From: Shouchella rhizosphaerae
Lineage (GTDB): Bacteria > Bacillota > Bacilli > Bacillales > Bacillaceae_D
DNA length: 64,000 nt
Assembly: GCF_900142675.1 (NCBI RefSeq)
Contig: NZ_FRBS01000005.1
Span: 1,134-65,133 of the forward strand
Direction: 5' to 3'
Shown: positions 1-64,000 of the stretch, piece by piece
Numbering within the stretch: the stretch's first letter is position 1
Layout: the number at the start of each line of letters is the position of its first letter
The notes under the pieces: model-generated
What the model saw: only the letters and a program-made list of their open reading frames with translations
Database searches by the model: none
Told to the model about the DNA's origin: nothing
Translations under genes and position numbers: made by a program

Positions 1-96
1 GAAACTGACGCTAGCGCAGACGAACAAGAGCCTGAAACTGACGCTAACACAGACGAACAAGAGCCTGAAACTGATGCTAGCGCAGACGAACAAGAT
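1..96 (+). repeat. 33-bp in-frame tandem repeats
   Basis: Nearly three copies of a 33-bp unit encoding ETD(A)(S/N)(A/T)DEQ(E/D)x start at 1, 34 and 67. They differ at only a few bases. More copies may lie upstream of the window. Such repeats can change copy number and so alter linker length. Confidence 0.8.
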
Positions 97-528
97 CTAG
101 CAGAACAGGTAGCGGAGGAAGAACATGGCGATGCTGATGGTACCTCCGAAGACCAAGAAAGTCCAGTTAGCGATACAGCTGAAAACAATGAAGCTGACGA
201 AAACAGTGAACCTGTTCAAGAAGAAGAAACAGATGTAGCAGACGATGAAGCCGAGGCATTACCAGAAGAGGCTGAAGGCCCTTCAGAACAAGACGAGGAA
301 CCTTCAGAAGCAACGGAAGAGCAACAAACAACAGTTGGCCAAAAAATTCAACTGACGGAAAACACGCTCTTATTTAGTGAAGCCTCTAGCGATTCCGAAC
401 AACTCCTTGAACTTTTCGAAGATGATACGATCGAGATTCTTGAGGAAGGCACTGATTTTGTAAAAGTAAAAGCGAACGGCGTTGAAGGCTGGATTGCGGT
501 TGAAGCGCTCGCTGCAGTGCTTCCTTAA
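1..528 (+). CDS. Acidic repeat protein with C-terminal SH3-like domain (3' part)
   Basis: The window opens inside this reading frame, so the N-terminus is missing; 175 codons and a TAA stop remain. Residues 1 to about 115 are very rich in Glu, Asp, Ala and Ser and begin with 11-residue repeats of the type ETDASADEQEP. The last 60 residues resemble a bacterial SH3 domain (VKVKANGVEGWIAVEAL), a fold often used to bind peptidoglycan. A plausible reading is a surface or secreted wall-associated protein with a flexible acidic linker, but without the N-terminus neither a signal peptide nor a catalytic domain can be seen. A strong terminator follows the stop. Confidence 0.75.
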   Translation, partial: ETDASADEQEPETDANTDEQEPETDASADEQDLAEQVAEEEHGDADGTSEDQESPVSDTAENNEADENSEPVQEEETDVADDEAEALPEEAEGPSEQDEEPSEATEEQQTTVGQKIQLTENTLLFSEASSDSEQLLELFEDDTIEILEEGTDFVKVKANGVEGWIAVEALAAVLP

Positions 529-534
529 AAAGAG

Positions 535-570
535 AGAGCGAGGCAACTAGAAATAGTTGCCTCGCTCTTT
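535..570 (+). terminator. Rho-independent terminator
   Basis: A perfect 15-bp stem (AGAGCGAGGCAACTA with its complement) and GAAA loop is followed by a T run. It ends the SH3-like protein gene. Confidence 0.9.
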
Positions 571-610
571 AATTTAGAGCCTTTTCCAATCACTGTCTTT
601 GGTCATACTG

Positions 611-643
611 AAAAAGCCTGCCAACAAGTACGTTGACAGGCTT
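611..643 (-). terminator. Terminator of gtaB
   Basis: On the minus strand a 12-bp stem (AAGCCTGTCAAC with a matching arm, one G-T pair) is followed by TTTTT. It sits just downstream of gtaB. Confidence 0.85.
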
Positions 644-680
644 CCATGCTTTCAAATGGCAATTCCTATTACACACACGT

Positions 681-1565
681 TCACTGTTTGAGCATGTTTT
701 CGAGTTCTAGATACTCTTTCATTTTTTTAATCAGCGCTGGTTTAAGCTCTTCACGCTGTATAGCGAATTCTAATGTTGTTAACACAAACCCTAGTTTTTC
801 ACCCACGTCGTAGCGCTTGCCTTCAAAATCGTAGGCATAGACTTGTTGTTCCTCGTTTAACTTTTGAATCGCGTCGGTAAGCTGAATTTCTCCGCCTGCG
901 CCAGTCTCTTGTTTTTCTAAATGGGCAAAGATTTCTGGCGTTAGCAAATAGCGTCCTAAAATCGCTAAGTTCGAAGGCGCCTCTTCCACTTTTGGCTTTT
1001 CAACAAAGCGACTAACGCCATACAAGCGCCCTTCTTGGTTTGCAGGGTCAATGATTCCATACCGATTTGTTTCTTCTCTAGGAACTTGCTGGACGCCAAT
1101 AATACTGGCTTGCTTTTCCTCATATTGTTCAATGAGCTGTTTTAAGCAAGGCTTTTCGTGTTGGACAATGTCATCGCCAAGCAAAACGGCAAATGGCTCG
1201 TTGCCAATGAATTTGCGAGCGCACCAAACCGCGTGACCAAGTCCTTTTGGTTCTTTTTGGCGAATGTAATGAATATCGACTTTGCCCGCTTGTTGTACCG
1301 CTTCAAGGAGCTCAAACTTTTCTTTTTTCGCAAGGTTTTCTTCGAGTTCAAACGCATGGTCAAAGTGGTCTTCGATTGCGCGTTTGCCTTTTCCAGTAAC
1401 AATAATAATGTCTTCAATTCCTGACTCAATCGCTTCTTCAACAATGTATTGAATCGTCGGCTTGTCGACAATTGGCAACATTTCTTTTGGCATTGCTTTT
1501 GTGGCCGGCAGGAAACGCGTTCCTAGGCCAGCTGCTGGAATAATTGCTTTTTTGATTGGTTTCAT
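681..1565 (-). CDS. gtaB: UTP--glucose-1-phosphate uridylyltransferase
   Basis: This enzyme makes UDP-glucose from UTP and glucose-1-phosphate in the cytoplasm, for teichoic acid glucosylation, glycolipids and exopolysaccharide. The 294-residue protein has the family's usual length. The N-terminal nucleotide-binding signature [18 protein letters not shown] lies at about residues 13-30, and VEKPK near residue 190 holds the conserved sugar-phosphate-binding lysine. AAAGGAG precedes the ATG. It is the last gene of a minus-strand glycopolymer cluster and has its own terminator. Its place beside glycosyltransferases fits supply of UDP-glucose for the wall polymer. Other paralogs (yngB/ytdA type) cannot be excluded, but the pathway context favours gtaB. 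Confidence 0.93.
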
Positions 1566-1617
1566 TTCGAAAAACTCCTTTACCGGCAGGCCATTATACC
1601 ATTTTGATTGGTCTCGG

Positions 1618-3162
1618 TTATTTTACTTTAACGCCTATATTGTTGTTGACTGTTTTATACAGATTAAACTTTTTGCCGTTATCAAGTTTAGCGGTCAATG
1701 TGGATTCCGTTCGTTTTTTAACTCGTTTCTTTTCATAATCCTCATACATCAGGGTAAACTCGTACGAGCCTTTTGGAAGAACGTTTAATTCTTCCATTTT
1801 CAGTGAAACCACCACAGCATCCTCTTGCTGTTTTACTGCATTCGGTAGCTGGTAGACGTTCTCCACATTCGCCCTGTTTATTAAGGCAACTCCTTCAATC
1901 GGAGACAGGGAATGGCCAGTCAATTTAATTTTCAGTTGAATTTTTTCTAAGTCTTGCATTTCTGTTTCCAATTCCGCTTTTAACCGAACGGGAATTTTCA
2001 CTTCTTTCCCGTTTTCCAGTACAGCAACGTTGTAAGGAAGTCCGTTCTCTAAAATCTGTTTTGTTTCTCCACCTTTTTTTGACCATTTTGCCAATGCTTC
2101 TAGCGTGCCATAATCTTTTGCCATTGCCAAGTCAAAATAAATAGTGTTTATGGGCTTAATAATCGTCTCTCTAATTTCATAAGGGCGTTTTGCCTTTTTG
2201 AAAATGCCTATTGCCTCATGGAATTTGTCATAATACAGTTGTTTATCTTTGCTTTTTACAAAGTGTTTCCGGTCAAAAAGCCTAGTAATGCAGTCAAATT
2301 CAATTAAGCGGTTGACGATGTTTTTTTCTTTTTCTGGCTCCAGATTCTTGTTTAATACGTATTTTAGAACTTTAATGTTCGAATCCATTTTCTCGCCAAT
2401 ATTCGTTTGTTTTGTTAGTGAATTGTTGTCATCGATTCGATTTAAATAATAAATCGTCTCGGTTGTTGTTGAGATTTCTCCTGCAGCCAAAATCACATCT
2501 ATAAAAAATTGCTTGTCCTCAGCAAACTTCATTTCTGGATAACGGATTTTATGATGTTTGATTAAATCTAAACTCATCATCCGCGCTCTTGGCCCTAAAT
2601 GGTAAAACAAATGCTTGATCGAAAAAGGGGAGACATTGTGCCTGACTTTACTCGATTCGTATCTTCCAATAACATTTTGTCCTTTTGAATCAACTTGAAT
2701 CGACTTTCCAACGGCATACTTTCCATTTGTCTTTTCTAACAAATCATATAAAACTTGAATGCCATCTAACGCAAGCCAATCGTCTGCGTCTACATACATA
2801 ATGTACTTCGAATTTGCCAAATGCGTTCCCAAGTTCCTCGGAAACGCCGGGGTACCAGTGTTCGTTTCCAGGAAAATACTAACGACGTTCTTGTAGGTTT
2901 CTGAGTAACTCTTCAACACTTCCCTTGATCCGTCATTTGAACCATCGTCGACAAGAATGCACGTTATGTTTTCAAACCCAATCGTTTGCTTAACAATCGA
3001 ATCAACTGTCTTCTCTAAGTAAGCGATCGCATTATATACAGGCACTACTACAGACACCTTCGTACCATTTCTAAGCGCTGCTTCATTTAATATCGAGTAA
3101 TCCACCTTGTTGTAGTACGCTTTTTCATCTTCCTTTTTAGCGAAAAAATTGAAGATACCCAT
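1618..3162 (-). CDS. Family 2 glycosyltransferase of wall polymer synthesis
   Basis: This 514-residue protein has a GT-A fold domain in its first 230 residues: SVVVPVYN at 37-44, the VDDGSNDGS nucleotide-binding loop at 71-79 and the metal-binding YVDADDW at 123-129. The remaining 280 residues have no signature I recognise and look partly beta-rich; long C-terminal extensions are common in teichoic-acid-type GT2 enzymes. There is no signal peptide or clear membrane span, so it should act at the inner membrane face. GGAGTGGGG lies four bases before the ATG. It lies downstream of a TagF-like fusion and upstream of gtaB. The transferred sugar cannot be read from the sequence. Confidence 0.82.
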
Positions 3163-3201
3163 TTTTCCCCACTCCTATCTGCCCCTCTTCATAGATGGCC
3201 T

Positions 3202-5370
3202 TTATTTTGCGGAAACGATGACTTTTTCAGCAATTTTTTCAGAGGCACGGCCATCATCCAAGTGGCAATATTGATCATAGAATTTTTCTATTCTTTCCTT
3301 ATAAAGCTCCTTGGTTTCGTTCAAGTTTGCTAATGCAGCAATAATTTCATCGGTTGTCTTCAATAATGGGCCAGGCACGTCTGTTTCCAGGTCAATGTAG
3401 AAACCTCTCAACGTGTCTCGGTACTTCTCAAGGTCGTAAGTAAAGAACAAAATCGGTCGTTTTAAGTTTGCATAATCAAAGAAGACAGACGAATAGTCAG
3501 TAATTAGAACATCCGCCAACAAATAAAGCTCGGTCACATCATCATACTGTGAAGCATTATAGACAAAATCCTCTACTCCGGAGAAATCCAATTTATCCGC
3601 TATAAAGTAATGAGTGCGGATCAAAAAGAAATACTCATCACCAAGCGTTGCTTTTAATTTTTCCAGATCAAGTTGTAACTTAAATTTGTATTGCCCTGGT
3701 TTGTAAAATTCATCATCACGCCAAGTAGGCGCATAAAGGACAATTTTTTTGTCTTTTGGCAACTGCAGTTTTGCTTTCAGCTGATCTGCGATTTGTTCTT
3801 TATTTTCTGCGTAAAGCAAATCATTCCTTGGATAACCATGTTCCAATATCTCGTTATCAAACATGAACGCCCGTTTGAATATCTCAGTCGAATAATGGTT
3901 AGCAGAGACAAGATAGTCCCACGCCCTCGATTGGAGATAGAAATCTTTTTTATAATTCGGGTTAGCTGAATGTACTTCATTCATATCAAATACTAACTTT
4001 TTTAAAGGGGTTCCATGCCAAGTTGCAAGAAATACTTGTCCAGGCCGTTTAACAAACCATTTAGGCTGACGCATATTATTAACGTGGAATTTCGCTCTCG
4101 CCATAAAGTACAAATGTTTTAAACCAAAGCGTTTTACTTTCACGACCCCTTTAGGTTCTTCTCTGTCTGGATTATTAAAAACCCATATATGCTTGTATTT
4201 ACCCGGATAGGTGCGATTTAAATACTCATAAATGTATTTTGGGCTATCTGAATAGTTTCTACCTAAAAAGCTCTCATACAAAATATAGTCTTTCTTGATG
4301 GCCATTTTCTTTGTAAACCATTTTTGATAAAGAACCCGCCGATATGATCCTGGTTTCTTTTTAATCTTTTTCAACATACGGAAATTCAACCGCCTATTTG
4401 CCATTCGAGCGGCCTTCTTATAATGGCCTTCACACAAAAGTTGGATTTCTTTTTGATGGATTGAGCGGCTAAAAGAAAATTGGTCTAGCCCGATTTGTTT
4501 AAATGCGTCAGACCAAATGCCCTTATATACGTCATCTGGATCCTCATTATAAATCCCGTTTAAATACTTATAGTGGTAAGCCTTTAAAAAACGTTTAAGC
4601 AAAACGTTTTTGAACGGATGGCCGTCCTCTAATGAAGCTATTGCCTGTGCCATTGATTGCGGATACCATTCAATGCCATTTAACGCTTGCGCAATAGACG
4701 GGTCATTAATTGGATCATTGCGGATCAATTTTAAATAAATGGCATCCTTGTCGTACACGACGGCCTTCGTCGTTTTGGTATACGCTTGTGAAGTAAACAA
4801 AATATCACTAAAGCCAAGGACATTTTCATCAAAATAAATGCCATGCTCCACAATAAATTCGCGCTTAAAAAGAGTGTTGAGAGCAGAAGCACGGTATTTT
4901 TTTACTGCTAATGTTTTCGGCTTTGCTATCCTATTGTCTAAAAGGCGCTTCAACATCCTGCTATAGGAAGAAGGTAGATGAACGGACACATTTGTTTCTT
5001 TAATTGCTCCAAGGATAACATCGTAAGAGTCACTATTGGACTTTGCTGACTCCAATAGTACATATAGAGTGTGTTCATGCAGAAAATCATCGACATCTAA
5101 AAAATAGAGGTACTCCCCTGTTGCTACCTCAATGCCTTTATTTCGCTTTTCATTAACATTTTTTAATTCAGTGTCCACTACAACTTTTATATCAACATTT
5201 GGATTTTCCTTGTTCTCCAATTGAACTTGTTCAGCCAAGGGGGAATCCCCTTCTAAAATGACAATCCATTCAACGTTTGCTTGTAATTGCCCTTTTACTG
5301 TTTCATAGCAACGTTTTATGTATTTCTCGTCTTGTTGGCTTACAGGTGTGACAATGCTAATTTCGTACAT
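3202..5370 (-). CDS. Two-domain GT2 / CDP-glycerol glycerophosphotransferase (TagF-like)
   Basis: A 722-residue fusion. Residues 1-220 form a GT2 domain (ISIVTPV near the start, FLDVDDF at 90-96). From about 345 to the end is a TagF/TagB-type glycerophosphotransferase: TWHGTPLKKL at 450-459, GYPRND at 512-517, APTWRDD at 547-553 and TDYSSVFFDY at 624-633. The C-terminal half should add glycerol-phosphate from CDP-glycerol to a lipid-linked acceptor; the N-terminal half may add a sugar. The start at 5370 is chosen because GGAAGGTGG lies ten bases upstream; a longer frame to 5412 begins inside a terminator. With tagD next door, the polymer is probably poly(glycerol phosphate) with sugars in or on the chain. 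Confidence 0.85.
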   Translation of the reverse strand: MYEISIVTPVSQQDEKYIKRCYETVKGQLQANVEWIVILEGDSPLAEQVQLENKENPNVDIKVVVDTELKNVNEKRNKGIEVATGEYLYFLDVDDFLHEHTLYVLLESAKSNSDSYDVILGAIKETNVSVHLPSSYSRMLKRLLDNRIAKPKTLAVKKYRASALNTLFKREFIVEHGIYFDENVLGFSDILFTSQAYTKTTKAVVYDKDAIYLKLIRNDPINDPSIAQALNGIEWYPQSMAQAIASLEDGHPFKNVLLKRFLKAYHYKYLNGIYNEDPDDVYKGIWSDAFKQIGLDQFSFSRSIHQKEIQLLCEGHYKKAARMANRRLNFRMLKKIKKKPGSYRRVLYQKWFTKKMAIKKDYILYESFLGRNYSDSPKYIYEYLNRTYPGKYKHIWVFNNPDREEPKGVVKVKRFGLKHLYFMARAKFHVNNMRQPKWFVKRPGQVFLATWHGTPLKKLVFDMNEVHSANPNYKKDFYLQSRAWDYLVSANHYSTEIFKRAFMFDNEILEHGYPRNDLLYAENKEQIADQLKAKLQLPKDKKIVLYAPTWRDDEFYKPGQYKFKLQLDLEKLKATLGDEYFFLIRTHYFIADKLDFSGVEDFVYNASQYDDVTELYLLADVLITDYSSVFFDYANLKRPILFFTYDLEKYRDTLRGFYIDLETDVPGPLLKTTDEIIAALANLNETKELYKERIEKFYDQYCHLDDGRASEKIAEKVIVSAK

Positions 5371-5391
5371 ATATATAAAGCCACCTTCCTC

Positions 5392-5438
5392 GAAAAAAAA
5401 TGAGCTCCACACTCAATCTAAATTAAAGCATGGAGCTC
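5392..5438 (-). terminator. Terminator downstream of tagD
   Basis: On the minus strand an 8-bp stem (GAGCTCCA/TGGAGCTC) is followed by A and eight T. It separates tagD from the GT2/TagF fusion, which may therefore be read partly from its own promoter or by read-through. Confidence 0.75.
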
Positions 5439-5468
5439 CCTTTCTAGTATGAAATTCTAAATGGGAAT

Positions 5469-5867
5469 TTATCCTTGCTTCGCCTCTAGCAATTCCGTCT
5501 TAATTTTTGTCGTCGAAATACCAGCAGTACGCGGCAAATAAACTACTTCGCAATACTCTTTTAAGAAATCGAATTTGCCTCTCCAATCGTCTCCCATGAC
5601 AAAGACATCGATATCATATTTTTGTACGTCTTCCACTTTTTGCTCCCACGTATTTTCAGGAATGACTTCATCTACATAACGGATCGCTTCAAGGATCATT
5701 TTGCGGTTTTCAAAACTGTGGTACGCTTCTTTTTGTTTAAGGGCATTAAACTCGTCAGATGAAATGGCGACAATCAAATAGTCACCTAAATCTTTCGCCC
5801 GTTTTAGTAAATTAATATGGCCCCAATGGAGCAAGTCAAACGTTCCGTACGTAATTACTTTTTTCAA
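5469..5867 (-). CDS. tagD: Glycerol-3-phosphate cytidylyltransferase
   Basis: TagD makes CDP-glycerol from CTP and sn-glycerol-3-phosphate, the activated precursor of glycerol-phosphate wall teichoic acid. The 132-residue protein has the family's length and motifs: TYGTFDLLHWGHINLL at 6-21 contains the HxGH signature, and ISTTKIK near the C-terminus matches the RTxGISTT-type loop (RTAGISTT). Translation begins at TTG, with GGAGGAG six bases upstream. It feeds the two glycerophosphotransferases encoded on either side. A terminator lies directly downstream. Confidence 0.95.
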   Translation of the reverse strand: MKKVITYGTFDLLHWGHINLLKRAKDLGDYLIVAISSDEFNALKQKEAYHSFENRKMILEAIRYVDEVIPENTWEQKVEDVQKYDIDVFVMGDDWRGKFDFLKEYCEVVYLPRTAGISTTKIKTELLEAKQG

Positions 5868-6001
5868 GATGCTCTCCTCCTATGGTCACTGTAGCGGTTC
5901 TTCTATCGTTCGAGTCGATTCTACACTTAGTTTGCAATAGTATCAGTATAGCATATTTTACAGGCAAGCATTTTGTAATTTCTTGGGGAAATCCGGTAGA
6001 A

Positions 6002-6754
6002 TTAAAAGCTTCGCACCGTTAAGAAAAAACGGGCACATACTTTTAAGGCAAACACGAGCAAAAAGCCGCCGATATACCAACTTTGCGCAGTTGTAGGCTG
6101 AATCCCTGTCACCAACGTAATTAGCGCCAAGACGAAAAAGAAACCTGGCAAACCTAACAACACGCCAGCGGCCTCAAATAGAAGCCCTTTTGTACGAATT
6201 TTATTGACTGGGTCACGTGCATTTGGCGCTTGCGAATGTGTAAGCTGGTAGGCGATAGGTACGAATAACGCCATAATGATTAAAACGATGAGCAGATACA
6301 GGATACCTCGCCCGACTGAATCCAATTGCACATAGTCTAAGGCCACCATAAGTGACAAAGGCATAGCCAAATACACAGGGAGCGTTGCTCCTTGGATGAG
6401 CAAGTCAATAAAGTAGCCTTTCTTTGATGTGTTATTGGAAATCCTCGCCATTTCACCATCAACGCAATCAAACAAATAGCCTATGTTATAACAGAAAAAA
6501 GCAACAATAAATGCAGCTGGAGTAGCCTGCAATAGCCAAAAACCCGAGAAAGCCACAAAGAAAGCGCTCATCCAGCTTACTGCATTTGGCGTCCATTTCC
6601 ACTTTAAAAACACAATTGTGACATAGATGGAGAGACGCCGCAATACATACCAAGACCAAAGATCTTCTTTTGTACTGTAGGATTGCGCTTGTTGACGGTA
6701 GGCGTAGATCGCTTTTGTATCAAGCCACGTTGTGGGGAGTTTGTTATTCTCCAT
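6002..6754 (-). CDS. CDP-alcohol phosphatidyltransferase family membrane protein, altered motif
   Basis: A 250-residue integral membrane protein with about six hydrophobic segments. It carries the family signature D-x2-DG-x2-AR-x8-G-x3-D-x3-D, reading D96, D99, G100, A103, R104, G113 and D117, but the last position is Gln121 instead of the Asp generally regarded as the catalytic base. The family transfers a phospho-alcohol from a CDP-alcohol to an acceptor in the membrane. The start overlaps the stop of the upstream TagB-like gene (TAATG) and GGAGGAAGG precedes it, so the two are translationally coupled. A role in wall-polymer linkage or lipid anchoring is suggested only by context; an inactive or differently acting enzyme is possible. 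Confidence 0.8.
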   Translation of the reverse strand: MENNKLPTTWLDTKAIYAYRQQAQSYSTKEDLWSWYVLRRLSIYVTIVFLKWKWTPNAVSWMSAFFVAFSGFWLLQATPAAFIVAFFCYNIGYLFDCVDGEMARISNNTSKKGYFIDLLIQGATLPVYLAMPLSLMVALDYVQLDSVGRGILYLLIVLIIMALFVPIAYQLTHSQAPNARDPVNKIRTKGLLFEAAGVLLGLPGFFFVLALITLVTGIQPTTAQSWYIGGFLLVFALKVCARFFLTVRSF

Positions 6755-7947
6755 TAAAAACCTTCCTCCTTGAAAACTTCCGTTACAACTCTGCTAGCCG
6801 CATTACCGTCTTCCAAGTGACAAAACCGCTCGAGAAAGGCTTCGTATTTTTCCTTATATGGTTTCATGCCTTCGGCGCTAAGTTGCTCAATCGCTGCTGC
6901 TACTTCTGCTGTTGTCCGCACAACCGGCCCCGGCGCTTCCGCCTCTAAGTCAAAATAAAAGCCGCGAACTTCATCCCGGTACTCTTCTAGATCATAGACA
7001 AAAAAGATCATTGGCTTCCGTGTATTGGCGTAATCAAAAAACACAGATGAGTAATCTGTGATTAACAGATCGGACAATAAGTAAAGTTCGTTAATATCAT
7101 GGAACTCAGATACGTCTTTTACAAATTCACCGTATGCGTCTAAATCAAATTGTTCCTTTATGAAAGAATGGAGGCGCAACAAAATGATCGTATCATTGCC
7201 AAATCGCGCAAAAAGCTCATCTAAGTCCAATTGCAAATCGAATTTATATGACCCAAGCCCATAATGTTGGTGATCTCTCCATGTTGGCGCATACAAAATC
7301 ACATTCTTGCCGTTCGCAATGCCGTACTTTTTCCGCAAGCGGCGTGATGCTTCGCCTAGATCTCCTTGATACAGAATATCATTTCGTGGGTAACCTGTCT
7401 CTAAAATTTGTTTGTTGAACGCAAACGCTCTTCTAAAGATCGCAGTAGAATACGGGTTAGGCGAAAGCAAATAATCCCAATGGCTTGCTTCAGTTTGGAA
7501 ATTTTTTATATACGTTGATTTTGATATGCCAGGCATACGAACCTGTTCCATATCGCCGACTAGCTTTTTCAGCGGCGTGCCGTGCCAAGTCTGTACATAC
7601 GTAGTATGGGCCGGTTTTGGCACCCAATTGGGCATTCGGCTGTTAGTCACCCAAAAACCAGCACGGGCCATATAATAAAACCATTTTACACTAAGCCGCC
7701 GTACATATGGAATTTGCTGTGCTTCAAACTTGCCAATATGATCTTTATTGACGCTCCAGACAAGTTCATAGGGCATGTCATGGGAGCGCATGTATTCATA
7801 AATCGCCCGTGGATTGCATGAATATTGCTTTCCTGAAAAACTTTCAAACACAACAAGCTTTTTTTTGGCCGGCAAGCACGCAAAACAGGCAAACATAAAT
7901 CTGGAAAGCATCCTTATTATAGGAAGCTGTTTGATTTTTTTTCGCAT
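6754..7947 (-). CDS. CDP-glycerol glycerophosphotransferase (TagB-like)
   Basis: A 397-residue protein of the TagB/TagF family, which moves glycerol-phosphate from CDP-glycerol to a membrane-linked acceptor. TWHGTPLKKL is at 120-129, followed by GYPRND, APTWRD and TDYSSVFFDY, with H and D residues in the usual order. The single catalytic domain and the short basic N-terminus that can bind the membrane resemble TagB, the primase adding the first unit, more than the polymerase TagF. I chose the ATG at 7947 because GGGGG lies five bases upstream; a GTG at 7977 is in frame but lies inside a hairpin. Its sequence is clearly related to the C-terminal half of the fusion protein at 3202-5370. Confidence 0.87.
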   Translation of the reverse strand: MRKKIKQLPIIRMLSRFMFACFACLPAKKKLVVFESFSGKQYSCNPRAIYEYMRSHDMPYELVWSVNKDHIGKFEAQQIPYVRRLSVKWFYYMARAGFWVTNSRMPNWVPKPAHTTYVQTWHGTPLKKLVGDMEQVRMPGISKSTYIKNFQTEASHWDYLLSPNPYSTAIFRRAFAFNKQILETGYPRNDILYQGDLGEASRRLRKKYGIANGKNVILYAPTWRDHQHYGLGSYKFDLQLDLDELFARFGNDTIILLRLHSFIKEQFDLDAYGEFVKDVSEFHDINELYLLSDLLITDYSSVFFDYANTRKPMIFFVYDLEEYRDEVRGFYFDLEAEAPGPVVRTTAEVAAAIEQLSAEGMKPYKEKYEAFLERFCHLEDGNAASRVVTEVFKEEGF

Positions 7948-7967
7948 TGTTTCCCCCAAACAAACAG

Positions 7968-7995
7968 ATATCCCCACAAATCATCGCGGGGATAT
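7968..7995 (-). other. Inverted repeat upstream of the TagB-like gene
   Basis: ATATCCCC and GGGGATAT form an 8-bp stem with a 12-base loop, 21 bases before the start codon. Only a weak T-rich stretch follows on the minus strand. It could be a leaky terminator/attenuator after the sugar transferase gene or an RNA-stability element. Confidence 0.5.
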
Positions 7996-8051
7996 GGTCT
8001 TATTCGCATCACGTTCATCATAGTCAGTTTTTCACATGGCCGAAATGGGGC

Positions 8052-9428
8052 TTACTTCACGGACACTTTTTCGCTTTTGCGGTATACACGACCCGCTTTC
8101 TGCGGTGCCGCTTCCCCTTCTGACTTTGCTTTATTTATGACAACCAAGATCGTTTGCATTAAAATAATGCAGTCCAGCCAAAACGAATAGTTGCGAATAT
8201 AGTGTAAGTCAAATTTGAGCTTTTTATCAACGTTCGTCGTATATTTCCCCATCACTTGGGCATAACCGGTAATTCCTGGTTTAACCGCGTGGCGGTAGTT
8301 GAACCATTTGTTCTCCCGCTGGAATTTTTCTGCAAAGAAATCCCGTTCTGGGCGAGGACCGACTAAAGACATGTCGCCGATCAAAACATTGATCAGTTGC
8401 GGCAGCTCATCAATCCGAGTTTTACGGATGAACTTGCCTGTTTTCGTAATCCGATCGTCATCTGATTTAGCCAACGTAGGTCCTGTTTTGGCCTCTGCGT
8501 CCATCACCATTGAGCGGAACTTTAAAATGTTAAAAGGTTGATGGTTTTTCCCTAGCCGCTCTTGTTTAAAGAAAATCGGCCCGCCATCTTCCAACTTAAT
8601 CGCGATCGCTGTTAAGAGCATGACCGGCAGCGTAGCAATTAGCATCACACTTGATGCAGCAATGTCAACAGCCCGTTTAATAAGCAGTTGCGTTAACGTT
8701 AACGTAAAAGGCTTTACTTGCATGACCATCGTATCGTCCATGGTTGTGACCGATGTATTCATCAAAAGCATGTCGTTCACTTTCGGTACGACGTAAACAA
8801 GCTTTTTCTTTTTCATCGCATGGAACATGAGACGGTCCTTCTTGCCTTCGTCTAGCCCTGAACCGAGAAAGACGACATCGTATTCCATTAGCTTCGTCCG
8901 CAGTTGAGCAAGCGACTCGCGTTTATCGTACCATCTAACGTAGCTGCTTTTCGATAAGAATGTCGACAAGCTATGTTCCATTTCGGCAAACTCTTCCTCC
9001 GAGCCGATAAACATGACTTTCCCTTTTCGCGAAAGCTGGCTGTATTTCGTATAGGCCCCTTTCCAAATAAGCAACAAGATAAAAGCGAGCACATGGGCTA
9101 GAAGCAAAACGGAACGGGGCAGCGCAAATTCCCGGAAAAAGAATGACACAGTCATTGTCAATAGCATAATAAATGTCAAAGATATCGCCAATTTACGGAC
9201 GAGATCCCACATATCATGCTGCACAAGACGGTCCAATTCATAAATGCCAAGAAACAGCACACTAATAAGCAAAATCCAAGGAGCCACTGAGCCAAATGCC
9301 TCGTAGTTCTTTGGCGTCATCTGGCCCCTTAAAATCGAAAAGGCTAAGCCATATGAGGAGATAATAAGCAGCAAATCGACAAGCATCGTTAAGCCGCGGG
9401 TCATTCGATTTGGGATCATAGTAGGCAT
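8052..9428 (-). CDS. Undecaprenyl-phosphate sugar phosphotransferase (polyprenyl glycosylphosphotransferase)
   Basis: A 458-residue initiating enzyme that would transfer a sugar-1-phosphate from a UDP-sugar to undecaprenyl phosphate. The N-terminal third has four to five membrane spans, the middle a soluble Rossmann-like part, and from about residue 255 a catalytic domain with KRAVDIAASSVML (membrane span), KFRSMVMDAE, TRIDELPQL and MSLVGPRPER, all typical of the WbaP/CpsE group. Of the two close ATGs, 9428 has AGGAG at good spacing; 9434 is too close. Its presence beside glycerophosphotransferases suggests a mixed sugar/glycerol-phosphate polymer or a second exopolysaccharide. The sugar is not deducible. 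Confidence 0.88.
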   Translation of the reverse strand: MPTMIPNRMTRGLTMLVDLLLIISSYGLAFSILRGQMTPKNYEAFGSVAPWILLISVLFLGIYELDRLVQHDMWDLVRKLAISLTFIMLLTMTVSFFFREFALPRSVLLLAHVLAFILLLIWKGAYTKYSQLSRKGKVMFIGSEEEFAEMEHSLSTFLSKSSYVRWYDKRESLAQLRTKLMEYDVVFLGSGLDEGKKDRLMFHAMKKKKLVYVVPKVNDMLLMNTSVTTMDDTMVMQVKPFTLTLTQLLIKRAVDIAASSVMLIATLPVMLLTAIAIKLEDGGPIFFKQERLGKNHQPFNILKFRSMVMDAEAKTGPTLAKSDDDRITKTGKFIRKTRIDELPQLINVLIGDMSLVGPRPERDFFAEKFQRENKWFNYRHAVKPGITGYAQVMGKYTTNVDKKLKFDLHYIRNYSFWLDCIILMQTILVVINKAKSEGEAAPQKAGRVYRKSEKVSVK

Positions 9429-9576
9429 CTGCATGACTCCTAGTTTCGTAGTTTTCGTCTAACGACATTTTAGCATACGAATATAAGAAAGTCTTTACAG
9501 ATCCTTAACATTCAATGAAAATCCACAGCTACTCGATATTTTCTCATATTGGCAATGAAGGGCGGCAGTCGCTCTT

Positions 9577-10605
9577 TTAACGGCCCGCCGTCCAGTAGGC
9601 TTTTGTAAAGAAAGCTTTAAAGGATCCATAGCCTCGGAAAAAATGAAGGCAAAAAAACGTCCACATGCATGGAAGCAACCATTTCCAACCTTTCTTCCTC
9701 GCAAAACCGGTTGACGCATAGGCACTGGCGCCGATATAGGCAATTACACATAGAGCAAAAAACAACGCAAAGCCGGGATGAAAAAAGGAGGCCGCCAGCA
9801 GTGCAAGGCCGGCTATAAACGCAAATAACGGCGCTTTGTGGCGGTTTCCAAGGGAGCCAGGCGTCACGCGGTTGGCAACAATCGTCCACATGCCGTCGCC
9901 TAGCGACTTGTCTATAAGGCCGCCTATTGTGCTTCTGACATAGTAAGTAGAACAAATGGTTGTCGAAAGAAAAAACGTTTTTCCGGCGGCGCGCATCCGT
10001 TTGTGGAATTCCAAGTCTTCGTTTCGTTTTAATTGCTCGTTAAAATAGCCGACTTCTTGAAATACACTTCGTTTATAAGCGCCATATGGCACTGTGTCGA
10101 CAAAGCCTTCCCAAACTTGGTCACTAGCCAATGTACGGAATTTAGAGTTGCCGACGCCAAAAGGATGGGAATAGACATATTCATTGATGCCACCTTGGAC
10201 GCCCTCGCCTTTAGATTCAATGATACCGCCTACGACATCAGCATCAGGCCGTTTACGAATCACCTTCGCATAGCGGAGCAGAAAGTCATCAGGAATCGAT
10301 GTATGGCCATCAATCCGAAGAACGTACTCCCCTGAGGCTTCCTTAATCGCTAAGTTCCAGCCGACTGGAAGCGTTTGTTTCGGGTTATCGACCAATTTAA
10401 TGATCGGATGCTTCTGTTGGTATGAGCTCACAATTTCTCGTGTATTGTCCGTCGAATGGCCGTCTACCACAATCAGCTCCATCTCGAAACCGTTGCGTTG
10501 CTGGTTAAGCACTTGCTCAAGCAGACGACCAATATAAGCTTCTTCGTTGCGTAAGACGAGCAATACGGAAAAAAATGGCGTGCGCTGTTCTGTCTGCTCG
10601 CCCAT
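9577..10605 (-). CDS. Family 2 glycosyltransferase, ExoA-like, with C-terminal membrane segments
   Basis: A 342-residue protein. Residues 1-230 are a GT-A domain (SVLLVLRNEEAYIGRLL near 12-28, LIVVDGHSTDNT, LRIDGH as the metal-binding motif, then NRNEDLEFHKRMR as acceptor region, partly KRNEDLEFH). The last 100 residues contain two or three hydrophobic spans, as in ExoA of succinoglycan synthesis. It should add a sugar to a lipid-linked intermediate at the inner membrane face. The ATG at 10605 is preceded by GGGGGAGAGGA; a longer frame to 10752 lacks a ribosome site and has an atypical N-terminus. It is the most upstream gene of the minus-strand glycopolymer block. Confidence 0.85.
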   Translation of the reverse strand: MGEQTEQRTPFFSVLLVLRNEEAYIGRLLEQVLNQQRNGFEMELIVVDGHSTDNTREIVSSYQQKHPIIKLVDNPKQTLPVGWNLAIKEASGEYVLRIDGHTSIPDDFLLRYAKVIRKRPDADVVGGIIESKGEGVQGGINEYVYSHPFGVGNSKFRTLASDQVWEGFVDTVPYGAYKRSVFQEVGYFNEQLKRNEDLEFHKRMRAAGKTFFLSTTICSTYYVRSTIGGLIDKSLGDGMWTIVANRVTPGSLGNRHKAPLFAFIAGLALLAASFFHPGFALFFALCVIAYIGASAYASTGFARKKGWKWLLPCMWTFFCLHFFRGYGSFKAFFTKAYWTAGR

Positions 10606-10797
10606 TTCCTCTCCCCCTGATTCATGTATTGACAATGGTGATAATACTACCGGAAAGTGCCTTAGAAGTAAACATTCTTCCCCCCATTTACATGACTGGC
10701 ATAGAATTTTAGGGAATTTTGTTGTTTTTTCTTCTATTACCGGCAAAGCCATTTTATACTAGATAGAGACTTAAGCATACAGAAAGGACGACATTGA

Positions 10798-11568
10798 TTG
10801 AAGAACACAGTCTTTACAGCACTGATAGTGGTTAGTGTTGTTGGCATGGTGATCGCCCACTTTCATTACCAAAATCGCGTTAATACGATTGCAAAAGAGG
10901 CTATTTCCCAAGCATCTGTCGACACACACAGCCAAGAGAAAACAACCAAAGCGGAGCCTGATAGCGAGGCAATTGAAATCGGCGGATGGCTTGGCGATTT
11001 TCTTGACAGCCAAGACGATGACTCGGCGCATATTGTCTTTTTCGGTTCTAGCTCCATTGAGAACGAAAACGGAAAAAGCTGGCCAGAGCTTGTGATGGAA
11101 CAAATTAAAAATGAAGCTGCTTCGCCTGCTATCGATTACGAAGTGATTTCAGTCGGAAGCGACACAACAAGCGACCAGCTTCTGGAAGAAGGGTTTGCCG
11201 AAAAGATTGCAGCATCCGAGCCTGACGTGCTTGTGCTCGAATCACTGACGCTTAACGACAATGGCAATCTTGTAGCATCTGACTCAATTGCCCACCTTTC
11301 TGCTTTTATTGACGCTGTTTCCGAACAAATTCCAGGGATTGAAATCATCCTTGTGCCGACAAACCCAATCGGCCCAGCAACCGTCTACCCTGGACAAATT
11401 GATGTGTTAAACGAACAAGCCCCTTCTCTCCCTGTAACGTATGTGGACCATTGGGATGCTTGGCCTGCCGAGGAAGAAATGGCCGCATACGTGGAAAGCG
11501 GGCGACCGACAAGTGAAGGCCATGAACTTTGGGCGTCGGCTTTTAGTCAATTTTTCATTGGCGAGTAA
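10798..11568 (+). CDS. Membrane-anchored SGNH/GDSL-type hydrolase
   Basis: A 256-residue protein that starts at TTG with AAAGGA nine bases upstream. An uncleaved signal anchor covers residues 3-21 and puts the rest outside the cell. The SGNH fold is indicated by FGSSSIENENGKSWPELV (block I Ser), SVGSDTTSDQLLE (block II Gly), VLESLTLNDNG and PTSEGHELWA, which holds the C-terminal His; the Asp usually three residues before this His is replaced by Ser. Bacillus relatives (YpmR-like) are presumed esterases or lipases. It is divergent from the polysaccharide cluster, so deacetylation or acyl removal from envelope glycans is possible but unproven. Confidence 0.75.
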   Translation: MKNTVFTALIVVSVVGMVIAHFHYQNRVNTIAKEAISQASVDTHSQEKTTKAEPDSEAIEIGGWLGDFLDSQDDDSAHIVFFGSSSIENENGKSWPELVMEQIKNEAASPAIDYEVISVGSDTTSDQLLEEGFAEKIAASEPDVLVLESLTLNDNGNLVASDSIAHLSAFIDAVSEQIPGIEIILVPTNPIGPATVYPGQIDVLNEQAPSLPVTYVDHWDAWPAEEEMAAYVESGRPTSEGHELWASAFSQFFIGE

Positions 11569-11605
11569 GCAGTTTGCTTTTCATTTTTTCAAAATGCGCT
11601 ATAAT

Positions 11606-11645
11606 GGACGTTCTGTTCACATGAACAGAACGTCCTTTCGTTTTT
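11606..11645 (+). terminator. Rho-independent terminator
   Basis: A perfect 13-bp stem (GGACGTTCTGTTC) with loop ACAT is followed by TTTCGTTTTT. It ends the SGNH hydrolase gene and isolates the nrd operon. Confidence 0.92.
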
Positions 11646-11669
11646 GGCCAAAAAAATGTTTTTTAAAAG

Positions 11670-11732
11670 TTATACACAAGCGTTTCCCTTCGTGGACAAG
11701 CCTCTGTTCTAATTGTGCACAGGTTGGGGATA

Positions 11733-11733
<1 letters not shown>
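11670..11733 (+). promoter_or_regulatory. Cluster of DnaA-box-like 9-mers upstream of nrdI
   Basis: TTATACACA at 11670-11678 and TGGGGATAA at 11725-11733 (TTATCCCCA on the other strand) each differ from the DnaA box TTATCCACA by one base. CGTGGACAA at about 11691 and TTGTGCACA at about 11713 differ by two. They lie 95-160 bp before nrdI. Confidence 0.45.
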
Positions 11734-14278
<2,545 letters not shown>

Positions 14279-14314
14279 CAAAGTTTAAATGCAACCTAAA
14301 AAGGAGAGTGCCTA

Positions 14315-15319
14315 ATGACGCACGTCTACGATGCGGCCAACTGGTCCAAGCATGAAGATGATTTTACGCAAATGTTTTATAACCAAAACGTCAAACAGTT
14401 TTGGCTTCCCGAGGAAGTCGCCTTAAATGGCGACCTTCTCACGTGGAAGTATTTGACGCCTGCCGAAAAAGACACGTATATGAAAGTGCTTGCCGGCTTG
14501 ACGTTGCTCGACACCGAACAAGGAAACACTGGCATGCCTCTTGTGGCAGAACACGTCCAAGGCCACCAACGCAAAGCGGTTTTGAACTTTATGGCAATGA
14601 TGGAAAACGCCGTCCATGCCAAGTCTTATTCAAACATTTTCATGACGCTTGCTACATCAGAAGAAATCAATGATTTGTTTGAATGGGTCAAAGTCAACCC
14701 CCGCCTCCAAAAAAAGGCCAATACAATCGTCTCGATTTACAAAGACATTAAACGCGGCGACGACATTTCTCTTTTTAAAGCACTAGTCGCTTCTGTCTAC
14801 TTAGAAAGCTTTTTGTTCTACAGCGGTTTCTACTACCCGCTTTATTTCTATGGCCAAGGAAAGTTGATGCAAAGCGGTGAAATTATTAACCTCATTCTTC
14901 GCGATGAAGCAATCCATGGCGTATACATTGGGCTGCTGGCACAAGAGATTTACAACAAGCAATCTCCTGATACACAAAAGGAACTGCACCAATTTGCGAT
15001 TGAGCTTTTAGATGAACTGTATAAAAATGAGCTCCTCTATACGGAAGATCTGTATGATCAAGTGGGGCTTTCCCATGATGTAAAAAAATTCATTCGCTAC
15101 AATGCCAATAAAGCGTTAATGAACCTTGGCTTTGATCCTTATTTTGAAGACGAGGACATCAACCCGATCGTCCTCAATGGACTGAATACAAAAACGAAGT
15201 CACATGACTTTTTCTCGATGAAAGGAAACGGCTACAAAAAAGCAACGGTTGAACCCCTCCGTGATGAGGATTTCTTCTTTCCAGAAGCAGAGGAAAAAGC
15301 AAAGCAAGAGCAGCGTTAA
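14315..15319 (+). CDS. nrdF: Class Ib ribonucleoside-diphosphate reductase, beta subunit
   Basis: The 334-residue radical-generating subunit partners NrdE and is activated with NrdI. The dimetal and radical residues are in place: [10 protein letters not shown] (first Asp), [14 protein letters not shown] (Glu and His ligands and the tyrosyl-radical Tyr) and [12 protein letters not shown] (second Glu and His pair). AAGGAGAG precedes the ATG. It is the last gene of nrdIEF and is followed by a double hairpin terminator. Confidence 0.97.
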
Positions 15320-15324
15320 TCGTG

Positions 15325-15384
15325 GGTTATCGACCTTGTCGATAACCTTCCAAGAGCAGGATGAATCGCCTGCTCTTCCTTTTT
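15325..15384 (+). terminator. Double hairpin terminator of nrdIEF
   Basis: A first 10-bp hairpin (GGTTATCGAC, loop CTT) at 15325-15347 is followed by a second (AAGAGCAGG/CCTGCTCTT) at 15352-15377 with a CCTTTTT tail. The second is the likely terminator. Confidence 0.82.
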
Positions 15385-15506
15385 GCTTTTCGCAAAGTTA
15401 AAAAAATCCTCTTGCTTTGCATGCCTAGCTGTACGATAATGTACATGTTCAACGATCAGCAGCGATGCCTTTTCACTTGCTGCTTTTTCGACAGGGGGAA
15501 ACTACG

Positions 15507-16133
15507 TTGGGAAAAATGGATGAAATGATTGTTGTCGCACCGCGCAAACACGTTTTCCATAACGAAACGCTTGCTTTTCAAGGCGTTGTGAGCGAACGGG
15601 AACAAGTCGCAACGATTATGAACCGCCTTAACCGCCACTTCAGCGAGATGCGCCGTGGCAATGCAGAAGAAGACACCACTTACAAACAGCCAATTCCTTA
15701 TGTCGTCATTCGTCGTGGGAAAGAAATCTACTCCTACGAACGCCTAAGCGGCGGCGGCGAGGCCCGCTTGCATAATCAACTTTCCATTGGCTTTGGCGGC
15801 CATATGAATGCCATTATGTCATCAAGCTTTATTGAAATGCTTGAAGCCAATACACATCGAGAATTACACGAAGAACTTATTTTTGATGCAAGCAAGCAAA
15901 AAGCAATGAAGACGATTGGCTTAATTAACGACGATGCCAACGAAGTCGGCCGCGTCCACCTAGGTATTCTCTCCGTCCTTGATCTCGAAGAGGATACAGA
16001 CGTTGCCATCCGGGAAACAAATCAACTTGCCGGGCGTTGGGTTACCCTTGAAGAGCTAAGCGCTCAGCCGATGTATGACCGGCTAGAAAGCTGGTCCAAA
16101 TTCGTTGTTGATATTTTAAACCATACTTCTTAA
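15507..16133 (+). CDS. Nudix-like phosphoesterase
   Basis: A 208-residue protein with a Nudix-type core: FGGHMN at about 108-113 followed, after an insertion, by ANTHRELHEELIFD, which holds the RExxEE metal-binding part of the Nudix box. The Gly-to-RE spacing is longer than in the classic GX5EX7REUXEEXGU motif. Related Firmicutes proteins of about 200 residues are annotated as phosphoesterases of unknown substrate. GGGGG lies eight bases before the TTG at 15507; an ATG at 15516 is a close alternative. It follows the nrd terminator, so it is a separate unit. A role in nucleotide clean-up would fit but is not shown. Confidence 0.7.
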   Translation: MGKMDEMIVVAPRKHVFHNETLAFQGVVSEREQVATIMNRLNRHFSEMRRGNAEEDTTYKQPIPYVVIRRGKEIYSYERLSGGGEARLHNQLSIGFGGHMNAIMSSSFIEMLEANTHRELHEELIFDASKQKAMKTIGLINDDANEVGRVHLGILSVLDLEEDTDVAIRETNQLAGRWVTLEELSAQPMYDRLESWSKFVVDILNHTS

Positions 16134-16138
16134 TACGT

Positions 16139-16172
16139 TAAGCCCGCTATATGTAAATAGCGGGCTATTATT
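16139..16172 (+). terminator. Terminator between convergent genes
   Basis: A 10-bp stem (AGCCCGCTAT) with a six-base loop is followed by ATTATTC. It ends the Nudix-like gene and may also slow transcripts from pncA on the other strand. Confidence 0.75.
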
Positions 16173-16179
16173 CGGACTT

Positions 16180-16725
16180 CTACACAACCGTTGCTCCCAA
16201 TGCTTGCTGAAAGTGGCGCAAGGCCCACTCATGGCCAGATTCATCGAAACTAGCAACGCCGTCTTTATAAATAGTTAATTTGTAGCCAAGGGAATATGCA
16301 TAAACGGCTGTATGAAGCACGCAAATATCAGTAACGTCGCCAACAAGATGGACATCCGTAATGCCTCTTTCCCGCAATAGCAAATCAAGATTGGTTCCGA
16401 CAAAAGCAGAGTAGCGTGTTTTATCAAGCCATAGGACATGACCCTCTCCCTTTATCCGCTCATATTGAGTGCCGACCTTTCCATACAGTTCGCGCCCTTT
16501 CGTGCCACGGATGTTATGGGGCGGAAAAAGCGCTGTTTCCGGGTGGCATTGATCGTTTTGTTCGTGCACATCAACGGCATAGACGACTAAATCACCGGCC
16601 CGGTGGAACGCCTCGACTTTGTCTACAATCGTAGCTTCAATCGCTTGCCCTGGCGCTCCTACCGTTAATGCTCCTTCATCGGCAATAAAATCATACGTAT
16701 AATCAATCACAAGCAAAGCTTTCAT
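16180..16725 (-). CDS. pncA: Nicotinamidase
   Basis: PncA hydrolyses nicotinamide to nicotinate for NAD salvage. The 181-residue isochorismatase-fold protein has LLVIDYTYDF (catalytic Asp), HPETALFPPHNIRGTKG (metal-binding region), DKTRYSAF (catalytic Lys) and DVTDICVLHTAVYAYS with the nucleophilic Cys. It is close in length and order to Bacillus subtilis PncA. The ATG at 16725 has GAGGAAGGTG upstream; a longer frame to 16755 is not needed. It is monocistronic and convergent with the Nudix-like gene. Confidence 0.9.
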   Translation of the reverse strand: MKALLVIDYTYDFIADEGALTVGAPGQAIEATIVDKVEAFHRAGDLVVYAVDVHEQNDQCHPETALFPPHNIRGTKGRELYGKVGTQYERIKGEGHVLWLDKTRYSAFVGTNLDLLLRERGITDVHLVGDVTDICVLHTAVYAYSLGYKLTIYKDGVASFDESGHEWALRHFQQALGATVV

Positions 16726-16845
16726 CGCTTCACCTTCCTCTTTTCTTCCTATCATAACGCAAAAAGCGAACCACGCCTATAAAATGTGAATCCATGTACA
16801 ACACGATGCTTTTTTGATACGTTATCGTTAAAAGGAGGCGTTTCT

Positions 16846-17052
16846 GTGAAAACTGTTGATGAACTTCAAGCCACGCTAGCTGAATTAAAAAGCGATTTTG
16901 TCCGCATCCAAGGCGACGTCGAAAAAATTGAGACAACTGGCGGCAATGTCGCACAAGCAGTAAAACAGCTAACTGCTTTAGAAGAGGAAATTGCAAGTGT
17001 GAGGAAACAACTTAACGAGGCCATTAAGAATAGGGACAAAGAGGACGCGTAG
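16846..17052 (+). CDS. Small coiled-coil protein of unknown function
   Basis: A 68-residue acidic helical protein that starts at GTG with a perfect AAAGGAGG ribosome site. Heptad-like spacing of Leu, Ile and Val through VDELQATLAELK and LTALEEEIASVRKQL suggests a coiled coil. There are no Cys residues and no membrane segment. It resembles the small conserved hypothetical proteins common in Bacillaceae; I do not know its role. The stop codon lies within its own terminator hairpin. Confidence 0.75.
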   Translation: MKTVDELQATLAELKSDFVRIQGDVEKIETTGGNVAQAVKQLTALEEEIASVRKQLNEAIKNRDKEDA

Positions 17053-17069
17053 CGCCTCTTTGCTTTTTT
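17037..17069 (+). terminator. Terminator overlapping a stop codon
   Basis: AAAGAGGACGC and GCGCCTCTTT form a stem with one bulged A, followed by GCTTTTTT. The TAG of the preceding small gene lies in the loop. Confidence 0.75.
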
Positions 17070-17131
17070 CATGTCCGCCCTTCTTTCCACATAGGTATAG
17101 AGTATTAACAAGAGGAAAGAGGGTTTTTTTC

Positions 17132-18424
17132 ATGCAATTGCACGTCGTTCAGGCAGGGGAATCGCTCTATGGCATTGCCCAAGCTTACAGTACGTCGCCC
17201 CAGTCGATTGCCACTGCCAACCAACTGGATGCCCCTAATGAACTTGTTGTCGGCCAGACGCTTGTCATTCCCATCTACGGAAGATACTATTTTGTCCAGC
17301 CTGGTGATACATTAAGCGTCATTGCTGCGCGCTATGGCTTTTCTGTCCAACAGTTGGCCGAAATAAACAACCTTATGCCAACTCAAGTTCTCCCTGTCGG
17401 TTTTCGTCTTTACTTGCCTCCTGCCGCCAAGCAGGAAATTGAAACGAATGCCTATATTGAACCAACACAGGATACGATTAGCGAGGCGTTGCTCACTTCT
17501 GCCCGCGAAGCAGCTCCATACTTAACGTACTTAGCACCGTTCAGTTACCGTATCACTGCTGAAGGCGCACTGTTGCCTGTTCCCTTAGGCAGTCTTCCTG
17601 ATATTGCCGACGAAAACAATACTGCTTTAATGATGGTGATTACAAACTTGCAGGAAGGGGCATTTAGTGGCGAACTTGGCCAGACTGTACTAGAATCACC
17701 TGACATCCAAAATACACTCCTTGATGCGATTATCACAGAAGCCAATCGTGTTGGCCGCTTTTCTGATGTCCACTTCGATTTTGAATTTTTACCTCCAGCC
17801 ATGAGAGAACCTTATAATGCCTTTCTAAGAAAAGCAGTCGACAGGCTCCATCAAGAAGGGCTGTTAGTCTCCACTGCTCTTGCCCCAAAAACAAGCGCTG
17901 CCCAAACAGGGCAATGGTATGAAGCTCATGATTATCGGGCCCATGGTGACATTGTCGATTTTGTTGTGCTCATGACCTATGAGTGGGGCTACTCAGGCGG
18001 ACCCCCTCAGGCCGTTTCGCCAATAGGGCCTGTTACCGAAGTAGTCGAATACGCTTTAACTGAAATGGCGCCAGATAAAATCATGCTTGGCCAAAATTTA
18101 TATGGCTACGATTGGACATTGCCGTTCGAACCTGGCGGAGAATACGCCCGGGCAATTAGCCCCCAGCAAGCGATTGCATTAGCGCGTGAACATAATGTTG
18201 CGATTGAGTTTGACACAGATGCACAGGCCCCTTTCTTCCACTACATTGACGCGAACGGTAGGGAACATGAAGTGTGGTTTGAAGATGGCCGTTCCATCCA
18301 GGCGAAGTTCAACCTAATTAAACAGAACGAACTTCGAGGCATTAGCTACTGGAAGCTCGGCTTGTCATTCCCGCAAAACTGGCTGTTGCTCAATGACCAA
18401 TTTACGATCCGCAAACGCCGCTAA
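17132..18424 (+). CDS. sleL: Spore cortex-lytic N-acetylglucosaminidase with two LysM domains
   Basis: SleL/YaaH is a spore-coat-located glycoside hydrolase family 18 enzyme that degrades cortex peptidoglycan fragments at germination. The 430-residue protein has LysM domains at about 2-46 and 51-96 (VVQAGESLYGIAQAYS and VQPGDTLSVIAARYG) and a GH18 domain from about 115 to the end. The catalytic motif is reduced to HFDFEFL, with the Glu retained, and YEWGYSGGPPQAVSPIGPV matches YaaH closely. AAAGAGGG lies eight bases before the ATG at 17132. There is no classical signal peptide, as in YaaH, which enters the spore coat from the mother cell. It supports a spore-forming host. Confidence 0.92.
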   Translation: MQLHVVQAGESLYGIAQAYSTSPQSIATANQLDAPNELVVGQTLVIPIYGRYYFVQPGDTLSVIAARYGFSVQQLAEINNLMPTQVLPVGFRLYLPPAAKQEIETNAYIEPTQDTISEALLTSAREAAPYLTYLAPFSYRITAEGALLPVPLGSLPDIADENNTALMMVITNLQEGAFSGELGQTVLESPDIQNTLLDAIITEANRVGRFSDVHFDFEFLPPAMREPYNAFLRKAVDRLHQEGLLVSTALAPKTSAAQTGQWYEAHDYRAHGDIVDFVVLMTYEWGYSGGPPQAVSPIGPVTEVVEYALTEMAPDKIMLGQNLYGYDWTLPFEPGGEYARAISPQQAIALAREHNVAIEFDTDAQAPFFHYIDANGREHEVWFEDGRSIQAKFNLIKQNELRGISYWKLGLSFPQNWLLLNDQFTIRKRR

Positions 18425-18550
18425 TACACGTTTAGGCAGATGCAAAAACGGCAATTCTATAAGTGCCTGTCCAAGGCAAAACAAGGCAGTAGGAATCGAT
18501 GTGGCATCGTCGTCCTAAAGCCTGAAAAGTTGGAGTAAAGAAGGTGCATT

Positions 18551-19306
18551 ATGTCCCAAAAAACAGCGGTCATAACTGGAGCAGCATCAGGGATCGGCAG
18601 AGCAACAGCAATGGCATTTGCCAAAGAAGGAACCACGCTTGTTTTAATCGATCAAGACGAACAAAGGTTAAAAACGTTGAAAGCGGAGCTTGATAAAGAG
18701 CACGTTTATTGTTTTCAGGCTGACATTTCAGACGCCAAACGGATGGAGACTGTATTTAATGAAATCGGCGAAACGGTGAAAACCATTGATATTGTCTTTG
18801 CCAATGCTGGCATAAACGGCACGGTCACTTCGATTGAAGCGTTTGAGCCGAAGGATTGGGAACAAACGGTGCAAGTCAATTTAACAGGCACTTTTTTAAG
18901 CGTCAAATATGCGATTCCACTTATGAAAAAACAGGGCGGAAGCATCATGATGACCAGTTCGGTTAACGGCACTCGTGTCTTTTCCAACTTCGGTATGTCT
19001 GCTTACAGCGCCTCAAAAGCAGGAATTGCCGCTTTTGCCAAGATGGCCGCACTAGAACTTGCCAACTATGGCATACGCGTCAATGTCATTTGCCCAGGCG
19101 CCATTCGCACACACATCGATGAACGGACATACCGCCATGAAGAAGCACTCAAACCGATTACAATCCATAAAAATAGCGAGCCATTTCCGACACCTCCTGG
19201 CACGCCAGAGCAAGTTGCTGACACTGTCCTTTATTTAGCATCAGACGGCGCTAAACATATAAGCGGCGCAGAAATCGTGATTGACGGGGCGCAGACATTG
19301 CTTTAA
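18551..19306 (+). CDS. Short-chain dehydrogenase/reductase
   Basis: A 251-residue classical SDR. The NAD(P)-binding TGAASGIG is at about 9-16, DQDEQR after the second strand has acidic Asp favouring NAD, NAG is at FANAGING, and the catalytic YSASKAG follows the Ser of MTSSVNG. The C-terminus ends in SGAEIVIDGAQ. AAAGAAGG precedes the ATG. It resembles B. subtilis YvaG/YxnA-type oxidoreductases but the substrate is not deducible. It stands alone, followed by a terminator. Confidence 0.85.
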   Translation: MSQKTAVITGAASGIGRATAMAFAKEGTTLVLIDQDEQRLKTLKAELDKEHVYCFQADISDAKRMETVFNEIGETVKTIDIVFANAGINGTVTSIEAFEPKDWEQTVQVNLTGTFLSVKYAIPLMKKQGGSIMMTSSVNGTRVFSNFGMSAYSASKAGIAAFAKMAALELANYGIRVNVICPGAIRTHIDERTYRHEEALKPITIHKNSEPFPTPPGTPEQVADTVLYLASDGAKHISGAEIVIDGAQTLL

Positions 19307-19395
19307 ACAGCAATCAGACTGATAGAAAACATCTGGCCTACGAGATGTGTAGGCGAGGAAAACGCCGAATCATGAATAATGCGAGGCAACGACAG

Positions 19396-19435
19396 CCGGA
19401 GCAGCCATCCTACTGGAGGCTGCTCCGGTTTTATT
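19396..19435 (+). terminator. Terminator between SDR and convergent sucrase gene
   Basis: CCGGAGCAGCC and GGCTGCTCCGG form a perfect 11-bp stem followed by TTTTATT. The tail overlaps the stop of the minus-strand GH32 gene, so one element may serve both. Confidence 0.88.
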
Positions 19436-20921
19436 CACTCCAAATAGACTTGAGCTTGTGAACGGTGCATGTTGGCATAACGATGCTCCCTCCTTCTGCA
19501 AATACGGTCATGCCAGTGCTTGTTTCTTGCGGATAAATTCGGCTCGTTATTACCGTTTCTCCATCATTAATGAACACTTCAACCGAAGAACGATCGATAA
19601 ACAAGCGAACATCGATTGTGGCCGCAGACTTGATTGAAACCGTCCGTGCTCCGCCTGGCCCTTCCCCTGAGCGAGATCGATCCAACGTAACCGTGTGCTT
19701 CAACAAGTCAAATCGAAGCACCGTTTCCTCGCTCCCATCTGCCGCACAGCAAAATCTGATGCCAAAAGCAGAAGCATCCGAATCAACAAGAGCGAACTGG
19801 GCTTCAAGCTCGACTAGGTTGCCTGATGAAAGGATGGGGTGCACGTGCTTGACGTGAAGCGGGCCAATAGGGGTCGATTGTTGGCGCAATAACGTCAACT
19901 CTTCAATTGGTTTCATTGCTATTTTTCCTTCTTCAGTAAGCACCAATTCCCTTGGCAAAGTCATCGCCCCTGCCCAACCATGCTTCTGGCTTGGCTTTGG
20001 CGATTCCCACATATCCATCCAACCGATGGCAATCCGCCTGCCTTTGCCGTCCAACAACGTTTGCACGGCATAAAAATCATGCCCGTAATCAAGCTCTGTA
20101 AAGCTGCTTCGTATAAATTGGCCATTCACATAATCACCCACCATATAAACCGTTTGATGATGATTTAAATACCGGTCTCCTTCTGGCTCAACGCCTTGTG
20201 GTGAAGCAAGCAGCACATATTTATCGCCGAGCTTGAAAAAGTCCGGGCATTCCCACATATAGCCTTCATTGCCACCGTCATTTTGGGCAAGCACACCTCG
20301 GTATGTCCATTCTTCAAGGTTAGCCGATTCATATAGCAACACTTGCCCTTGGTCATGTTTAGTCGCCCCAACAACCATGAACCAAACACCGTTTTCACGC
20401 CACACTTTTGGATCGCGGAAATCCTGCCCCATCCCTGCTGGTTGTTGGTGAATCACCGGATTAGCGTTTGCTTTATAAAAGTGGATGCCGTCACGGCTAC
20501 GGGCAATGTTTTGGTTTTGCACAATGACATCTTTTTCAGGATCAATGACATTGTGGCCTGTATATATGAGTGTTAGCGTACCCTGGTCGTCTACCGCACT
20601 TCCTGAAAAACAGCCATCGCGGTCATACGCCTCACCAGGAGCTAAAGCAACGGGCAAATGGTGCCAATGAATAAGATCATCGCTTATTCCATGGCCCCAA
20701 TGCATCGGGCCCCATGTTTCCCCATATGGGTAGTGTTGGTAAAAGGCATGGTATTGGCCGTTGAAATAAATGAGCCCATTTGGGTCATTCATCCACCCCG
20801 AAGGCGCCATTAAATGATAGCGAAGCCGATAGGCAGCACGTTCATTTTGGTTTGCTTGAACGGTTTTTGTAGCTTGCGTCACTCGTTCTCTATGGCTTTT
20901 ATTTCCGTGTACTTGATTCAT
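19431..20921 (-). CDS. sacA: Intracellular GH32 sucrose-6-phosphate hydrolase / fructosidase
   Basis: A 496-residue GH32 enzyme without signal peptide. Catalytic motifs are WMNDPNG (nucleophile Asp), FRDPKVW (transition-state stabiliser) and MWECPDFF (acid/base Glu), then a C-terminal beta-sandwich with DRSSVEVFINDG. It should cleave fructosyl bonds of sucrose(-phosphate) or short fructans in the cytoplasm. It follows a secreted GH32 lipoprotein by two bases and ends an ABC-transport operon rather than a PTS one, so imported unphosphorylated fructo-oligosaccharides are a more likely substrate than sucrose-6-phosphate. The symbol is therefore only approximate. Confidence 0.85.
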   Translation of the reverse strand: MNQVHGNKSHRERVTQATKTVQANQNERAAYRLRYHLMAPSGWMNDPNGLIYFNGQYHAFYQHYPYGETWGPMHWGHGISDDLIHWHHLPVALAPGEAYDRDGCFSGSAVDDQGTLTLIYTGHNVIDPEKDVIVQNQNIARSRDGIHFYKANANPVIHQQPAGMGQDFRDPKVWRENGVWFMVVGATKHDQGQVLLYESANLEEWTYRGVLAQNDGGNEGYMWECPDFFKLGDKYVLLASPQGVEPEGDRYLNHHQTVYMVGDYVNGQFIRSSFTELDYGHDFYAVQTLLDGKGRRIAIGWMDMWESPKPSQKHGWAGAMTLPRELVLTEEGKIAMKPIEELTLLRQQSTPIGPLHVKHVHPILSSGNLVELEAQFALVDSDASAFGIRFCCAADGSEETVLRFDLLKHTVTLDRSRSGEGPGGARTVSIKSAATIDVRLFIDRSSVEVFINDGETVITSRIYPQETSTGMTVFAEGGSIVMPTCTVHKLKSIWSE

Positions 20922-20923
20922 CC

Positions 20924-22759
20924 CTATTGTTCTCCTTCTCCTGTTGAATAAACCCGTATTCTTTTTTCGAGGCGGTTTTTTTGCTCTCTGGCAACCACTT
21001 CGGCACTCCCTTGGCCAACTGCTGCAATCATCACTCCTCGTTCTGTTTCATCGATAATGGTGACGATGTCCTCATCACTGCTTCCCCACTCAATCACTTC
21101 TTCGCCCACGTTGTAATCTGGTTTCAAATCGGCTATAAGCTCTCTTGTTTCCCCAATCTCCAACCGAACTGTTTCTTCATTGGTCACAATCCGCTCCAGC
21201 TGCCCCTCGGTCACACGGGCACGCCACACATTATGCAAGTGGATTGCTTGTGCATGCTGGACATGGATGGAGCCGCCGTCAGCATACCATTCAATCCCTG
21301 CATTCGTTGGATCCGTATAAATAAGGGATGTAAACGTAAGCTCACCATCATTGATAAACCATTCGATCGATGATTCATCGACAAGCACATCCAGCTTCAT
21401 GAACCCCCGTTTTGCATCATAATCTGCCTCATAGCGCTGTCCGAACGGAAATGGTTGGCCATTGCGATCGATTATGGTTTCCAGCCCTGCATTGGTACGA
21501 TCTAAAAACACTTTCTGATATTCTCCATCAAAGCCAAGAAGTGACTCGACACCATTACCATGCCTGAGCCGCAAGCCAAATTCTCGCAAATCTTCCCACG
21601 AAACTTCGGCCGTAAAACGGTAAGTCGTCCCTTTAAAATCGAGCGGAGTTGCCTCGTTGGCAACGTCAAAAGGAGCAAAATCCTGTTGTTTGGCATAAAT
21701 CGTGTCAAGTTCGGATATCGGCTTTTGCCGTAGTCGCACTTGCCCGTTGGAATTTGTATACAACCCTAACTCTCTTGGAATCGACATCGCTCCCATCCAT
21801 GGATCGGTTGGCGATTGGTACGGATACCGCCAGTTCGCCATCCAGCCGAGCCAGACCGTCCGGCCATCCAAATTCGCAAATGTTTGCGCTGCATAAAAGT
21901 CCTGGCCTATATCAGTAATCAGCACTTCTGCGGCATCATTGTCGTTTGTAAAGGCAGTCCCATCAAATTCACCGACAAAATATTGCGCAGTAGAGCCATT
22001 GGTTTCATCATTATCGCCTACACTAACGTGGAGAACCCACTTTTGATTGTCCTCATCGCCGTCAACTGGAAGGCGGAACAAATCAGGACATTCCCACACT
22101 GCAGCATGCAATCCTTCCCCGGCACCAAACTGGCTCGCAAATGCCCAATCAATCAAGTTGTCAGAATGGTAAAAGCTGACGGTCTGATTCGTTGAGACTA
22201 CCATGACCCACTTTGCCGTTTCCTCATGCCAAAACACTTTCGGGTCGCGGAAATCTTTCATGCCAGTGTTCGGAATAACAGGGTTACCAACATACCGTTC
22301 CCACGTCCGTCCATCGTCTTTGCTGTAAGCAATCGATTGGGCTTCGCCCCCCTCTGTGTTTGTATAAATCGCAACCAACCCTGGTTTCCCGCCAAACAAA
22401 CCGCTTGTATCCTTCTCATCAACAACTACACTACCGGATAACGCTTGACCTAAATGATCACGTTCTAACGCAATCGGCAAGTGCTCCCAATGAAGCAAAT
22501 CCTTGCTAACAGCATGGGCCCACGTTCCATTTTTTTGATGGAATAAATGGTATTCCCCTTTATAAAATACGAGCCCATTTGGATCAGCTAAATTGCCCAC
22601 AGGGGTAGAGAAGTGGTACTGTGGCCTATACCGTTCTGTGTAATAAGAAGCGTCCTCTCTTAATGACGCCATTCTTTCCCCTCCTGTTTCAAGCATCGTG
22701 CAACTTGTGCCTATCATCAGAAACGCCAGCAAAAAAAGCGTTTTTGTAAACAATCTCAT
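20924..22759 (-). CDS. Secreted GH32 lipoprotein (levanase/fructanase) with Big2-like domain
   Basis: A 611-residue enzyme with a lipoprotein signal peptide (MRLFTKTLFLLAFLMIGTSC, lipobox Cys20). The GH32 core has LADPNGLVFY, in which the usual Asn before the nucleophile Asp is Ala, then DFRDPKVFW and VWECPDLF. After the beta-sandwich (DESSIEWFINDG), residues about 530-605 look like a Big2 immunoglobulin-like domain (WGSSDEDIVTI, AVGQGSAEVVA). It probably hydrolyses levan or inulin on the cell surface and passes oligosaccharides to the ABC importer. Its start overlaps the binding-protein stop by four bases. Confidence 0.87.
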   Translation of the reverse strand: MRLFTKTLFLLAFLMIGTSCTMLETGGERMASLREDASYYTERYRPQYHFSTPVGNLADPNGLVFYKGEYHLFHQKNGTWAHAVSKDLLHWEHLPIALERDHLGQALSGSVVVDEKDTSGLFGGKPGLVAIYTNTEGGEAQSIAYSKDDGRTWERYVGNPVIPNTGMKDFRDPKVFWHEETAKWVMVVSTNQTVSFYHSDNLIDWAFASQFGAGEGLHAAVWECPDLFRLPVDGDEDNQKWVLHVSVGDNDETNGSTAQYFVGEFDGTAFTNDNDAAEVLITDIGQDFYAAQTFANLDGRTVWLGWMANWRYPYQSPTDPWMGAMSIPRELGLYTNSNGQVRLRQKPISELDTIYAKQQDFAPFDVANEATPLDFKGTTYRFTAEVSWEDLREFGLRLRHGNGVESLLGFDGEYQKVFLDRTNAGLETIIDRNGQPFPFGQRYEADYDAKRGFMKLDVLVDESSIEWFINDGELTFTSLIYTDPTNAGIEWYADGGSIHVQHAQAIHLHNVWRARVTEGQLERIVTNEETVRLEIGETRELIADLKPDYNVGEEVIEWGSSDEDIVTIIDETERGVMIAAVGQGSAEVVAREQKNRLEKRIRVYSTGEGEQ

Positions 22760-24360
22760 TGGCTCTCCATTTGTTCATAGTAGCGGTCATACGCATCTTG
22801 GCGGATTTGCAGCCATTCTTCTAAGCCCATTTCATACAGCTGGTTTACATAGGCTTCCCATTCCTCTTCGACGCCGCCTTCCATAAGCCAACGGGCATAA
22901 TTTCGCTCAATGACATCCATTAAATCCGCTTCTAGGAAATGCAACCGGTCTAGCTCTTCTTCGTTCATAAAGACATTTGGGTAACTCTCTTCCCAAATAA
23001 AATCGGCGTAATACGTTTCAATATCTTGAAGTCGCTGTTTGGCCCGCGGCTCCATATCTACTACAGTGCCGAAATGTTCTTCTAATACAACAGATGGGCC
23101 CATCGGCGCCACTTTTTCACGAAATTCGCCCATGGTGATCCCTTCTGGCAGCTCTTTATTCACAAGCATGCCATTTTCGTCTTCCTCATAAATGTCACCA
23201 ATCGGTCCCCAATTAATCTGGGCCGACAAGTGTGGGTCATATAGTTGGTCGACCCATCTCATTGTCAATTCTGGATTTTCATTCGCCGATGTAATGACAA
23301 AGGCACCGCGATGATGTTCATGATGGTTAGAACGCCCATACATCCGATCCCCATTCGGCCCCTCAAGGGGACCAAGCAAGACATAATCCTCAGCTCGCTC
23401 TAAGCCGACAACAGATTCAATTTCCCAAAAAATAAAGGCGCCTAAAGGGTTAGGATCTTGTTTCCCTTTAGCCAAAAACTGTCCTGTGTCATGGGTAAAC
23501 ACTTCTTGGTCGATCAGCCCTTCTGCAAACCATTCATGGAAATACGCGATCGCTTCTTTATACTCATTTTGAACGGCTGTAAAAATGACTTCCCCGTCCT
23601 TTACAACTAGTTTGTTTGGGTTATCAGGTAGGCCAAAGGCTGCAAAAAAGTCGCCTAAATAGCCTTGGAATCCGTCATTTGGCGTAAAGCTCAATCCTTC
23701 ATCGGCTTTGCCGCTTCCATTCACATCATGCTCACGGAAAGCCCTTAATGCCTCACGCAGTTCATCCAACGTTTCTGGTTTTTCAAGCCCTACTTCATCA
23801 AGCCACGCTTGGTTAATCGCTGTAAAATTGGCAAAGGGAACAAGCCCCATTTCTTCTACTCGTGGCAATGAATAAATATGTCCATCTGGAGCTGTTAAAA
23901 CAGCCAACAGCTCAGGGCGTTCATCTAAAATCTTTTGTAAGTTCGGCGCATATTCTTCAATTAAGCCTTCAAGAGGGATAATGGCGCCATCACGGCCATA
24001 GCGGACAAGGTCATAATCACTAAAACCAGCATTGTAAAAAGCATCAGGCAAATCATTGCTGGCGAGCATTAAATTCTTCCTCTCAGCATAGCCATCTCCA
24101 GGAATGTTGTTCCAGTTAATGTTAACATTGGTCATATTTTCTATTTCTTTAAAAATTGTCATTTCTCCAAAATTTGGCGCCAAGGCAGACTTTGGCGATA
24201 CAAACTGTAAAGACACATCAACTCCTTCGTCGACAAGAGGCAGCCCCGTTTCATTAAATTCTACTTTCTCAGCATTGTTATTTTCCTGGTTGCTTGATTC
24301 ATTATTGCAGGCAGACAAAGCAATGACAGAAACAAGCAAACATGTGGCCCGTTTTTTCAT
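22756..24360 (-). CDS. ABC transporter solute-binding lipoprotein (LplA-like)
   Basis: A 534-residue family 1 solute-binding protein with a lipoprotein signal (lipobox SALSAC, Cys18). The large size and the paired LplB/LplC permeases place it in the LplA/YtcQ group of oligosaccharide binders. I start it at the ATG 24360 because the signal peptide begins there and AGGGGGA lies upstream. It would capture fructo-oligosaccharides released by the surface GH32 enzyme encoded directly downstream. The operon has no ATPase gene, so a shared MsmX-type ATPase, such as the one at 28475-29566, probably powers it. Confidence 0.87.
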   Translation of the reverse strand: MKKRATCLLVSVIALSACNNESSNQENNNAEKVEFNETGLPLVDEGVDVSLQFVSPKSALAPNFGEMTIFKEIENMTNVNINWNNIPGDGYAERKNLMLASNDLPDAFYNAGFSDYDLVRYGRDGAIIPLEGLIEEYAPNLQKILDERPELLAVLTAPDGHIYSLPRVEEMGLVPFANFTAINQAWLDEVGLEKPETLDELREALRAFREHDVNGSGKADEGLSFTPNDGFQGYLGDFFAAFGLPDNPNKLVVKDGEVIFTAVQNEYKEAIAYFHEWFAEGLIDQEVFTHDTGQFLAKGKQDPNPLGAFIFWEIESVVGLERAEDYVLLGPLEGPNGDRMYGRSNHHEHHRGAFVITSANENPELTMRWVDQLYDPHLSAQINWGPIGDIYEEDENGMLVNKELPEGITMGEFREKVAPMGPSVVLEEHFGTVVDMEPRAKQRLQDIETYYADFIWEESYPNVFMNEEELDRLHFLEADLMDVIERNYARWLMEGGVEEEWEAYVNQLYEMGLEEWLQIRQDAYDRYYEQMESQ

Positions 24361-24379
24361 ACACGTTTTCCCCCTTTTG

Positions 24380-25270
24380 TTAGCCTTTAATCGATCCAAT
24401 CATCACGCCTTTTACAAAATATTTTTGCAAAAATGGGTATAAAACAAGCAACGGTAAAGACGAAACGATAATGACTCCGTATTTAATTTGTTCTGCTACA
24501 GCAAGCTGTACTTGATTCGATTCAATGTCGCCAATCATTTGCGTCGATGCCTCACTTTGGATGAGCAAATTTCGTAAAATTAATTGCAACGGATAAAGCG
24601 AATCATTATTCAAGTAAATCAACGCATCAAAAAAAGAGTTCCAATGAGTGACGACATGAAAAAGCACCATGACTGCAATAATCGGCTTTGACAACGGCAG
24701 AACAATTTTTGCAAAGAAACGAAAATCATTGCAGCCATCAATTTGTGCTGCTTCTAGCATGTCTTTCGGAATCGATGTCTGAAAAAAAGTACGGCAAATA
24801 ATGACATTCCATAACCCAACTGCATTCGGAATCACCATTGCCCAAATCGTATTCACCATTCCTAAATCGCGAACGACAAGATACGTTGGAATCATTCCTC
24901 CATGGAAAAACAACGTAACCACCAAAAACATCATAATGATATGGCGCCCTGGCAAATCTTTACGGGAAAGGGCGTATCCAGAGGTGACCGTCAACGACAC
25001 GCTTATCGCCGTACCAAGTGTTGCGTATAGAAGTGTATTTTTAAAACCATTGACAATATTGTCATCTTGAAAAATACGCTTAAAACCATCAAACGTAATA
25101 TCCTTTGGCAAAAGGAGTACATCCCCGGCAAAGACACGGTTTGGATCGCTTATTGAGGCAATCACAATAAAGTAAAGTGGATATAACACAAGCAGGCAGC
25201 CAATTGTCAGCAACGTGACATTGACTATATCAAACGCCTTATCGCCTCTTGTCCGTTTCCATTTGTCCAT
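24380..25270 (-). CDS. Carbohydrate ABC transporter permease (LplC-like)
   Basis: A 296-residue inner-membrane protein with six predicted spans and the EAA cytoplasmic loop EAAQIDGCNDFRFFAKIVLP, which contacts the ATPase. It ends LQKYFVKGVMIGSIKG, typical of the MalG/LplC branch. GGGGGAAG precedes the ATG at 25270. It pairs with the LplB-like permease upstream and the binding protein downstream. Confidence 0.9.
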   Translation of the reverse strand: MDKWKRTRGDKAFDIVNVTLLTIGCLLVLYPLYFIVIASISDPNRVFAGDVLLLPKDITFDGFKRIFQDDNIVNGFKNTLLYATLGTAISVSLTVTSGYALSRKDLPGRHIIMMFLVVTLFFHGGMIPTYLVVRDLGMVNTIWAMVIPNAVGLWNVIICRTFFQTSIPKDMLEAAQIDGCNDFRFFAKIVLPLSKPIIAVMVLFHVVTHWNSFFDALIYLNNDSLYPLQLILRNLLIQSEASTQMIGDIESNQVQLAVAEQIKYGVIIVSSLPLLVLYPFLQKYFVKGVMIGSIKG

Positions 25271-25283
25271 TCGATCTTCCCCC

Positions 25284-26255
25284 CTACCATAAACTACTGT
25301 CGGACATTTTTCGCGCAATTTGGTTGACTGTGACAAGCAAAATCAAGTTAATGATGGCATTAAATAACCCGACTGCTGTGCCAAAACTATATTGCGCTTG
25401 CTGGATGCCGACCTCGTACACATACGTTGCAATAATATTAGATGATTCTTTATTTAGCGGTGTTTGCATCAATAGCGCCTTTTCAAACCCAATGTTCATC
25501 AAGTTTCCTAGCGCTAAAATTAACATGATAACGGAAATCGGCATAATCGCTGGTATATCAATATGCAGCATTCGTTTAAACTTACTGGCGCCGTCCATTA
25601 CCGCCGCTTCATGCAAAGATGGATCAACCCCGCTCAATGCAGCCAAATAAATAATCGCTGCAAAGCCTGTTCCTTGCCAAACGCCGGAGAACACATATAA
25701 CGTTTTGAACCATTCTGGACTCGCCATAAAATTGATTGGTTCGCCGCCAAACAGTCTAATCAAATGGTTGATTAAACCACTTGATGGCGATAAAAAAACA
25801 AATAAAATTCCCACTAATACAACGACAGAGATGAAATGAGGTGCATACACGACTGTCTGAAGAAATCGTTTATATTTGTGGCTAATAAGCATGTTCAGCA
25901 TTAATGCCAATAAGATTGGCAGCGGAAACCCAACGGCAAGTTCATAAATGCTTAAAACAAGGGTGTTTTCCAAAATAGTCCAAAATTGATAAGACTGAAA
26001 GAAACGCATAAAGTGGTCTAACCCGACCCATTCACTGCCCCATACTCCTAAGCTTGGCAAATAATTTTTAAACGCAATTTGCAACCCATACATGGGGTAA
26101 TACTTAAATATAAGAAAGTAAATAATCGTTGGCGCCAACAACACATACAATTGCCAACTGCGAAGCACACGGACGAACTTCTTCTGTTTTTGTGGTTGAA
26201 TGTGCCCCAATCTGGCACGATTGCCCTTAATGCGTGATGGCTGTACGACAGACAT
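25284..26255 (-). CDS. Carbohydrate ABC transporter permease (LplB-like)
   Basis: A 323-residue permease with six membrane spans and the EAA loop EAAVMDGASKFKRMLHIDIP. It is the first gene of the fructan operon, with AAGGAGGTGG before the ATG and a consensus promoter overlapped by palindromic operators at 26298-26338. It forms the translocation pore with the LplC-like protein. Confidence 0.9.
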   Translation of the reverse strand: MSVVQPSRIKGNRARLGHIQPQKQKKFVRVLRSWQLYVLLAPTIIYFLIFKYYPMYGLQIAFKNYLPSLGVWGSEWVGLDHFMRFFQSYQFWTILENTLVLSIYELAVGFPLPILLALMLNMLISHKYKRFLQTVVYAPHFISVVVLVGILFVFLSPSSGLINHLIRLFGGEPINFMASPEWFKTLYVFSGVWQGTGFAAIIYLAALSGVDPSLHEAAVMDGASKFKRMLHIDIPAIMPISVIMLILALGNLMNIGFEKALLMQTPLNKESSNIIATYVYEVGIQQAQYSFGTAVGLFNAIINLILLVTVNQIARKMSDSSLW

Positions 26256-26277
26256 CTGTTTCCCACCTCCTTTATTA

Positions 26278-26293
26278 TGAAAAGCGCTTTCAA
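26278..26293 (-). promoter_or_regulatory. cre-like site at the fructan operon start
   Basis: On the minus strand TTGAAAGCGCTTTTCA matches the left half of the CcpA site TGAAANCGNTTTCA exactly and the right half with a one-base shift. It lies a few bases after the expected transcription start of the promoter at 26298-26326, a position suited to catabolite repression. Confidence 0.5.
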
Positions 26294-26297
26294 GACG

Positions 26298-26338
26298 ATT
26301 TTATGTCAACCGGTTTCATATGTCAACCGGTTGACATA
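26298..26338 (-). promoter_or_regulatory. SigA promoter with overlapping LacI-type operators
   Basis: On the minus strand TTGACA (26326-26321), a 17-bp spacer and TAAAAT (26303-26298) form a near-consensus promoter. The perfect 20-bp palindrome TATGTCAACCGGTTGACATA at 26319-26338 covers the -35 box. A second, imperfect copy (TATGTCAACCGGTTTCATA) at 26302-26320 fills the spacer, centre 17 bp away. The CG-centred palindrome is the form bound by LacI-family regulators such as the one encoded upstream. Confidence 0.82.
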
Positions 26339-26342
26339 AAAG

Positions 26343-26389
26343 AAGGCAAAAAACATCTCCGAACGTTCGGCAATGATGTTTTTCGCCTT
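26343..26389 (-). terminator. Terminator of the lacI-type gene
   Basis: A long stem with AAAAACATC/GATGTTTTT arms, an inner CCGAACGTTCGG palindrome and flanking AAGGC/GCCTT, followed by a T-rich tail. It separates the regulator gene from the fructan promoter. Confidence 0.8.
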
Positions 26390-26397
26390 TGCTTTGT

Positions 26398-27387
26398 TCA
26401 TACACTATTCCCTCTTACTAATTCAATGCTATGCACATATTCTTTTTCAAGCGCCTTCTCTGGTTGTTCTATTTGCTGAATGAGAATTTGCACTGCTGTC
26501 TCTGCCATCGTGATCATCGGCTGCTTGATTGTTGTTAGTTCAGGCACATGCTGACGAACAAACTCCGTGCCATCATATCCGATCACTTTCACGTCTTCAG
26601 GAACACGCTTGTTTCGGCGACGTACTTCTTGGATGACCTTTAACGCGATGCTATCGTCACTTGCAAAGACACCATCCATCTGTGGTTGCTGATCAAACAA
26701 AGCACAAATCGCTGCTTCCGCTTCCGCTTGCGATAAAACGCTGCGAATTTCATAGGTCATAGCGGGCAAACCGTATCGTTGCATGACTGCTTCATAACCG
26801 TTGCGCCGAAGGTTGGCAGGTGTCTCTAGTTCAGCAGGCCCATTAATATGGACAATGTTTTTACAACCGGCTTCGATAAGCGTGGCGGCTGCGAGTTCTC
26901 CCCCTGCATAATTATCGGAACTAATGACTGGGATCCCACTTGATAAATAGTGGTCAAATGCGACTGTAGGCATTTGCTCGGACACGTCGATTAATCCACG
27001 GTTGTATGTACAGACGATCACGCCATCCACTTGATTGCGCCGCAGCATTTCCCAGTAATGTGCTTCTTTTTCTGCATTGTGTAAACTATTGCAAAGAAGC
27101 ACTTTTAATCCAGCTAGCGCGCAAAAATGTTCAATTCGCGCTGTTAGTTCCCCGTAAAACGGGTTAGCGGTTGTTGGTACAATCAAGCCAATTAAATTGG
27201 AGCGTTTATTGTAAAGCGAGCGTGCTAAATCATTTGGGATATAGTTTAACTTTTTCATTGCGTCATAAACTTTTTGGCGTGTTTCTTCACTTATGTAGCC
27301 ACGTTTGTTCATTACTCGTGAAACAGTGGTTGGCGAAACCCCTGCCGCTTTGGCCACATCGCTAATTTTCGGCTTTATTTTAAACAC
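26398..27387 (-). CDS. LacI-family transcriptional repressor of the fructan operon
   Basis: A 329-residue regulator. The helix-turn-helix ISDVAKAAGVSPTTVSRVMN lies at about 8-27, followed by the hinge LNYIPNDLARSL and a periplasmic-binding-protein-like sensor domain (GLIVPTTANPF, DGVFASDDSIAL, VIGYDGTEFV). It most likely binds the CCGG-centred palindromes just downstream and is relieved by a fructan-derived sugar. The start is unclear: GTG at 27387 directly abuts AGGGG, leaving no spacer, while better-spaced codons for the Shine-Dalgarno are ATA or ATT. I keep the GTG. Confidence 0.88.
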   Translation of the reverse strand: MFKIKPKISDVAKAAGVSPTTVSRVMNKRGYISEETRQKVYDAMKKLNYIPNDLARSLYNKRSNLIGLIVPTTANPFYGELTARIEHFCALAGLKVLLCNSLHNAEKEAHYWEMLRRNQVDGVIVCTYNRGLIDVSEQMPTVAFDHYLSSGIPVISSDNYAGGELAAATLIEAGCKNIVHINGPAELETPANLRRNGYEAVMQRYGLPAMTYEIRSVLSQAEAEAAICALFDQQPQMDGVFASDDSIALKVIQEVRRRNKRVPEDVKVIGYDGTEFVRQHVPELTTIKQPMITMAETAVQILIQQIEQPEKALEKEYVHSIELVRGNSV

Positions 27388-27437
27388 CCCCTATTCTTCT
27401 GCCTTCTATATTAATGAAGCCAGCGCTTTCACACAAT

Positions 27438-27468
27438 AAAAAAAGCCTAAAGCCATATGGCCATAGGC
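27438..27468 (-). terminator. Terminator of the 38-residue membrane peptide gene
   Basis: On the minus strand GCCTATGGCCAT and ATGGCTTTAGGC form an interrupted palindromic stem followed by seven T. It lies directly after the small gene's TAG. Confidence 0.75.
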
Positions 27469-27471
27469 AAG

Positions 27472-27588
27472 CTATAAAAAAAGCAAGTAACCAATGAATA
27501 AGAGAATAACCCAAATCGGCAAGCTAATCAACGTACCCCAAATAAGTCCTAAAACAAACCGTCCGTCTTGCATATGGCGATCCTTCAT
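27472..27588 (-). CDS. 38-residue single-span membrane peptide
   Basis: This short gene encodes MKDRHMQDGRFVLGLIWG followed by a hydrophobic helix rich in Leu, Ile and Trp to the C-terminus. AAAAGGGG lies nine bases before the ATG, and a terminator begins four bases past the stop, so it looks like a real small gene. One membrane span would cover about residues 12-37 with a charged N-terminus. It lies between the NagZ/ABC operon and the lacI-type gene on the same strand. I do not recognise a family; small membrane regulators of transporters look like this, but that is only a guess. Confidence 0.62.
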   Translation of the reverse strand: MKDRHMQDGRFVLGLIWGTLISLPIWVILLFIGYLLFL

Positions 27589-27780
27589 CTGCAAGCACCC
27601 CTTTTTAGCATCTTAAACAAAAAAGGGCTGGTTTATACCATTTTTTTAAAGCGTTTTCTTACTGATATATCAAACAACCAATACATGGGTTGCATTTTCG
27701 CTTTTCGATTCAATGAAAGTTGTACGGCGCCTTAGATAGCGAAGACTTTTTTGCAGTTTAGAGAAGTTGCATGATACCCA

Positions 27781-28470
27781 TCAGTGTGAATTAGGTTGCC
27801 GCTGAACAAAAACCCCATTTTCCACTAACTCAGATCGACTAATTGCTCCACTCGTCATTCTACTTACAAACACTGCCGCTACACCGGGAAGTAAGAACGC
27901 ATGGCCAACGATCGTCATAGACAGCAGCACGGTAAACAAAATGAGTTGGAGAAAAGCGGCAATCGTATAAAGGGGGTTTGCTAACAACAGTTTCATGCTC
28001 ACGAGCATCGCTTTTGGCAATTTTAATCCGTATTTTATGACGAGCGGCACCGTATAAAGCTGGCTTAAAGCAACCATGCCAGCAAAGTACGTTTGAAAAC
28101 AGGCAATCGCAAAGGCAAACCAGGTGTCTTCGACGACCCATAACCACCAAGAAGAAGCGACAATCAACACAAATATGCCGAAAAAGCAAGCAAAGGCAAT
28201 TCCCTGGATACAATGGGTTTTCGTTGCTTTTAAAAACGTTAAAAGCATTGATCCTTTTTCCTCTTGCAGCATCGTCTCAACTGCTCTGCTTGCGCCAAAC
28301 CAAACTGGCCCTCCGGCAAACAAGGCAAAAATAATCGCCAACTGCCAAGGCAAAAACAAGATACCTGGCAACATGATCAGCGAAACGAACAAACTAATAG
28401 CAACGACCGAAACAATGGATTGGTACAAATCCTTTGCCGTTATTCGCAAAAGCGCTGTCACTGAAAACAT
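27781..28470 (-). CDS. DUF624-like polytopic membrane protein
   Basis: A 229-residue protein with five or six hydrophobic helices. The overall arrangement, with early GxPxWFGASRAVE and NPLYTIAAFLQL, resembles the YesV/YesL (DUF624) family that often accompanies sugar ABC importers and glycosidases in Bacillaceae. Molecular function is unknown; an accessory role in transport is inferred from linkage. It is the last gene of the NagZ operon, four bases after the ATPase gene. Confidence 0.7.
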   Translation of the reverse strand: MFSVTALLRITAKDLYQSIVSVVAISLFVSLIMLPGILFLPWQLAIIFALFAGGPVWFGASRAVETMLQEEKGSMLLTFLKATKTHCIQGIAFACFFGIFVLIVASSWWLWVVEDTWFAFAIACFQTYFAGMVALSQLYTVPLVIKYGLKLPKAMLVSMKLLLANPLYTIAAFLQLILFTVLLSMTIVGHAFLLPGVAAVFVSRMTSGAISRSELVENGVFVQRQPNSH

Positions 28471-28474
28471 AGAC

Positions 28475-29566
28475 TCACCCTATTCGTTGTTGGCTTGTTT
28501 TATCGAACAAATGAATTTTATCGATTTGCAGAGAAACGGTCACTTCTTCTCCGGCCTGGACAAATGATTCCCCTGATACTTTTGCAATCGTATTTGTGCC
28601 ATTTAAAGAAAAGTAAACTAAGTTTTCCGAGCCCAAATGCTCACATACGCGCACTGTGACAGTGGCATGGCCATCGCCTTCAGTAAGGCGGATATGTTCT
28701 GGACGAATGCCGCAGACAACTTCTTTGCCTATATAGCTAGCGATCTTTTGTTTCAATGCTGGAGCCAGAGGCCATTTGCTGTTTCCCACTTGGAGATACT
28801 CACCGGAAACGATTTTTCCATCCAAAAAATTCATCGCCGGCGAACCAATAAAGCCGCCAACAAACATATTCGCCGGTTTGGCGTACAGTTCTTGTGGCGA
28901 AGCAATTTGTTGGATTTCGCCTTTATTCATAACGACAATCCGTTCACCTAATGTCATCGCCTCTACTTGGTCATGGGTAACATAGACAATTGTCGCTCCA
29001 AGGCGCTGATGAAGCTCCGCTAATTCAATCCGCATTTGCACACGCAGTTTCGCGTCAAGGTTGGAAAGGGGCTCATCAAATAAAAACACTTTTGGATCAC
29101 GGACAATCGCACGGCCAAGGGCGACACGTTGCCGCTGCCCTCCAGACAATTCCTTTGGCTTCCGTTCCAGCAAGTCATCGAGCCCTAAAATCGTTGATGC
29201 ATAACGAACCTTTTCGTCAATGATGCTTTTGTCGATTTTCATATTCTTTAAGCCGAAACTTAAATTTTCTTTGATCGTCATATGAGGATAAAGCGCATAA
29301 TCTTGGAACACCATCGCAATGTCCCGGTCTTTCGGATGGACGTGGTTAACAAGTTGGTCGTCTATATAGATGTTTCCTTCTGTCTGCTTTTCAAGACCGG
29401 CAATCATTCGCAGTGATGTCGTCTTGCCACAACCTGAAGGGCCGACAAAAACAAGAAATTCTTTATCGTTGATCGTAAATGTGGCGTCTTTCACGGCTGT
29501 AAAGGTGCCGCCGCGCTTTTCGTCCACAAATGTTTTGGTAATGTGGTCAAACACAATCGTCGCCAT
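28475..29566 (-). CDS. msmX: Multi-sugar ABC transporter ATPase (MsmX/UgpC-type)
   Basis: A 363-residue ATPase with Walker A GPSGCGKTT at about 39-47, the Q-loop, signature LSGGQRQRVALGRA, Walker B VFLFDEPLSNLDA and the H-loop TH in YVTHDQVEAM. The C-terminal 120 residues form the OB-fold regulatory domain usual in MalK/MsmX. Many Bacillaceae use one MsmX for several importers, so this copy could also power the fructan permease, which lacks its own ATPase. It lies between the permease genes and the DUF624-like gene. Confidence 0.92.
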   Translation of the reverse strand: MATIVFDHITKTFVDEKRGGTFTAVKDATFTINDKEFLVFVGPSGCGKTTSLRMIAGLEKQTEGNIYIDDQLVNHVHPKDRDIAMVFQDYALYPHMTIKENLSFGLKNMKIDKSIIDEKVRYASTILGLDDLLERKPKELSGGQRQRVALGRAIVRDPKVFLFDEPLSNLDAKLRVQMRIELAELHQRLGATIVYVTHDQVEAMTLGERIVVMNKGEIQQIASPQELYAKPANMFVGGFIGSPAMNFLDGKIVSGEYLQVGNSKWPLAPALKQKIASYIGKEVVCGIRPEHIRLTEGDGHATVTVRVCEHLGSENLVYFSLNGTNTIAKVSGESFVQAGEEVTVSLQIDKIHLFDKTSQQRIG

Positions 29567-29573
29567 TTTCCAC

Positions 29574-30449
29574 CTATCCTTTCACGGCACCAATGGTAAT
29601 GCCTTGCAAAAAATACTTTTGCAGCGAGAAAAACAACAGAAACATCGGCAGCGCTGCGACCACAGAACCGGCCATCATTGCCCCAAAGTCAGTGGCATCG
29701 GCAAATTTAAAACTAGCCAAGCCAATTTGAATCGTCCGCATCGAACTTGTTTGTGTAACTAGAAATGGCCAAAAAAATTCATTCCATGTCGCCACGAACG
29801 TAAAAATAGCCAACACGGCTAAGCCTGGTTTTGAAATCGGCAAAATGATTTTGTAAAAAATACGCCACTCGCTGCAACCATCAATCCGTGCCGCTTGAAT
29901 GAGCGATGACGGCAAAGTCGACATGTATTGTTTCATCAAAAAGATGTTCCCAACTGTAGCAAACATCGGCAGCATGATCGCGGTATATGTATTGCCTAGC
30001 TGCAACGTGTTGACAACAATAATATAAACAGGGATCAATGTTACTTGCGCCGGGATCATCATCGTTCCGAGTAGCAGCCAAAAGATCGTGTTCCGTCCCG
30101 GAAACCGCAACTTCGCAAACGCATAGCCTGCCAACGAGCAAAACAACACATTGGTTACTGTTAACACAGATGAGACAAACAAGCTATTCAACAGCCAACG
30201 GACGGCATCAGTTTCCGTGAAAAAACGCACGTATGTGGCAATCGATGGATTCTTCGGGAACCATTCAGGAGTAAAGGAAGACGCCACTGCCGTATCCTTA
30301 AAAGACATGACCAGCATCCAATAAAGGGGAATCAGCGTAATAACAATCCAACACAACAAAAGTGCGTAACTGACCATTTTTGCGGCGATTGCCTTTCGTT
30401 CAGGCGGGCGGTTAAGAGGCGCCTTTCTGTTTGCCGCTGGTTGGTTCAT
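29574..30449 (-). CDS. Carbohydrate ABC transporter permease (MalG-type)
   Basis: A 291-residue membrane protein with six spans, EAA-type loop QAARIDGCSEWRIFYKIILP and the C-terminal LQKYFLQGITIGAVKG. The ATG at 30449 is chosen because GGAGGTGG lies six bases upstream; an in-frame GTG at 30458 overlaps that site. It pairs with the permease encoded 15 bp upstream. In the NagZ operon it likely imports an amino-sugar disaccharide. Confidence 0.9.
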   Translation of the reverse strand: MNQPAANRKAPLNRPPERKAIAAKMVSYALLLCWIVITLIPLYWMLVMSFKDTAVASSFTPEWFPKNPSIATYVRFFTETDAVRWLLNSLFVSSVLTVTNVLFCSLAGYAFAKLRFPGRNTIFWLLLGTMMIPAQVTLIPVYIIVVNTLQLGNTYTAIMLPMFATVGNIFLMKQYMSTLPSSLIQAARIDGCSEWRIFYKIILPISKPGLAVLAIFTFVATWNEFFWPFLVTQTSSMRTIQIGLASFKFADATDFGAMMAGSVVAALPMFLLFFSLQKYFLQGITIGAVKG

Positions 30450-30464
30450 GGCAACCACCTCCAG

Positions 30465-31370
30465 TTAAAATTCTACGTCGCTTGCCATTAACTTGAATTG
30501 AAATACAGAGGCAACAATAATGACGATCCCTAAAGCGAACGATTCTGCTGCTGCAAGGCCAAATTGGTAATATTCAAATGCATGTACATAAATTAAATAA
30601 GCAATTGTTGTGGTTGCAAAGTTCGGCCCGCCTTGTGTCATTAAATAAATGCTCATGAACACTTGGAATGAAGTAATGATGCCCATTACGAGCAAATAAA
30701 GCGTTGTCGGCTTAAGCAATGGCAATGTAATATTAAAAAATTGCGATAAAGGACTGGCATGGTCAATGTCTGCCGCCTCATACAGCGATTTAGGAATACC
30801 TCCGAGGGCAGCCAAATATAAAATGACACCTGCCCCATGCCCAGTCAGCCAGCTCATTAAAATGAGGGAAAATAAAGCAGTGTTTGAACTGCCTAGCCAC
30901 ATCTGCGGATCAATCCCAAAGAGGCCGAGTATCATATTCACGAGGCCCATATTCGTCGGGTCGTAAATCCAAAACCATACGAGCGCCATCGTCACGCCTG
31001 AAGCGACTGTTGGCAAGTAAAGAGACGCTTTAAAAAAAGTTTGCATTTTTTTGCCGCGTGGGAAAATCAAAACGGCTAGCACTAATGTGATCGCGACGCT
31101 GACAGGCACAGTCGCAATTGTAAAAATAAATGTATTGCGCATCGACTTCCAAAATACATCATCATGAATCATCGTTTTATAATTGTCCAACCCGATAAAG
31201 GTAGAACCCATTACATGGTATTGTTGAAAGCTCATAATAAATGCGTAAATGACGGGAATGAGCGTAAACAGCAAAAATACGAGAATCGGCACAGCAATAA
31301 ACAAATAGCACCAGCCGTAATCACGAAAAAACAAACGCCATTTCGAAGGCGGCTGAATCGTCATAGCCAT
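30465..31370 (-). CDS. Carbohydrate ABC transporter permease (MalF-type)
   Basis: A 301-residue membrane protein with six hydrophobic segments and the EAA loop EAADIDHASPLSQFFNITLP, in which the usual Gly after Asp is His. AAGGAGG precedes the ATG. It is separated from the upstream binding-protein gene by a stable hairpin without T run, which may set the ratio of binding protein to permease. Confidence 0.9.
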   Translation of the reverse strand: MAMTIQPPSKWRLFFRDYGWCYLFIAVPILVFLLFTLIPVIYAFIMSFQQYHVMGSTFIGLDNYKTMIHDDVFWKSMRNTFIFTIATVPVSVAITLVLAVLIFPRGKKMQTFFKASLYLPTVASGVTMALVWFWIYDPTNMGLVNMILGLFGIDPQMWLGSSNTALFSLILMSWLTGHGAGVILYLAALGGIPKSLYEAADIDHASPLSQFFNITLPLLKPTTLYLLVMGIITSFQVFMSIYLMTQGGPNFATTTIAYLIYVHAFEYYQFGLAAAESFALGIVIIVASVFQFKLMASDVEF

Positions 31371-31390
31371 GGATGTTCCTCCTTTCCTTA

Positions 31391-31413
31391 AGAGAGGGGG
31401 AGTCCCCCTCTCT
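31391..31413 (-). other. Intercistronic hairpin between binding-protein and permease genes
   Basis: AGAGAGGGGG and CCCCCTCTCT form a GC-rich stem with no following T run. Such elements often protect the 3' end of an abundant binding-protein transcript or partly reduce downstream expression. Confidence 0.65.
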
Positions 31414-31425
31414 CAGCCTGTTGCT

Positions 31426-32769
31426 TTAAGGTTTGAATTGCGCTGATTCGGCCTCTGCTTTAAATTTTTCCAACGCTTGTTCAGGCGTTGTTTCACCATT
31501 CATTAATGCTTGGAATGTCGGCACAACGACTTGCGTATTAAACATATCGTCTTTGGCCGCTAGCTCACTGTTGATGTTGTTAGGCGGCAAGACTTTGCCT
31601 GCTAAACGTTGGGCAGCCCGTTCATTCAGTTCAGAAAGAGGCAAATCGTAATCAGCGGCTGCTTGTTTATGGACAATCGGCAAAGCGAGCGCAGAAGACG
31701 CTTGCCCGATCGCATCCGCTCCAGCTAAATGTTCCAGCACTTTGACGCTGTTTGCAATATGCTCTTCCGTTGCCCCTTTTTGCGTAAACAACAAATAGCC
31801 TTCTGCCCCGCCTCGAGCTACTTCTTCTTGCCCTTCATTATGCGGCGTAGGCAATAAGACAACTTCGATTTCCTCGCCGTCAATGTCGCCGTTTCGGATA
31901 TCTTCGTTGCGTTTCTCTGCACTTGGTTCAAAATAAGGGATAGCCCTGCCATAAAAAAGCGCTTGGTAATTGTAAAACATTTCATTCCGTTTCGCCGCGT
32001 CAATTGCTGCCGTTTCATTTGGCATGATGCCTTCCTCACGAAGTTTGACAATAAACTCCAACGCTTCTAAAATCCGCTCGTCTGTCCAAGCGATTCCGTC
32101 CTCCGTCATCCGGTAAGGAAGGCCATTGTTGCGGGCAAGATGATCAAGCAGTTCCTCGTCAACGCCTTGGAATACAAATCCATATTGGCGGTCGCCATTG
32201 TCGTTCGTTTGCTCGCCGATGTCAGCAAGCTCATAAAATTCATCCCATGTCCAGCCTTCATTTTGAATTTTCTCATAATCTATTCCGTATTCCTCTAACA
32301 GCGCTTTATTCCCGCCCCATACATGAAGGTACTGATAGAGAGGAAGGCCGTACAAAGAACCTTCAATCCGCATATGATCGAGCGCAACAGCATCATAGTC
32401 AGCTAAATCAATATTAAGTCTATCGTCCAGCTCTACTAAAAGCTGTGTTGCTTTGTATTTTCCGAGTGCTTTGCCGAAATACAAGTCAGGCGGACTGCCT
32501 GTGTTTAAAGCAATATCAAACTTTTGCTCTCCTTCTGCCCAGGAAAGGATCTCATACTCGATTTTTATATCAGGATTGGCATCTTCAAATTCGGCTATTG
32601 ACTCTTTCAATTCGCTTTCATACTCTTCATGTACTGGGTATGTCCAGACTGTGACTGTGTCCGTTGAATTGCTTGCGTTTCCGTCATTTCCTGTTTCTGC
32701 GCTATTGCAAGCGGCTAGCGATACAAGTAAAACACTTGCTGCTGTAGTATAGAGCAGCCATTTTTTCAT
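31426..32769 (-). CDS. ABC transporter sugar-binding lipoprotein
   Basis: A 447-residue family 1 solute-binding protein with signal peptide and lipobox VSLAAC (Cys21). The region after the Cys is acidic and Asn/Ser-rich, a linker to the membrane anchor. LYFGKALGKYKATQLLVELDD and EGSLYGLPLYQYLHVWGGNK type segments are typical of oligosaccharide binders. It lies between nagZ and two permease genes, so its ligand is probably the NagZ substrate, a beta-N-acetylglucosaminide. Confidence 0.88.
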   Translation of the reverse strand: MKKWLLYTTAASVLLVSLAACNSAETGNDGNASNSTDTVTVWTYPVHEEYESELKESIAEFEDANPDIKIEYEILSWAEGEQKFDIALNTGSPPDLYFGKALGKYKATQLLVELDDRLNIDLADYDAVALDHMRIEGSLYGLPLYQYLHVWGGNKALLEEYGIDYEKIQNEGWTWDEFYELADIGEQTNDNGDRQYGFVFQGVDEELLDHLARNNGLPYRMTEDGIAWTDERILEALEFIVKLREEGIMPNETAAIDAAKRNEMFYNYQALFYGRAIPYFEPSAEKRNEDIRNGDIDGEEIEVVLLPTPHNEGQEEVARGGAEGYLLFTQKGATEEHIANSVKVLEHLAGADAIGQASSALALPIVHKQAAADYDLPLSELNERAAQRLAGKVLPPNNINSELAAKDDMFNTQVVVPTFQALMNGETTPEQALEKFKAEAESAQFKP

Positions 32770-32818
32770 ATGCTTTCCCCCTTAAAACCGATATTTACAT
32801 TGATTGATGACGAAGCCA

Positions 32819-34384
32819 TCACCTCCCGTCATCGCTTACCGATACAGGTAAGCGGCCATTTGCCTCGCCACGGCCAAATAAGTATGCTAAAGCTGCCACA
32901 ACTGCTGGCTCCGTAGGCTCATAGGTGGCCACAAACGTTAACGAGTTGGACACGAAGCGATAGTCATAAGGATTTTGCGTCGCCACAATAATTGGCTTAT
33001 GCCCTTTCGCCATTAATGCGTGAATGAATCGTTGCTGGTAGGGCGCTTGGGCAATATTCGATGTGGCCACAATGATTTGCTCATAAAGATCTGCCTCAGC
33101 TAAACAGCGCTCCCATTTTTGGCTTTCATCGTCAAATGCGATTGCTTTTGCCACTGCCGCTTGTTTATAGAGCGCCTCTACAAGTGGATGATCTTCATCC
33201 TGCCTTTCTTCTGCAGGTGTTCTATGCTGAACGTTCCCATAAAATAGCAGCACTGGTTGATGAGGGGATAGCTTTCGCTCGCCAATTGCCGTCACCCCGT
33301 CAGCATAAATGGTATTTGCCTCGCTTTGCCGAAACGTTGATCCGACGTTCTTCAAATCCTCTCGCCGGGGCAGCCGATCCCAAGACAAATACTTTGCTTT
33401 TAAAGCATCAATGCGCTGAAACGACATGTCCAGCCGTTTTTGGTCAAATCTCCCTTCGGCAAAAGCCGCCTCTAACGCAGCGACTGTAGGGCGTTGCCTG
33501 CTTTCGCAGTGTGAGACTACAAGCATATCTGCACCTGCAAGCAATGCGGCCACAGCACCCTGGGCGGTGCCGATCGACCCGGCAATCGCCTCCATTTCTA
33601 AGCAGTCTGTCATCAATACGCCTGAATAGCCTAGTTCGTGCCGTAAAAGTTCGGTCATTACTTTATAAGAGATCGTCGCAGGAACTGGCTCCGTCTCCAG
33701 TGCTGGGAAATGGATATGAGCGCTCATGATCGCCTCCGCGCCTGCTTCTATACACGCTTTAAAAGGCACAAGTTCCACTTGTTGAAGGCGTTTTAAGCCA
33801 TGGGGAATGGTCGGCATGGCATGGTGCGAGTCAACAACCGTATCGCCGTGGCCTGGAAAATGCTTCAGTGTAGCAATGACGCCCTCTGCCTGCATCCCCG
33901 TCATCATTTCCTTCGCAAAATCTCCGACTTTGCTTGGGTCCTCACCAAATGAACGGACGCCGATCACTGGGTTGTTCGGATTATTGTTCACATCAGCCAC
34001 CGGGGCTAAGTTCCAGTTAACACCTACAGCGCGAAGCTCTTTCGCCGTCAACTGCCCGACAATGGAGGCATAACGGCGTTTGTGCGTTGCCCCCAGAAGC
34101 ATCGCTCCTGGCAGCGCTGTTACACCACTTAGGCGGCGTACCGTTCCGTTTTCTTGGTCGACGCAAATCGCCAACGGGCGCTCGTGACCAGCTTCCTTTG
34201 CTGCTTTTTGTAAATCGCTCGTTAAGGTCAACAATTGTTCAGGCGTTTCAATGTTACGACTAAACAAAATGATGTTGCCGACATAATGGTTACGGATCAT
34301 CGCCTTTATTTCCGGCGTCGCTGTTGTTCCATGAAATCCAAAGACTAGTAACTGTCCCAACATTCTTTTTTGTTCTTCATCCAT
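32819..34384 (-). CDS. nagZ: Cytoplasmic GH3 beta-N-acetylglucosaminidase
   Basis: NagZ removes terminal GlcNAc from wall fragments such as GlcNAc-MurNAc(-peptide). The 521-residue protein has KHFPGHGDTVVDSHHAMP, whose Asp-His dyad is the acid/base peculiar to NagZ, and GVLMTDCLEMEAI holding the nucleophile Asp. It has no signal peptide, unlike the secreted Bacillus subtilis NagZ, and is linked to an ABC importer. I infer import of a disaccharide followed by intracellular cleavage. GGGAAGG precedes the ATG and it is the first gene of the operon. The C-terminal 170 residues resemble the extra domain of Gram-positive NagZ. Confidence 0.9.
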   Translation of the reverse strand: MDEEQKRMLGQLLVFGFHGTTATPEIKAMIRNHYVGNIILFSRNIETPEQLLTLTSDLQKAAKEAGHERPLAICVDQENGTVRRLSGVTALPGAMLLGATHKRRYASIVGQLTAKELRAVGVNWNLAPVADVNNNPNNPVIGVRSFGEDPSKVGDFAKEMMTGMQAEGVIATLKHFPGHGDTVVDSHHAMPTIPHGLKRLQQVELVPFKACIEAGAEAIMSAHIHFPALETEPVPATISYKVMTELLRHELGYSGVLMTDCLEMEAIAGSIGTAQGAVAALLAGADMLVVSHCESRQRPTVAALEAAFAEGRFDQKRLDMSFQRIDALKAKYLSWDRLPRREDLKNVGSTFRQSEANTIYADGVTAIGERKLSPHQPVLLFYGNVQHRTPAEERQDEDHPLVEALYKQAAVAKAIAFDDESQKWERCLAEADLYEQIIVATSNIAQAPYQQRFIHALMAKGHKPIIVATQNPYDYRFVSNSLTFVATYEPTEPAVVAALAYLFGRGEANGRLPVSVSDDGR

Positions 34385-34690
34385 GGCCTTCCCTCTCCCT
34401 TAAGCCGTTAAAAATGGCCTGTAAAACGGATTTCTTGTCCTTTTGCTAGCTGTTTTGCGGAGCGAGCAAGCACCGCGCCATCGACAGGAGGAATGTCACA
34501 TCGTCCCAAGAGGGAGCGTTACTCTTTTTCCAGAGGCAGCTTTCGTTCCCTTTCTATCATCCTATCAATGAAAATAGGCTTTTATGCCTCCCAATCAAAC
34601 GATGCGCCCCACCCGAACATGGCCGCTTTTCTTATATTATTTTCCGCTTACCTAGAGGATTATCGCATCCTTTTATCGAACCAATTGTCC
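34385..34690. other. Intergenic stretch before nagZ, possible gene remnant
   Basis: No convincing gene or promoter box was found. On the minus strand the 3' part can be read as DIPPVDGAVLARSAKQL and further to GHF before a TAA at about 34411, which looks like the tail of a coding sequence without a head. It may be a decayed gene; the nagZ promoter must also lie here or in the preceding gene. Confidence 0.35.
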
Positions 34691-34930
34691 CTAAGAATGG
34701 ATTTCACGTTTGCGCTTAGGGGCACCAAACAGCGCAGACGGCTCAGCCTTAAACAAATCGGAAATGGCGAGGGCCACATACAAACTCGGAAGCCTAGACC
34801 CTTGTTCAATCATTCCATAATAACTTTCCGTGATGATGATGTCGTATCTTCTCTTCAACAGACTAACGACCTTTTGTTGAGACCAGTTTCTGCTTTTTCG
34901 TAAGGAAATTAATTGATCCCTTTTGCACAA
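34691..34930 (-). CDS. Small XRE-family HTH regulator
   Basis: A 79-residue protein that is almost entirely a Cro/C1-type helix-turn-helix (ISLRKSRNWSQQKVV, ITESYYGMIEQGSRLPS). Start choice is between GTG 34939, which abuts GGGGA, and TTG 34930, which has the same site at eight bases; I use the latter. It is divergent from a second XRE gene at 35071. The pair has the look of a genetic switch or toxin-antitoxin/plasmid-type regulator but no partner genes of that kind are present. Confidence 0.72.
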   Translation of the reverse strand: MCKRDQLISLRKSRNWSQQKVVSLLKRRYDIIITESYYGMIEQGSRLPSLYVALAISDLFKAEPSALFGAPKRKREIHS

Positions 34931-35070
34931 TGTGATCACTCCCCAACATGTTGTAGTTTCAGTTTACCCAACAAATAATTGGCAGTCAATAGAATGGCAC
35001 AATAAAAAAGAGTGCAAATTTAAATAAACAGTTGAGTAAATTATTGCGAACATGCAGGAAGGGTATGCTT

Positions 35071-35400
35071 ATGGTCGAGCTGAATAAACGATTGCGCGAG
35101 TTGCGAAAGGCCCACCAGTTAACCCAACAAGATGTTGCTTCCTTTCTCGGCATTACCGAAAGTGCATACGGCTTCTATGAGCAAGGCCGGAACGAACCTT
35201 CCCTTCGCAAGCTAAAACAGCTTGCCGAAATCTATCACGTTTCCATTTCTTATCTTGCCGGAGAAACAGATCGTATCAATGAACAAACGCAGCGCTATTA
35301 TTTTAAAGATTTGGATAAGGAAGAGCAGGAATTTTTAGAGGAGCAGTTGAAGTTATTTAGAAAGATTCGAAAAAACAGACGATGCAGTGACCTCCAATGA
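35071..35400 (+). CDS. XRE-family HTH regulator
   Basis: A 109-residue protein. Residues 1-60 form a Cro/C1 helix-turn-helix (LNKRLRELRKAHQLTQQDVA, ITESAYGFYEQGRNEPSLRKL) and the C-terminal half is a charged helix (DLDKEEQEFLEEQLKLF) likely used for dimerisation. GGAAGGG lies seven bases before the ATG at 35071. Operators for both divergent regulators should lie in the 140-bp gap between them; ACATGTTG-type sequences there are candidates only. Confidence 0.78.
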   Translation: MVELNKRLRELRKAHQLTQQDVASFLGITESAYGFYEQGRNEPSLRKLKQLAEIYHVSISYLAGETDRINEQTQRYYFKDLDKEEQEFLEEQLKLFRKIRKNRRCSDLQ

Positions 35401-35493
35401 AAATAAGTGCATTTAGAGGTTTACCATTTTACAATTTGGGGAACAAAGCATATAGCACGAATCCCTATTAAAAAGGAGTGGTCAAAAACATAC

Positions 35494-35521
35494 AAAAAGA
35501 GACAAGGTATGTCCTTGCCTC
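35494..35521 (-). terminator. Terminator downstream of the NYN-domain gene
   Basis: On the minus strand GAGGCAAGG and CCTTGTCTC form a stem followed by TTTTTGT. It is 130 bp past the NYN gene stop. Confidence 0.75.
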
Positions 35522-35651
35522 TCATAACGAATTTGTCTAACGCATTAATGTTTTAGCGAATTATAACGAATCTGTTGTCTATCCCTATAATATTTGAGAC
35601 TTATCTACAAGTCAACCCTTAAGATTCGACAAATCTCCACCTAAAACATCA

Positions 35652-36494
35652 CTACGCTTTCGACAAGGGTGCAAGCCAACTGCGCCCTTGTTCTGTTAAC
35701 GCTAGACTTGGTTTAATATCCCCATTCTTCAATTCTTTGTTTTCAGTGCCAAGCAGCTTTTCTACTTTCAATAAATCAATCAGTTCACTCGCTGAATTGG
35801 CAGGAATGCCAAACTTGATCGAGAATTGGTTTCTCAACCACGGCGCCCCTAAATACAATTCATTTTCCGAGCCAAAGCGTTGTTCCCATTCCTCGACAAA
35901 ACGAAGGGCATCCAGTTTATAGGATTCCAAATGGTACTCCTTGATTTCTAGTTGCAAAAAGTCACGCAAGTCCTCGCTATAATGGGAGTAATTTGTAATA
36001 TCCGTATGTTTTGGCGCTGCCTCTGATAAATAATAAAGTTCCACACGTTTCCCTTTATACATCAGCCTGCTCATAATCGGAACCATATCGCTATCCGCTG
36101 TGACAAATACATAACAAGAAATGTTCTCGTCTTTATAAGTGCTCTCAATTGCGTCTATGCAAAGTTCAATATCCGACGAATTTTTGCGGGAATCGCCTTC
36201 CTTATCGTTTGAATAGACGTGGCGTATTTGGACGCGCTGCTTTTGGAGATCAGTCAAGCTTGAACGGATTCTCTGGAAGTCCGCATAAGCGCGAAACGTG
36301 CGGACTTGGTTTTGCCCGTACCGATCCCATAAACAATTAAATAAATTCTTTTCTTGCTCTTCGTGGTTAGGGTTGTGGTTGTACCGGTTCATTAGCGTCC
36401 AATACACATTGTCATAATCAATAAAAATCGCTACATTGTTATGGTCTTTTGTTTTAAACATATCTTCTCTTTCATCTGTGTGTACTTTGCTCAT
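35652..36494 (-). CDS. NYN (PIN-like) domain protein, putative RNase
   Basis: A 280-residue protein. NVAIFIDYDNVYW near 20-32, a central DIELCIDAIEST and VFVTADSDMVPIMSRLMYKGKRVELY match the NYN/LabA-like PIN fold, with Asp residues in the positions used to bind metal (IDYDN, SSDIELCID, TADSD). The C-terminal 90 residues look like a winged-helix nucleic-acid-binding domain. Members of the family are predicted or shown RNA nucleases. Start is uncertain between 36494 and an ATG at 36461; neither has a strong ribosome site. It stands alone. Confidence 0.77.
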   Translation of the reverse strand: MSKVHTDEREDMFKTKDHNNVAIFIDYDNVYWTLMNRYNHNPNHEEQEKNLFNCLWDRYGQNQVRTFRAYADFQRIRSSLTDLQKQRVQIRHVYSNDKEGDSRKNSSDIELCIDAIESTYKDENISCYVFVTADSDMVPIMSRLMYKGKRVELYYLSEAAPKHTDITNYSHYSEDLRDFLQLEIKEYHLESYKLDALRFVEEWEQRFGSENELYLGAPWLRNQFSIKFGIPANSASELIDLLKVEKLLGTENKELKNGDIKPSLALTEQGRSWLAPLSKA

Positions 36495-36752
36495 TCCGCT
36501 AGCTGCCTTGCGCGATTTCTCGCTGTCCTCCCAAGACAGCCTCCCTCCTATTCATTCCATGAGGACGATGTTTTGTTCTGCTGCCACGAATGGTCTGTAG
36601 CTCTAGTGTACGATAAAATCCAGAAAAAGCCTATGAAATTCTGGCTTGTTCACTTGGGCAAATCGTTTGTCTTCATAGCCAGCAGTCAAAACAAAACAAT
36701 CCTGTTCCAATCTATGCAAAAACAACATGCTTCATACGTTGTTAAAAAAAGC

Positions 36753-36782
36753 TTGACAGTTTATCTGTATCAAGCATATAGT
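36753..36782 (+). promoter_or_regulatory. SigA-type promoter of the Ytr-like operon
   Basis: TTGACA at 36753-36758 and TATAGT at 36777-36782 are separated by 18 bp. Transcription would start about 50 bp before the first permease gene. Confidence 0.7.
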
Positions 36783-36796
36783 ACACATAGACGCTC

Positions 36797-36818
36797 ATGT
36801 ATGAATCACTTAATACAT
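36797..36818. promoter_or_regulatory. Inverted repeat, candidate operator of the GntR regulator
   Basis: ATGTAT and ATACAT arms are separated by 10 bp, just downstream of the promoter. YtrA-type regulators bind inverted repeats with TGTA/TACA arms, so this is a likely autoregulatory site. Confidence 0.5.
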
Positions 36819-36839
36819 ACACACAAAAAGAGGTGACTT

Positions 36840-37661
36840 ATGCGATTTCTATCGTTGCTGCATTTTGAATGGAAGCGTGTGTCCAAGGTGTATTTTTTCC
36901 TTTTCGGCCTTGTCTCCGCGATCCAGCTAATTGCGATTTATGTCTTGGCCTCAACGCAGGCTGCCCACTTCACAAACGAAGCTTTAATTACAAACGTATC
37001 ACTTGAGCAAATTGCCGAGTCCTATTCGATTCGTTGGGAGTACTTGTACAGCGAACTTCCTATTATTGGTTCGATAATGATGGCGATTGCAATCATGCTC
37101 GTTTATTCGTTGCTTATTTGGTACCGTGACTGGCTCGGTAAAAACAACGTCATCACTCGGCTGTTAATGTTGCCAATCAACCGTGCTCAATTATTTGCAG
37201 CTAAGCTGTTTTTACTGTTTCTACTCGTTCTTGGTTTAGTCGCGCTGCAAATTGTACTAGCCGCAATTGGCAACAAAATCATTGAAGCAGTTGTGCCGAG
37301 TGAACTCTTTCTTGCTCCGTTAACAATGGCGCAAGTGATGCAAACGAACAGGTTATTTGGCTTGCTCATTCCCCTCGACCCATTTGTATTCGTCCTTGCT
37401 TATGGCCTAGGTTTTGCCTTTTTAACGGCCTTGTTTTCCGCCATTCTCCTTGAACGCAGTTTCCGTATCAAAGGAGCATTGTTAGGAGCGCTTTATTTGG
37501 CTTTTGTCTTTTGGTTGAACAGTTTCTTTTTTATGAGTGACTTATATGGACGTGTATTCCCGTCAGAAGCACTATTGATAGCTGTAGCAACGGGATTGAC
37601 GACGGTCGTGTTGTCTTCCTGGCTAAGCATTTACTTAATCCGGAAGAAGGTGAGTGCCTAA
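36840..37661 (+). CDS. ABC-2-type permease, Ytr-like, first copy
   Basis: A 273-residue membrane protein with six hydrophobic segments. It is related to the 272-residue protein at 39901-40719: both share an early soluble loop, SLLIWYRDW versus ALLIWYKEW, LLMLP and a late IxLERSFRxxG motif. GAGGTGA precedes the ATG and the TAA overlaps the next ATG. With the ATPase encoded at 39215 it should form an export-type ABC complex, as in YtrBCD of Bacillus subtilis, which responds to lipid II-binding antibiotics. Confidence 0.78.
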   Translation: MRFLSLLHFEWKRVSKVYFFLFGLVSAIQLIAIYVLASTQAAHFTNEALITNVSLEQIAESYSIRWEYLYSELPIIGSIMMAIAIMLVYSLLIWYRDWLGKNNVITRLLMLPINRAQLFAAKLFLLFLLVLGLVALQIVLAAIGNKIIEAVVPSELFLAPLTMAQVMQTNRLFGLLIPLDPFVFVLAYGLGFAFLTALFSAILLERSFRIKGALLGALYLAFVFWLNSFFFMSDLYGRVFPSEALLIAVATGLTTVVLSSWLSIYLIRKKVSA

Positions 37662-38824
37662 TGAACCATTTTAGTACGAAACGCTACATGGTGTTGTTCG
37701 TATTTATTGCGTTTTTGTCAGTGACCATCACCTACTTCTATGTAGCCATTTCCGATCGTTTAAACATTGAACCGATTCCCTTTGAGTGGGAAACCATTTC
37801 CGGCGACGAATCGTATTTAGAAAGAGTGCAGCTAAGCGGTTACTTGCAGAAAAGTCAAGATTCCACAAGCAATTCGCTTTTATTTGAAACAGACGGGCAC
37901 ACTGTCGCCTTTGGCGAACCATTGTCATGGCTTGAACGCTATGACGCAGGATATGACCCTTACTATGACCGCATCGCGTTTGAACATCGGTCTTTATTTC
38001 GACCACTTGTTCATGATTTGTATACCTACATTGACGTGAATGACGAAAATAACCAGGTTGCTGCTATTAGCCTCACACAGGATCAACAGGAAATGTTGAT
38101 TACAGTCCTTGAGAACAACACAGGCGATTCCATGCAAGCGACCATTTCTGTTGACGGACTTCAAGACGAAGAAACAGGTTATATTTCTTACGCTTATGTA
38201 GAAGGCAATACTGTTTCCGTCATTTTGGAAACAATGGCGGAAACGCCAACGGGCGAGCGCTTTTGGTTTTATGTAATTGACTTAGAGAAACAAGCGATTA
38301 TACAAAAAGCCAGCCTTGCCGATTTGGCTACCGATTCGGTTGCCAGCAGCAGTGCCTATGTATTTTTTGATTTTAAACAGCGGCCAGCGGTCATTTTGGA
38401 CATCGATGGATCGCTCGCTTTTTACGATTTCAAAACGAACCACTTGTCAGAAATCGACACAAGCAATGGACAAAACATGATCAATGCTTCAGAAACAGAA
38501 GACGGCAGTGTCATACTGTTAGGGGGAACGGACGAACAAATCGTCTACCGTTTTGAAACGGATTCTCCAGATAAGATCACTCAGATCGGTGAACTGCCAA
38601 AGGTACTAACCGAAAATGAAGACCACTATATAGCTGGTTTCACCGAGGAAAACGGCTTTCTTCACTTGCTTATAGACGAAACGATGCCAGAAGAACATCC
38701 GATTGTTTCCAGCTATAGTATTTACACAGTTAAACTAGAAGACGGACAAATCCTCTATCATGGGAAAACCGAGTATAGAACCGAAAATGGATATCTTCAT
38801 TTCCATAAATTGGAACGTGCATAA
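37661..38824 (+). CDS. Membrane-anchored extracytoplasmic protein of the Ytr-like operon, first copy
   Basis: A 387-residue protein with one N-terminal span (VLFVFIAFLSVTITYFYVA, residues 11-29) and a large, mostly beta-rich outside part with acidic character and no Cys. The repeated pattern of short strands suggests a beta-propeller. It is translationally coupled to the preceding permease. A related 399-residue protein follows the second permease, so permease and outside protein form a repeated module. Function unknown; sensing of an extracellular ligand or assisting the ABC complex are possible. Confidence 0.7.
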   Translation: MNHFSTKRYMVLFVFIAFLSVTITYFYVAISDRLNIEPIPFEWETISGDESYLERVQLSGYLQKSQDSTSNSLLFETDGHTVAFGEPLSWLERYDAGYDPYYDRIAFEHRSLFRPLVHDLYTYIDVNDENNQVAAISLTQDQQEMLITVLENNTGDSMQATISVDGLQDEETGYISYAYVEGNTVSVILETMAETPTGERFWFYVIDLEKQAIIQKASLADLATDSVASSSAYVFFDFKQRPAVILDIDGSLAFYDFKTNHLSEIDTSNGQNMINASETEDGSVILLGGTDEQIVYRFETDSPDKITQIGELPKVLTENEDHYIAGFTEENGFLHLLIDETMPEEHPIVSSYSIYTVKLEDGQILYHGKTEYRTENGYLHFHKLERA

Positions 38825-38841
38825 AAAGAAGGGAGCGCTTG

Positions 38842-39222
38842 ATGAACATTCAATTTAACACCCGCGAGCCCGTTTACGCACAAGTTATCCGCTACTTTAA
38901 GGAGCAAATTGCTACCGGAAAGCTTGTTGCCGGGCAGGAAATCCCTTCGCGCCGCGAACTAGGCGCGACATTAAAAATCAATCCAAACACAGCGCAACGT
39001 GCCTATAAAGAAATGGAGGATCAATTGTTGATTCATACTGAACGGAACAAACCTAGCCGGATTACGTATGACCAAGACGTACTTGACTCCGTCCGTGATG
39101 AATTAATCCAGGAGTCAATTGATACATTTTTGCAAGCAATCCGCACCATCCAAGTTCCGCTCGACGAAGTCATTGCCATGATCCAAGCTAGCTATAAGGA
39201 AGGGGAAACGGAACATGATTGA
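38842..39222 (+). CDS. ytrA: GntR-family regulator, YtrA type
   Basis: A 126-residue regulator. The winged helix covers residues 8-75 (PVYAQVIRYFKEQIATGKL, PSRRELGATLKINPNTAQRAYKEM) and a short C-terminal helical tail serves dimerisation, as in YtrA. AAGGGAG lies before the ATG at 38842, and the gene overlaps the ATPase start by eight bases. It probably represses its own operon through the inverted repeat near 36797. Finding the regulator in the middle rather than at the head of the operon is unusual. Confidence 0.85.
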   Translation: MNIQFNTREPVYAQVIRYFKEQIATGKLVAGQEIPSRRELGATLKINPNTAQRAYKEMEDQLLIHTERNKPSRITYDQDVLDSVRDELIQESIDTFLQAIRTIQVPLDEVIAMIQASYKEGETEHD

Positions 39223-39904
39223 AGTAAAAAACGTCTCGAAGAAATATGGCCGCAAAGCTGTGCTGCATAACGTCTCGTTCATAGCCAAACGCGGGGAAAT
39301 TACTGCGCTAATCGGCATTAATGGCGTCGGCAAGACGACTGTCCTGAAAATGATTGCGAATTTAACTCCATTAAGTGGCGGAGAAATTAAGATCGACGGC
39401 AGCACACTTTCGCCAAAGGGATATGAAACATTGACATTCATTCCTGACGTCATCCCGATGCCGCCCTCAATGACGATTGACAAAGCAATTGTTTTTATGC
39501 GCGACTTTTATAAAAGCTGGAACGATGAGCGCGCCAATGAACTCGTTAAATTCTTTAAGCTTGATCGTGCGGCAAAAATTGCTGATTTATCAAAGGGGAA
39601 TACAGCCAAAGTAAACCTTCTCCTTGGCCTATCGTTAGATACACACTACGTGCTAATGGATGAGCCGTTTTCGGGCATTGATATTTTCAGTCGCGAACAA
39701 ATTACCGATTTGTTTTCCAGTGGCTTTCTCGAAGATCGCGGCGTCATTATTACGACTCATGAAATCAATGATATTGAACATTTAATAGACAAAGTCGTTT
39801 TTCTTGATGAAGGGCGTGTCCTTAAGCAGTTCGATACAGAAGAAATGCGCCTAGCTGAAGGGAAGTCGATTGAAGATGTAATGCGTGAGGTATACCAGTC
39901 ATGA
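39215..39904 (+). CDS. ABC transporter ATPase, YtrB-like
   Basis: A 229-residue ATPase. Walker A is GINGVGKTT at about 34-42, the signature is LSKGNTAKV in place of LSGGQ, Walker B is YVLMDEPFSGID and the H-loop is TTHE. The LSKGN signature is typical of YtrB-like and other small ABC-2 ATPases. It overlaps the regulator and the second permease gene (ATGA), so all are translationally coupled. It presumably serves both permeases. Confidence 0.87.
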   Translation: MIEVKNVSKKYGRKAVLHNVSFIAKRGEITALIGINGVGKTTVLKMIANLTPLSGGEIKIDGSTLSPKGYETLTFIPDVIPMPPSMTIDKAIVFMRDFYKSWNDERANELVKFFKLDRAAKIADLSKGNTAKVNLLLGLSLDTHYVLMDEPFSGIDIFSREQITDLFSSGFLEDRGVIITTHEINDIEHLIDKVVFLDEGRVLKQFDTEEMRLAEGKSIEDVMREVYQS

Positions 39905-40719
39905 AAAGCTTTTTAAAATTGTTTGATTTTGAACTGAGGCGCGTCATGCCTTTGTTTCTCGGAGCACTCGGCTTGTTTGCACTCATGCAGTTTGCCGTCG
40001 TCTTCATCTACACGCAAACTACATTAAACGAATATAACGCTCATTTGGCATCTGGCCGAACTGCTGCCGAGTTCTTAATGGAAAACGGCCCTATTTCGAT
40101 TAGTTTGTTTTTGTTCAGCCCCCTTTATGTAGGTCCGCTGCTCTTCCTATTTGGCGCACTATTTTGTTACGCGTTGTTGATTTGGTATAAGGAGTGGTAT
40201 GGCAGCCACCCTTTCATACACAGGCTGCTCATGTTGCCAAACAGCCGGATGCACGTTTATTTTGCTAAACTATCAGCCATTGCTTTCATGGCGGTCGTCG
40301 TTTATGCATTCCAATTGTGTTTGTATCCACTCCAAGACTTGTTTTTATCACTGCGCCTACCAAATGAAATTTTAGAAACAGGCAATTTGAATGCAACACT
40401 TGATTTTGTCTTTATCCATGTGTTTGACACTGAAAACTACTTGGTGGATCTGTTTATCATGTTTGGCTGCGGGCTATTCGCATTAACAACGATTTTTACT
40501 ATGGTTTTAATTGAGCGGTCTTTTCGTTTAATAGGGATTGCCTTTGCGCTTTCTTATGGTGGAGCCGTCCTATGTGCGGCGACCGTCCCTCTCGGAATGC
40601 TGTCAGGGCAAATTTATGATTCAGAGCGTTTCTTTGTGGGGATTGCGCTAGTCACTCTGTTAATTGCCATTAATCTTCTGCTGTCCAGACGGCTCATCGC
40701 CAAATATGTGACGGTGTAG
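39901..40719 (+). CDS. ABC-2-type permease, Ytr-like, second copy
   Basis: A 272-residue membrane protein with six hydrophobic segments, related to the first permease of this operon (shared LIWY, LLMLP, IERSFRLIG). The start overlaps the ATPase stop by four bases. The two permeases may form a heterodimer on one ATPase dimer. Confidence 0.8.
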   Translation: MKSFLKLFDFELRRVMPLFLGALGLFALMQFAVVFIYTQTTLNEYNAHLASGRTAAEFLMENGPISISLFLFSPLYVGPLLFLFGALFCYALLIWYKEWYGSHPFIHRLLMLPNSRMHVYFAKLSAIAFMAVVVYAFQLCLYPLQDLFLSLRLPNEILETGNLNATLDFVFIHVFDTENYLVDLFIMFGCGLFALTTIFTMVLIERSFRLIGIAFALSYGGAVLCAATVPLGMLSGQIYDSERFFVGIALVTLLIAINLLLSRRLIAKYVTV

Positions 40720-40726
40720 GAGGCTT

Positions 40727-41926
40727 ATGATGAAACGATATTGGTATAGCATGACATTAGTTGTGTTTAGTATGGTCGTCTTTAGTTGGTTGGCTATTAG
40801 CTCCACGCTAAAGCAGCAAGATATAAAGGAAATCGCCGATGGCATCGAGCTTAAAACGATATCTGGCTCTGAAGACGTCATTGATGGTTTTGGCATAAGA
40901 GGGCAAAACGAAAGGTATTATGCTGTCCCTTTGTATGGAAAGCTAAATAAGCCTTCCTTTCTTGAATCGCTTGATGCTCACCCAAATCCGGCTATTAATG
41001 AATTGCAAAAACAGTTCCGCTCCTTTTTTAGAGGAAAAGATACATGGAACTCCCTATACGTAGATCAAGATTTTATTGTCCATATTGACGTTCCCTCTCA
41101 GTTTCATCCGATCGAAAAACCACAGTCACTTCAAATTAGCTGGCTTGATCGCTCGGAAGGGCAGTCGTTGGACTTTCGCATAGAAACCACGCCTTCGAAG
41201 CAAGTTGACTTGGTTGATATTCAGATCCGCGATTCGCTCTTGCATATTGCATTGCTCGAGTCCGTTGGCAACAGCGAAGTGGTTTCTCTTTATAAAATTG
41301 ATCCGGGAAGCAAAGAAATCGAAGAACGCCAGGAACTTGCCCATTTCAGTGGGTCTGAAGAATATGTAAGTACGATAAGCAAAGCCGATATTTATCTAGA
41401 TTCATACCCTTTTAGCTTTTTCTCGCCGAACAGCTATTTAACTTGGGCAGTTGAACACGTATCTCCAGAAGGCGACACAGAAATTGAACAAGTTTATTCG
41501 TATAGCTATGATAGCGAAGAGCTTGATGTCTTGTCTGAAGACAATAATAACAGCGAGGAAGTACAGCAAGCATTGGCGATGGAAAACATGGGCAAGTATG
41601 AACATTTTCAAGTCGGGAATGAGCTTATTCTTTTACAGCAGGATGGAAGCTATTTATCCTATCATCTTATCGATTTAGAAAAACATGATGGTCCGCTTCC
41701 TGAAGCAACCACTTTTGAAATCGACGGGGAAATTGCTACCGTTGCCTGTAAAGACGGCGTGTTGTATGTGTTTACTGTGGATCAAAGCCACCAAGACACC
41801 CTTGCCTATGTTAAAGCCATTCACTTAAGCTCCAACGAAGTCGTCTACGAAGGGCAATTCGTCAATACAAGCGATTCCTTCATCTCATTTAATTGGCTGG
41901 ACGTGTACTACGAAAGGCCGCTATAA
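40727..41926 (+). CDS. Membrane-anchored extracytoplasmic protein of the Ytr-like operon, second copy
   Basis: A 399-residue protein with a single N-terminal span (residues 6-24) and a long outside domain rich in short beta strands. It shares the early LKTISGSE/WETISGDE motif, general size and place with the 387-residue protein of the first module. GGAGG lies eight bases before the ATG (AGGAGGCTT). It is the last gene and a terminator follows. Confidence 0.7.
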   Translation: MMKRYWYSMTLVVFSMVVFSWLAISSTLKQQDIKEIADGIELKTISGSEDVIDGFGIRGQNERYYAVPLYGKLNKPSFLESLDAHPNPAINELQKQFRSFFRGKDTWNSLYVDQDFIVHIDVPSQFHPIEKPQSLQISWLDRSEGQSLDFRIETTPSKQVDLVDIQIRDSLLHIALLESVGNSEVVSLYKIDPGSKEIEERQELAHFSGSEEYVSTISKADIYLDSYPFSFFSPNSYLTWAVEHVSPEGDTEIEQVYSYSYDSEELDVLSEDNNNSEEVQQALAMENMGKYEHFQVGNELILLQQDGSYLSYHLIDLEKHDGPLPEATTFEIDGEIATVACKDGVLYVFTVDQSHQDTLAYVKAIHLSSNEVVYEGQFVNTSDSFISFNWLDVYYERPL

Positions 41927-41939
41927 AACGACAAATGGT

Positions 41940-41982
41940 TAGGCAGTTGGGAAATTTCGATTTCTCAACTGTCTACCTTTTC
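41940..41982 (+). terminator. Terminator of the Ytr-like operon
   Basis: TAGGCAGTTGGGAAA and TTTCTCAACTGTCTA form a 15-bp stem with a few G-T pairs, followed by CCTTTTCC. The T run is short. Confidence 0.65.
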
Positions 41983-42119
41983 CTCTCTGACCAAGGCACC
42001 CCCTATTTTTCCCACTTTTTACCAATACAACGGCACCTGGGATGGCAAGAAGCTTTGTATGTGGCGTTATGAAATCGCTTTCCCCACACAGGCAAGCTTT
42101 GAGAGAACTAGTAAAAAAC

Positions 42120-42146
42120 AAAAAAAGAGCATCTTTTTAGACGCTC
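42120..42146 (-). terminator. Terminator of the KDPG aldolase gene
   Basis: On the minus strand GAGCGTCT and AGATGCTC form a stem with an AAAA loop, followed by seven T. It lies about 105 bp past the stop. Confidence 0.8.
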
Positions 42147-42250
42147 TTACTCATTAATTCCCGCCACTCTTGGACAAATTCTTTTATCTATGAATCATTG
42201 TTCTTGTTTTCAATTTTACGCTTCGTTGCTTAATAGGGACAGTCGCTGTT

Positions 42251-42886
42251 TTAGTTGCCCCTTGCCGTTTGCGCACAATCGACGTATTGTTTAGCGAGTG
42301 CCGTCAAACGTGGCCAATCGCGGGCAGCAATGATGTTTTTATCGAGCAAAGAGCCTCCTGCACCGACTGCGACTGCACCAGCTTTTATAAACGAGGCTAA
42401 GTTGGTTAAATCAACGCCCCCTGTCGGCATCATCCGCACCATCGGCAGCGGCCCTTTCACTGATTTGATAAAAGAAGGCCCAACGCAATCAGCAGGAAAC
42501 ACTTTCACGACATCGGCGCCCCATTTTATAGCCTGGTACGCTTCTGTAGGCGTAAATACGCCAGGAATGACAATCGTCTCCCTCCGTTTCGCCACTTCAA
42601 TCGTACCTTTGTCGAGAATAGGGGCAAATACAAACTTAGCCCCAGCGTCAATGGCCGCTTCAGCTTGTTCTGAACTTAGCACTGTACCGGCACCGACGAC
42701 AGCACGATCGCCAACGAGCTTGCTTAAGCGCTCGATCACACCTAAAGCATCGTCTGAATCGAGCGTAATCTCTAAACCACTAATGCCACCCTCAATAAGA
42801 GCACTGGCAATGTTTTCAATGTCTTCGACAGGCAGCTTTCTCATAACAGCCACTACCCCAGAAGACAAAAGCTTGTCTAAACTCAT
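42251..42886 (-). CDS. eda: 2-keto-3-deoxy-6-phosphogluconate / 4-hydroxy-2-oxoglutarate aldolase
   Basis: This class I aldolase cleaves KDPG to pyruvate and glyceraldehyde-3-phosphate. The 211-residue protein has the expected length. GVVAVMRKL starts the barrel, GLEITLDSDDA holds the catalytic Glu, VGAGTVLSSEQAEAAIDAGA is the conserved phosphate and substrate loop, and VVKVFPAD holds the Schiff-base Lys. GGAGGG precedes the ATG at 42886. No kinase or dehydratase of the Entner-Doudoroff or pectin pathway lies next to it, so the upstream pathway is unknown. Confidence 0.92.
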   Translation of the reverse strand: MSLDKLLSSGVVAVMRKLPVEDIENIASALIEGGISGLEITLDSDDALGVIERLSKLVGDRAVVGAGTVLSSEQAEAAIDAGAKFVFAPILDKGTIEVAKRRETIVIPGVFTPTEAYQAIKWGADVVKVFPADCVGPSFIKSVKGPLPMVRMMPTGGVDLTNLASFIKAGAVAVGAGGSLLDKNIIAARDWPRLTALAKQYVDCAQTARGN

Positions 42887-42973
42887 ATGGAAACCCTCCA
42901 CAGTTGTCTTTGTACTTGGATCTTCATTAGTATAGGAGCTTAATGCAAACGTTGTCAATCAACAAAAATGCGA

Positions 42974-43702
42974 TCACGAAATCAAATAATCGGTTGCCGT
43001 TTGAAATCCTTGTTTTTTTGCGTAGGCTAAATCGAATTCCTCATCTACATGCATGCAGCACACAACAGACCGGTTCTCTTCGGGGACAAGTTCGATCAGC
43101 TTACGTAATGACAAGTGGACATTTCCTGGATAATCGGCCGTGCATGTGTCTTGGTAAAAGACGTCATATTGTCCTGCTTTTAATTTTTGCAACACGTCGG
43201 CGCTGATTGCATTGGCATCGCCGCTATAGTAAATATGGTTGCCTTTCGTGTTGATTTCGTAGCCAAAGCAAAGCAGATTTTCAGCATGCTGCACTTGTAC
43301 AGGTACAAGCTCGATCCCGCCGCAGCCTTCGTACATATAGGCATCTTTTATTTCTTGCCAAAAGACATGGGTATCGTCTACTCCATTTCCTTTCAACACT
43401 GCCTTTATCGCCGGCAGCAATGCTTGAGGCGCTAGCACTGTTACTTTTGCTTGAAATGCTGGTTCCATTTTAAAATAGGAATAAAAAATCAAATCGCCCA
43501 GGGAGCCTATATGGTCAGGGTGAGTGTGGGTCATGGCGACGTGGATCGTCTTAACCCCGTCTAATACATGAAATGATTGCAAACGATGAAACGTAGAGCT
43601 GCCGCAATCAATCAAAAAAAGCTGGCCACTCTCTTTTGCCATGATGCCGTTATTGCCTAGTTTTGTATGAAACGCGCTGCCACAACCAATAAAAGTAAAC
43701 AC
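42974..43702 (-). CDS. MBL-fold metallo-hydrolase (RNase Z-like)
   Basis: A 242-residue beta-lactamase-fold protein. The metal-binding THTHPDHIGS lies near residue 70, with DCGSS before it, YSGDAN as the bridging Asp and CMHVDEEFD near the end. The N-terminus FTFIGCGSAFHTKLGNNGI resembles the ribonuclease Z/arylsulfatase branch but the sequence lacks a clear tRNA exosite arm. AAGGAAGGTG precedes the GTG at 43702. It is divergent from an Rrf2-type regulator. Substrate unknown. Confidence 0.82.
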   Translation of the reverse strand: MFTFIGCGSAFHTKLGNNGIMAKESGQLFLIDCGSSTFHRLQSFHVLDGVKTIHVAMTHTHPDHIGSLGDLIFYSYFKMEPAFQAKVTVLAPQALLPAIKAVLKGNGVDDTHVFWQEIKDAYMYEGCGGIELVPVQVQHAENLLCFGYEINTKGNHIYYSGDANAISADVLQKLKAGQYDVFYQDTCTADYPGNVHLSLRKLIELVPEENRSVVCCMHVDEEFDLAYAKKQGFQTATDYLIS

Positions 43703-43831
43703 GAATGCACCTTCCTTTCTTTCTAATAAAATACCATAACTTGCCCATCTAAAAACAGGATTGCATTTTCTCACCAACTAGCCGTATAGTGGAAAACGAA
43801 CAACCTTTTATATAGAAAGGTGTGCAAGCGA

Positions 43832-44341
43832 ATGAAAATTAAAAGCGGGGTTGAACAAGCTGTTTGCATCCTTGTCATTTTAGCAACGCAAACGGGGCAG
43901 CAACATGTCAAAAGCGATACCATTTCCGCCCGTCTCCGCGTGTCTCCTTCTTATTTAAAGAAAATTATGCGCAAACTTGTCATCAGCAAGCTCATTACGA
44001 GCGTCCCTGGCAATAGCGGTGGCTTTGCCCTTGCCAAATCGCCTGAAGCGATCACCATGCTTGATATTCTTGAAGCCATTGAAGGAACAAGCCCGTTCTT
44101 CCAGACGGAAGGCTTAATTCAATATGTTTTCCCTGAGATTCCAGCGGCAGAAGCCGGTTCAAAACGGCTTGAAGCCATTTTTCTGGAAGCGCAAGAACAA
44201 TACATGGCTAGCTTGGCCAAGACCACATTGGCAGAAGCGATTCATCAGACGTTAAACCGAGAAAAGATCGAGCTCGTTGACTGGAACCGCGCCCTCGGTT
44301 CTCCTGATATTGCCCAATTAAAAGAACAGCGAAATCACTAG
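43832..44341 (+). CDS. Rrf2-family transcriptional regulator
   Basis: A 169-residue regulator with a winged helix in residues 1-75 (SDTISARLRVSPSYLKKIMRKL, GNSGGFALAKSPEAITMLDIL). It lacks the three clustered Cys that bind Fe-S in IscR and NsrR, so it resembles the YwnA/YwgB type that does not use a cluster. AAAGG lies 11 bases before the ATG at 43832. It is divergent from the MBL-fold gene and could control it. Confidence 0.85.
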   Translation: MKIKSGVEQAVCILVILATQTGQQHVKSDTISARLRVSPSYLKKIMRKLVISKLITSVPGNSGGFALAKSPEAITMLDILEAIEGTSPFFQTEGLIQYVFPEIPAAEAGSKRLEAIFLEAQEQYMASLAKTTLAEAIHQTLNREKIELVDWNRALGSPDIAQLKEQRNH

Positions 44342-44374
44342 ACGGACAGGAGCGTTGCTATTTTTCGGGCCAGC

Positions 44375-45007
44375 TTACTGTTTGCCGTTCAAACGTTTTC
44401 GTAACTGATAGAAATAGGCGACAATCCGCATCAACCACTTGGGCACTCGTTTCGGAAAATAATATTGGCCATAATGGCGCTCATACCCTCTCTTTAAGTC
44501 TTGCCATTGTGTGCATTGCTTTTTTTGAGAAAAACGAGCAATATCAATTAAGCGGACAGCGCCTGTTTCTGTCAGCAGCAGGTTATGCAAGTGGATGTCA
44601 GACGGATTTAAGCCGGCCCTTCTTGCCAATTCAAGGGCCTTGTCGACTTGGGCAACGTGGTCCCTTGTAATCGCCACACCTTCTGCTAAGCAGTCAAAAA
44701 ACGTTTTTCCACGAATGAAATCCATCACTAAGTATCCTTCACCGGCTTCGTAAAGGCGAGGAAAAAAAGAAATACCCGCTGCTTTCTCATAGTTGCGTGC
44801 CTCTTCCATCGCCAAATGCTCAAACGGCGGATAGAACACTTTGATCGCCCGCTGTTCCCCTATTATTTTGAAAACGTAAGCACTCCTGCCCTTGCCGATG
44901 AGTTCCCAATTGGCAGGAGTGTTTTTTAGCGCTATCTTCCCGCCTTGTTTGACAAATACAAGGTTGGCCAATTCATCTCTATAGATTGTAGACGTCTCCG
45001 CATTCAT
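44375..45007 (-). CDS. Small serine/threonine protein kinase-like protein
   Basis: A 210-residue protein with a minimal kinase fold. The glycine loop is GKGRSAYV, the ATP Lys is in AIKVF, the hinge is YLVMDFI, the catalytic loop reads SDIHLHNLLL (Asp and Asn present) and the metal site is LIDIARF in place of DFG. These features suit the RIO/YrzF-like small kinases. There is no membrane segment; the C-terminus is basic. It overlaps the preceding 40-residue gene by four bases. Its target is unknown. Confidence 0.8.
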   Translation of the reverse strand: MNAETSTIYRDELANLVFVKQGGKIALKNTPANWELIGKGRSAYVFKIIGEQRAIKVFYPPFEHLAMEEARNYEKAAGISFFPRLYEAGEGYLVMDFIRGKTFFDCLAEGVAITRDHVAQVDKALELARRAGLNPSDIHLHNLLLTETGAVRLIDIARFSQKKQCTQWQDLKRGYERHYGQYYFPKRVPKWLMRIVAYFYQLRKRLNGKQ

Positions 45008-45126
45008 CGCTTTTTTGACATTCGCTTTGCCAACTCTTTTTTGATACCCGGCAAAAGATGTTTTTGTGCTTGTTTGACCCCTTCCCGTACCGCTTTCGAT
45101 TTTAGTAGCTTTGTTAATTTCGACAT
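45004..45126 (-). CDS. 40-residue basic helical peptide coupled to the kinase gene
   Basis: A very basic peptide, MSKLTKLLKSKAVREGVKQ onward to AKRMSKKR, probably one amphipathic helix. AAGGGAGAG precedes the ATG and the stop overlaps the kinase start (ATGA). It could be a kinase partner or substrate, or a nucleic-acid-binding peptide; no family was recognised. Confidence 0.65.
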   Translation of the reverse strand: MSKLTKLLKSKAVREGVKQAQKHLLPGIKKELAKRMSKKR

Positions 45127-45176
45127 AACCGATCTCTCCCTTAGTTTTCTAGTGGACGCCGCAGGCAAAAGCACGC

Positions 45177-45212
45177 AAAAAAGACCTTTGCCCACAGCAT
45201 GGACAAAGGTCT
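45177..45212 (-). terminator. Terminator upstream of the kinase pair
   Basis: On the minus strand AGACCTTTG and CAAAGGTCT form a stem, extended by CC/GG, followed by six T. It ends transcripts from the 79-residue membrane protein gene or from an unseen RNA in 45213-45415. Confidence 0.85.
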
Positions 45213-45415
45213 CGCAAGCAGCGCATGAAGCTTGAGCTGCCAGCAGTGCCGAGGATTGCTCCTGTAATGACGACAGCTGCTTTTATGCTACTCCCCTTTG
45301 GGAATTTCCTATAGATTTTGTTTAACTATACGATATCCTTGTGTTGGCTGCAATAGAATCCATGCTTTCACACAGAGTCTTTACAAATCGTTTACGTTTT
45401 GTTGTTGAGTCCCAC

Positions 45416-45655
45416 TTAATGCAAATGCTTGGTTTCGTTCCGTTCTTTTTTGCGGTAAAAATAACCCCAATAGACGCTAGCCACCATTCCCGGTACAGCA
45501 GCAATCGCTGCCGCTCCCCATAAATCGCCTCCTCGCAGCTGACCATCGGCCCAAAAATAGTGGAAAAGGTAGCGTAAACCGGCGCCAGCTCCGCCGCCAA
45601 CAAGAGCCCCAAAAAGCAAAAATCCAGCAATAATCAACAATGTGTGTCGTTTCAT
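45416..45655 (-). CDS. 79-residue membrane protein of unknown function
   Basis: Two hydrophobic segments (residues 5-29, Gly-rich with GALVGGGAGAG, and 47-65) flank a short polar loop, and the tail is basic. AAAGGAA precedes the ATG. No family recognised. It is divergent from the histidine kinase gene, 146 bp away. Confidence 0.65.
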   Translation of the reverse strand: MKRHTLLIIAGFLLFGALVGGGAGAGLRYLFHYFWADGQLRGGDLWGAAAIAAVPGMVASVYWGYFYRKKERNETKHLH

Positions 45656-45801
45656 GTTCGTTTCCTTTCTAACTAAAGGTGTTACCTTGCTATTTCACGT
45701 TTGCTGTTTGTTTAAACATCATAAACGCACGGCAAAGAACTCCTATGCTAAACTAGAAAGAGGAATTCACACTGTACCTTTTCACCAAAGGAGTTTATAT
45801 A

Positions 45802-46914
45802 ATGAGCCATCTCCACACGCTAAAACAAATTTCCCAGACATTAAATGCCGAGAATGACTTAAAACGTATGCTTGATAACGTGTTGCACACATTGCTTGCG
45901 GAGCTCGATTTTTCGAGTGGCTGGATTTTTTTAATTGACCAAATGGGAAACCATACCCTTTATGCTGCAAGCGGCATTCCGCCAGGACTTTCACGAAAAA
46001 ATTGCACCCCGTTAAAAGAGGGCGGTTGCTGGTGCAAAAACCAATTCCTACATGGGACATTGGAACGGGCTGTTAATATGATTGAATGCCAACGTTTGGA
46101 ACGGGCGATTGAACGAGGCTGGGGCGAAACAAACGGCATTACCCATCACGCTACAGTTCCCATCTATGCAGGTGAAGAGCCACTTGGCATCTTAAACGTG
46201 GCCCATCCCCAAAAACACCATTATGCACAAGATGAACTGGAGTTGTTAGAACTCATTGCTTTGCAAATCGGAACAGCGATCAAACGTGTGGAGCTTGTTG
46301 CCTTTGAAGCGGAACAGGCTGAATTAAATGAACGGCAACGCCTATCCCAGGATCTCCATGATTCAGTCAACCAATTGCTTTTTTCCGTTAACATGACGTT
46401 GCAAGGGATGGCTATTCGGACAAAAGACGAGGAAATGAAAGAGAAAATGTCTGACGTTTCCAAATTAGTTAGCGCCGCATTAGGTGAGCTTCGGGCCATT
46501 ATACGAGGCCATTCAGGAGAGGAATTAGAGGCTGGACTGGCACAAGCAGTCGAACAGTACAGCCGCTTAATCGGCATTTCTGTACGCCTCCTCCTTCCTA
46601 CTGAGGTTGACTGGCCAGCAAAAACAGAGTTAGCTACTTACCGAATCATCCAAGAAGCATTAAACAATTGTAAAAAACATGCTGGCGTGAAAGAAGCAAC
46701 GATTTCTTTAACAAAAGCACAAGGGGAATGGCTTTTAACCATTTCTGATCAAGGCGAAGGCTTTGAAACAAACCACGTTAGCCGCAGACAAGGACTTGAT
46801 TCAATCCGCAAACGGGCAAAAGAACTAGGCGGGCAGGCGTTATTGATATCTGCACCAGGGAGTGGCACGACGTGGGAAATTCGCTTTCCTGATAAAAAGG
46901 GGGAAAAGGAATGA
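45802..46914 (+). CDS. Cytoplasmic GAF-domain sensor histidine kinase with four-cysteine motif
   Basis: A 370-residue kinase without membrane spans. A GAF domain covers about 20-165, then a coiled coil, the HisKA_3 box QDLHDSVNQ with the phosphorylated His186, and a HATPase domain with EALNNCKKHA (N box) and DQGEGF (G1). The GAF domain has Cys68, Cys76, Cys78 and Cys96, the pattern C-x7-C-x-C-x17-C, which matches the kind of Cys set that binds a [2Fe-2S] cluster in staphylococcal AirS. I infer redox or oxygen sensing. AAAGGAG precedes the ATG. It overlaps its response regulator by four bases. Confidence 0.87.
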   Translation: MSHLHTLKQISQTLNAENDLKRMLDNVLHTLLAELDFSSGWIFLIDQMGNHTLYAASGIPPGLSRKNCTPLKEGGCWCKNQFLHGTLERAVNMIECQRLERAIERGWGETNGITHHATVPIYAGEEPLGILNVAHPQKHHYAQDELELLELIALQIGTAIKRVELVAFEAEQAELNERQRLSQDLHDSVNQLLFSVNMTLQGMAIRTKDEEMKEKMSDVSKLVSAALGELRAIIRGHSGEELEAGLAQAVEQYSRLIGISVRLLLPTEVDWPAKTELATYRIIQEALNNCKKHAGVKEATISLTKAQGEWLLTISDQGEGFETNHVSRRQGLDSIRKRAKELGGQALLISAPGSGTTWEIRFPDKKGEKE

Positions 46915-47570
46915 GAATTTTGCTAGCTGACGACCACCATGTTGTCCGTAAAGGGCTTGCCTATTTCTTAGAAGCCCATCCCGACATTGAGATTGTTGCT
47001 GAAGCAAGCAATGGCGAAGAAGCGGTAGCATTGTATGAGCGCCACCGCCCCGACATTCTATTAATGGACATTGACATGCCAGTCATGGATGGTATTCAGG
47101 CGACACACGTCATATTACGCAATCATCCACAGGCAAAAGTGTTTATGTTGTCAGGCTATGGAGAAAAAGACTTTGTGATCCAAGCACTGCAAGCAGGAGC
47201 TTGTGGCTATCAGCTAAAAGATGTGGAACCTGATGTGTTGATCCACACGATTCAGGCTGCTAATAGCGGGGAACTTCCTCTTGACCCCCGGATTATGAAG
47301 CATGTGCTCACCCATGTCGCGCGCTCGGCCAATTCTGTCGCTGACAAAGTGAACCGTTTGACAGACAGGGAAGTCGACGTGCTGAAAGAAATCAGCACTG
47401 GCAAGAGCAATAAAGAAATCGCAGCTGCGCTGTTTATTTCCGAGAAAACGGTAAAGACCCATGTTTCCAATCTCCTTGGCAAATTGGAGCTTCAGGATCG
47501 GACGCAAGCTGCGTTGTTTGCGATCCAAGCAGGGATTGCTAAGCCCATTTCATTTTTGGATGAACAATAA
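46911..47570 (+). CDS. NarL/LuxR-family response regulator
   Basis: A 219-residue regulator. The receiver domain has ADDHH at 6-10, the phosphoacceptor Asp53 in LLMDIDMP, and Lys of QLKD near 103. The C-terminal LuxR-type helix-turn-helix is at about 150-210 (LTDREVDVLKEISTGKSNKE, ISEKTVKTHVSNLLGKL). It is the partner of the GAF histidine kinase. Its 3' end overlaps the convergent VOC gene by 32 bp. Confidence 0.92.
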   Translation: MRILLADDHHVVRKGLAYFLEAHPDIEIVAEASNGEEAVALYERHRPDILLMDIDMPVMDGIQATHVILRNHPQAKVFMLSGYGEKDFVIQALQAGACGYQLKDVEPDVLIHTIQAANSGELPLDPRIMKHVLTHVARSANSVADKVNRLTDREVDVLKEISTGKSNKEIAAALFISEKTVKTHVSNLLGKLELQDRTQAALFAIQAGIAKPISFLDEQ

Positions 47571-47901
47571 ATTCCACTTCTTCCCCATTTGGATGGACAA
47601 AATAAAGCGACTCTTCGTCTCGATTAAGGAGAAACCGCTCGGTAAGCGCAAAGCCGCGTTTTTTGGTATTTTCCAGCACAGCAAACGCTTCATGATCGGC
47701 TAAAGAAAAAGCGAGATGGAGCGTTTGCCCTTCCAGTTCTGTTTCCACGAGTTCCAGTGTGAACGGCCCTTTTCGGAAAAAGGCAAAGCGCTCCTCGCCC
47801 GTACTTATACACCATTCCCACCTGAAGCCTAGCGTTGCTACATAATAAGGCCAGGCTGCCTGTAAATCAGCGACAGCCAGGCCTAGATGATGGATCTTCA
47901 C
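47539..47901 (-). CDS. VOC (glyoxalase/dioxygenase) superfamily protein
   Basis: A 120-residue protein with two beta-alpha-beta-beta-beta repeats. HHLGLAVADLQAAWPYYV starts the first, with a metal His, and VHPNGEEVEFI ends the second, with a metal Glu, as in methylmalonyl-CoA epimerase and glyoxalase relatives. Function cannot be narrowed. It overlaps the end of the QueA-like gene by four bases and the response regulator by 32 bp on the other strand. Confidence 0.8.
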   Translation of the reverse strand: MKIHHLGLAVADLQAAWPYYVATLGFRWEWCISTGEERFAFFRKGPFTLELVETELEGQTLHLAFSLADHEAFAVLENTKKRGFALTERFLLNRDEESLYFVHPNGEEVEFIVHPKMKWA

Positions 47902-48899
47902 GACCGCTCCTGCCTCATTAATAAATTCATGTCGCCGAACTCATGCCACAAATAACGCTTTGCAACCGCTTCCTTATAAATGGCTTTTACCCCTTCTTCA
48001 CCAGCAAAAGTTTGCAACAAATCAATATGACTTGCTTCTTGTTCGTGAAAACCTGTCAACAACCCATCGACAGCGGTCAGCTTGCTTGTACGGGAAAGAT
48101 AGAGTGACGTTACCCCAGCTTGCGGAATGATAGTATTGCCATCGCTTGCTGTTTCTAGAGCACGGACGACTGTCGTTCCAACAGCGATCACCCGTCCTCC
48201 ATTCGCTTTGGCGTCGTTTATGATTGCCGCCTGCTCATCTTCAATGGAGAATGCTTCCGGATGGAGTGCTGGATTCGGCCATTTGTCGTCGCCATAATAG
48301 CTTAAACCGGCATGAAGGGTTACAAAAGCAAGGCGAATGCCGTGTTTTTGTAAATGGGCAAGCATCCGCCACGTAAATGCCCGTCCAGCAGAAGGCATTT
48401 CGACCGAACCAGGAATGCTAGCGTAGACCGTTTGGTAATCTTGCAATGGCCAAGAGCGGGCCACATGCTCATAGCGAATCACATCCCCTTGCCTATAAAG
48501 CTCGCGGAGGAGCCGGCTGGAACTACAGGAAAAAACAAGCCTGACTAACGGCGGCTCTGTCCCAGGGCCTGTTACAAGTGCCTTTAGCCCATGCATAAAC
48601 TCAAGCTTCTTGCTGCTTTCCCCTAGAATAAGCCCATCCCAAGTGCCGTCTTCAACTTCACGGGACAAACGGACACGGATGCCATCAACTGTTTTTAGTT
48701 CAGCCGGGATTGTGCGACTATTATTAAACACGAGCACGTCGCCCGCTTCCAGCTGATGAGCTAATTGGAAAAATCCCCCGTGTACGATTCGTCCACTGTC
48801 ACTCCAATACGTCAGCAAACGAACGCCGTCCCGCATTTGCCCCCGTTTCTCAGGAGGCGTGTCTGCATCTAGCCGCTTTTCTGTCGGAATCAACATCAT
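47898..48899 (-). CDS. QueA-like S-adenosylmethionine:tRNA ribosyltransferase-isomerase
   Basis: A 333-residue QueA-family protein. It has DVLVFNNSRTIPAEL, SAGRAFTWRMLAHL (like SAGLHFT in QueA), FVTLHAGLSYYG, SIEDEQAAIINDAKANGGRV, AVGTTVVRALE and GLLTGFHEQEASHIDLLQTF. QueA makes epoxyqueuosine on tRNA. The N-terminus is shorter and lacks the usual PxxxRDxSRLL motif, having PPEKRGQMRDGVRLL, and the gene is in an operon with an SDR and a VOC protein rather than tgt/ruvB. It is therefore probably a paralog with uncertain substrate. Confidence 0.8.
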   Translation of the reverse strand: MMLIPTEKRLDADTPPEKRGQMRDGVRLLTYWSDSGRIVHGGFFQLAHQLEAGDVLVFNNSRTIPAELKTVDGIRVRLSREVEDGTWDGLILGESSKKLEFMHGLKALVTGPGTEPPLVRLVFSCSSSRLLRELYRQGDVIRYEHVARSWPLQDYQTVYASIPGSVEMPSAGRAFTWRMLAHLQKHGIRLAFVTLHAGLSYYGDDKWPNPALHPEAFSIEDEQAAIINDAKANGGRVIAVGTTVVRALETASDGNTIIPQAGVTSLYLSRTSKLTAVDGLLTGFHEQEASHIDLLQTFAGEEGVKAIYKEAVAKRYLWHEFGDMNLLMRQERS

Positions 48900-49612
48900 C
48901 GCTCCCCCTCTTTCTGTTGGTGGACGATCGCTTCTTCACGGCTGCCGTTTGCGGCTCCTTCCTCAATTAAATAGTCAAAGACAGCCAAACGCTTTTGTGG
49001 TGGATCAAGGAAGTAATCGCAATCAGGCAGCGCTTGGGCGTGCATATCTGTATCCATTTCGCCAGGATCGACGAGATGGAAACGAACGTTGCTGTCAGCA
49101 ACTTCATCGGCCCACGTTTGTACCATGCCCTCGACTGCAAACTTGGAAATGCCGTAGGCGCCCCACTCAGCAAACCCTGTCTTTCCTGCTTCTGAAGTGA
49201 GCGTAATGACAATGCCACTATCACGGGCAAGCATTGTCGGCAAAATTTGCTTTGTAAGGAAATACGGAATAAGTGTATTTGTTAACAATACCTCTTGAAA
49301 AGCGGCATCTGGATAATCAAGCAACAAGCTTGGTCCAGGCCCGAAAATCGACGCATTGTTAATCAACACATCCACTTTTTTATACCGTGCCAGCGTAAGG
49401 GCAGCAAAACGCTCCGCATCTTCAGCCTCCGCCATATCACCTGCTACCGCGACGACCGGTATGTTTTCAGCCTGCAGCGCCGAGGCGAGCTGCACTAAGT
49501 CATCCTCCGTCCGTGCTGTCACAGCAAGAGCGTACCCCTTTCTTCCGTAATGCCAAGCTAAAGCACGGCCCAGCCCTTTTGTTGCTCCCGTAATCATTAC
49601 AATCGTTGCCAT
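48896..49612 (-). CDS. Short-chain dehydrogenase/reductase
   Basis: A 238-residue SDR. TGATKGLGRALA (cofactor loop), INNASIF (NNAG-like), a Ser in TLTSEAG and YGISKFAVEG (catalytic Tyr/Lys) are all present, so it should be active. TARTEDD after the second strand suggests NADP. GGAGGG precedes the ATG and it overlaps the QueA-like gene by four bases. Substrate unknown. Confidence 0.85.
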   Translation of the reverse strand: MATIVMITGATKGLGRALAWHYGRKGYALAVTARTEDDLVQLASALQAENIPVVAVAGDMAEAEDAERFAALTLARYKKVDVLINNASIFGPGPSLLLDYPDAAFQEVLLTNTLIPYFLTKQILPTMLARDSGIVITLTSEAGKTGFAEWGAYGISKFAVEGMVQTWADEVADSNVRFHLVDPGEMDTDMHAQALPDCDYFLDPPQKRLAVFDYLIEEGAANGSREEAIVHQQKEGER

Positions 49613-49921
49613 TGCTATCCCTCCCTAAGATGTATACTCTCATCTTAAGAAAACGGGCCTCCTCCTGCTTCAGCAGGCAGGTGTAAATGTGGTTCCACCT
49701 TTCGTTCTGTCGCGCATACATCTTTTGGTGTATAAAAAATAGGTTCGCCTAAGTTCTATTGTTCGTCTCGGCTGACAAGCGTTTCTATCCGCCTGAATAT
49801 GGAGAGGTATTAATCAAGGTTTAGTCCTATTGGAAGTAATCGGATAAATGGTATAATTTTAAAACCCTTTGTGTGAGTGATACTCAGTACAAATACTAAT
49901 TAAAGAAAGGTACGTTCACAA
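49613..49921. other. Divergent intergenic region
   Basis: The left half contains a CCTGC-TTCA-GCAGG hairpin and an AT-rich stretch (GTGTATAAAAAA) suited to the minus-strand SDR promoter. The right half holds the plus-strand promoter listed at 49830. No gene was found. Confidence 0.55.
49830..49857 (+). promoter_or_regulatory. SigA-type promoter of the YdeI-like gene
   Basis: TTGGAA at 49830-49835, a 16-bp spacer and a perfect TATAAT at 49852-49857. It would drive the YdeI-like and WYL genes together. Confidence 0.75.
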
Positions 49922-50485
49922 ATGGAGAATTTACTTCGCGTTAAGACAAGGCAAGAATTAAGAGATTGGCTTGAGGAACATTCAACTACAGAAAAATGTT
50001 GTTGGATAATTGTAAGCATGGCGGAACAACCAAATGTTATCCAGTATGTAGATGCTGTGGAAGAAGCATTATGTGTTGGTTGGATTGATGGCCTAAAAAA
50101 GAAAATATCAGATACTGAACTAGCTCAAAGGCTTTCCCCGAGAAAAAAGAACAGTCATTGGACAGAATTAAACAAAGAAAGAGTACGGAGATTAGACAAA
50201 TTAGGTTTGATGAGAGAAGAAGGAATGAAAGCACTCCCCGATATGCGACCTGAATCTTTTACAATTGATAAAGATATAGAATCTCGTTTGAAAGAAGAGG
50301 AGCAATTATATCAGAACTTTATTCATTTTCCTGAACTATACAGAAGGATTCGAATCGATACGATACAAAGTTATCGAAATGAACCGGACACGTTCAATAA
50401 GCGATTGAAAAAGTTTATTGAACATACAAGAGAAAATAACATGTACGGTCAATGGAATGACAACGGTCGCTTAATCGATTATTGA
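49922..50485 (+). CDS. YdeI/OmpD-associated family protein
   Basis: A 187-residue protein. RTRQELRDWLEEH-like opening, YVDAVEEALCVGWIDGLKK and RLSPRKKNSHWTELNKERVRRL match the YdeI/OmpD-associated family (bacteriocin-protection type), whose biochemical role is unknown. AAAGG lies 12 bases before the ATG. Base composition looks AT-richer than the genes to its left, as for the next gene. It probably forms an operon with the WYL regulator 16 bp downstream. Confidence 0.83.
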   Translation: MENLLRVKTRQELRDWLEEHSTTEKCCWIIVSMAEQPNVIQYVDAVEEALCVGWIDGLKKKISDTELAQRLSPRKKNSHWTELNKERVRRLDKLGLMREEGMKALPDMRPESFTIDKDIESRLKEEEQLYQNFIHFPELYRRIRIDTIQSYRNEPDTFNKRLKKFIEHTRENNMYGQWNDNGRLIDY

Positions 50486-50501
50486 GGAAAGGAACGTACA
50501 A

Positions 50502-51416
50502 TTGAAATTAGAACGTTTGATATCGATCATATTCAAGCTCCTAAACAATGAGATTTTGTCCGCTTCTCGTTTAGCTGATGAATTTCAAGTATCATCGCGA
50601 ACGATTTATAGAGACATTGAAGCCATTTGTGCGGCTGGGATACCAGTCGTTTCATACCAAGGCACGAACGGTGGGTTCGGTATCATCAAAGGGTATAAAT
50701 TTGATAAAAGTTTAATCGGTTCCTATGACCTATCGAATCTCATTACGGTGCTTCGTAGTTTATCGGGTATTTTTGAAGATAAAACAATTGACCATACGAT
50801 TGAAAGGCTAAAATCACTCGATCCAAGTGGAAACAATGGAATTTTATCAGTTGACTTAGAAAGCCATCGAACAGAAGCACATTCATTAATCGGTCTGCGA
50901 AATGCGATACAAGAAAAAAGGATCATTCGCTTTGATTATGTAAGTAGTAAAAACGAATGGACATCACGGGAAATAGAGCCTATTCACATTCAATATAAGT
51001 TTCGCAACTGGTATTTATATGGCTACTGCAAAGAACGGGGCAACTATAGAGAATTTAGAGTATCACGTATGATGAATATTACGCTGACAGAAAAAACATT
51101 TGCCAAAAATCACGACGTGAAAAGGGATACATCTTTTTCAGCTAAAAATCTAGAACGATTTGAGGATGTTGTCATTTGGGTAAGTCGCGATTCCTTAGTA
51201 GAAGTGTTGGACCAATTCCAGCATGCTTCAAAAGTTAAGAACAGTGATGGAAGTATGACGTTTACCATTTCTGTGTATCAACCTTTGCATGCTCGATGGT
51301 TAAAATCGATTCTTTTAAGCTTTGGCAGCGGCGTTAAAATTGTCAAACCTGTGGAATTACAAACGGTTTTAGTAGATGAGGCAAAAAAAATAATAAATGT
51401 TTATCGAGATGTATGA
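50502..51416 (+). CDS. YafY-type transcriptional regulator with HTH and WYL domains
   Basis: A 304-residue regulator. The N-terminal winged helix (ASRLADEFQVSSRTIYRDIEA) is followed by a WYL domain from about 140 (KRIIRFDYVSSKN, RNWYLYGYCKERGNYREFRV) that usually binds a ligand or nucleic acid. It begins at TTG with AAAGGAA upstream. It lies downstream of the YdeI-like gene and ends with a strong terminator. Confidence 0.86.
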   Translation: MKLERLISIIFKLLNNEILSASRLADEFQVSSRTIYRDIEAICAAGIPVVSYQGTNGGFGIIKGYKFDKSLIGSYDLSNLITVLRSLSGIFEDKTIDHTIERLKSLDPSGNNGILSVDLESHRTEAHSLIGLRNAIQEKRIIRFDYVSSKNEWTSREIEPIHIQYKFRNWYLYGYCKERGNYREFRVSRMMNITLTEKTFAKNHDVKRDTSFSAKNLERFEDVVIWVSRDSLVEVLDQFQHASKVKNSDGSMTFTISVYQPLHARWLKSILLSFGSGVKIVKPVELQTVLVDEAKKIINVYRDV

Positions 51417-51442
51417 CAGGCTGTTGTCATACATCTTTTTTT
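51407..51442 (+). terminator. Terminator of the YdeI/WYL operon
   Basis: AGATGTATGACA and TGTCATACATCT form a perfect 12-bp stem, loop GGCTGT, followed by seven T. It overlaps the end of the WYL gene. Confidence 0.9.
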
Positions 51443-51481
51443 ATACTACAGCTATCAACCGTTAAGGAGTCGATCTGAAAA

Positions 51482-51982
51482 ATGAACCATGCAAAAAAGA
51501 TGTACCACTATCATATTTGGGCGAATCACGTATTACTGGAAAAAATGAACGAATTGCCAAGCAATGTCCTATACGATGAGGTGCGCAGTTCGTATCCGAC
51601 GATTGCCCAAACGTTTAGCCACATTTATGTCGTAGATGCAATGTGGCTCGCCGTCCTAAAAGGAATCGATATGCAAGAAGCACTGGAAGAATCGATCGCC
51701 CTTGTCGAAAAAACGAATCGATACTCTATAGACGAATTTATTCAGTCTTTTGAACAACTAGCTTCACAGTATGACGAGTGGATGAATCGCCAAAAAGACT
51801 TAGAACAAAAAATACAAGTGAATAATCCATGGTCTGGCGCTAGAGAAACGGCTTACGCAGAAATTTTACTCCATGTTGCCAATCATGGCACGTATCATCG
51901 AGGCAACATCACAACCATGTTAAGGCAACAAGGGTATGCTTCGACAATGACTGACTTCTCCTTGTATTGGTACCAAAGCTAG
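51482..51982 (+). CDS. DinB-family protein
   Basis: A 166-residue four-helix-bundle protein. The three metal His are seen in TFSHIYVVDAMW and HVANHGTYHRGNI. DinB-like proteins in Bacillus are metal-dependent thiol-transferase or hydrolase candidates linked to stress; the actual reaction here is unknown. AAGGAG precedes the ATG and a two-way terminator follows. Confidence 0.87.
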   Translation: MNHAKKMYHYHIWANHVLLEKMNELPSNVLYDEVRSSYPTIAQTFSHIYVVDAMWLAVLKGIDMQEALEESIALVEKTNRYSIDEFIQSFEQLASQYDEWMNRQKDLEQKIQVNNPWSGARETAYAEILLHVANHGTYHRGNITTMLRQQGYASTMTDFSLYWYQS

Positions 51983-51986
51983 GCAC

Positions 51987-52026
51987 AAAAAAAGGTTGGC
52001 AGCGAAACGCCGCCAACCCTTTTTTT
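51987..52026. terminator. Bidirectional terminator
   Basis: GGTTGGCAGCG and CGCCGCCAACC form an 11-bp stem with one mismatch, loop AAA, with seven A on one side and seven T on the other. It serves both the DinB gene and the convergent HAD gene. Confidence 0.9.
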
Positions 52027-52027
52027 G

Positions 52028-52846
52028 TTAATGAGCATATTGCAAAAATTGCGTACGGATCGCGTGGGCGACGCCGTCCTCATTATTGGAAGTTGTGACG
52101 ATATCTGCAGCGGCTTTTAGCTCTGGTATACTATTTTCCATCGCTATGCCGCAGCCAGCATATTCGATCATCGACAAGTCATTGCCGTTGTCGCCGATGC
52201 ACATCACTTCTTCACGCTCAAATCCAAGCTTTTCAGCAAGATGTTTGACCGCATTGCCTTTGCTGACAAGTGGATGGAGAATTTCATAAAAAAACGGCGC
52301 GCTCTTGACCATGGAATAACGTTCCTTTACAGCAGCTGGAATTGCGGCAATCGCCTGATCCAGTTTTTCAGGTTCATCTATATACATCACTTTTGGCACG
52401 AGTATCGAAGGATCCGCTTCCTTTACTGGACAATAACGCAACGGAACTTTTGTCAGAAACGACTCATACACCGTATAAGAGCTAATGTCTCGGTCTCCAG
52501 TGTAAAGCCGCTTATCGTCAAAATAATGCATAGGCGTATTTAACGTTTTTGCCAGTTCGTCTAACTCGACTAAATCATTATAGCGGAGCGTATGTGAAAC
52601 AACGACTTGATTGGTATGCGTATCTTGTACAAGCGCCCCATTGTAGGCGATCACATAGTCGCCCTTTTGGTTCAATTCCAACTCGTGCAAATAGCGGGTG
52701 ACGCCACCTAAAGGACGCCCTGTACAAAGAACGATTGTCGCTCCCGCTTGGCGTGCTTCTAAAAGCGCCTTTTTCACTTCCGGTGTCACTTCATGATGGT
52801 CATTCAACAACGTCCCATCCATATCAATCGCAATCAATTTGTACAT
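52028..52846 (-). CDS. Cof-type HAD-superfamily phosphatase
   Basis: A 272-residue hydrolase. IAIDMDGTLLN (nucleophile Asp) at 5-15, VLCTGRPLGG (motif II), and GNAVKHLAEKLG with CIGDNGNDLSMIEYAG (motifs III and IV) define a Cof/YidA subfamily phosphatase for sugar phosphates or flavin precursors. GGAGTGG precedes the ATG at 52846; a longer frame to 52912 is not needed. It lies 70 bp downstream of the prs paralog on the same strand. Confidence 0.9.
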   Translation of the reverse strand: MYKLIAIDMDGTLLNDHHEVTPEVKKALLEARQAGATIVLCTGRPLGGVTRYLHELELNQKGDYVIAYNGALVQDTHTNQVVVSHTLRYNDLVELDELAKTLNTPMHYFDDKRLYTGDRDISSYTVYESFLTKVPLRYCPVKEADPSILVPKVMYIDEPEKLDQAIAAIPAAVKERYSMVKSAPFFYEILHPLVSKGNAVKHLAEKLGFEREEVMCIGDNGNDLSMIEYAGCGIAMENSIPELKAAADIVTTSNNEDGVAHAIRTQFLQYAH

Positions 52847-52916
52847 ATTTTCCACTCCTACGCTTCTCTCTTTTTCGATATGCCTCCTTGAGAAATTCCC
52901 TTTCCCAAGCAAGGGG

Positions 52917-53870
52917 TTACTGGAACAGCGTACTCACCGATTGCTCCCGATGAACTCGGTAAATTGCTTCCGCCAATAGCGGGGCAATTGAAAGCACAGT
53001 CAAGTTCCCAACCTTTTTATCGTCGTCTAATTCAATCGTGTTGGTGACGACAATCTCTTTAATTGGCGCCATTTGCAACCGTTCAATTGCCGGCCCTGTC
53101 AAAACAGGATGGGTACAACAGGCATAAATCGCACTCACTTTGTTTTCTTGCAACGCATTGGCCGCTAATGTCACAGTGGCCGCCGTATCAATTAAATCAT
53201 CTACAATAATCGCTTCCCTTCCCTCTGTGTCGCCGACAACGTTCACAGCTTGTGGAAACCCTGGTTCTGGGTGGCGTTTATCGATAAAGGCAATTGGCGC
53301 ATCCAAATATTCTGCTAATCGCCGCGCACGGCCAAGCCCAGAATGATTTGGCGCCACAATTACAGGTTGCTTAAGCGCTTTGTTTAGAAAATAACGCGCT
53401 AAAAGTGGCAGCCCTTGAAGTGGGTCAACAGGGATATTAAAGAACCCTTGAATTTGCGGGGCATGCAGATCAACCGTTAAAATCCGGTCTGCCCCTGCCG
53501 TCTCTAGCAAGTTGGCAACCAGTTTGGCTGCAATCGGCTCACGTGCCCGAGCTTTGCGGTCTTGGCGAGCATAGCCAAAATAGGGAATAACCACATTGAT
53601 TTCTTTTGCAGACGCCCGCTTTAGCGCATCGATCATAATCAATAGTTCCATTACGTGTTCATTGCCAGGTTGTGATGTTGATTGAACGACAAACACTTTT
53701 GAACCGCGGACACTTTCCTCGATATTGATTTGCACCTCGCCGTCGCTAAAGCGTTTAACCGAACTTTTTCCAACTGCACAACCGAGCAAAGAAGCGATTT
53801 CATTTGTCAGCAATGGATTGGAGTGAACGGTGAACAGCTTAAACTTCTTTTTGTCAATAGAATAACCCAC
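52917..53870 (-). CDS. Ribose-phosphate pyrophosphokinase paralog with altered PRPP loop
   Basis: A 317-residue PRPP synthetase homologue. The N-terminal half is highly conserved ([33 protein letters not shown], catalytic His136 in [12 protein letters not shown]). The second half departs: the usual SPDxGG is APNHSG at 173-178, and the PRPP-binding loop is DDLIDTAAT at 224-232 rather than DDxIDTxGT. GGAGGG sits six bases before GTG 53870; ATG 53876 touches it, so the GTG is preferred. The housekeeping prs normally lies beside gcaD/glmU, not here, so this looks like a second, possibly regulatory or altered copy. Confidence 0.83.
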
Positions 53871-53976
53871 ATGCATCCCTCCGCACTGTGTCTCACATTC
53901 GATTTTAGCGTACTTTGCCGCGAAGCACAATGTGGCGTCATTTTTATGCGGCGAAAGACAGCGAAACCAAGGAACG

Positions 53977-54017
53977 AAAAAAACTGCCGACCTCTCCCTA
54001 CATAAGGGAAGGTCGGC
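53977..54017 (-). terminator. Terminator of the oxidoreductase gene
   Basis: On the minus strand GCCGACCTTCCC and GGGAGAGGTCGGC form a stem followed by AGTTTTTTT. It lies between the Gfo/Idh/MocA gene and the prs paralog. Confidence 0.88.
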
Positions 54018-54028
54018 AAGTATGGTTC

Positions 54029-55126
54029 TTAAAACCCTCTTGTGGTCATTGTTAGTGGCAACGCCTCTGGCTGTGCACAACTACTCTTCATATAATAAGA
54101 GCGCTCATTTTCTGATGAGGCAAGGACGCCATGCATAGCTTCAAGGACATGGTAAGCCATGCGCCCATTTGCGCGGTGCGGACGACGTTCTTGAATGGCA
54201 TGAACCATATCAAGCACGCCGAGGCCACGGCTGTTGTCTTGGAAGCCATAAAGGAGCGGAACTTCTTGAAACTCTTGTTCTCCTTGCCTCTTCACATAAA
54301 CGGGCCCGCCAAATGTATTCGGGTCAGGCAAAAGCAACGACCCTGTTGTGCCGTGTACTTCTAAGTTCGGCGTCTTTGAGCCCCATACATCAAAGCTTGT
54401 AACGAGCGTGGCGATTGCCCCATTTTCAAAATCAAGCACACTGGCTAAATGGGTTGGCGTCTCCACTGATATCGTATCGCCAAATTTTGGCGCAGACGTG
54501 ATCATTCTTTCTGTATATGCCTTGCCAGCCGAAGCTGTCAGACGCTTAATTGGGCCAAGCAAAGAGATCAGCGCAGTTAAATAGTACGGGCCCATGTCAA
54601 ACATTGGACCAGCCCCGACTTTATAAAAGAAGTCCGGATTTGGGTGCCAGTTTTCTGGGCCATGGCTCATCATAAATCCGTTTGCCGAAACCGGTTTTCC
54701 AATCCAGCCGTCATCAATTAGTTTTTTACACGTTTGCAAACCGCCGCCAAGAAATGTATCAGGAGCAGCCCCTAACAGCAGCCCTTTTTCGTCGGCAAGC
54801 GCTTGCAGTTCATCTGCTTCCTCAAGCGTTAGCGCTAATGGTTTTTCGCCATATGAATGTTTGCCCGCTTCAAGCGCCCGTTTATGGACGACATAGTGGG
54901 CAGACGGCGTAGTTAAATTAATAACGATGTCAATGTCTTGATTGGCAAAAAAATCATCCATTTCCATTGCTTCCACGCCACTATAGCGGTCCGCCTGCTT
55001 CATTGCTTGCGCAAAATTCAAGTCAGTACAAGCAATAATCTCAATTGCATCAAATCGGTTATTCATTTGAAAATAAATATCACTAATATTCCCACAACCG
55101 ACAATGCCTGCCTTTAACGCTTTCAT
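54029..55126 (-). CDS. Gfo/Idh/MocA-family oxidoreductase
   Basis: A 365-residue NAD(P)-dependent sugar dehydrogenase or related enzyme. [13 protein letters not shown] is the Rossmann loop, [20 protein letters not shown] and [15 protein letters not shown] contain the conserved EKP, and the C-terminal alpha/beta domain follows, with [19 protein letters not shown] typical of the YvaA/YrbE-like group. A cre-like box near the promoter suggests catabolite control. Substrate unknown. Confidence 0.88.
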
Positions 55127-55154
55127 GTCACCACTCTCCCTTCAGTCCACCACA

Positions 55155-55168
55155 TTATAGCGCTTTCA
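55155..55168 (-). promoter_or_regulatory. cre-like site upstream of the oxidoreductase gene
   Basis: TGAAAGCGCTATAA on the minus strand matches the CcpA consensus TGWAANCGNTNWCA except at the thirteenth base. It lies about 30 bp before the start codon. Confidence 0.55.
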
Positions 55169-55282
55169 TTCTATTTCGTAAATGAAAAATAGCAACCTAT
55201 TTCAGATTCTATTTCAGATTTCGTTGCGATTAAGGCAAATGGACAAGCATCAGCTGGATGGGTTGTGGCGGTTTTAAACCCG

Positions 55283-55303
55283 CCTAGTCCTTACCGTGAA
55301 TTG
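55283..55303 (+). repeat. Direct repeat copy left of the alkA-ada block
   Basis: CCTAGTCCTTACCGTGAATTG; a 20-bp version with one deletion and one substitution lies at 57916-57935. The two copies flank the alkA/adaA/adaB block. Confidence 0.6.
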
Positions 55304-55482
55304 AATAAAGAGGAAATCCATAAAACTCCTCTGTTTAGCTAACGATCTAATGTACCCTGAAATATTTTGCTGGTAGAAATTTGTTGATCTTCTATCGTAT
55401 CGTATGAACCTTCAAACCAGTTCATGGGCTGTATAGCCTACTCCCTTGTAAATTGTGTTGTATTCTCCATTTTAACAATACA

Positions 55483-56392
55483 TCAATATAGGGTTCTCCA
55501 TAAATAAAACGTTGCATAGGCTTCCCAATTTGTCCAAGCGGCAGCATACTGTTTGATTTCTTTTTTTGTTGGTTTTGTTTCGGATCCTGTGAGTAGCTTA
55601 ATTACATTATGCAAACCGACATCATCGATTGGAAAAGCGGTAGGAAATCGCAAACAGCGCATTAGAACATAATTGGCTGTCCAAGGACCGATGCCTCGTA
55701 TTTGAATTAAGTTTTTTTCAGCATCTTTAAAGTCCATTTTTATTATTTTTTTCTTCGACAATTCTCCCCTCGCCATAAGCTTGGCAATTCCAATGATATA
55801 TTCACTTTTTTTTACCGTCATTTTAATACCTGCTAGGTCGGTAGGTGTTAACTGTGCAATTCGTTCGTACGGTGGGAATACCAATACTTTTTACCATTCC
55901 ATTCGATGGAATCGCCAAATCCTTCTACAAATTGCTTCTTTAATGAGTATGCAAACGCTAAGTTAATTTGCTGCCCTAGAACACCCCAACATAAAGCCTC
56001 AAATAAATCGGGAATGCCGACGACTCGCAATCCATAAAATGTTTCAACCGTCTTTTTAAGTAATGGATCTGCTTTTGCCATTTCTAAAATGGGGTTAAAT
56101 CGGTATTAAGATCAAACCATTCATGAATATATTTTACAATTTTTTCTCGTTGCCACTCTTCGCTAGGTCTAGAATCATTTAAAAACTGGACAACCATTTG
56201 TTTATTATCAATGACGCTTATCTGTATCAAGGACCGAATTTCCCCAATGGCTATCATTCTTGTAATGTGATCGTTCTCAGTTTCATACATACATTCATTT
56301 TTTTCTCTTTTTAGATAGCCTAGGTTAGCATTCATGTCAAACTCTTCAGGTAATGCAATAATCATCTCATCGTTGATTTCATGCCATGTCAC
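55483..56392 (-). pseudogene. alkA: DNA-3-methyladenine glycosylase II, frameshifted
   Basis: Three consecutive minus-strand frames together make one AlkA of about 300 residues. The first (56392-56084) starts at GTG after GAGAGGAGA and ends TDLTPF with a TAG. The second (from about 56081) runs from MAKADPLLKKTVETFYGL through CWGVLGQQINLAFAY to NGKKYW. The third (to 55483) continues VFPPYERIAQL through the helix-hairpin-helix IRGIGPWTANYVLMRCLR, with catalytic Asp in FPIDDVGL, to FYLWRTLY. Loss of one base near 56085 and one near 55882 explains both breaks. The gene is divergent from adaA as in Bacillus subtilis. Either it is dead or the assembly has two errors. Confidence 0.85.
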
Positions 56393-56730
56393 TTTTTCAT
56401 CTCCTCTCTTTATGACTATTACCAAGAAAACTCACACTGATTGAAGTTCACTTTATCACATAATAATCAGTACTGATTTTGTTATCTTGCTATTACATTC
56501 TAAACACCTTATATTTTTTTATTTATAAGGTTATAGTGTTAGGTATTAAAGATGCTAAAAAGAAGGAAATAAAAATGGTTCAAGCCAAGATATAAAATGT
56601 AAAATGCTTAAATTGGATTCAATTTATAAGGATTTTGCAAAGCTTTCAGCAATATTAACAAACTTTATAGTGAGGAAGAGTCATACAGAGCCGCCATTAA
56701 GGGGGGATATTGTAAGGAGAGGTGAGAGGA
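56393..56730. other. alkA-adaA intergenic region
   Basis: AT-rich. An ACCTTATA/TATAAGGT hairpin lies at about 56505-56532. TATAGT at about 56672 is a possible adaA -10 box without a good -35, which would suit an activator-dependent promoter; TTTGCAAAGC just upstream could be part of the Ada operator. No gene is seen. Confidence 0.5.
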
Positions 56731-57351
56731 ATGCCGGATCGTATCAATCATCCATTACAACAGAGTCATGGTCACGGCGTTTTGACTGACGAGAACCTGA
56801 TGACAAAGGAAAAGTGGCAAGCAATTATAGACAATGATGCCTCGTACAATAATCAATTTTTCTATGCCGTAAAAACCACCAGGATCTTCTGTAAACCGTC
56901 ATGCAAATCCCGCGTTCCTAAAAAAGAAAATGTACGTATTTTTTCAAACGCAAAACAAGCGCTCCAAGCAAATTTCCGCCCTTGTAAACGTTGCAAGCCT
57001 ACGAATGAGAACTTGCCTGATCGTGAATGGGTAGCTCTTATAACGGAATACATCGATAAAAACTTCATTGAAAAGTTAACTCTAGAAACGTTAGCAGATA
57101 TTGCTCACGGGAGTCCCTATCATTTGCATCGAACGTTTAAAAAAATGAAAGGCATCACACCAGTCGAATATATCCAACAGGTTCGATTAAACGCTGCTAA
57201 AGAGTATTTGATTCACACAAATAAAGCGATTGCGGATATCGCCATAAGTGTAGGTATGCCTAACACGTCCTATTTTATTACTTTATTTAGAAAGAAAATA
57301 GGACATACACCAGCACAATTTCGTCAAATGAGTAAAATGGAGGAACGGTAA
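56731..57351 (+). CDS. adaA: Ada regulatory protein: methylphosphotriester-DNA methyltransferase and AraC-type activator
   Basis: AdaA takes methyl groups from DNA phosphotriesters onto a Cys and then activates the adaptive response genes. The 206-residue protein has the zinc Cys4 domain (FCKPSCKSRVP and RPCKRCKPTNE) in its first 90 residues and an AraC helix-turn-helix at about 105-200 (TLETLADIAHGSPYHLHRTF, FRKKIGHTPAQFR). It is very similar to Bacillus subtilis AdaA. AAGGAGAGG lies before the ATG at 56731. adaB follows after one base. Confidence 0.94.
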   Translation: MPDRINHPLQQSHGHGVLTDENLMTKEKWQAIIDNDASYNNQFFYAVKTTRIFCKPSCKSRVPKKENVRIFSNAKQALQANFRPCKRCKPTNENLPDREWVALITEYIDKNFIEKLTLETLADIAHGSPYHLHRTFKKMKGITPVEYIQQVRLNAAKEYLIHTNKAIADIAISVGMPNTSYFITLFRKKIGHTPAQFRQMSKMEER

Positions 57352-57352
57352 A

Positions 57353-57886
57353 ATGGAATCAAAGAACAAACCAATCCTTTATTGGTCTTTGCTAACGTTT
57401 AAGGATTTGAATTTTTATATTGCTTCCACATCTAAGGGACTTGCGTTTGTTGGCTCACCGAACAAACCATTCGAGGAATTGTCCGAATGGGCTAAGAAGC
57501 GCTTTAGCAGAAGTCCTTTGGTGGAAGCAGCTGAAAAGCTTGAGCCCTATGCGGTTGAAATCACCGAGTATTTAGAAGGAAAACGGAAAACCTTTACGGT
57601 TTCATTTGATTACGATGGAACAGCATTCCAGCTTGCAGTCTGGAACGCACTTTGTGCAATTCCGTACGGACAAACTAGGTCCTATTCCGACATTGCCAAT
57701 TCTATAAATAAACCAGCAGCCGTTCGAGCTGTAGGGGCGGCGATTGGAGCGAATCCAGTATTAATCACCGTACCATGTCATCGTGTAGTAGGAAAGAATG
57801 GATCATTAACTGGCTACCGTGGTGGATTAGAAATGAAGACACGGCTTTTGGATTTGGAAAGACAAGGCTTATCGAGCAATGAGTGA
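57353..57886 (+). CDS. adaB: O6-methylguanine-DNA methyltransferase
   Basis: AdaB repairs O6-methylguanine by suicidal transfer of the methyl group to a Cys. The 177-residue protein has the family active site VPCHRVVGKNGSLTGYRGG with the acceptor Cys, and the preceding PYGQTRSYSDIA and AVRAVGAAIGANP. It is co-transcribed with adaA (one-base gap) and controlled by it in relatives. The gene is intact, in contrast to the broken alkA across the locus. Confidence 0.94.
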   Translation: MESKNKPILYWSLLTFKDLNFYIASTSKGLAFVGSPNKPFEELSEWAKKRFSRSPLVEAAEKLEPYAVEITEYLEGKRKTFTVSFDYDGTAFQLAVWNALCAIPYGQTRSYSDIANSINKPAAVRAVGAAIGANPVLITVPCHRVVGKNGSLTGYRGGLEMKTRLLDLERQGLSSNE

Positions 57887-57915
57887 TTAGTGAAAGTAGG
57901 TTCCGTCACGGGGAT

Positions 57916-57935
57916 CCTAGTCCTACCGTAAATTG
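57916..57935 (+). repeat. Direct repeat copy right of the alkA-ada block
   Basis: CCTAGTCCTACCGTAAATTG, the partner of the 21-bp sequence at 55283-55303, 2.6 kb away and just past adaB. Confidence 0.6.
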
Positions 57936-57953
57936 GGTAGAGTGGAATAAAAC

Positions 57954-57983
57954 AAAAAATCCCCGCCGCTAATTTGCGGGAAT
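57954..57983 (-). terminator. Terminator of the LXG immunity gene string
   Basis: On the minus strand ATTCCCGC and GCGGGGAT form a stem followed by six T. It lies just past the last small gene. Confidence 0.85.
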
Positions 57984-57993
57984 GACTACATAA

Positions 57994-58242
57994 TCACTTG
58001 TTCGAATACTTGTTAATCCAATTCTTAATATCACCATCATCATACATGTATTCTCCAGGAGCCAATAGCGTATCTAGGCCTGAGACAACTGTTAAAAACT
58101 TGAAAACAGTTAGATCCGTTACAGGGTGATCGTCTGTCACCACATATTTGGAGGCCCAGTCAGCCACTTCTTCTTTTGTAAGTTTATTTTGTAGCACAAG
58201 CTCCAGTTTATCAATAATCTCTTGTTTAGCAGGTTCTCTCAT
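57994..58242 (-). CDS. 82-residue protein of unknown function, possible immunity protein
   Basis: A soluble acidic protein opening MREPAKQEIIDKLELVLQNK and containing EEVADWASKYVVTDDHPVTD. Helical with no membrane span and no Cys. AAAGGTGG lies eight bases before the ATG at 58242. It is the last gene on the minus strand after the LXG toxin and membrane proteins; small soluble proteins in such places are often immunity proteins for toxins whose genes are lost or elsewhere. I recognise no named family. Confidence 0.65.
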   Translation of the reverse strand: MREPAKQEIIDKLELVLQNKLTKEEVADWASKYVVTDDHPVTDLTVFKFLTVVSGLDTLLAPGEYMYDDGDIKNWINKYSNK

Positions 58243-58298
58243 TTTCTTTACCACCTTTCGATCGTGTATTTCCCCTTAGCGACTTGAGGGGAATCATT

Positions 58299-58628
58299 TT
58301 AGGTAAGTCCAAAAAGTAACCCTGTAGCCATTGAAAAAGAACCTATCATGATATACATGCCTTTAAACTCTTTTATTTTTTGGGTTAGAGATAAATGTTC
58401 GTTTACTACATAAATGTGTTGAAACTGAAATGCATTCAATTTTGGTGCGGCTATGTAGCAAACGAAGCAAGTGGCAAAAATAAAGACAATAATGGAAATT
58501 AGATCATATGACCAGCCATTCGATAAAAGTGTTACAGTATACACAATGATAAATAGGCCAATCATATACAGAGGCATAAACACAAATGCTAAAAGCTTGT
58601 TTTTTTTGTTTAATTTTCGATCTGCCAA
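58299..58628 (-). CDS. Small membrane protein, putative immunity protein 3
   Basis: A 109-residue protein with three hydrophobic helices. The N-terminal NKLLAFVFMPLYMIG corresponds to NKIQAFLLMPLYMM and NKFQAFVLMPGIIM in the two other small membrane proteins of this locus, and all three share a cytoplasmic-type FVCYIAAPK/FCWVYVPIS/ICWVCNPFF stretch and a late KIKEFK/KEKVKK helix. It starts at TTG with AAAGGAAG upstream, 15 bp after the stop of an orphan toxin tip. I infer immunity to that lost toxin. Confidence 0.7.
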   Translation of the reverse strand: MADRKLNKKNKLLAFVFMPLYMIGLFIIVYTVTLLSNGWSYDLISIIVFIFATCFVCYIAAPKLNAFQFQHIYVVNEHLSLTQKIKEFKGMYIMIGSFSMATGLLFGLT

Positions 58629-58643
58629 GTGCTAACACTTCCT

Positions 58644-58799
58644 TTATCGGTCATATAGCCAACCAAAAACCCCTGGGGAGGAACGGTTTTCGTACTCACT
58701 CATATGAGCCTTTCCGTTTGCATCAACTTCTATATACACTTTTGTATCCCATGTTTCCCCTTCATCAGTACTTATTCCACCAGCAGAAGGAAAAGGTAC
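58644..58799 (-). pseudogene. Orphan C-terminal tip of an LXG-type toxin
   Basis: A 51-codon open stretch without a start codon. It contains STDEGETWDTKVYIEVDANG, which aligns with DDEGKTWDTKVHIEVEPNG (residues 466-484) of the LXG toxin at 59710-61242; over 28 aligned positions I count 17 identities. The end diverges (SSPGVFGWLYDR). Upstream is a TAG in frame. This is what remains of a second toxin tip, placed directly before a putative immunity gene, as in polymorphic toxin loci that swap tips by recombination. Confidence 0.75.
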
Positions 58800-58854
58800 A
58801 TGTCTCTATATTAAAATAAAAGCTAATAGGTTTATAGTTGATGTTTCAAACAAA

Positions 58855-58897
58855 TTCCGTCTCGAATATAGATGAACCTCTTGGTTTCGAGACGGAA
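58855..58897 (-). terminator. Hairpin after putative immunity gene 2
   Basis: TTCCGTCTCGAA and TTCGAGACGGAA form a perfect 12-bp stem; on the minus strand TTTGTTTG follows. It lies between immunity gene 2 and the orphan toxin tip. Confidence 0.65.
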
Positions 58898-58901
58898 AAA
58901 T

Positions 58902-59216
58902 TTATCCGTGATGCATAATCAATGCACAAACTGCAATACCGATAGTGGTTACTGCATATCCTGCAAGTGTTGGTATATATTTCATTATTTTGTCTTTGAG
59001 GGGCATATCCGCATCCTCATAAAACATCTCCTTATATTCGTTTATTTCAAAGAAGGGATTACATACCCAACAAATAATCAAAGGGGCTGCAATTACTGGA
59101 ATCACCCCTTGATAATTTGTTTTCCCTAAAGTGAAAATAAAATAGAGCATCCACGCTACTAACATAATAATGCCAGGCATCAACACAAAAGCTTGAAATT
59201 TGTTACGTAAGTCCAT
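58902..59216 (-). CDS. Small membrane protein, putative immunity protein 2
   Basis: A 104-residue protein with three hydrophobic helices and related to the neighbours at 58299 and 59357 by the opening NKFQAFVLMP, the ICWVCNPFFEI stretch and the polar PLKDKIMKYI helix. The ribosome site before the ATG is weak. It is the second gene after the LXG toxin. A membrane immunity protein would protect against a toxin acting in or at the membrane. Confidence 0.72.
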   Translation of the reverse strand: MDLRNKFQAFVLMPGIIMLVAWMLYFIFTLGKTNYQGVIPVIAAPLIICWVCNPFFEINEYKEMFYEDADMPLKDKIMKYIPTLAGYAVTTIGIAVCALIMHHG

Positions 59217-59356
59217 CTATCTTTTCTCATGCTGTTCCATCTAATCACCTACTTGTTATCTTAAGGAACACCTCTCAAATTATGAAATAGATTGCTCTAA
59301 ATTCAATTCGAATTATACGTTATTTTACATTTTGAGATGAAAATTACGGTGTTTCA

Positions 59357-59695
59357 TTATTGTGTGAAGTGGTATAGGAAAGCGATCCCTGCAAAGAATG
59401 CAGCTACGATGCTATATTCTGCTATAGCGCGACTATTTTTTTTAACTTTTTCTTTGATAGACATGGATTTGTCCTGATAATAAAGAGTGTTAAAGTGAAA
59501 TTTGTTACTAATTGGAACGTATACCCAACAAAAACCAATAGTTAAAATCAAAATGGTTATGACTCCTTCTGCTTTTATAAAAGTTAAGGAAGTAACAAAA
59601 TACAATGATAATGAAACTGCCATCATATAAAGCGGCATTAACAGAAATGCCTGTATTTTATTCCAAAAAGTCATAGATGTAGTTGGTTCTTCCAT
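59357..59695 (-). CDS. Small membrane protein, putative immunity protein 1
   Basis: A 112-residue protein with three hydrophobic helices, the closest gene to the LXG toxin (15 bp gap; a GTG frame from 59713 overlaps the toxin stop). AGGTGAG precedes the ATG at 59695. NKIQAFLLMPLYMM, IGFCWVYVPIS and MSIKEKVKK match the two paralogs downstream. By position it should be the cognate immunity protein of the intact toxin. Confidence 0.75.
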   Translation of the reverse strand: MEEPTTSMTFWNKIQAFLLMPLYMMAVSLSLYFVTSLTFIKAEGVITILILTIGFCWVYVPISNKFHFNTLYYQDKSMSIKEKVKKNSRAIAEYSIVAAFFAGIAFLYHFTQ

Positions 59696-59709
59696 ATATC
59701 TCACCTGCC

Positions 59710-61242
59710 TCACTTATTATCTTTTGTAAAGTATTCAATTACTTTATCTACAATATTTTTTCGGTCTTCATAGTCGCCTATTCTAACTTCCCCATTAGGT
59801 TCGACTTCGATGTGCACTTTTGTATCCCACGTTTTACCTTCATCATCACTTAGCCAAACAATTATCTCCTGACTTCCTGTTTTGGGCATCGGCGTTCCAA
59901 TAATAGGCAAACTACCTATCACAAGGTTTTTACCATAATCTTTTCCGAAATCAACAATTGTTTTATCATTTTTTTCTTTTATCTCACCGGCGTCCTTATT
60001 ACTGTTATTTATTTTTTTAGAATCACCACGAGAGAAGGATTTACCTATTCTATAACCTATAATTCCACCAAAAAACGTTGTTAAGTGACTTATGATAACG
60101 TTAGACTTTGTTTGCGTGTATCCATTTGTATAATAGTGTACATCAGGATCGTTTCTAAATAAGATAAATTCTCCATTTTCAACCGTATAATGAAGTTCTT
60201 TACCTGACACGGTAGTAAACGTATGTACACGTACCCCAGCGTCTTTTAACGCTTCTATATCTACGTACTCCCCTTTTACTTCAACATGCCCGTCTCCCCA
60301 ATCGTTGATAATCTCGCCTTGCCCCATCTTGGCCACATCTTGAATTTCGTTCCCGTTCGCGTCGACAGTTGTACCTGCAATCTGATGATCTGGCGAGTAA
60401 TGATGAACCACATCGATATGGCCACCAGCCAAATAAAGTCGCTTAGCCGCATTTAAGATGAACGGATTGTTAAAATGAATAAATCCAAACGGATTTGGTG
60501 AAAGCAAGAAGTTCTGTGTATGTACCGCTTGGTCGTTAAAGTTCTGATATGGAGTCAATACATTATACGTGCCATTTAACATCGGATGCATCGCTTTTAT
60601 TTCTGGTGGCACATCTTGGGAAGCAATGTAGCCGGCAAGTGCCGTAATGCTAACACCTGATTCAATCGCCCCATTTAAGCCTGCAACAAACGAGCTAATT
60701 GGCGCCATCAACGAAATCAGTTGATCGACCGCTGCTGATTGCGCATGGTCGAAAGCATAGAGCTTTTCAACCGTATTCATTGCATGCTGCTTCGCTTCGT
60801 GTATCCCTTTTTGTACGGCGCTTGTGTCAATTTTAGGCAAAGACACAATATCCGAGACGCTATCAACAACACCATTAATTCTGTCTTGATGTTGTTGGAT
60901 TCTTCGCTGATTTTTTTCTAATTGAGGAATGACTTCTCCTTCAATAAAGCTTTCATCAATCACTGCATCGCTGCTCTCAAAGCTTAGCGCGTTCATCCGC
61001 ATTTTTGCCGTAGCTATTTTAACTTGTTGGCAGGCCATCGTCCAATAGGAAAGCAGCGGCACATGGTTATTGGCGTAAAAGTTTTTGAGCGCTTCTCCGC
61101 CTTGCCCTGTGAGATTGTCTCCCAAATTCACGACGCCTTGAATAGCAGAATGAATGTTGCTCAATGTCTCTGTGTACTGATTCATGTCCGAGTCGATCTT
61201 ATCGAGGGCAGAGAAAAAATCAGAGGCAACATACTTTTTCAT
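59710..61242 (-). CDS. LXG-domain polymorphic toxin, type VII secretion substrate
   Basis: A 510-residue protein. Residues 1 to about 205 are an LXG domain (LTGQGGEALKNFYANNHVPLL near 43-63, long helices after it), which directs export by the type VII secretion system. Residues about 215-370 form a linker or pretoxin region (GGHIDVVHHYSPDHQIAG, DWGDGHVEVKGEYVDI). About 385-405 is a Gly-rich hydrophobic segment, FFGGIIGYRIGKSF. The C-terminal 100 residues include LVIGSLPIIGTPMP and a short beta-rich DDEGKTWDTKV domain I do not recognise. AAAGGAG precedes the ATG. The toxic activity is unknown; membrane immunity proteins and the Gly-rich helix suggest a membrane target. Confidence 0.88.
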   Translation of the reverse strand: MKKYVASDFFSALDKIDSDMNQYTETLSNIHSAIQGVVNLGDNLTGQGGEALKNFYANNHVPLLSYWTMACQQVKIATAKMRMNALSFESSDAVIDESFIEGEVIPQLEKNQRRIQQHQDRINGVVDSVSDIVSLPKIDTSAVQKGIHEAKQHAMNTVEKLYAFDHAQSAAVDQLISLMAPISSFVAGLNGAIESGVSITALAGYIASQDVPPEIKAMHPMLNGTYNVLTPYQNFNDQAVHTQNFLLSPNPFGFIHFNNPFILNAAKRLYLAGGHIDVVHHYSPDHQIAGTTVDANGNEIQDVAKMGQGEIINDWGDGHVEVKGEYVDIEALKDAGVRVHTFTTVSGKELHYTVENGEFILFRNDPDVHYYTNGYTQTKSNVIISHLTTFFGGIIGYRIGKSFSRGDSKKINNSNKDAGEIKEKNDKTIVDFGKDYGKNLVIGSLPIIGTPMPKTGSQEIIVWLSDDEGKTWDTKVHIEVEPNGEVRIGDYEDRKNIVDKVIEYFTKDNK

Positions 61243-61259
61243 TAGCTATGCTCCTTTCT

Positions 61260-61523
61260 TCATTGATTGGCCAAAGCCCGGTCTATTTCCCCGTATATTT
61301 TAATTAGCTGTTGGCTCTCTTGTTTCGTTTTGTTTAACGTTTCCATATACGACTTGAGCTGCGCTTGATATGCTTTCTCCAAGTGGTTAAGTTGCTCAAG
61401 AACATCAAGTGATGATGTTGCCATTTCAATTGTTGCTTCTATTGAAGCTAAGCCAGTTGCAGCATTTGTGACATGTTGAAACACTTCTAATGCGTTACTT
61501 TCATTCACTTTGATTTCTGCCAT
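61260..61523 (-). CDS. YwqI-like (DUF5344) helical partner of the LXG toxin
   Basis: An 87-residue helical-hairpin protein that opens MAEIKVNESNALEVFQHV. It is like YwqI of Bacillus subtilis, found before LXG toxins. Such WXG100-like partners bind the LXG domain and help targeting to type VII secretion. AGGGTGATG precedes the ATG at 61523. It lies between the YwqH-like gene and the toxin, with gaps of 5 and 17 bp. Confidence 0.83.
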   Translation of the reverse strand: MAEIKVNESNALEVFQHVTNAATGLASIEATIEMATSSLDVLEQLNHLEKAYQAQLKSYMETLNKTKQESQQLIKIYGEIDRALANQ

Positions 61524-61528
61524 TTTCA

Positions 61529-61924
61529 TCACCCTGATTCATTTTGCAGACGCTTGAACATCGCTACTTGCGATTGTTTAACGTCAATAAGTGTGTGTGC
61601 GTGTTGAATATCACTTCGCAAAAGGTTGATTTTCCTTTCAATTGAGGAAATGATCTCTTCCAACTGGTCTTCAGAGGCTCGATAAGACGTTTCTAAACTA
61701 GAACGCTTGGTGTCATGGTCATTTGCTTCGTTTCCATGCCATACCCCAGCGGTTAAACCTGGTTCTTGTAACTGTGCCTTTTCGTGATGGAAAGAGACCT
61801 GTTGTTCCATAAGAGTGCTTTTCGCCTCTTGAAGACGCCTGATATCTTGCTGGATGGACGCAATTTCCCCACGAAGCGAACCAACTTCATTTCTCAACTG
61901 GGTAATGTTTGCTGAATAATCCAT
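61529..61924 (-). CDS. YwqH-like (DUF5082) coiled-coil partner of the LXG toxin
   Basis: A 131-residue, almost wholly helical protein with heptads in LRNEVGSLRGEIASIQQDIR and LEEIISSIERKINLLRSDI and a central TAGVWHGNEAND, where the W-x-G turn is typical of WXG100-related proteins. It matches YwqH/DUF5082, the first gene of the ywqHIJ toxin operon. GAAGGGG precedes the ATG. It should assemble with the LXG domain for export. Confidence 0.84.
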   Translation of the reverse strand: MDYSANITQLRNEVGSLRGEIASIQQDIRRLQEAKSTLMEQQVSFHHEKAQLQEPGLTAGVWHGNEANDHDTKRSSLETSYRASEDQLEEIISSIERKINLLRSDIQHAHTLIDVKQSQVAMFKRLQNESG

Positions 61925-62418
61925 TCGTATATACCCCTTCTTTTTCCATATATATCAAGCATAAAAGAATCCTTTTACATGTTCAACTATTTCAAGCCTA
62001 AAAAAACCAGGTAATTACAAGTGATAAAGTCGAAAGTGTGCTGCGACAAAAATAAGCCTCGGACTAAGACAGGCGAGGTCAATCGTAAACTTTAACAATG
62101 ACGGTTTCTCTTTGATCAAACGTTCCCCCAAACGCCTTTGAGACCAACAGCTTTGGCCGTTTGAATAACAGTAGGCAAATCTTAACTTAAAGTAAATAAA
62201 CGCCCAGACAAACTTACCCTTTTATTGGGAAATATACTATTAGTTACTAGGAATGACATTTACCTAACTGCCATTTTAAGGATTTTTCATGTTTTCATTC
62301 TTCAAAAATGGAAAATTCCCAACTGCAATAAACGAATTTTCCCAATGTCAAACCCGCTATTGCTAGCACTTTTTTATGTTATAGTGCTAGTACACCGGAT
62401 ATCGTGGAGGTGACCAGC
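61925..62418. other. Divergent control region between LXG locus and AimR-like gene
   Basis: No complete gene. On the minus strand about 62180-62079 reads like the end of a coding sequence (FDQRETVIVKVYD then TGA), with a possible frameshift before it and a weak CCTCG/CGAGG terminator after it, so a gene remnant is possible. The right end holds the AimR-like promoter region with an inverted repeat at 62363-62390. Confidence 0.45.
62363..62390. promoter_or_regulatory. Inverted repeat over the -10 region of the AimR-like gene
   Basis: CTAGCACT and AGTGCTAG are perfect 8-bp arms 12 bp apart; TATAGT at 62380-62385, a likely -10 box, overlaps the right arm. It ends 28 bp before the start codon. 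It is a candidate operator for the receptor protein or for a repressor. Confidence 0.5.
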
Positions 62419-63534
62419 TTGGCTTGGATCAGTGAAGAAAACAAGGCGTTACTGGCAAAAGAAGGCATGAAACGTGGACAAACGCTTACATACGATTCGG
62501 TTGTACAATTGACCAAAAAGTATCCTTCGCTAGAGTTTGAGGATATATTGACGATCGTGAAGTATGTGGATGAAGATCATTTCAAACCTCTCATGATTTC
62601 ATATTGTAAAGACGCTAAGAAGCTCCAAGAGGTTTATTCTTCATTTGAATTTGCTTTTGTTTATAAAGATTTAGCACTTATTGATTATCTTATCAATCGT
62701 CACCAAAACGATGTATTATTGACTCATTGCTGTAAAGTTTATAGTTTAGGAAAGCGTTTATTAGAGAATAACATATCGGCTGAGAATCTTTTAATTAGTA
62801 CCCAATCTTTGTTGGCTACGAACGAACATGATGCTACTTATATAAAATTAAAGCTTTTAGAATTCACAGCCTTTTTAAGGATGAAACAATTACAAACTGC
62901 ATTTTATTTACTACAAAAACTTGAAATTACGATTAGTCAATTGGACAATCGATACTTAAAAACTGTCTTCGCTGCTCGTTTTTCTTGTAACTTAGCTCTA
63001 GGCTACTTGAATACTCATGCTGACTTTGAGAAGGCAGAACTTTATGCTTTAAGCACTGTTGTTAATCCAACTTCAGAAAACATCCTCTTAGGAGCTGCTT
63101 ATAGGATTTTAGGACAAATTTATCTATATCAAAAAAACAAATTCGATCAATCCTATGAGCATTTTCAGTTAGCAATATCTATTTATGAGGAAATTAATGC
63201 CCACGACCAAATAGATAGTATTTTATATCAAGATATTGTATTTTTGCATAATCTTCATAATAAGTATATTGATTTAAATGAAAAAGTTGATTTAGAGGAA
63301 CAAGCACACCAACATATAGTAAGAGGCAATAGAAAAAGAGCATTAGAATTGTTAAATTTACAGGAAAGTAAGTACGGTGCTTCAAAATATAGCTTTTTTT
63401 ATCGTGCTAAAGCTACAAATAACATTTCTTTCTATATGAACGCTTTAAAGATTGCAGCAAAGGAAGGAGAGATTCCTGTCTGTTATTGGATGTTTGAAGA
63501 ATTCGACAAATTGATATTAACAACGCTCAACTAA
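62419..63534 (+). CDS. AimR-like TPR peptide-pheromone receptor
   Basis: A 371-residue helical protein. Features that match, from memory, phage SPbeta AimR in order are EFEDILTIVKYV plus LMISYCKD in the N-terminal part, KVYSLGKRL, the TPR pairs through ILLGAAYRILGQIYLYQKNKFD and AHFQLAISIYEE-like repeats (YEHFQLAISIYEE), and DLEEQAHQHI at about 291-300 (DLQEQAH in SPbeta AimR). AimR proteins bind DNA as dimers until a short peptide blocks them. The TTG at 62419 has GGAGGTGA five bases upstream. A pro-peptide gene follows 15 bp after the stop. Other RRNPP families such as Rap are less alike. Confidence 0.8.
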   Translation: MAWISEENKALLAKEGMKRGQTLTYDSVVQLTKKYPSLEFEDILTIVKYVDEDHFKPLMISYCKDAKKLQEVYSSFEFAFVYKDLALIDYLINRHQNDVLLTHCCKVYSLGKRLLENNISAENLLISTQSLLATNEHDATYIKLKLLEFTAFLRMKQLQTAFYLLQKLEITISQLDNRYLKTVFAARFSCNLALGYLNTHADFEKAELYALSTVVNPTSENILLGAAYRILGQIYLYQKNKFDQSYEHFQLAISIYEEINAHDQIDSILYQDIVFLHNLHNKYIDLNEKVDLEEQAHQHIVRGNRKRALELLNLQESKYGASKYSFFYRAKATNNISFYMNALKIAAKEGEIPVCYWMFEEFDKLILTTLN

Positions 63535-63549
63535 AAGGAGGCTTAAAAA

Positions 63550-63672
63550 ATGATAAGACAACTATCAGTAGCCTTATTAGTAGCCTTTGTTTTAAGTTCT
63601 TCTCCCTTATATCCTACTACTATGGATAGTCACCAGCCCTTAGGAGGGGTTGGCGGGGCCGACAGCTTTTAA
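63550..63672 (+). CDS. AimP-like 40-residue signal pro-peptide
   Basis: A small gene directly after the AimR-like receptor with AAGGAGG eight bases before the ATG. The peptide begins MIRQLSVALLVAFVLSSS, a Sec signal peptide with a basic N-region and hydrophobic core, then about 20 residues ending LGGVGGADSF. Size, order and architecture are those of Phr and AimP precursors, whose C-terminal part is released outside as a 5-6 residue pheromone and re-imported by Opp. Known phage AimP peptides often end in Gly-Ala; here GGVGGA is followed by DSF, so the mature form is uncertain. Confidence 0.72.
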   Translation: MIRQLSVALLVAFVLSSSPLYPTTMDSHQPLGGVGGADSF

Positions 63673-63706
63673 ACGAGGTTGGGACTTAGCTAGCAAAAAT
63701 AATTAC

Positions 63707-63755
63707 AAAAAGGTTCTAATCATCCTTTTTAGATGATCGGAACCTTTTTGGTTTT
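63707..63755 (+). terminator. Terminator after the AimP-like gene
   Basis: AAAAAGGTTC and GAACCTTTTT arms with inner ATCATC/GATGAT pairs form a long stem (two mismatches), followed by a T-rich tail. It closes the receptor-peptide unit 35 bp after the stop. Confidence 0.8.
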
Positions 63756-63786
63756 CTATATCTCTTGTCCCAATACTAAGCCTATT

Positions 63787-63966
63787 TTACTCCTTCATCC
63801 TCTCTTTAGCTTCCCCCTCCATCTCTTGGGCTTTGCCTTTTAGTTTGTCTTTCTTGCCGTCTGCTTGCATTTTTTTATTGTCTGCCGCTTTTCCGGCAGC
63901 TTCTTTGGTTGCTCCTTTTGCTTTGTTTGCTGCGCTTTTCATTTTGTCGGTTGTTCCGTTTGCCAT
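63787..63966 (-). CDS. CsbD-family stress protein
   Basis: A 59-residue, very hydrophilic, Lys/Ala/Glu-rich protein: MANGTTDKMKSAANKAKGAT at the start and DKLKGKAQEMEGEAKE near the end match the CsbD/YjbJ family, general-stress (SigB-controlled in Bacillus) proteins of unknown mechanism. AAAAGGAGG precedes the ATG. The promoter lies at or beyond the window end. Confidence 0.83.
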   Translation of the reverse strand: MANGTTDKMKSAANKAKGATKEAAGKAADNKKMQADGKKDKLKGKAQEMEGEAKERMKE

Positions 63967-64000
63967 CGATAACGCCTCCTTTTAGATGTGTATTTATCTA

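Follow-up and report, generated by a model that had tools for sequence, protein, structure and literature searches.

Why would a receptor and peptide pair of the arbitrium (AimR/AimP) type stand on a bacterial chromosome beside an LXG toxin operon, with no phage in sight? The pair lies in a window of 64,000 nucleotides (G000:C7:1134-65133), the whole stretch of DNA analysed here, which belongs to a 4.24 Mb Shouchella genome. The original prediction for this stretch had named a 371-residue AimR-like TPR receptor, followed after 15 bp by a 40-residue exported-type pro-peptide, and had offered two readings, a chromosomal quorum-sensing system or the edge of an element beyond the window. We consider it likely that the pair belongs to the host itself and is a chromosomal representative of the arbitrium branch of quorum sensing by peptides. 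On sequence grounds the pair exists, its receptor is of the AimR family, the surrounding chromosome is syntenic, and such receptors occur in all genomes of the genus that were searched, most of them with a peptide gene. The features of the locus are collected in Table 1.

Table 1. Features of the receptor and peptide locus and its neighbours (positions in the window; identities refer to genome G010).
Feature	Position	Strand	Remarks
Three related small hydrophobic proteins	58299-58628, 58902-59216, 59357-59713	-	candidate immunity genes, judged by position
LXG-domain protein	59710..61242	-	PF04740, 201 bits; end part left of 60343 differs between species
DUF5344 LXG partner	61260..61532	-	PF17279
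YwqH-like LXG partner	61529..61924	-	PF16888
Divergent intergenic region	61925..62418		95-100% identical per 60-bp bin
TTGGGAA boxes	62225, 62316, 62339	+, -, -	within divergent intergenic region
Inverted repeat CTAGCACT-N12-AGTGCTAG	62363-62390		perfect 8-nt arms, 12-nt spacer
AimR-family TPR receptor	62419..63534	+	371 aa with TTG start; 376 aa with GTG 62404
N-terminal module	62419..62581	+	three helices in model, reduced HTH; identical between species
Swapped cassette (receptor TPR part, peptide gene, terminator)	62582..63784	+	18-67% nt identity per 60-bp bin; flanks 95-100%
Pro-peptide gene	63550..63672	+	40 aa, signal-like N-terminus; candidate mature end GGVGGADSF, judged from relatives
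Likely intrinsic terminator	63706..63752	+	AAGGTTC..ATCATC/GATGAT..GAACCTT + T run, by eye
CsbD-like gene	63787..63966	-	conserved right flank

The receptor matches the NCBIfam profile NF038310 ('AimR family lysis-lysogeny pheromone receptor') with 104.3 bits at a cut-off of 70, a profile also matched by all 24 of its 24 aligned relatives, and it furthermore matches PHROGs phrog_1728. Structure prediction gave an AimR-type TPR fold with a pLDDT of 92, for which the best 16 PDB matches were all AimR, while similarity to the receptors of Rap-Phr and NprR-NprX was clearly lower. Searched as a single sequence against solved structures, the receptor hits no AimR chain at E <= 1; the AimR crystal sequences are reached only with the family profile, which was built on 12 receptors (E 1.7e-18). 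The Pfam AimR model PF22871 did not list the receptor at E <= 0.1, and it does list one of the mobile-type relatives described below. In our judgement NF038310, phrog_1728 and the predicted fold outweigh this missing match where family placement is concerned. A weak likeness of residues 4-44 (62428-62551) to nicotinate-nucleotide adenylyltransferase (E 0.0013) was probably a chance match and was set aside. As for the translation start, TTG 62419 appears likelier than GTG 62404, because GGAGGTGA stands immediately 5' of the TTG and the predicted structure of the longer form has low confidence at residues 1-6.

AimR-like genes were detected at E <= 1e-6 in all 13 Shouchella genomes including our own, with 1-15 copies each. 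They total 52, two of which are remnants, and 15 are found in the 2.6 Mb genome of S. lonarensis (G007) alone. At the same threshold, other genera of the family contributed 1 positive genome out of 23, and the remainder of the order 2 out of 24. The AimR family as such is widespread, since NF038310 matches 80 of 397 genomes of the order; four candidates were scored per genome in this survey, which renders its copy numbers lower bounds. In a midpoint-rooted tree of 79 rows, the Shouchella rows and one row from another genus of the family form a single group of 46 rows (100/97). This group contains a 10-row mobile-type clade and a 34-row clade comprising most syntenic chromosomal receptors together with those of S. 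lonarensis. The window receptor, its orthologue in G010 and a receptor of S. shacheensis (G002) form a trio (100/99). Five rows of the 10-row clade carry an FtsK/SpoIIIE-type gene within four genes upstream, Pfam-checked in one of them. The receptors at L092, L094, L099, L102 and L103 adjoin such FtsK/SpoIIIE-type genes in what look like integrative conjugative elements, and four of the five corresponding pro-peptides bear repeated GPxxP-type units.

The predicted pro-peptide gene was found as described, its reading frame starting after a 15 bp gap behind the receptor stop and being preceded by AAAAGGAGG. Applying one fixed rule to all genes (28-70 aa, a ribosome-binding site, start at -20 to +80 from the receptor stop), we detected a signal-like ORF directly downstream of 36 of 48 distinct receptors, 45 from Shouchella and three from other genera, and of 2 of 788 other genes (Fisher 2e-50, counted over orthologues that are not independent). 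With a peptide gene behind most of them, the Shouchella receptors look like complete host systems. Several chromosomal pro-peptides end in a GG-started stretch, namely GGVGGADSF in the window, GGSGIVISD in G010, GGGTNYINP and GGGSVPIIIP, on which basis we propose GGVGGADSF as the mature peptide. The pro-peptides of S. shacheensis and of a locus beside a polyketide synthase (see below) have no GG-started end, which counts against this proposal. Several mobile-type pro-peptides contain two or three near-identical repeats (GPNQPIIE/GPTQPIIN; GPTQPGTGT), suggesting which part of them is mature. One syntenic chromosomal receptor present in four species (L088/L091/L095/L104, L104 being left out of the rule count as a duplicate) showed no downstream peptide gene and is a candidate listener. 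In Bacillus sp. JCM 19041 (G006), two pro-peptide ORFs stand in tandem behind one receptor (L069, downstream of 10999), the second resembling the peptide of the G009 orthologue. The terminator hairpin behind the window peptide gene was spotted by eye and was not listed by a simple terminator scan.

Pfam matches confirmed both neighbours that had been proposed, the LXG operon running divergently on the left and the convergent CsbD gene on the right. With PF04740, PF16888 and PF17279 side by side and EssC encoded in the same genome at G000:C10, the former has the make-up of an LXG/T7SSb operon, whose product would be a putative toxin; its three small hydrophobic proteins gave no Pfam match above a cut-off. 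The flanks are collinear with G010, S. clausii AKU0647 (G004) and S. tritolerans (G011), at 91-95% identity left of 57892 and about 96% right of 63785, and the differences to these genomes are confined to 57893-63784. We therefore regard the locus as a 5.9 kb chromosomal island with an LXG operon and a receptor pair, not as a phage. At the same site, G004 and G011 hold about 0.8 kb with a C-terminal receptor remnant, the LXG and peptide genes being gone, and the genes behind the LXG gene vary between species as well. In the G010 island, a two-gene pair, which we take to be IS21-like, lies behind the LXG gene (L059 15912-18235).

The original interpretation is supported in part. Of its two readings, the chromosomal system is borne out by the syntenic flanks, in which no phage gene was seen, in line with the earlier impression of a pair with no visible phage. 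The edge of an element to the right of the pair was rejected by synteny and by the PHROGs search. Unlike arbitrium systems carried by a phage or mobile element, the pair is embedded in chromosome that is syntenic on both sides. A tblastn search of 50,697 phage and 72,556 plasmid records at E <= 0.01 returned no match, a search in which the known AimR phages are themselves too distant to show, and scanning viral contigs with two motif patterns confirmed no relative. Among the reading frames, no aimX was seen downstream of the peptide gene, the next gene being the convergent CsbD gene after the probable terminator.

Comparison with G010 revealed a sharp break inside the receptor gene. Identity amounts to 95-100% per 60-bp bin over 61861-62580, with zero mismatches over the 178 nt from GTG 62404 (the first 59 codons are identical), drops to 43-67% past 62580 and to 18-33% in the last three bins up to 63780, and recovers at CsbD, first to 84% and further on to 97-100%. 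At the protein level, residues 1-60 are 98% identical, residues 61-100 40% and the remainder 39%. The break falls between model helices 45-55 and 57-69, at the edge of the output module, and only two intact alleles were seen at this locus. In the aligned sequences, the TPR part and the peptide gene are replaced as one cassette with the N-terminal output module and the flanks kept, and this swap looks like pherotype switching around a fixed output module.

A second LXG-linked locus (G000:C8:279264 and its orthologues), situated behind an LXG gene and toxin/immunity fragments, behaves similarly. Its allele groups, G000 with G011 and G004 with G010, share 93-100% of residues 1-60, 80% of residues 61-100 and 40-41% of the rest, whereas within each group the rest of the receptor is 97% identical. 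Between about -93 and +207 nt, the identity of G011 to G004/G010 is 97-100% and that to G000 93-97%; the G011 cassette is 95-99% identical to that of G000, in conflict with the grouping of its flank. With an N-terminal part nearest to G004/G010 and a cassette nearest to G000, the G011 locus bears a recombination signature, and since the stretch from -151 to -93 groups G011 with G000 again, the mosaic appears finer than one cassette. Although they have the cassette in common, G000 and G011 differ in the immunity-side genes next to it, and the break points of the two loci differ (nt 178 in the window, nt 230 in the second). A third locus of the same four species lies next to genes for a type III polyketide synthase and an ICMT, tens of kb away from LXG; every part of it is 93-100% identical, its peptide end is conserved and no swap is visible. 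Among the other loci shared by several species, the orphan-receptor locus and the L089/L096/L101 locus are likewise without a swap, and the L069/L098 locus shows 88% identity in residues 1-60 and 67% after residue 100.

Control of the divergent LXG operon by the receptor is plausible, at about even chances. An LXG gene lies within 12 kb of 9 of the 52 receptor genes, where 1.76 would be expected, the nine representing five distinct loci. The loss of LXG and the peptide gene together at the window site of G004 and G011, where a C-terminal receptor remnant is left, also speaks for a link. An alternative, to which we assign only slightly less than an even chance, holds that the pair controls itself and scattered genes other than LXG, adjacency reflecting a shared hotspot for variable islands. 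It draws on 43 of the 52 receptor genes, for which the closest LXG gene is over 12 kb away or on a different contig, and on genomes in which the two parts occur separately: S. shacheensis retains a receptor of the window clade with its peptide at the corresponding chromosomal place yet lacks both LXG and EssC, and in S. clausii AKU0647 this LXG operon occupies another site, where no receptor is present and only 69 bp of the region upstream are conserved. G005 also has receptors, LXG and EssC being absent. However, this alternative would have to account for the linkage above expectation and for swapping at both LXG-linked loci compared, set against none at the polyketide synthase locus of the same four species. 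In S. lonarensis (L072, L075-L084), three AimR-like genes have an LXG gene no more than 7 kb away, and two lie about 9 kb or less from an EssC gene, of which this genome has three. That quorum sensing can reach LXG toxins along a different route has been published: in B. subtilis, a rapP comA double mutant shows lower expression of the ywq operon, which includes the gene for the LXG toxin YwqJ (excerpt of PMC12935306).

How the receptor would exert its output hinges on its N-terminus. Both predicted models place just two helices before the TPR part, joined by a loop of 9 residues; the turn of a canonical HTH is shorter than that. Fold alignments that reach the N-terminus start at AimR residue 16-24 (9 in one chain), so that the first AimR helix has little or no counterpart, and a profile alignment against the mobile-type relatives opens an 8-residue gap within the HTH of the chromosomal receptors. 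As the HTH is reduced, DNA binding by the receptor stays putative. All of these observations would also suit chromosomal receptors that no longer bind DNA and work through protein contact, like Rap, their N-terminal helices holding a partner such as a response regulator that the peptide releases. This seems unlikely to us, although passages of PMC12700828 trace the origin of the Rap subfamily to HTH loss.

The upstream region was inspected for possible binding sites. AimR-type operators are repeats with a 25-bp spacer (excerpt of PMC6458997), and such an operator was rejected for the window, as none of seven inverted pairs in 61900-62440 has a 25-nt spacer; one 7-nt inverted pair upstream in G010 does have it. 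For the perfect 8-nt repeat with its 12-nt spacer, we roughly estimate a chance expectation of about 0.5. Of 48 receptor genes, 24 have a TTGGGAA box in the 250 bp upstream, compared to 45 of 1077 other genes, and genome-wide the pattern does not exceed its reversed control (49 versus 60). The box was first noticed in chromosomal receptors, and 7 of 9 rows tested carry it in the mobile-type clade, which played no part in its discovery; the Fisher test on this clade took the count as 7 of 10. Because it also precedes receptors with a canonical HTH and occurs in just 1 of 13 S. lonarensis rows, the box is probably a site for a host regulator rather than the operator of the receptor. Five receptor-less LXG genes that we read had no box close upstream, the nearest one lying about 1.5 kb from the LXG domain.

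That the pair is a relic of an arbitrium phage or integrative element is highly improbable: the AimR family is best known from phages and the mobile-type relatives in the genus adjoin an FtsK/SpoIIIE-type gene and an XRE-type repressor, but orthologues occupy syntenic positions in several species, the reading frame and peptide gene are intact, and no phage gene was seen in the flanks.

For the host-owned arbitrium-type pair that we favour, family precedent suggests that the pro-peptide would leave the cell, be cut down to a short peptide from its C-terminus (probably all or part of GGVGGADSF) and be taken up again by Opp. Binding in the TPR groove would shift the receptor conformation and thereby change its output. 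Cassette replacement would then create pherotypes in which only cells of the same allele hear each other, the output remaining unchanged. It is about an even call whether the divergent LXG (T7SSb) operon belongs to that output, in which case a signal private to kin would gate a toxin that discriminates kin; if the operon is not a target, the output may consist of autoregulation and other genes. Taken to its full extent, a host-captured arbitrium receptor would gate the LXG operon, and homologous recombination between species would swap the signal-reading domain and the signal gene as a cassette around a fixed output module, pherotype and toxin repertoire diversifying side by side and the canonical HTH being lost in parallel with Rap, a scenario that we put forward only tentatively. 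The two loci with knife-edge domain swaps represent a natural experiment on how receptor-peptide specificity changes with the output held constant, and they bear on a possible joint evolution of signal privacy and kin discrimination by toxins.

With the arbitrium systems of the Bacillus phages SPbeta, phi3T and Katmira, the pair shares the receptor family, the fold and the pro-peptide gene directly next to the receptor. It differs in its syntenic chromosomal location, its reduced N-terminal HTH and a gene order of LXG, receptor, peptide and CsbD with no aimX seen. Arbitrium peptides generally follow the pattern xxxxGA. Compared to known hexapeptides such as GMPRGA (excerpt of PMC6458997), the GG-started end in the window is probably longer.

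Chromosomal relatives are already in print for Alkalihalobacilli, where Shouchella was formerly placed. An RRNPP 'subfamily 21' of chromosomal AimR-like systems of Alkalihalobacilli was placed in a tree (PMC12700828), very likely the same group as the Shouchella receptors; the available passages of that account give this placement and contain nothing on cassette swapping or LXG, and among open-licence PubMed Central papers we found none on swapping in the AimR family or on its tie to LXG. For AimR genes outside prophages and plasmids, a propeptide candidate was reported in 11%, and chromosomal AimR receptors were read as likely eavesdroppers without peptides (excerpts of PMC9765709). Many chromosomal pairs per genome with the peptide gene directly downstream are also found for AloR-AloP in Paenibacillaceae, which belong to another receptor subfamily and for which the target tested was spo0E, a gene located behind that for the peptide (excerpts of PMC7425212). 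Rap-Phr and NprR-NprX likewise employ TPR receptors that bind exported and re-imported peptides, yet in fold the window receptor stands clearly closer to AimR.
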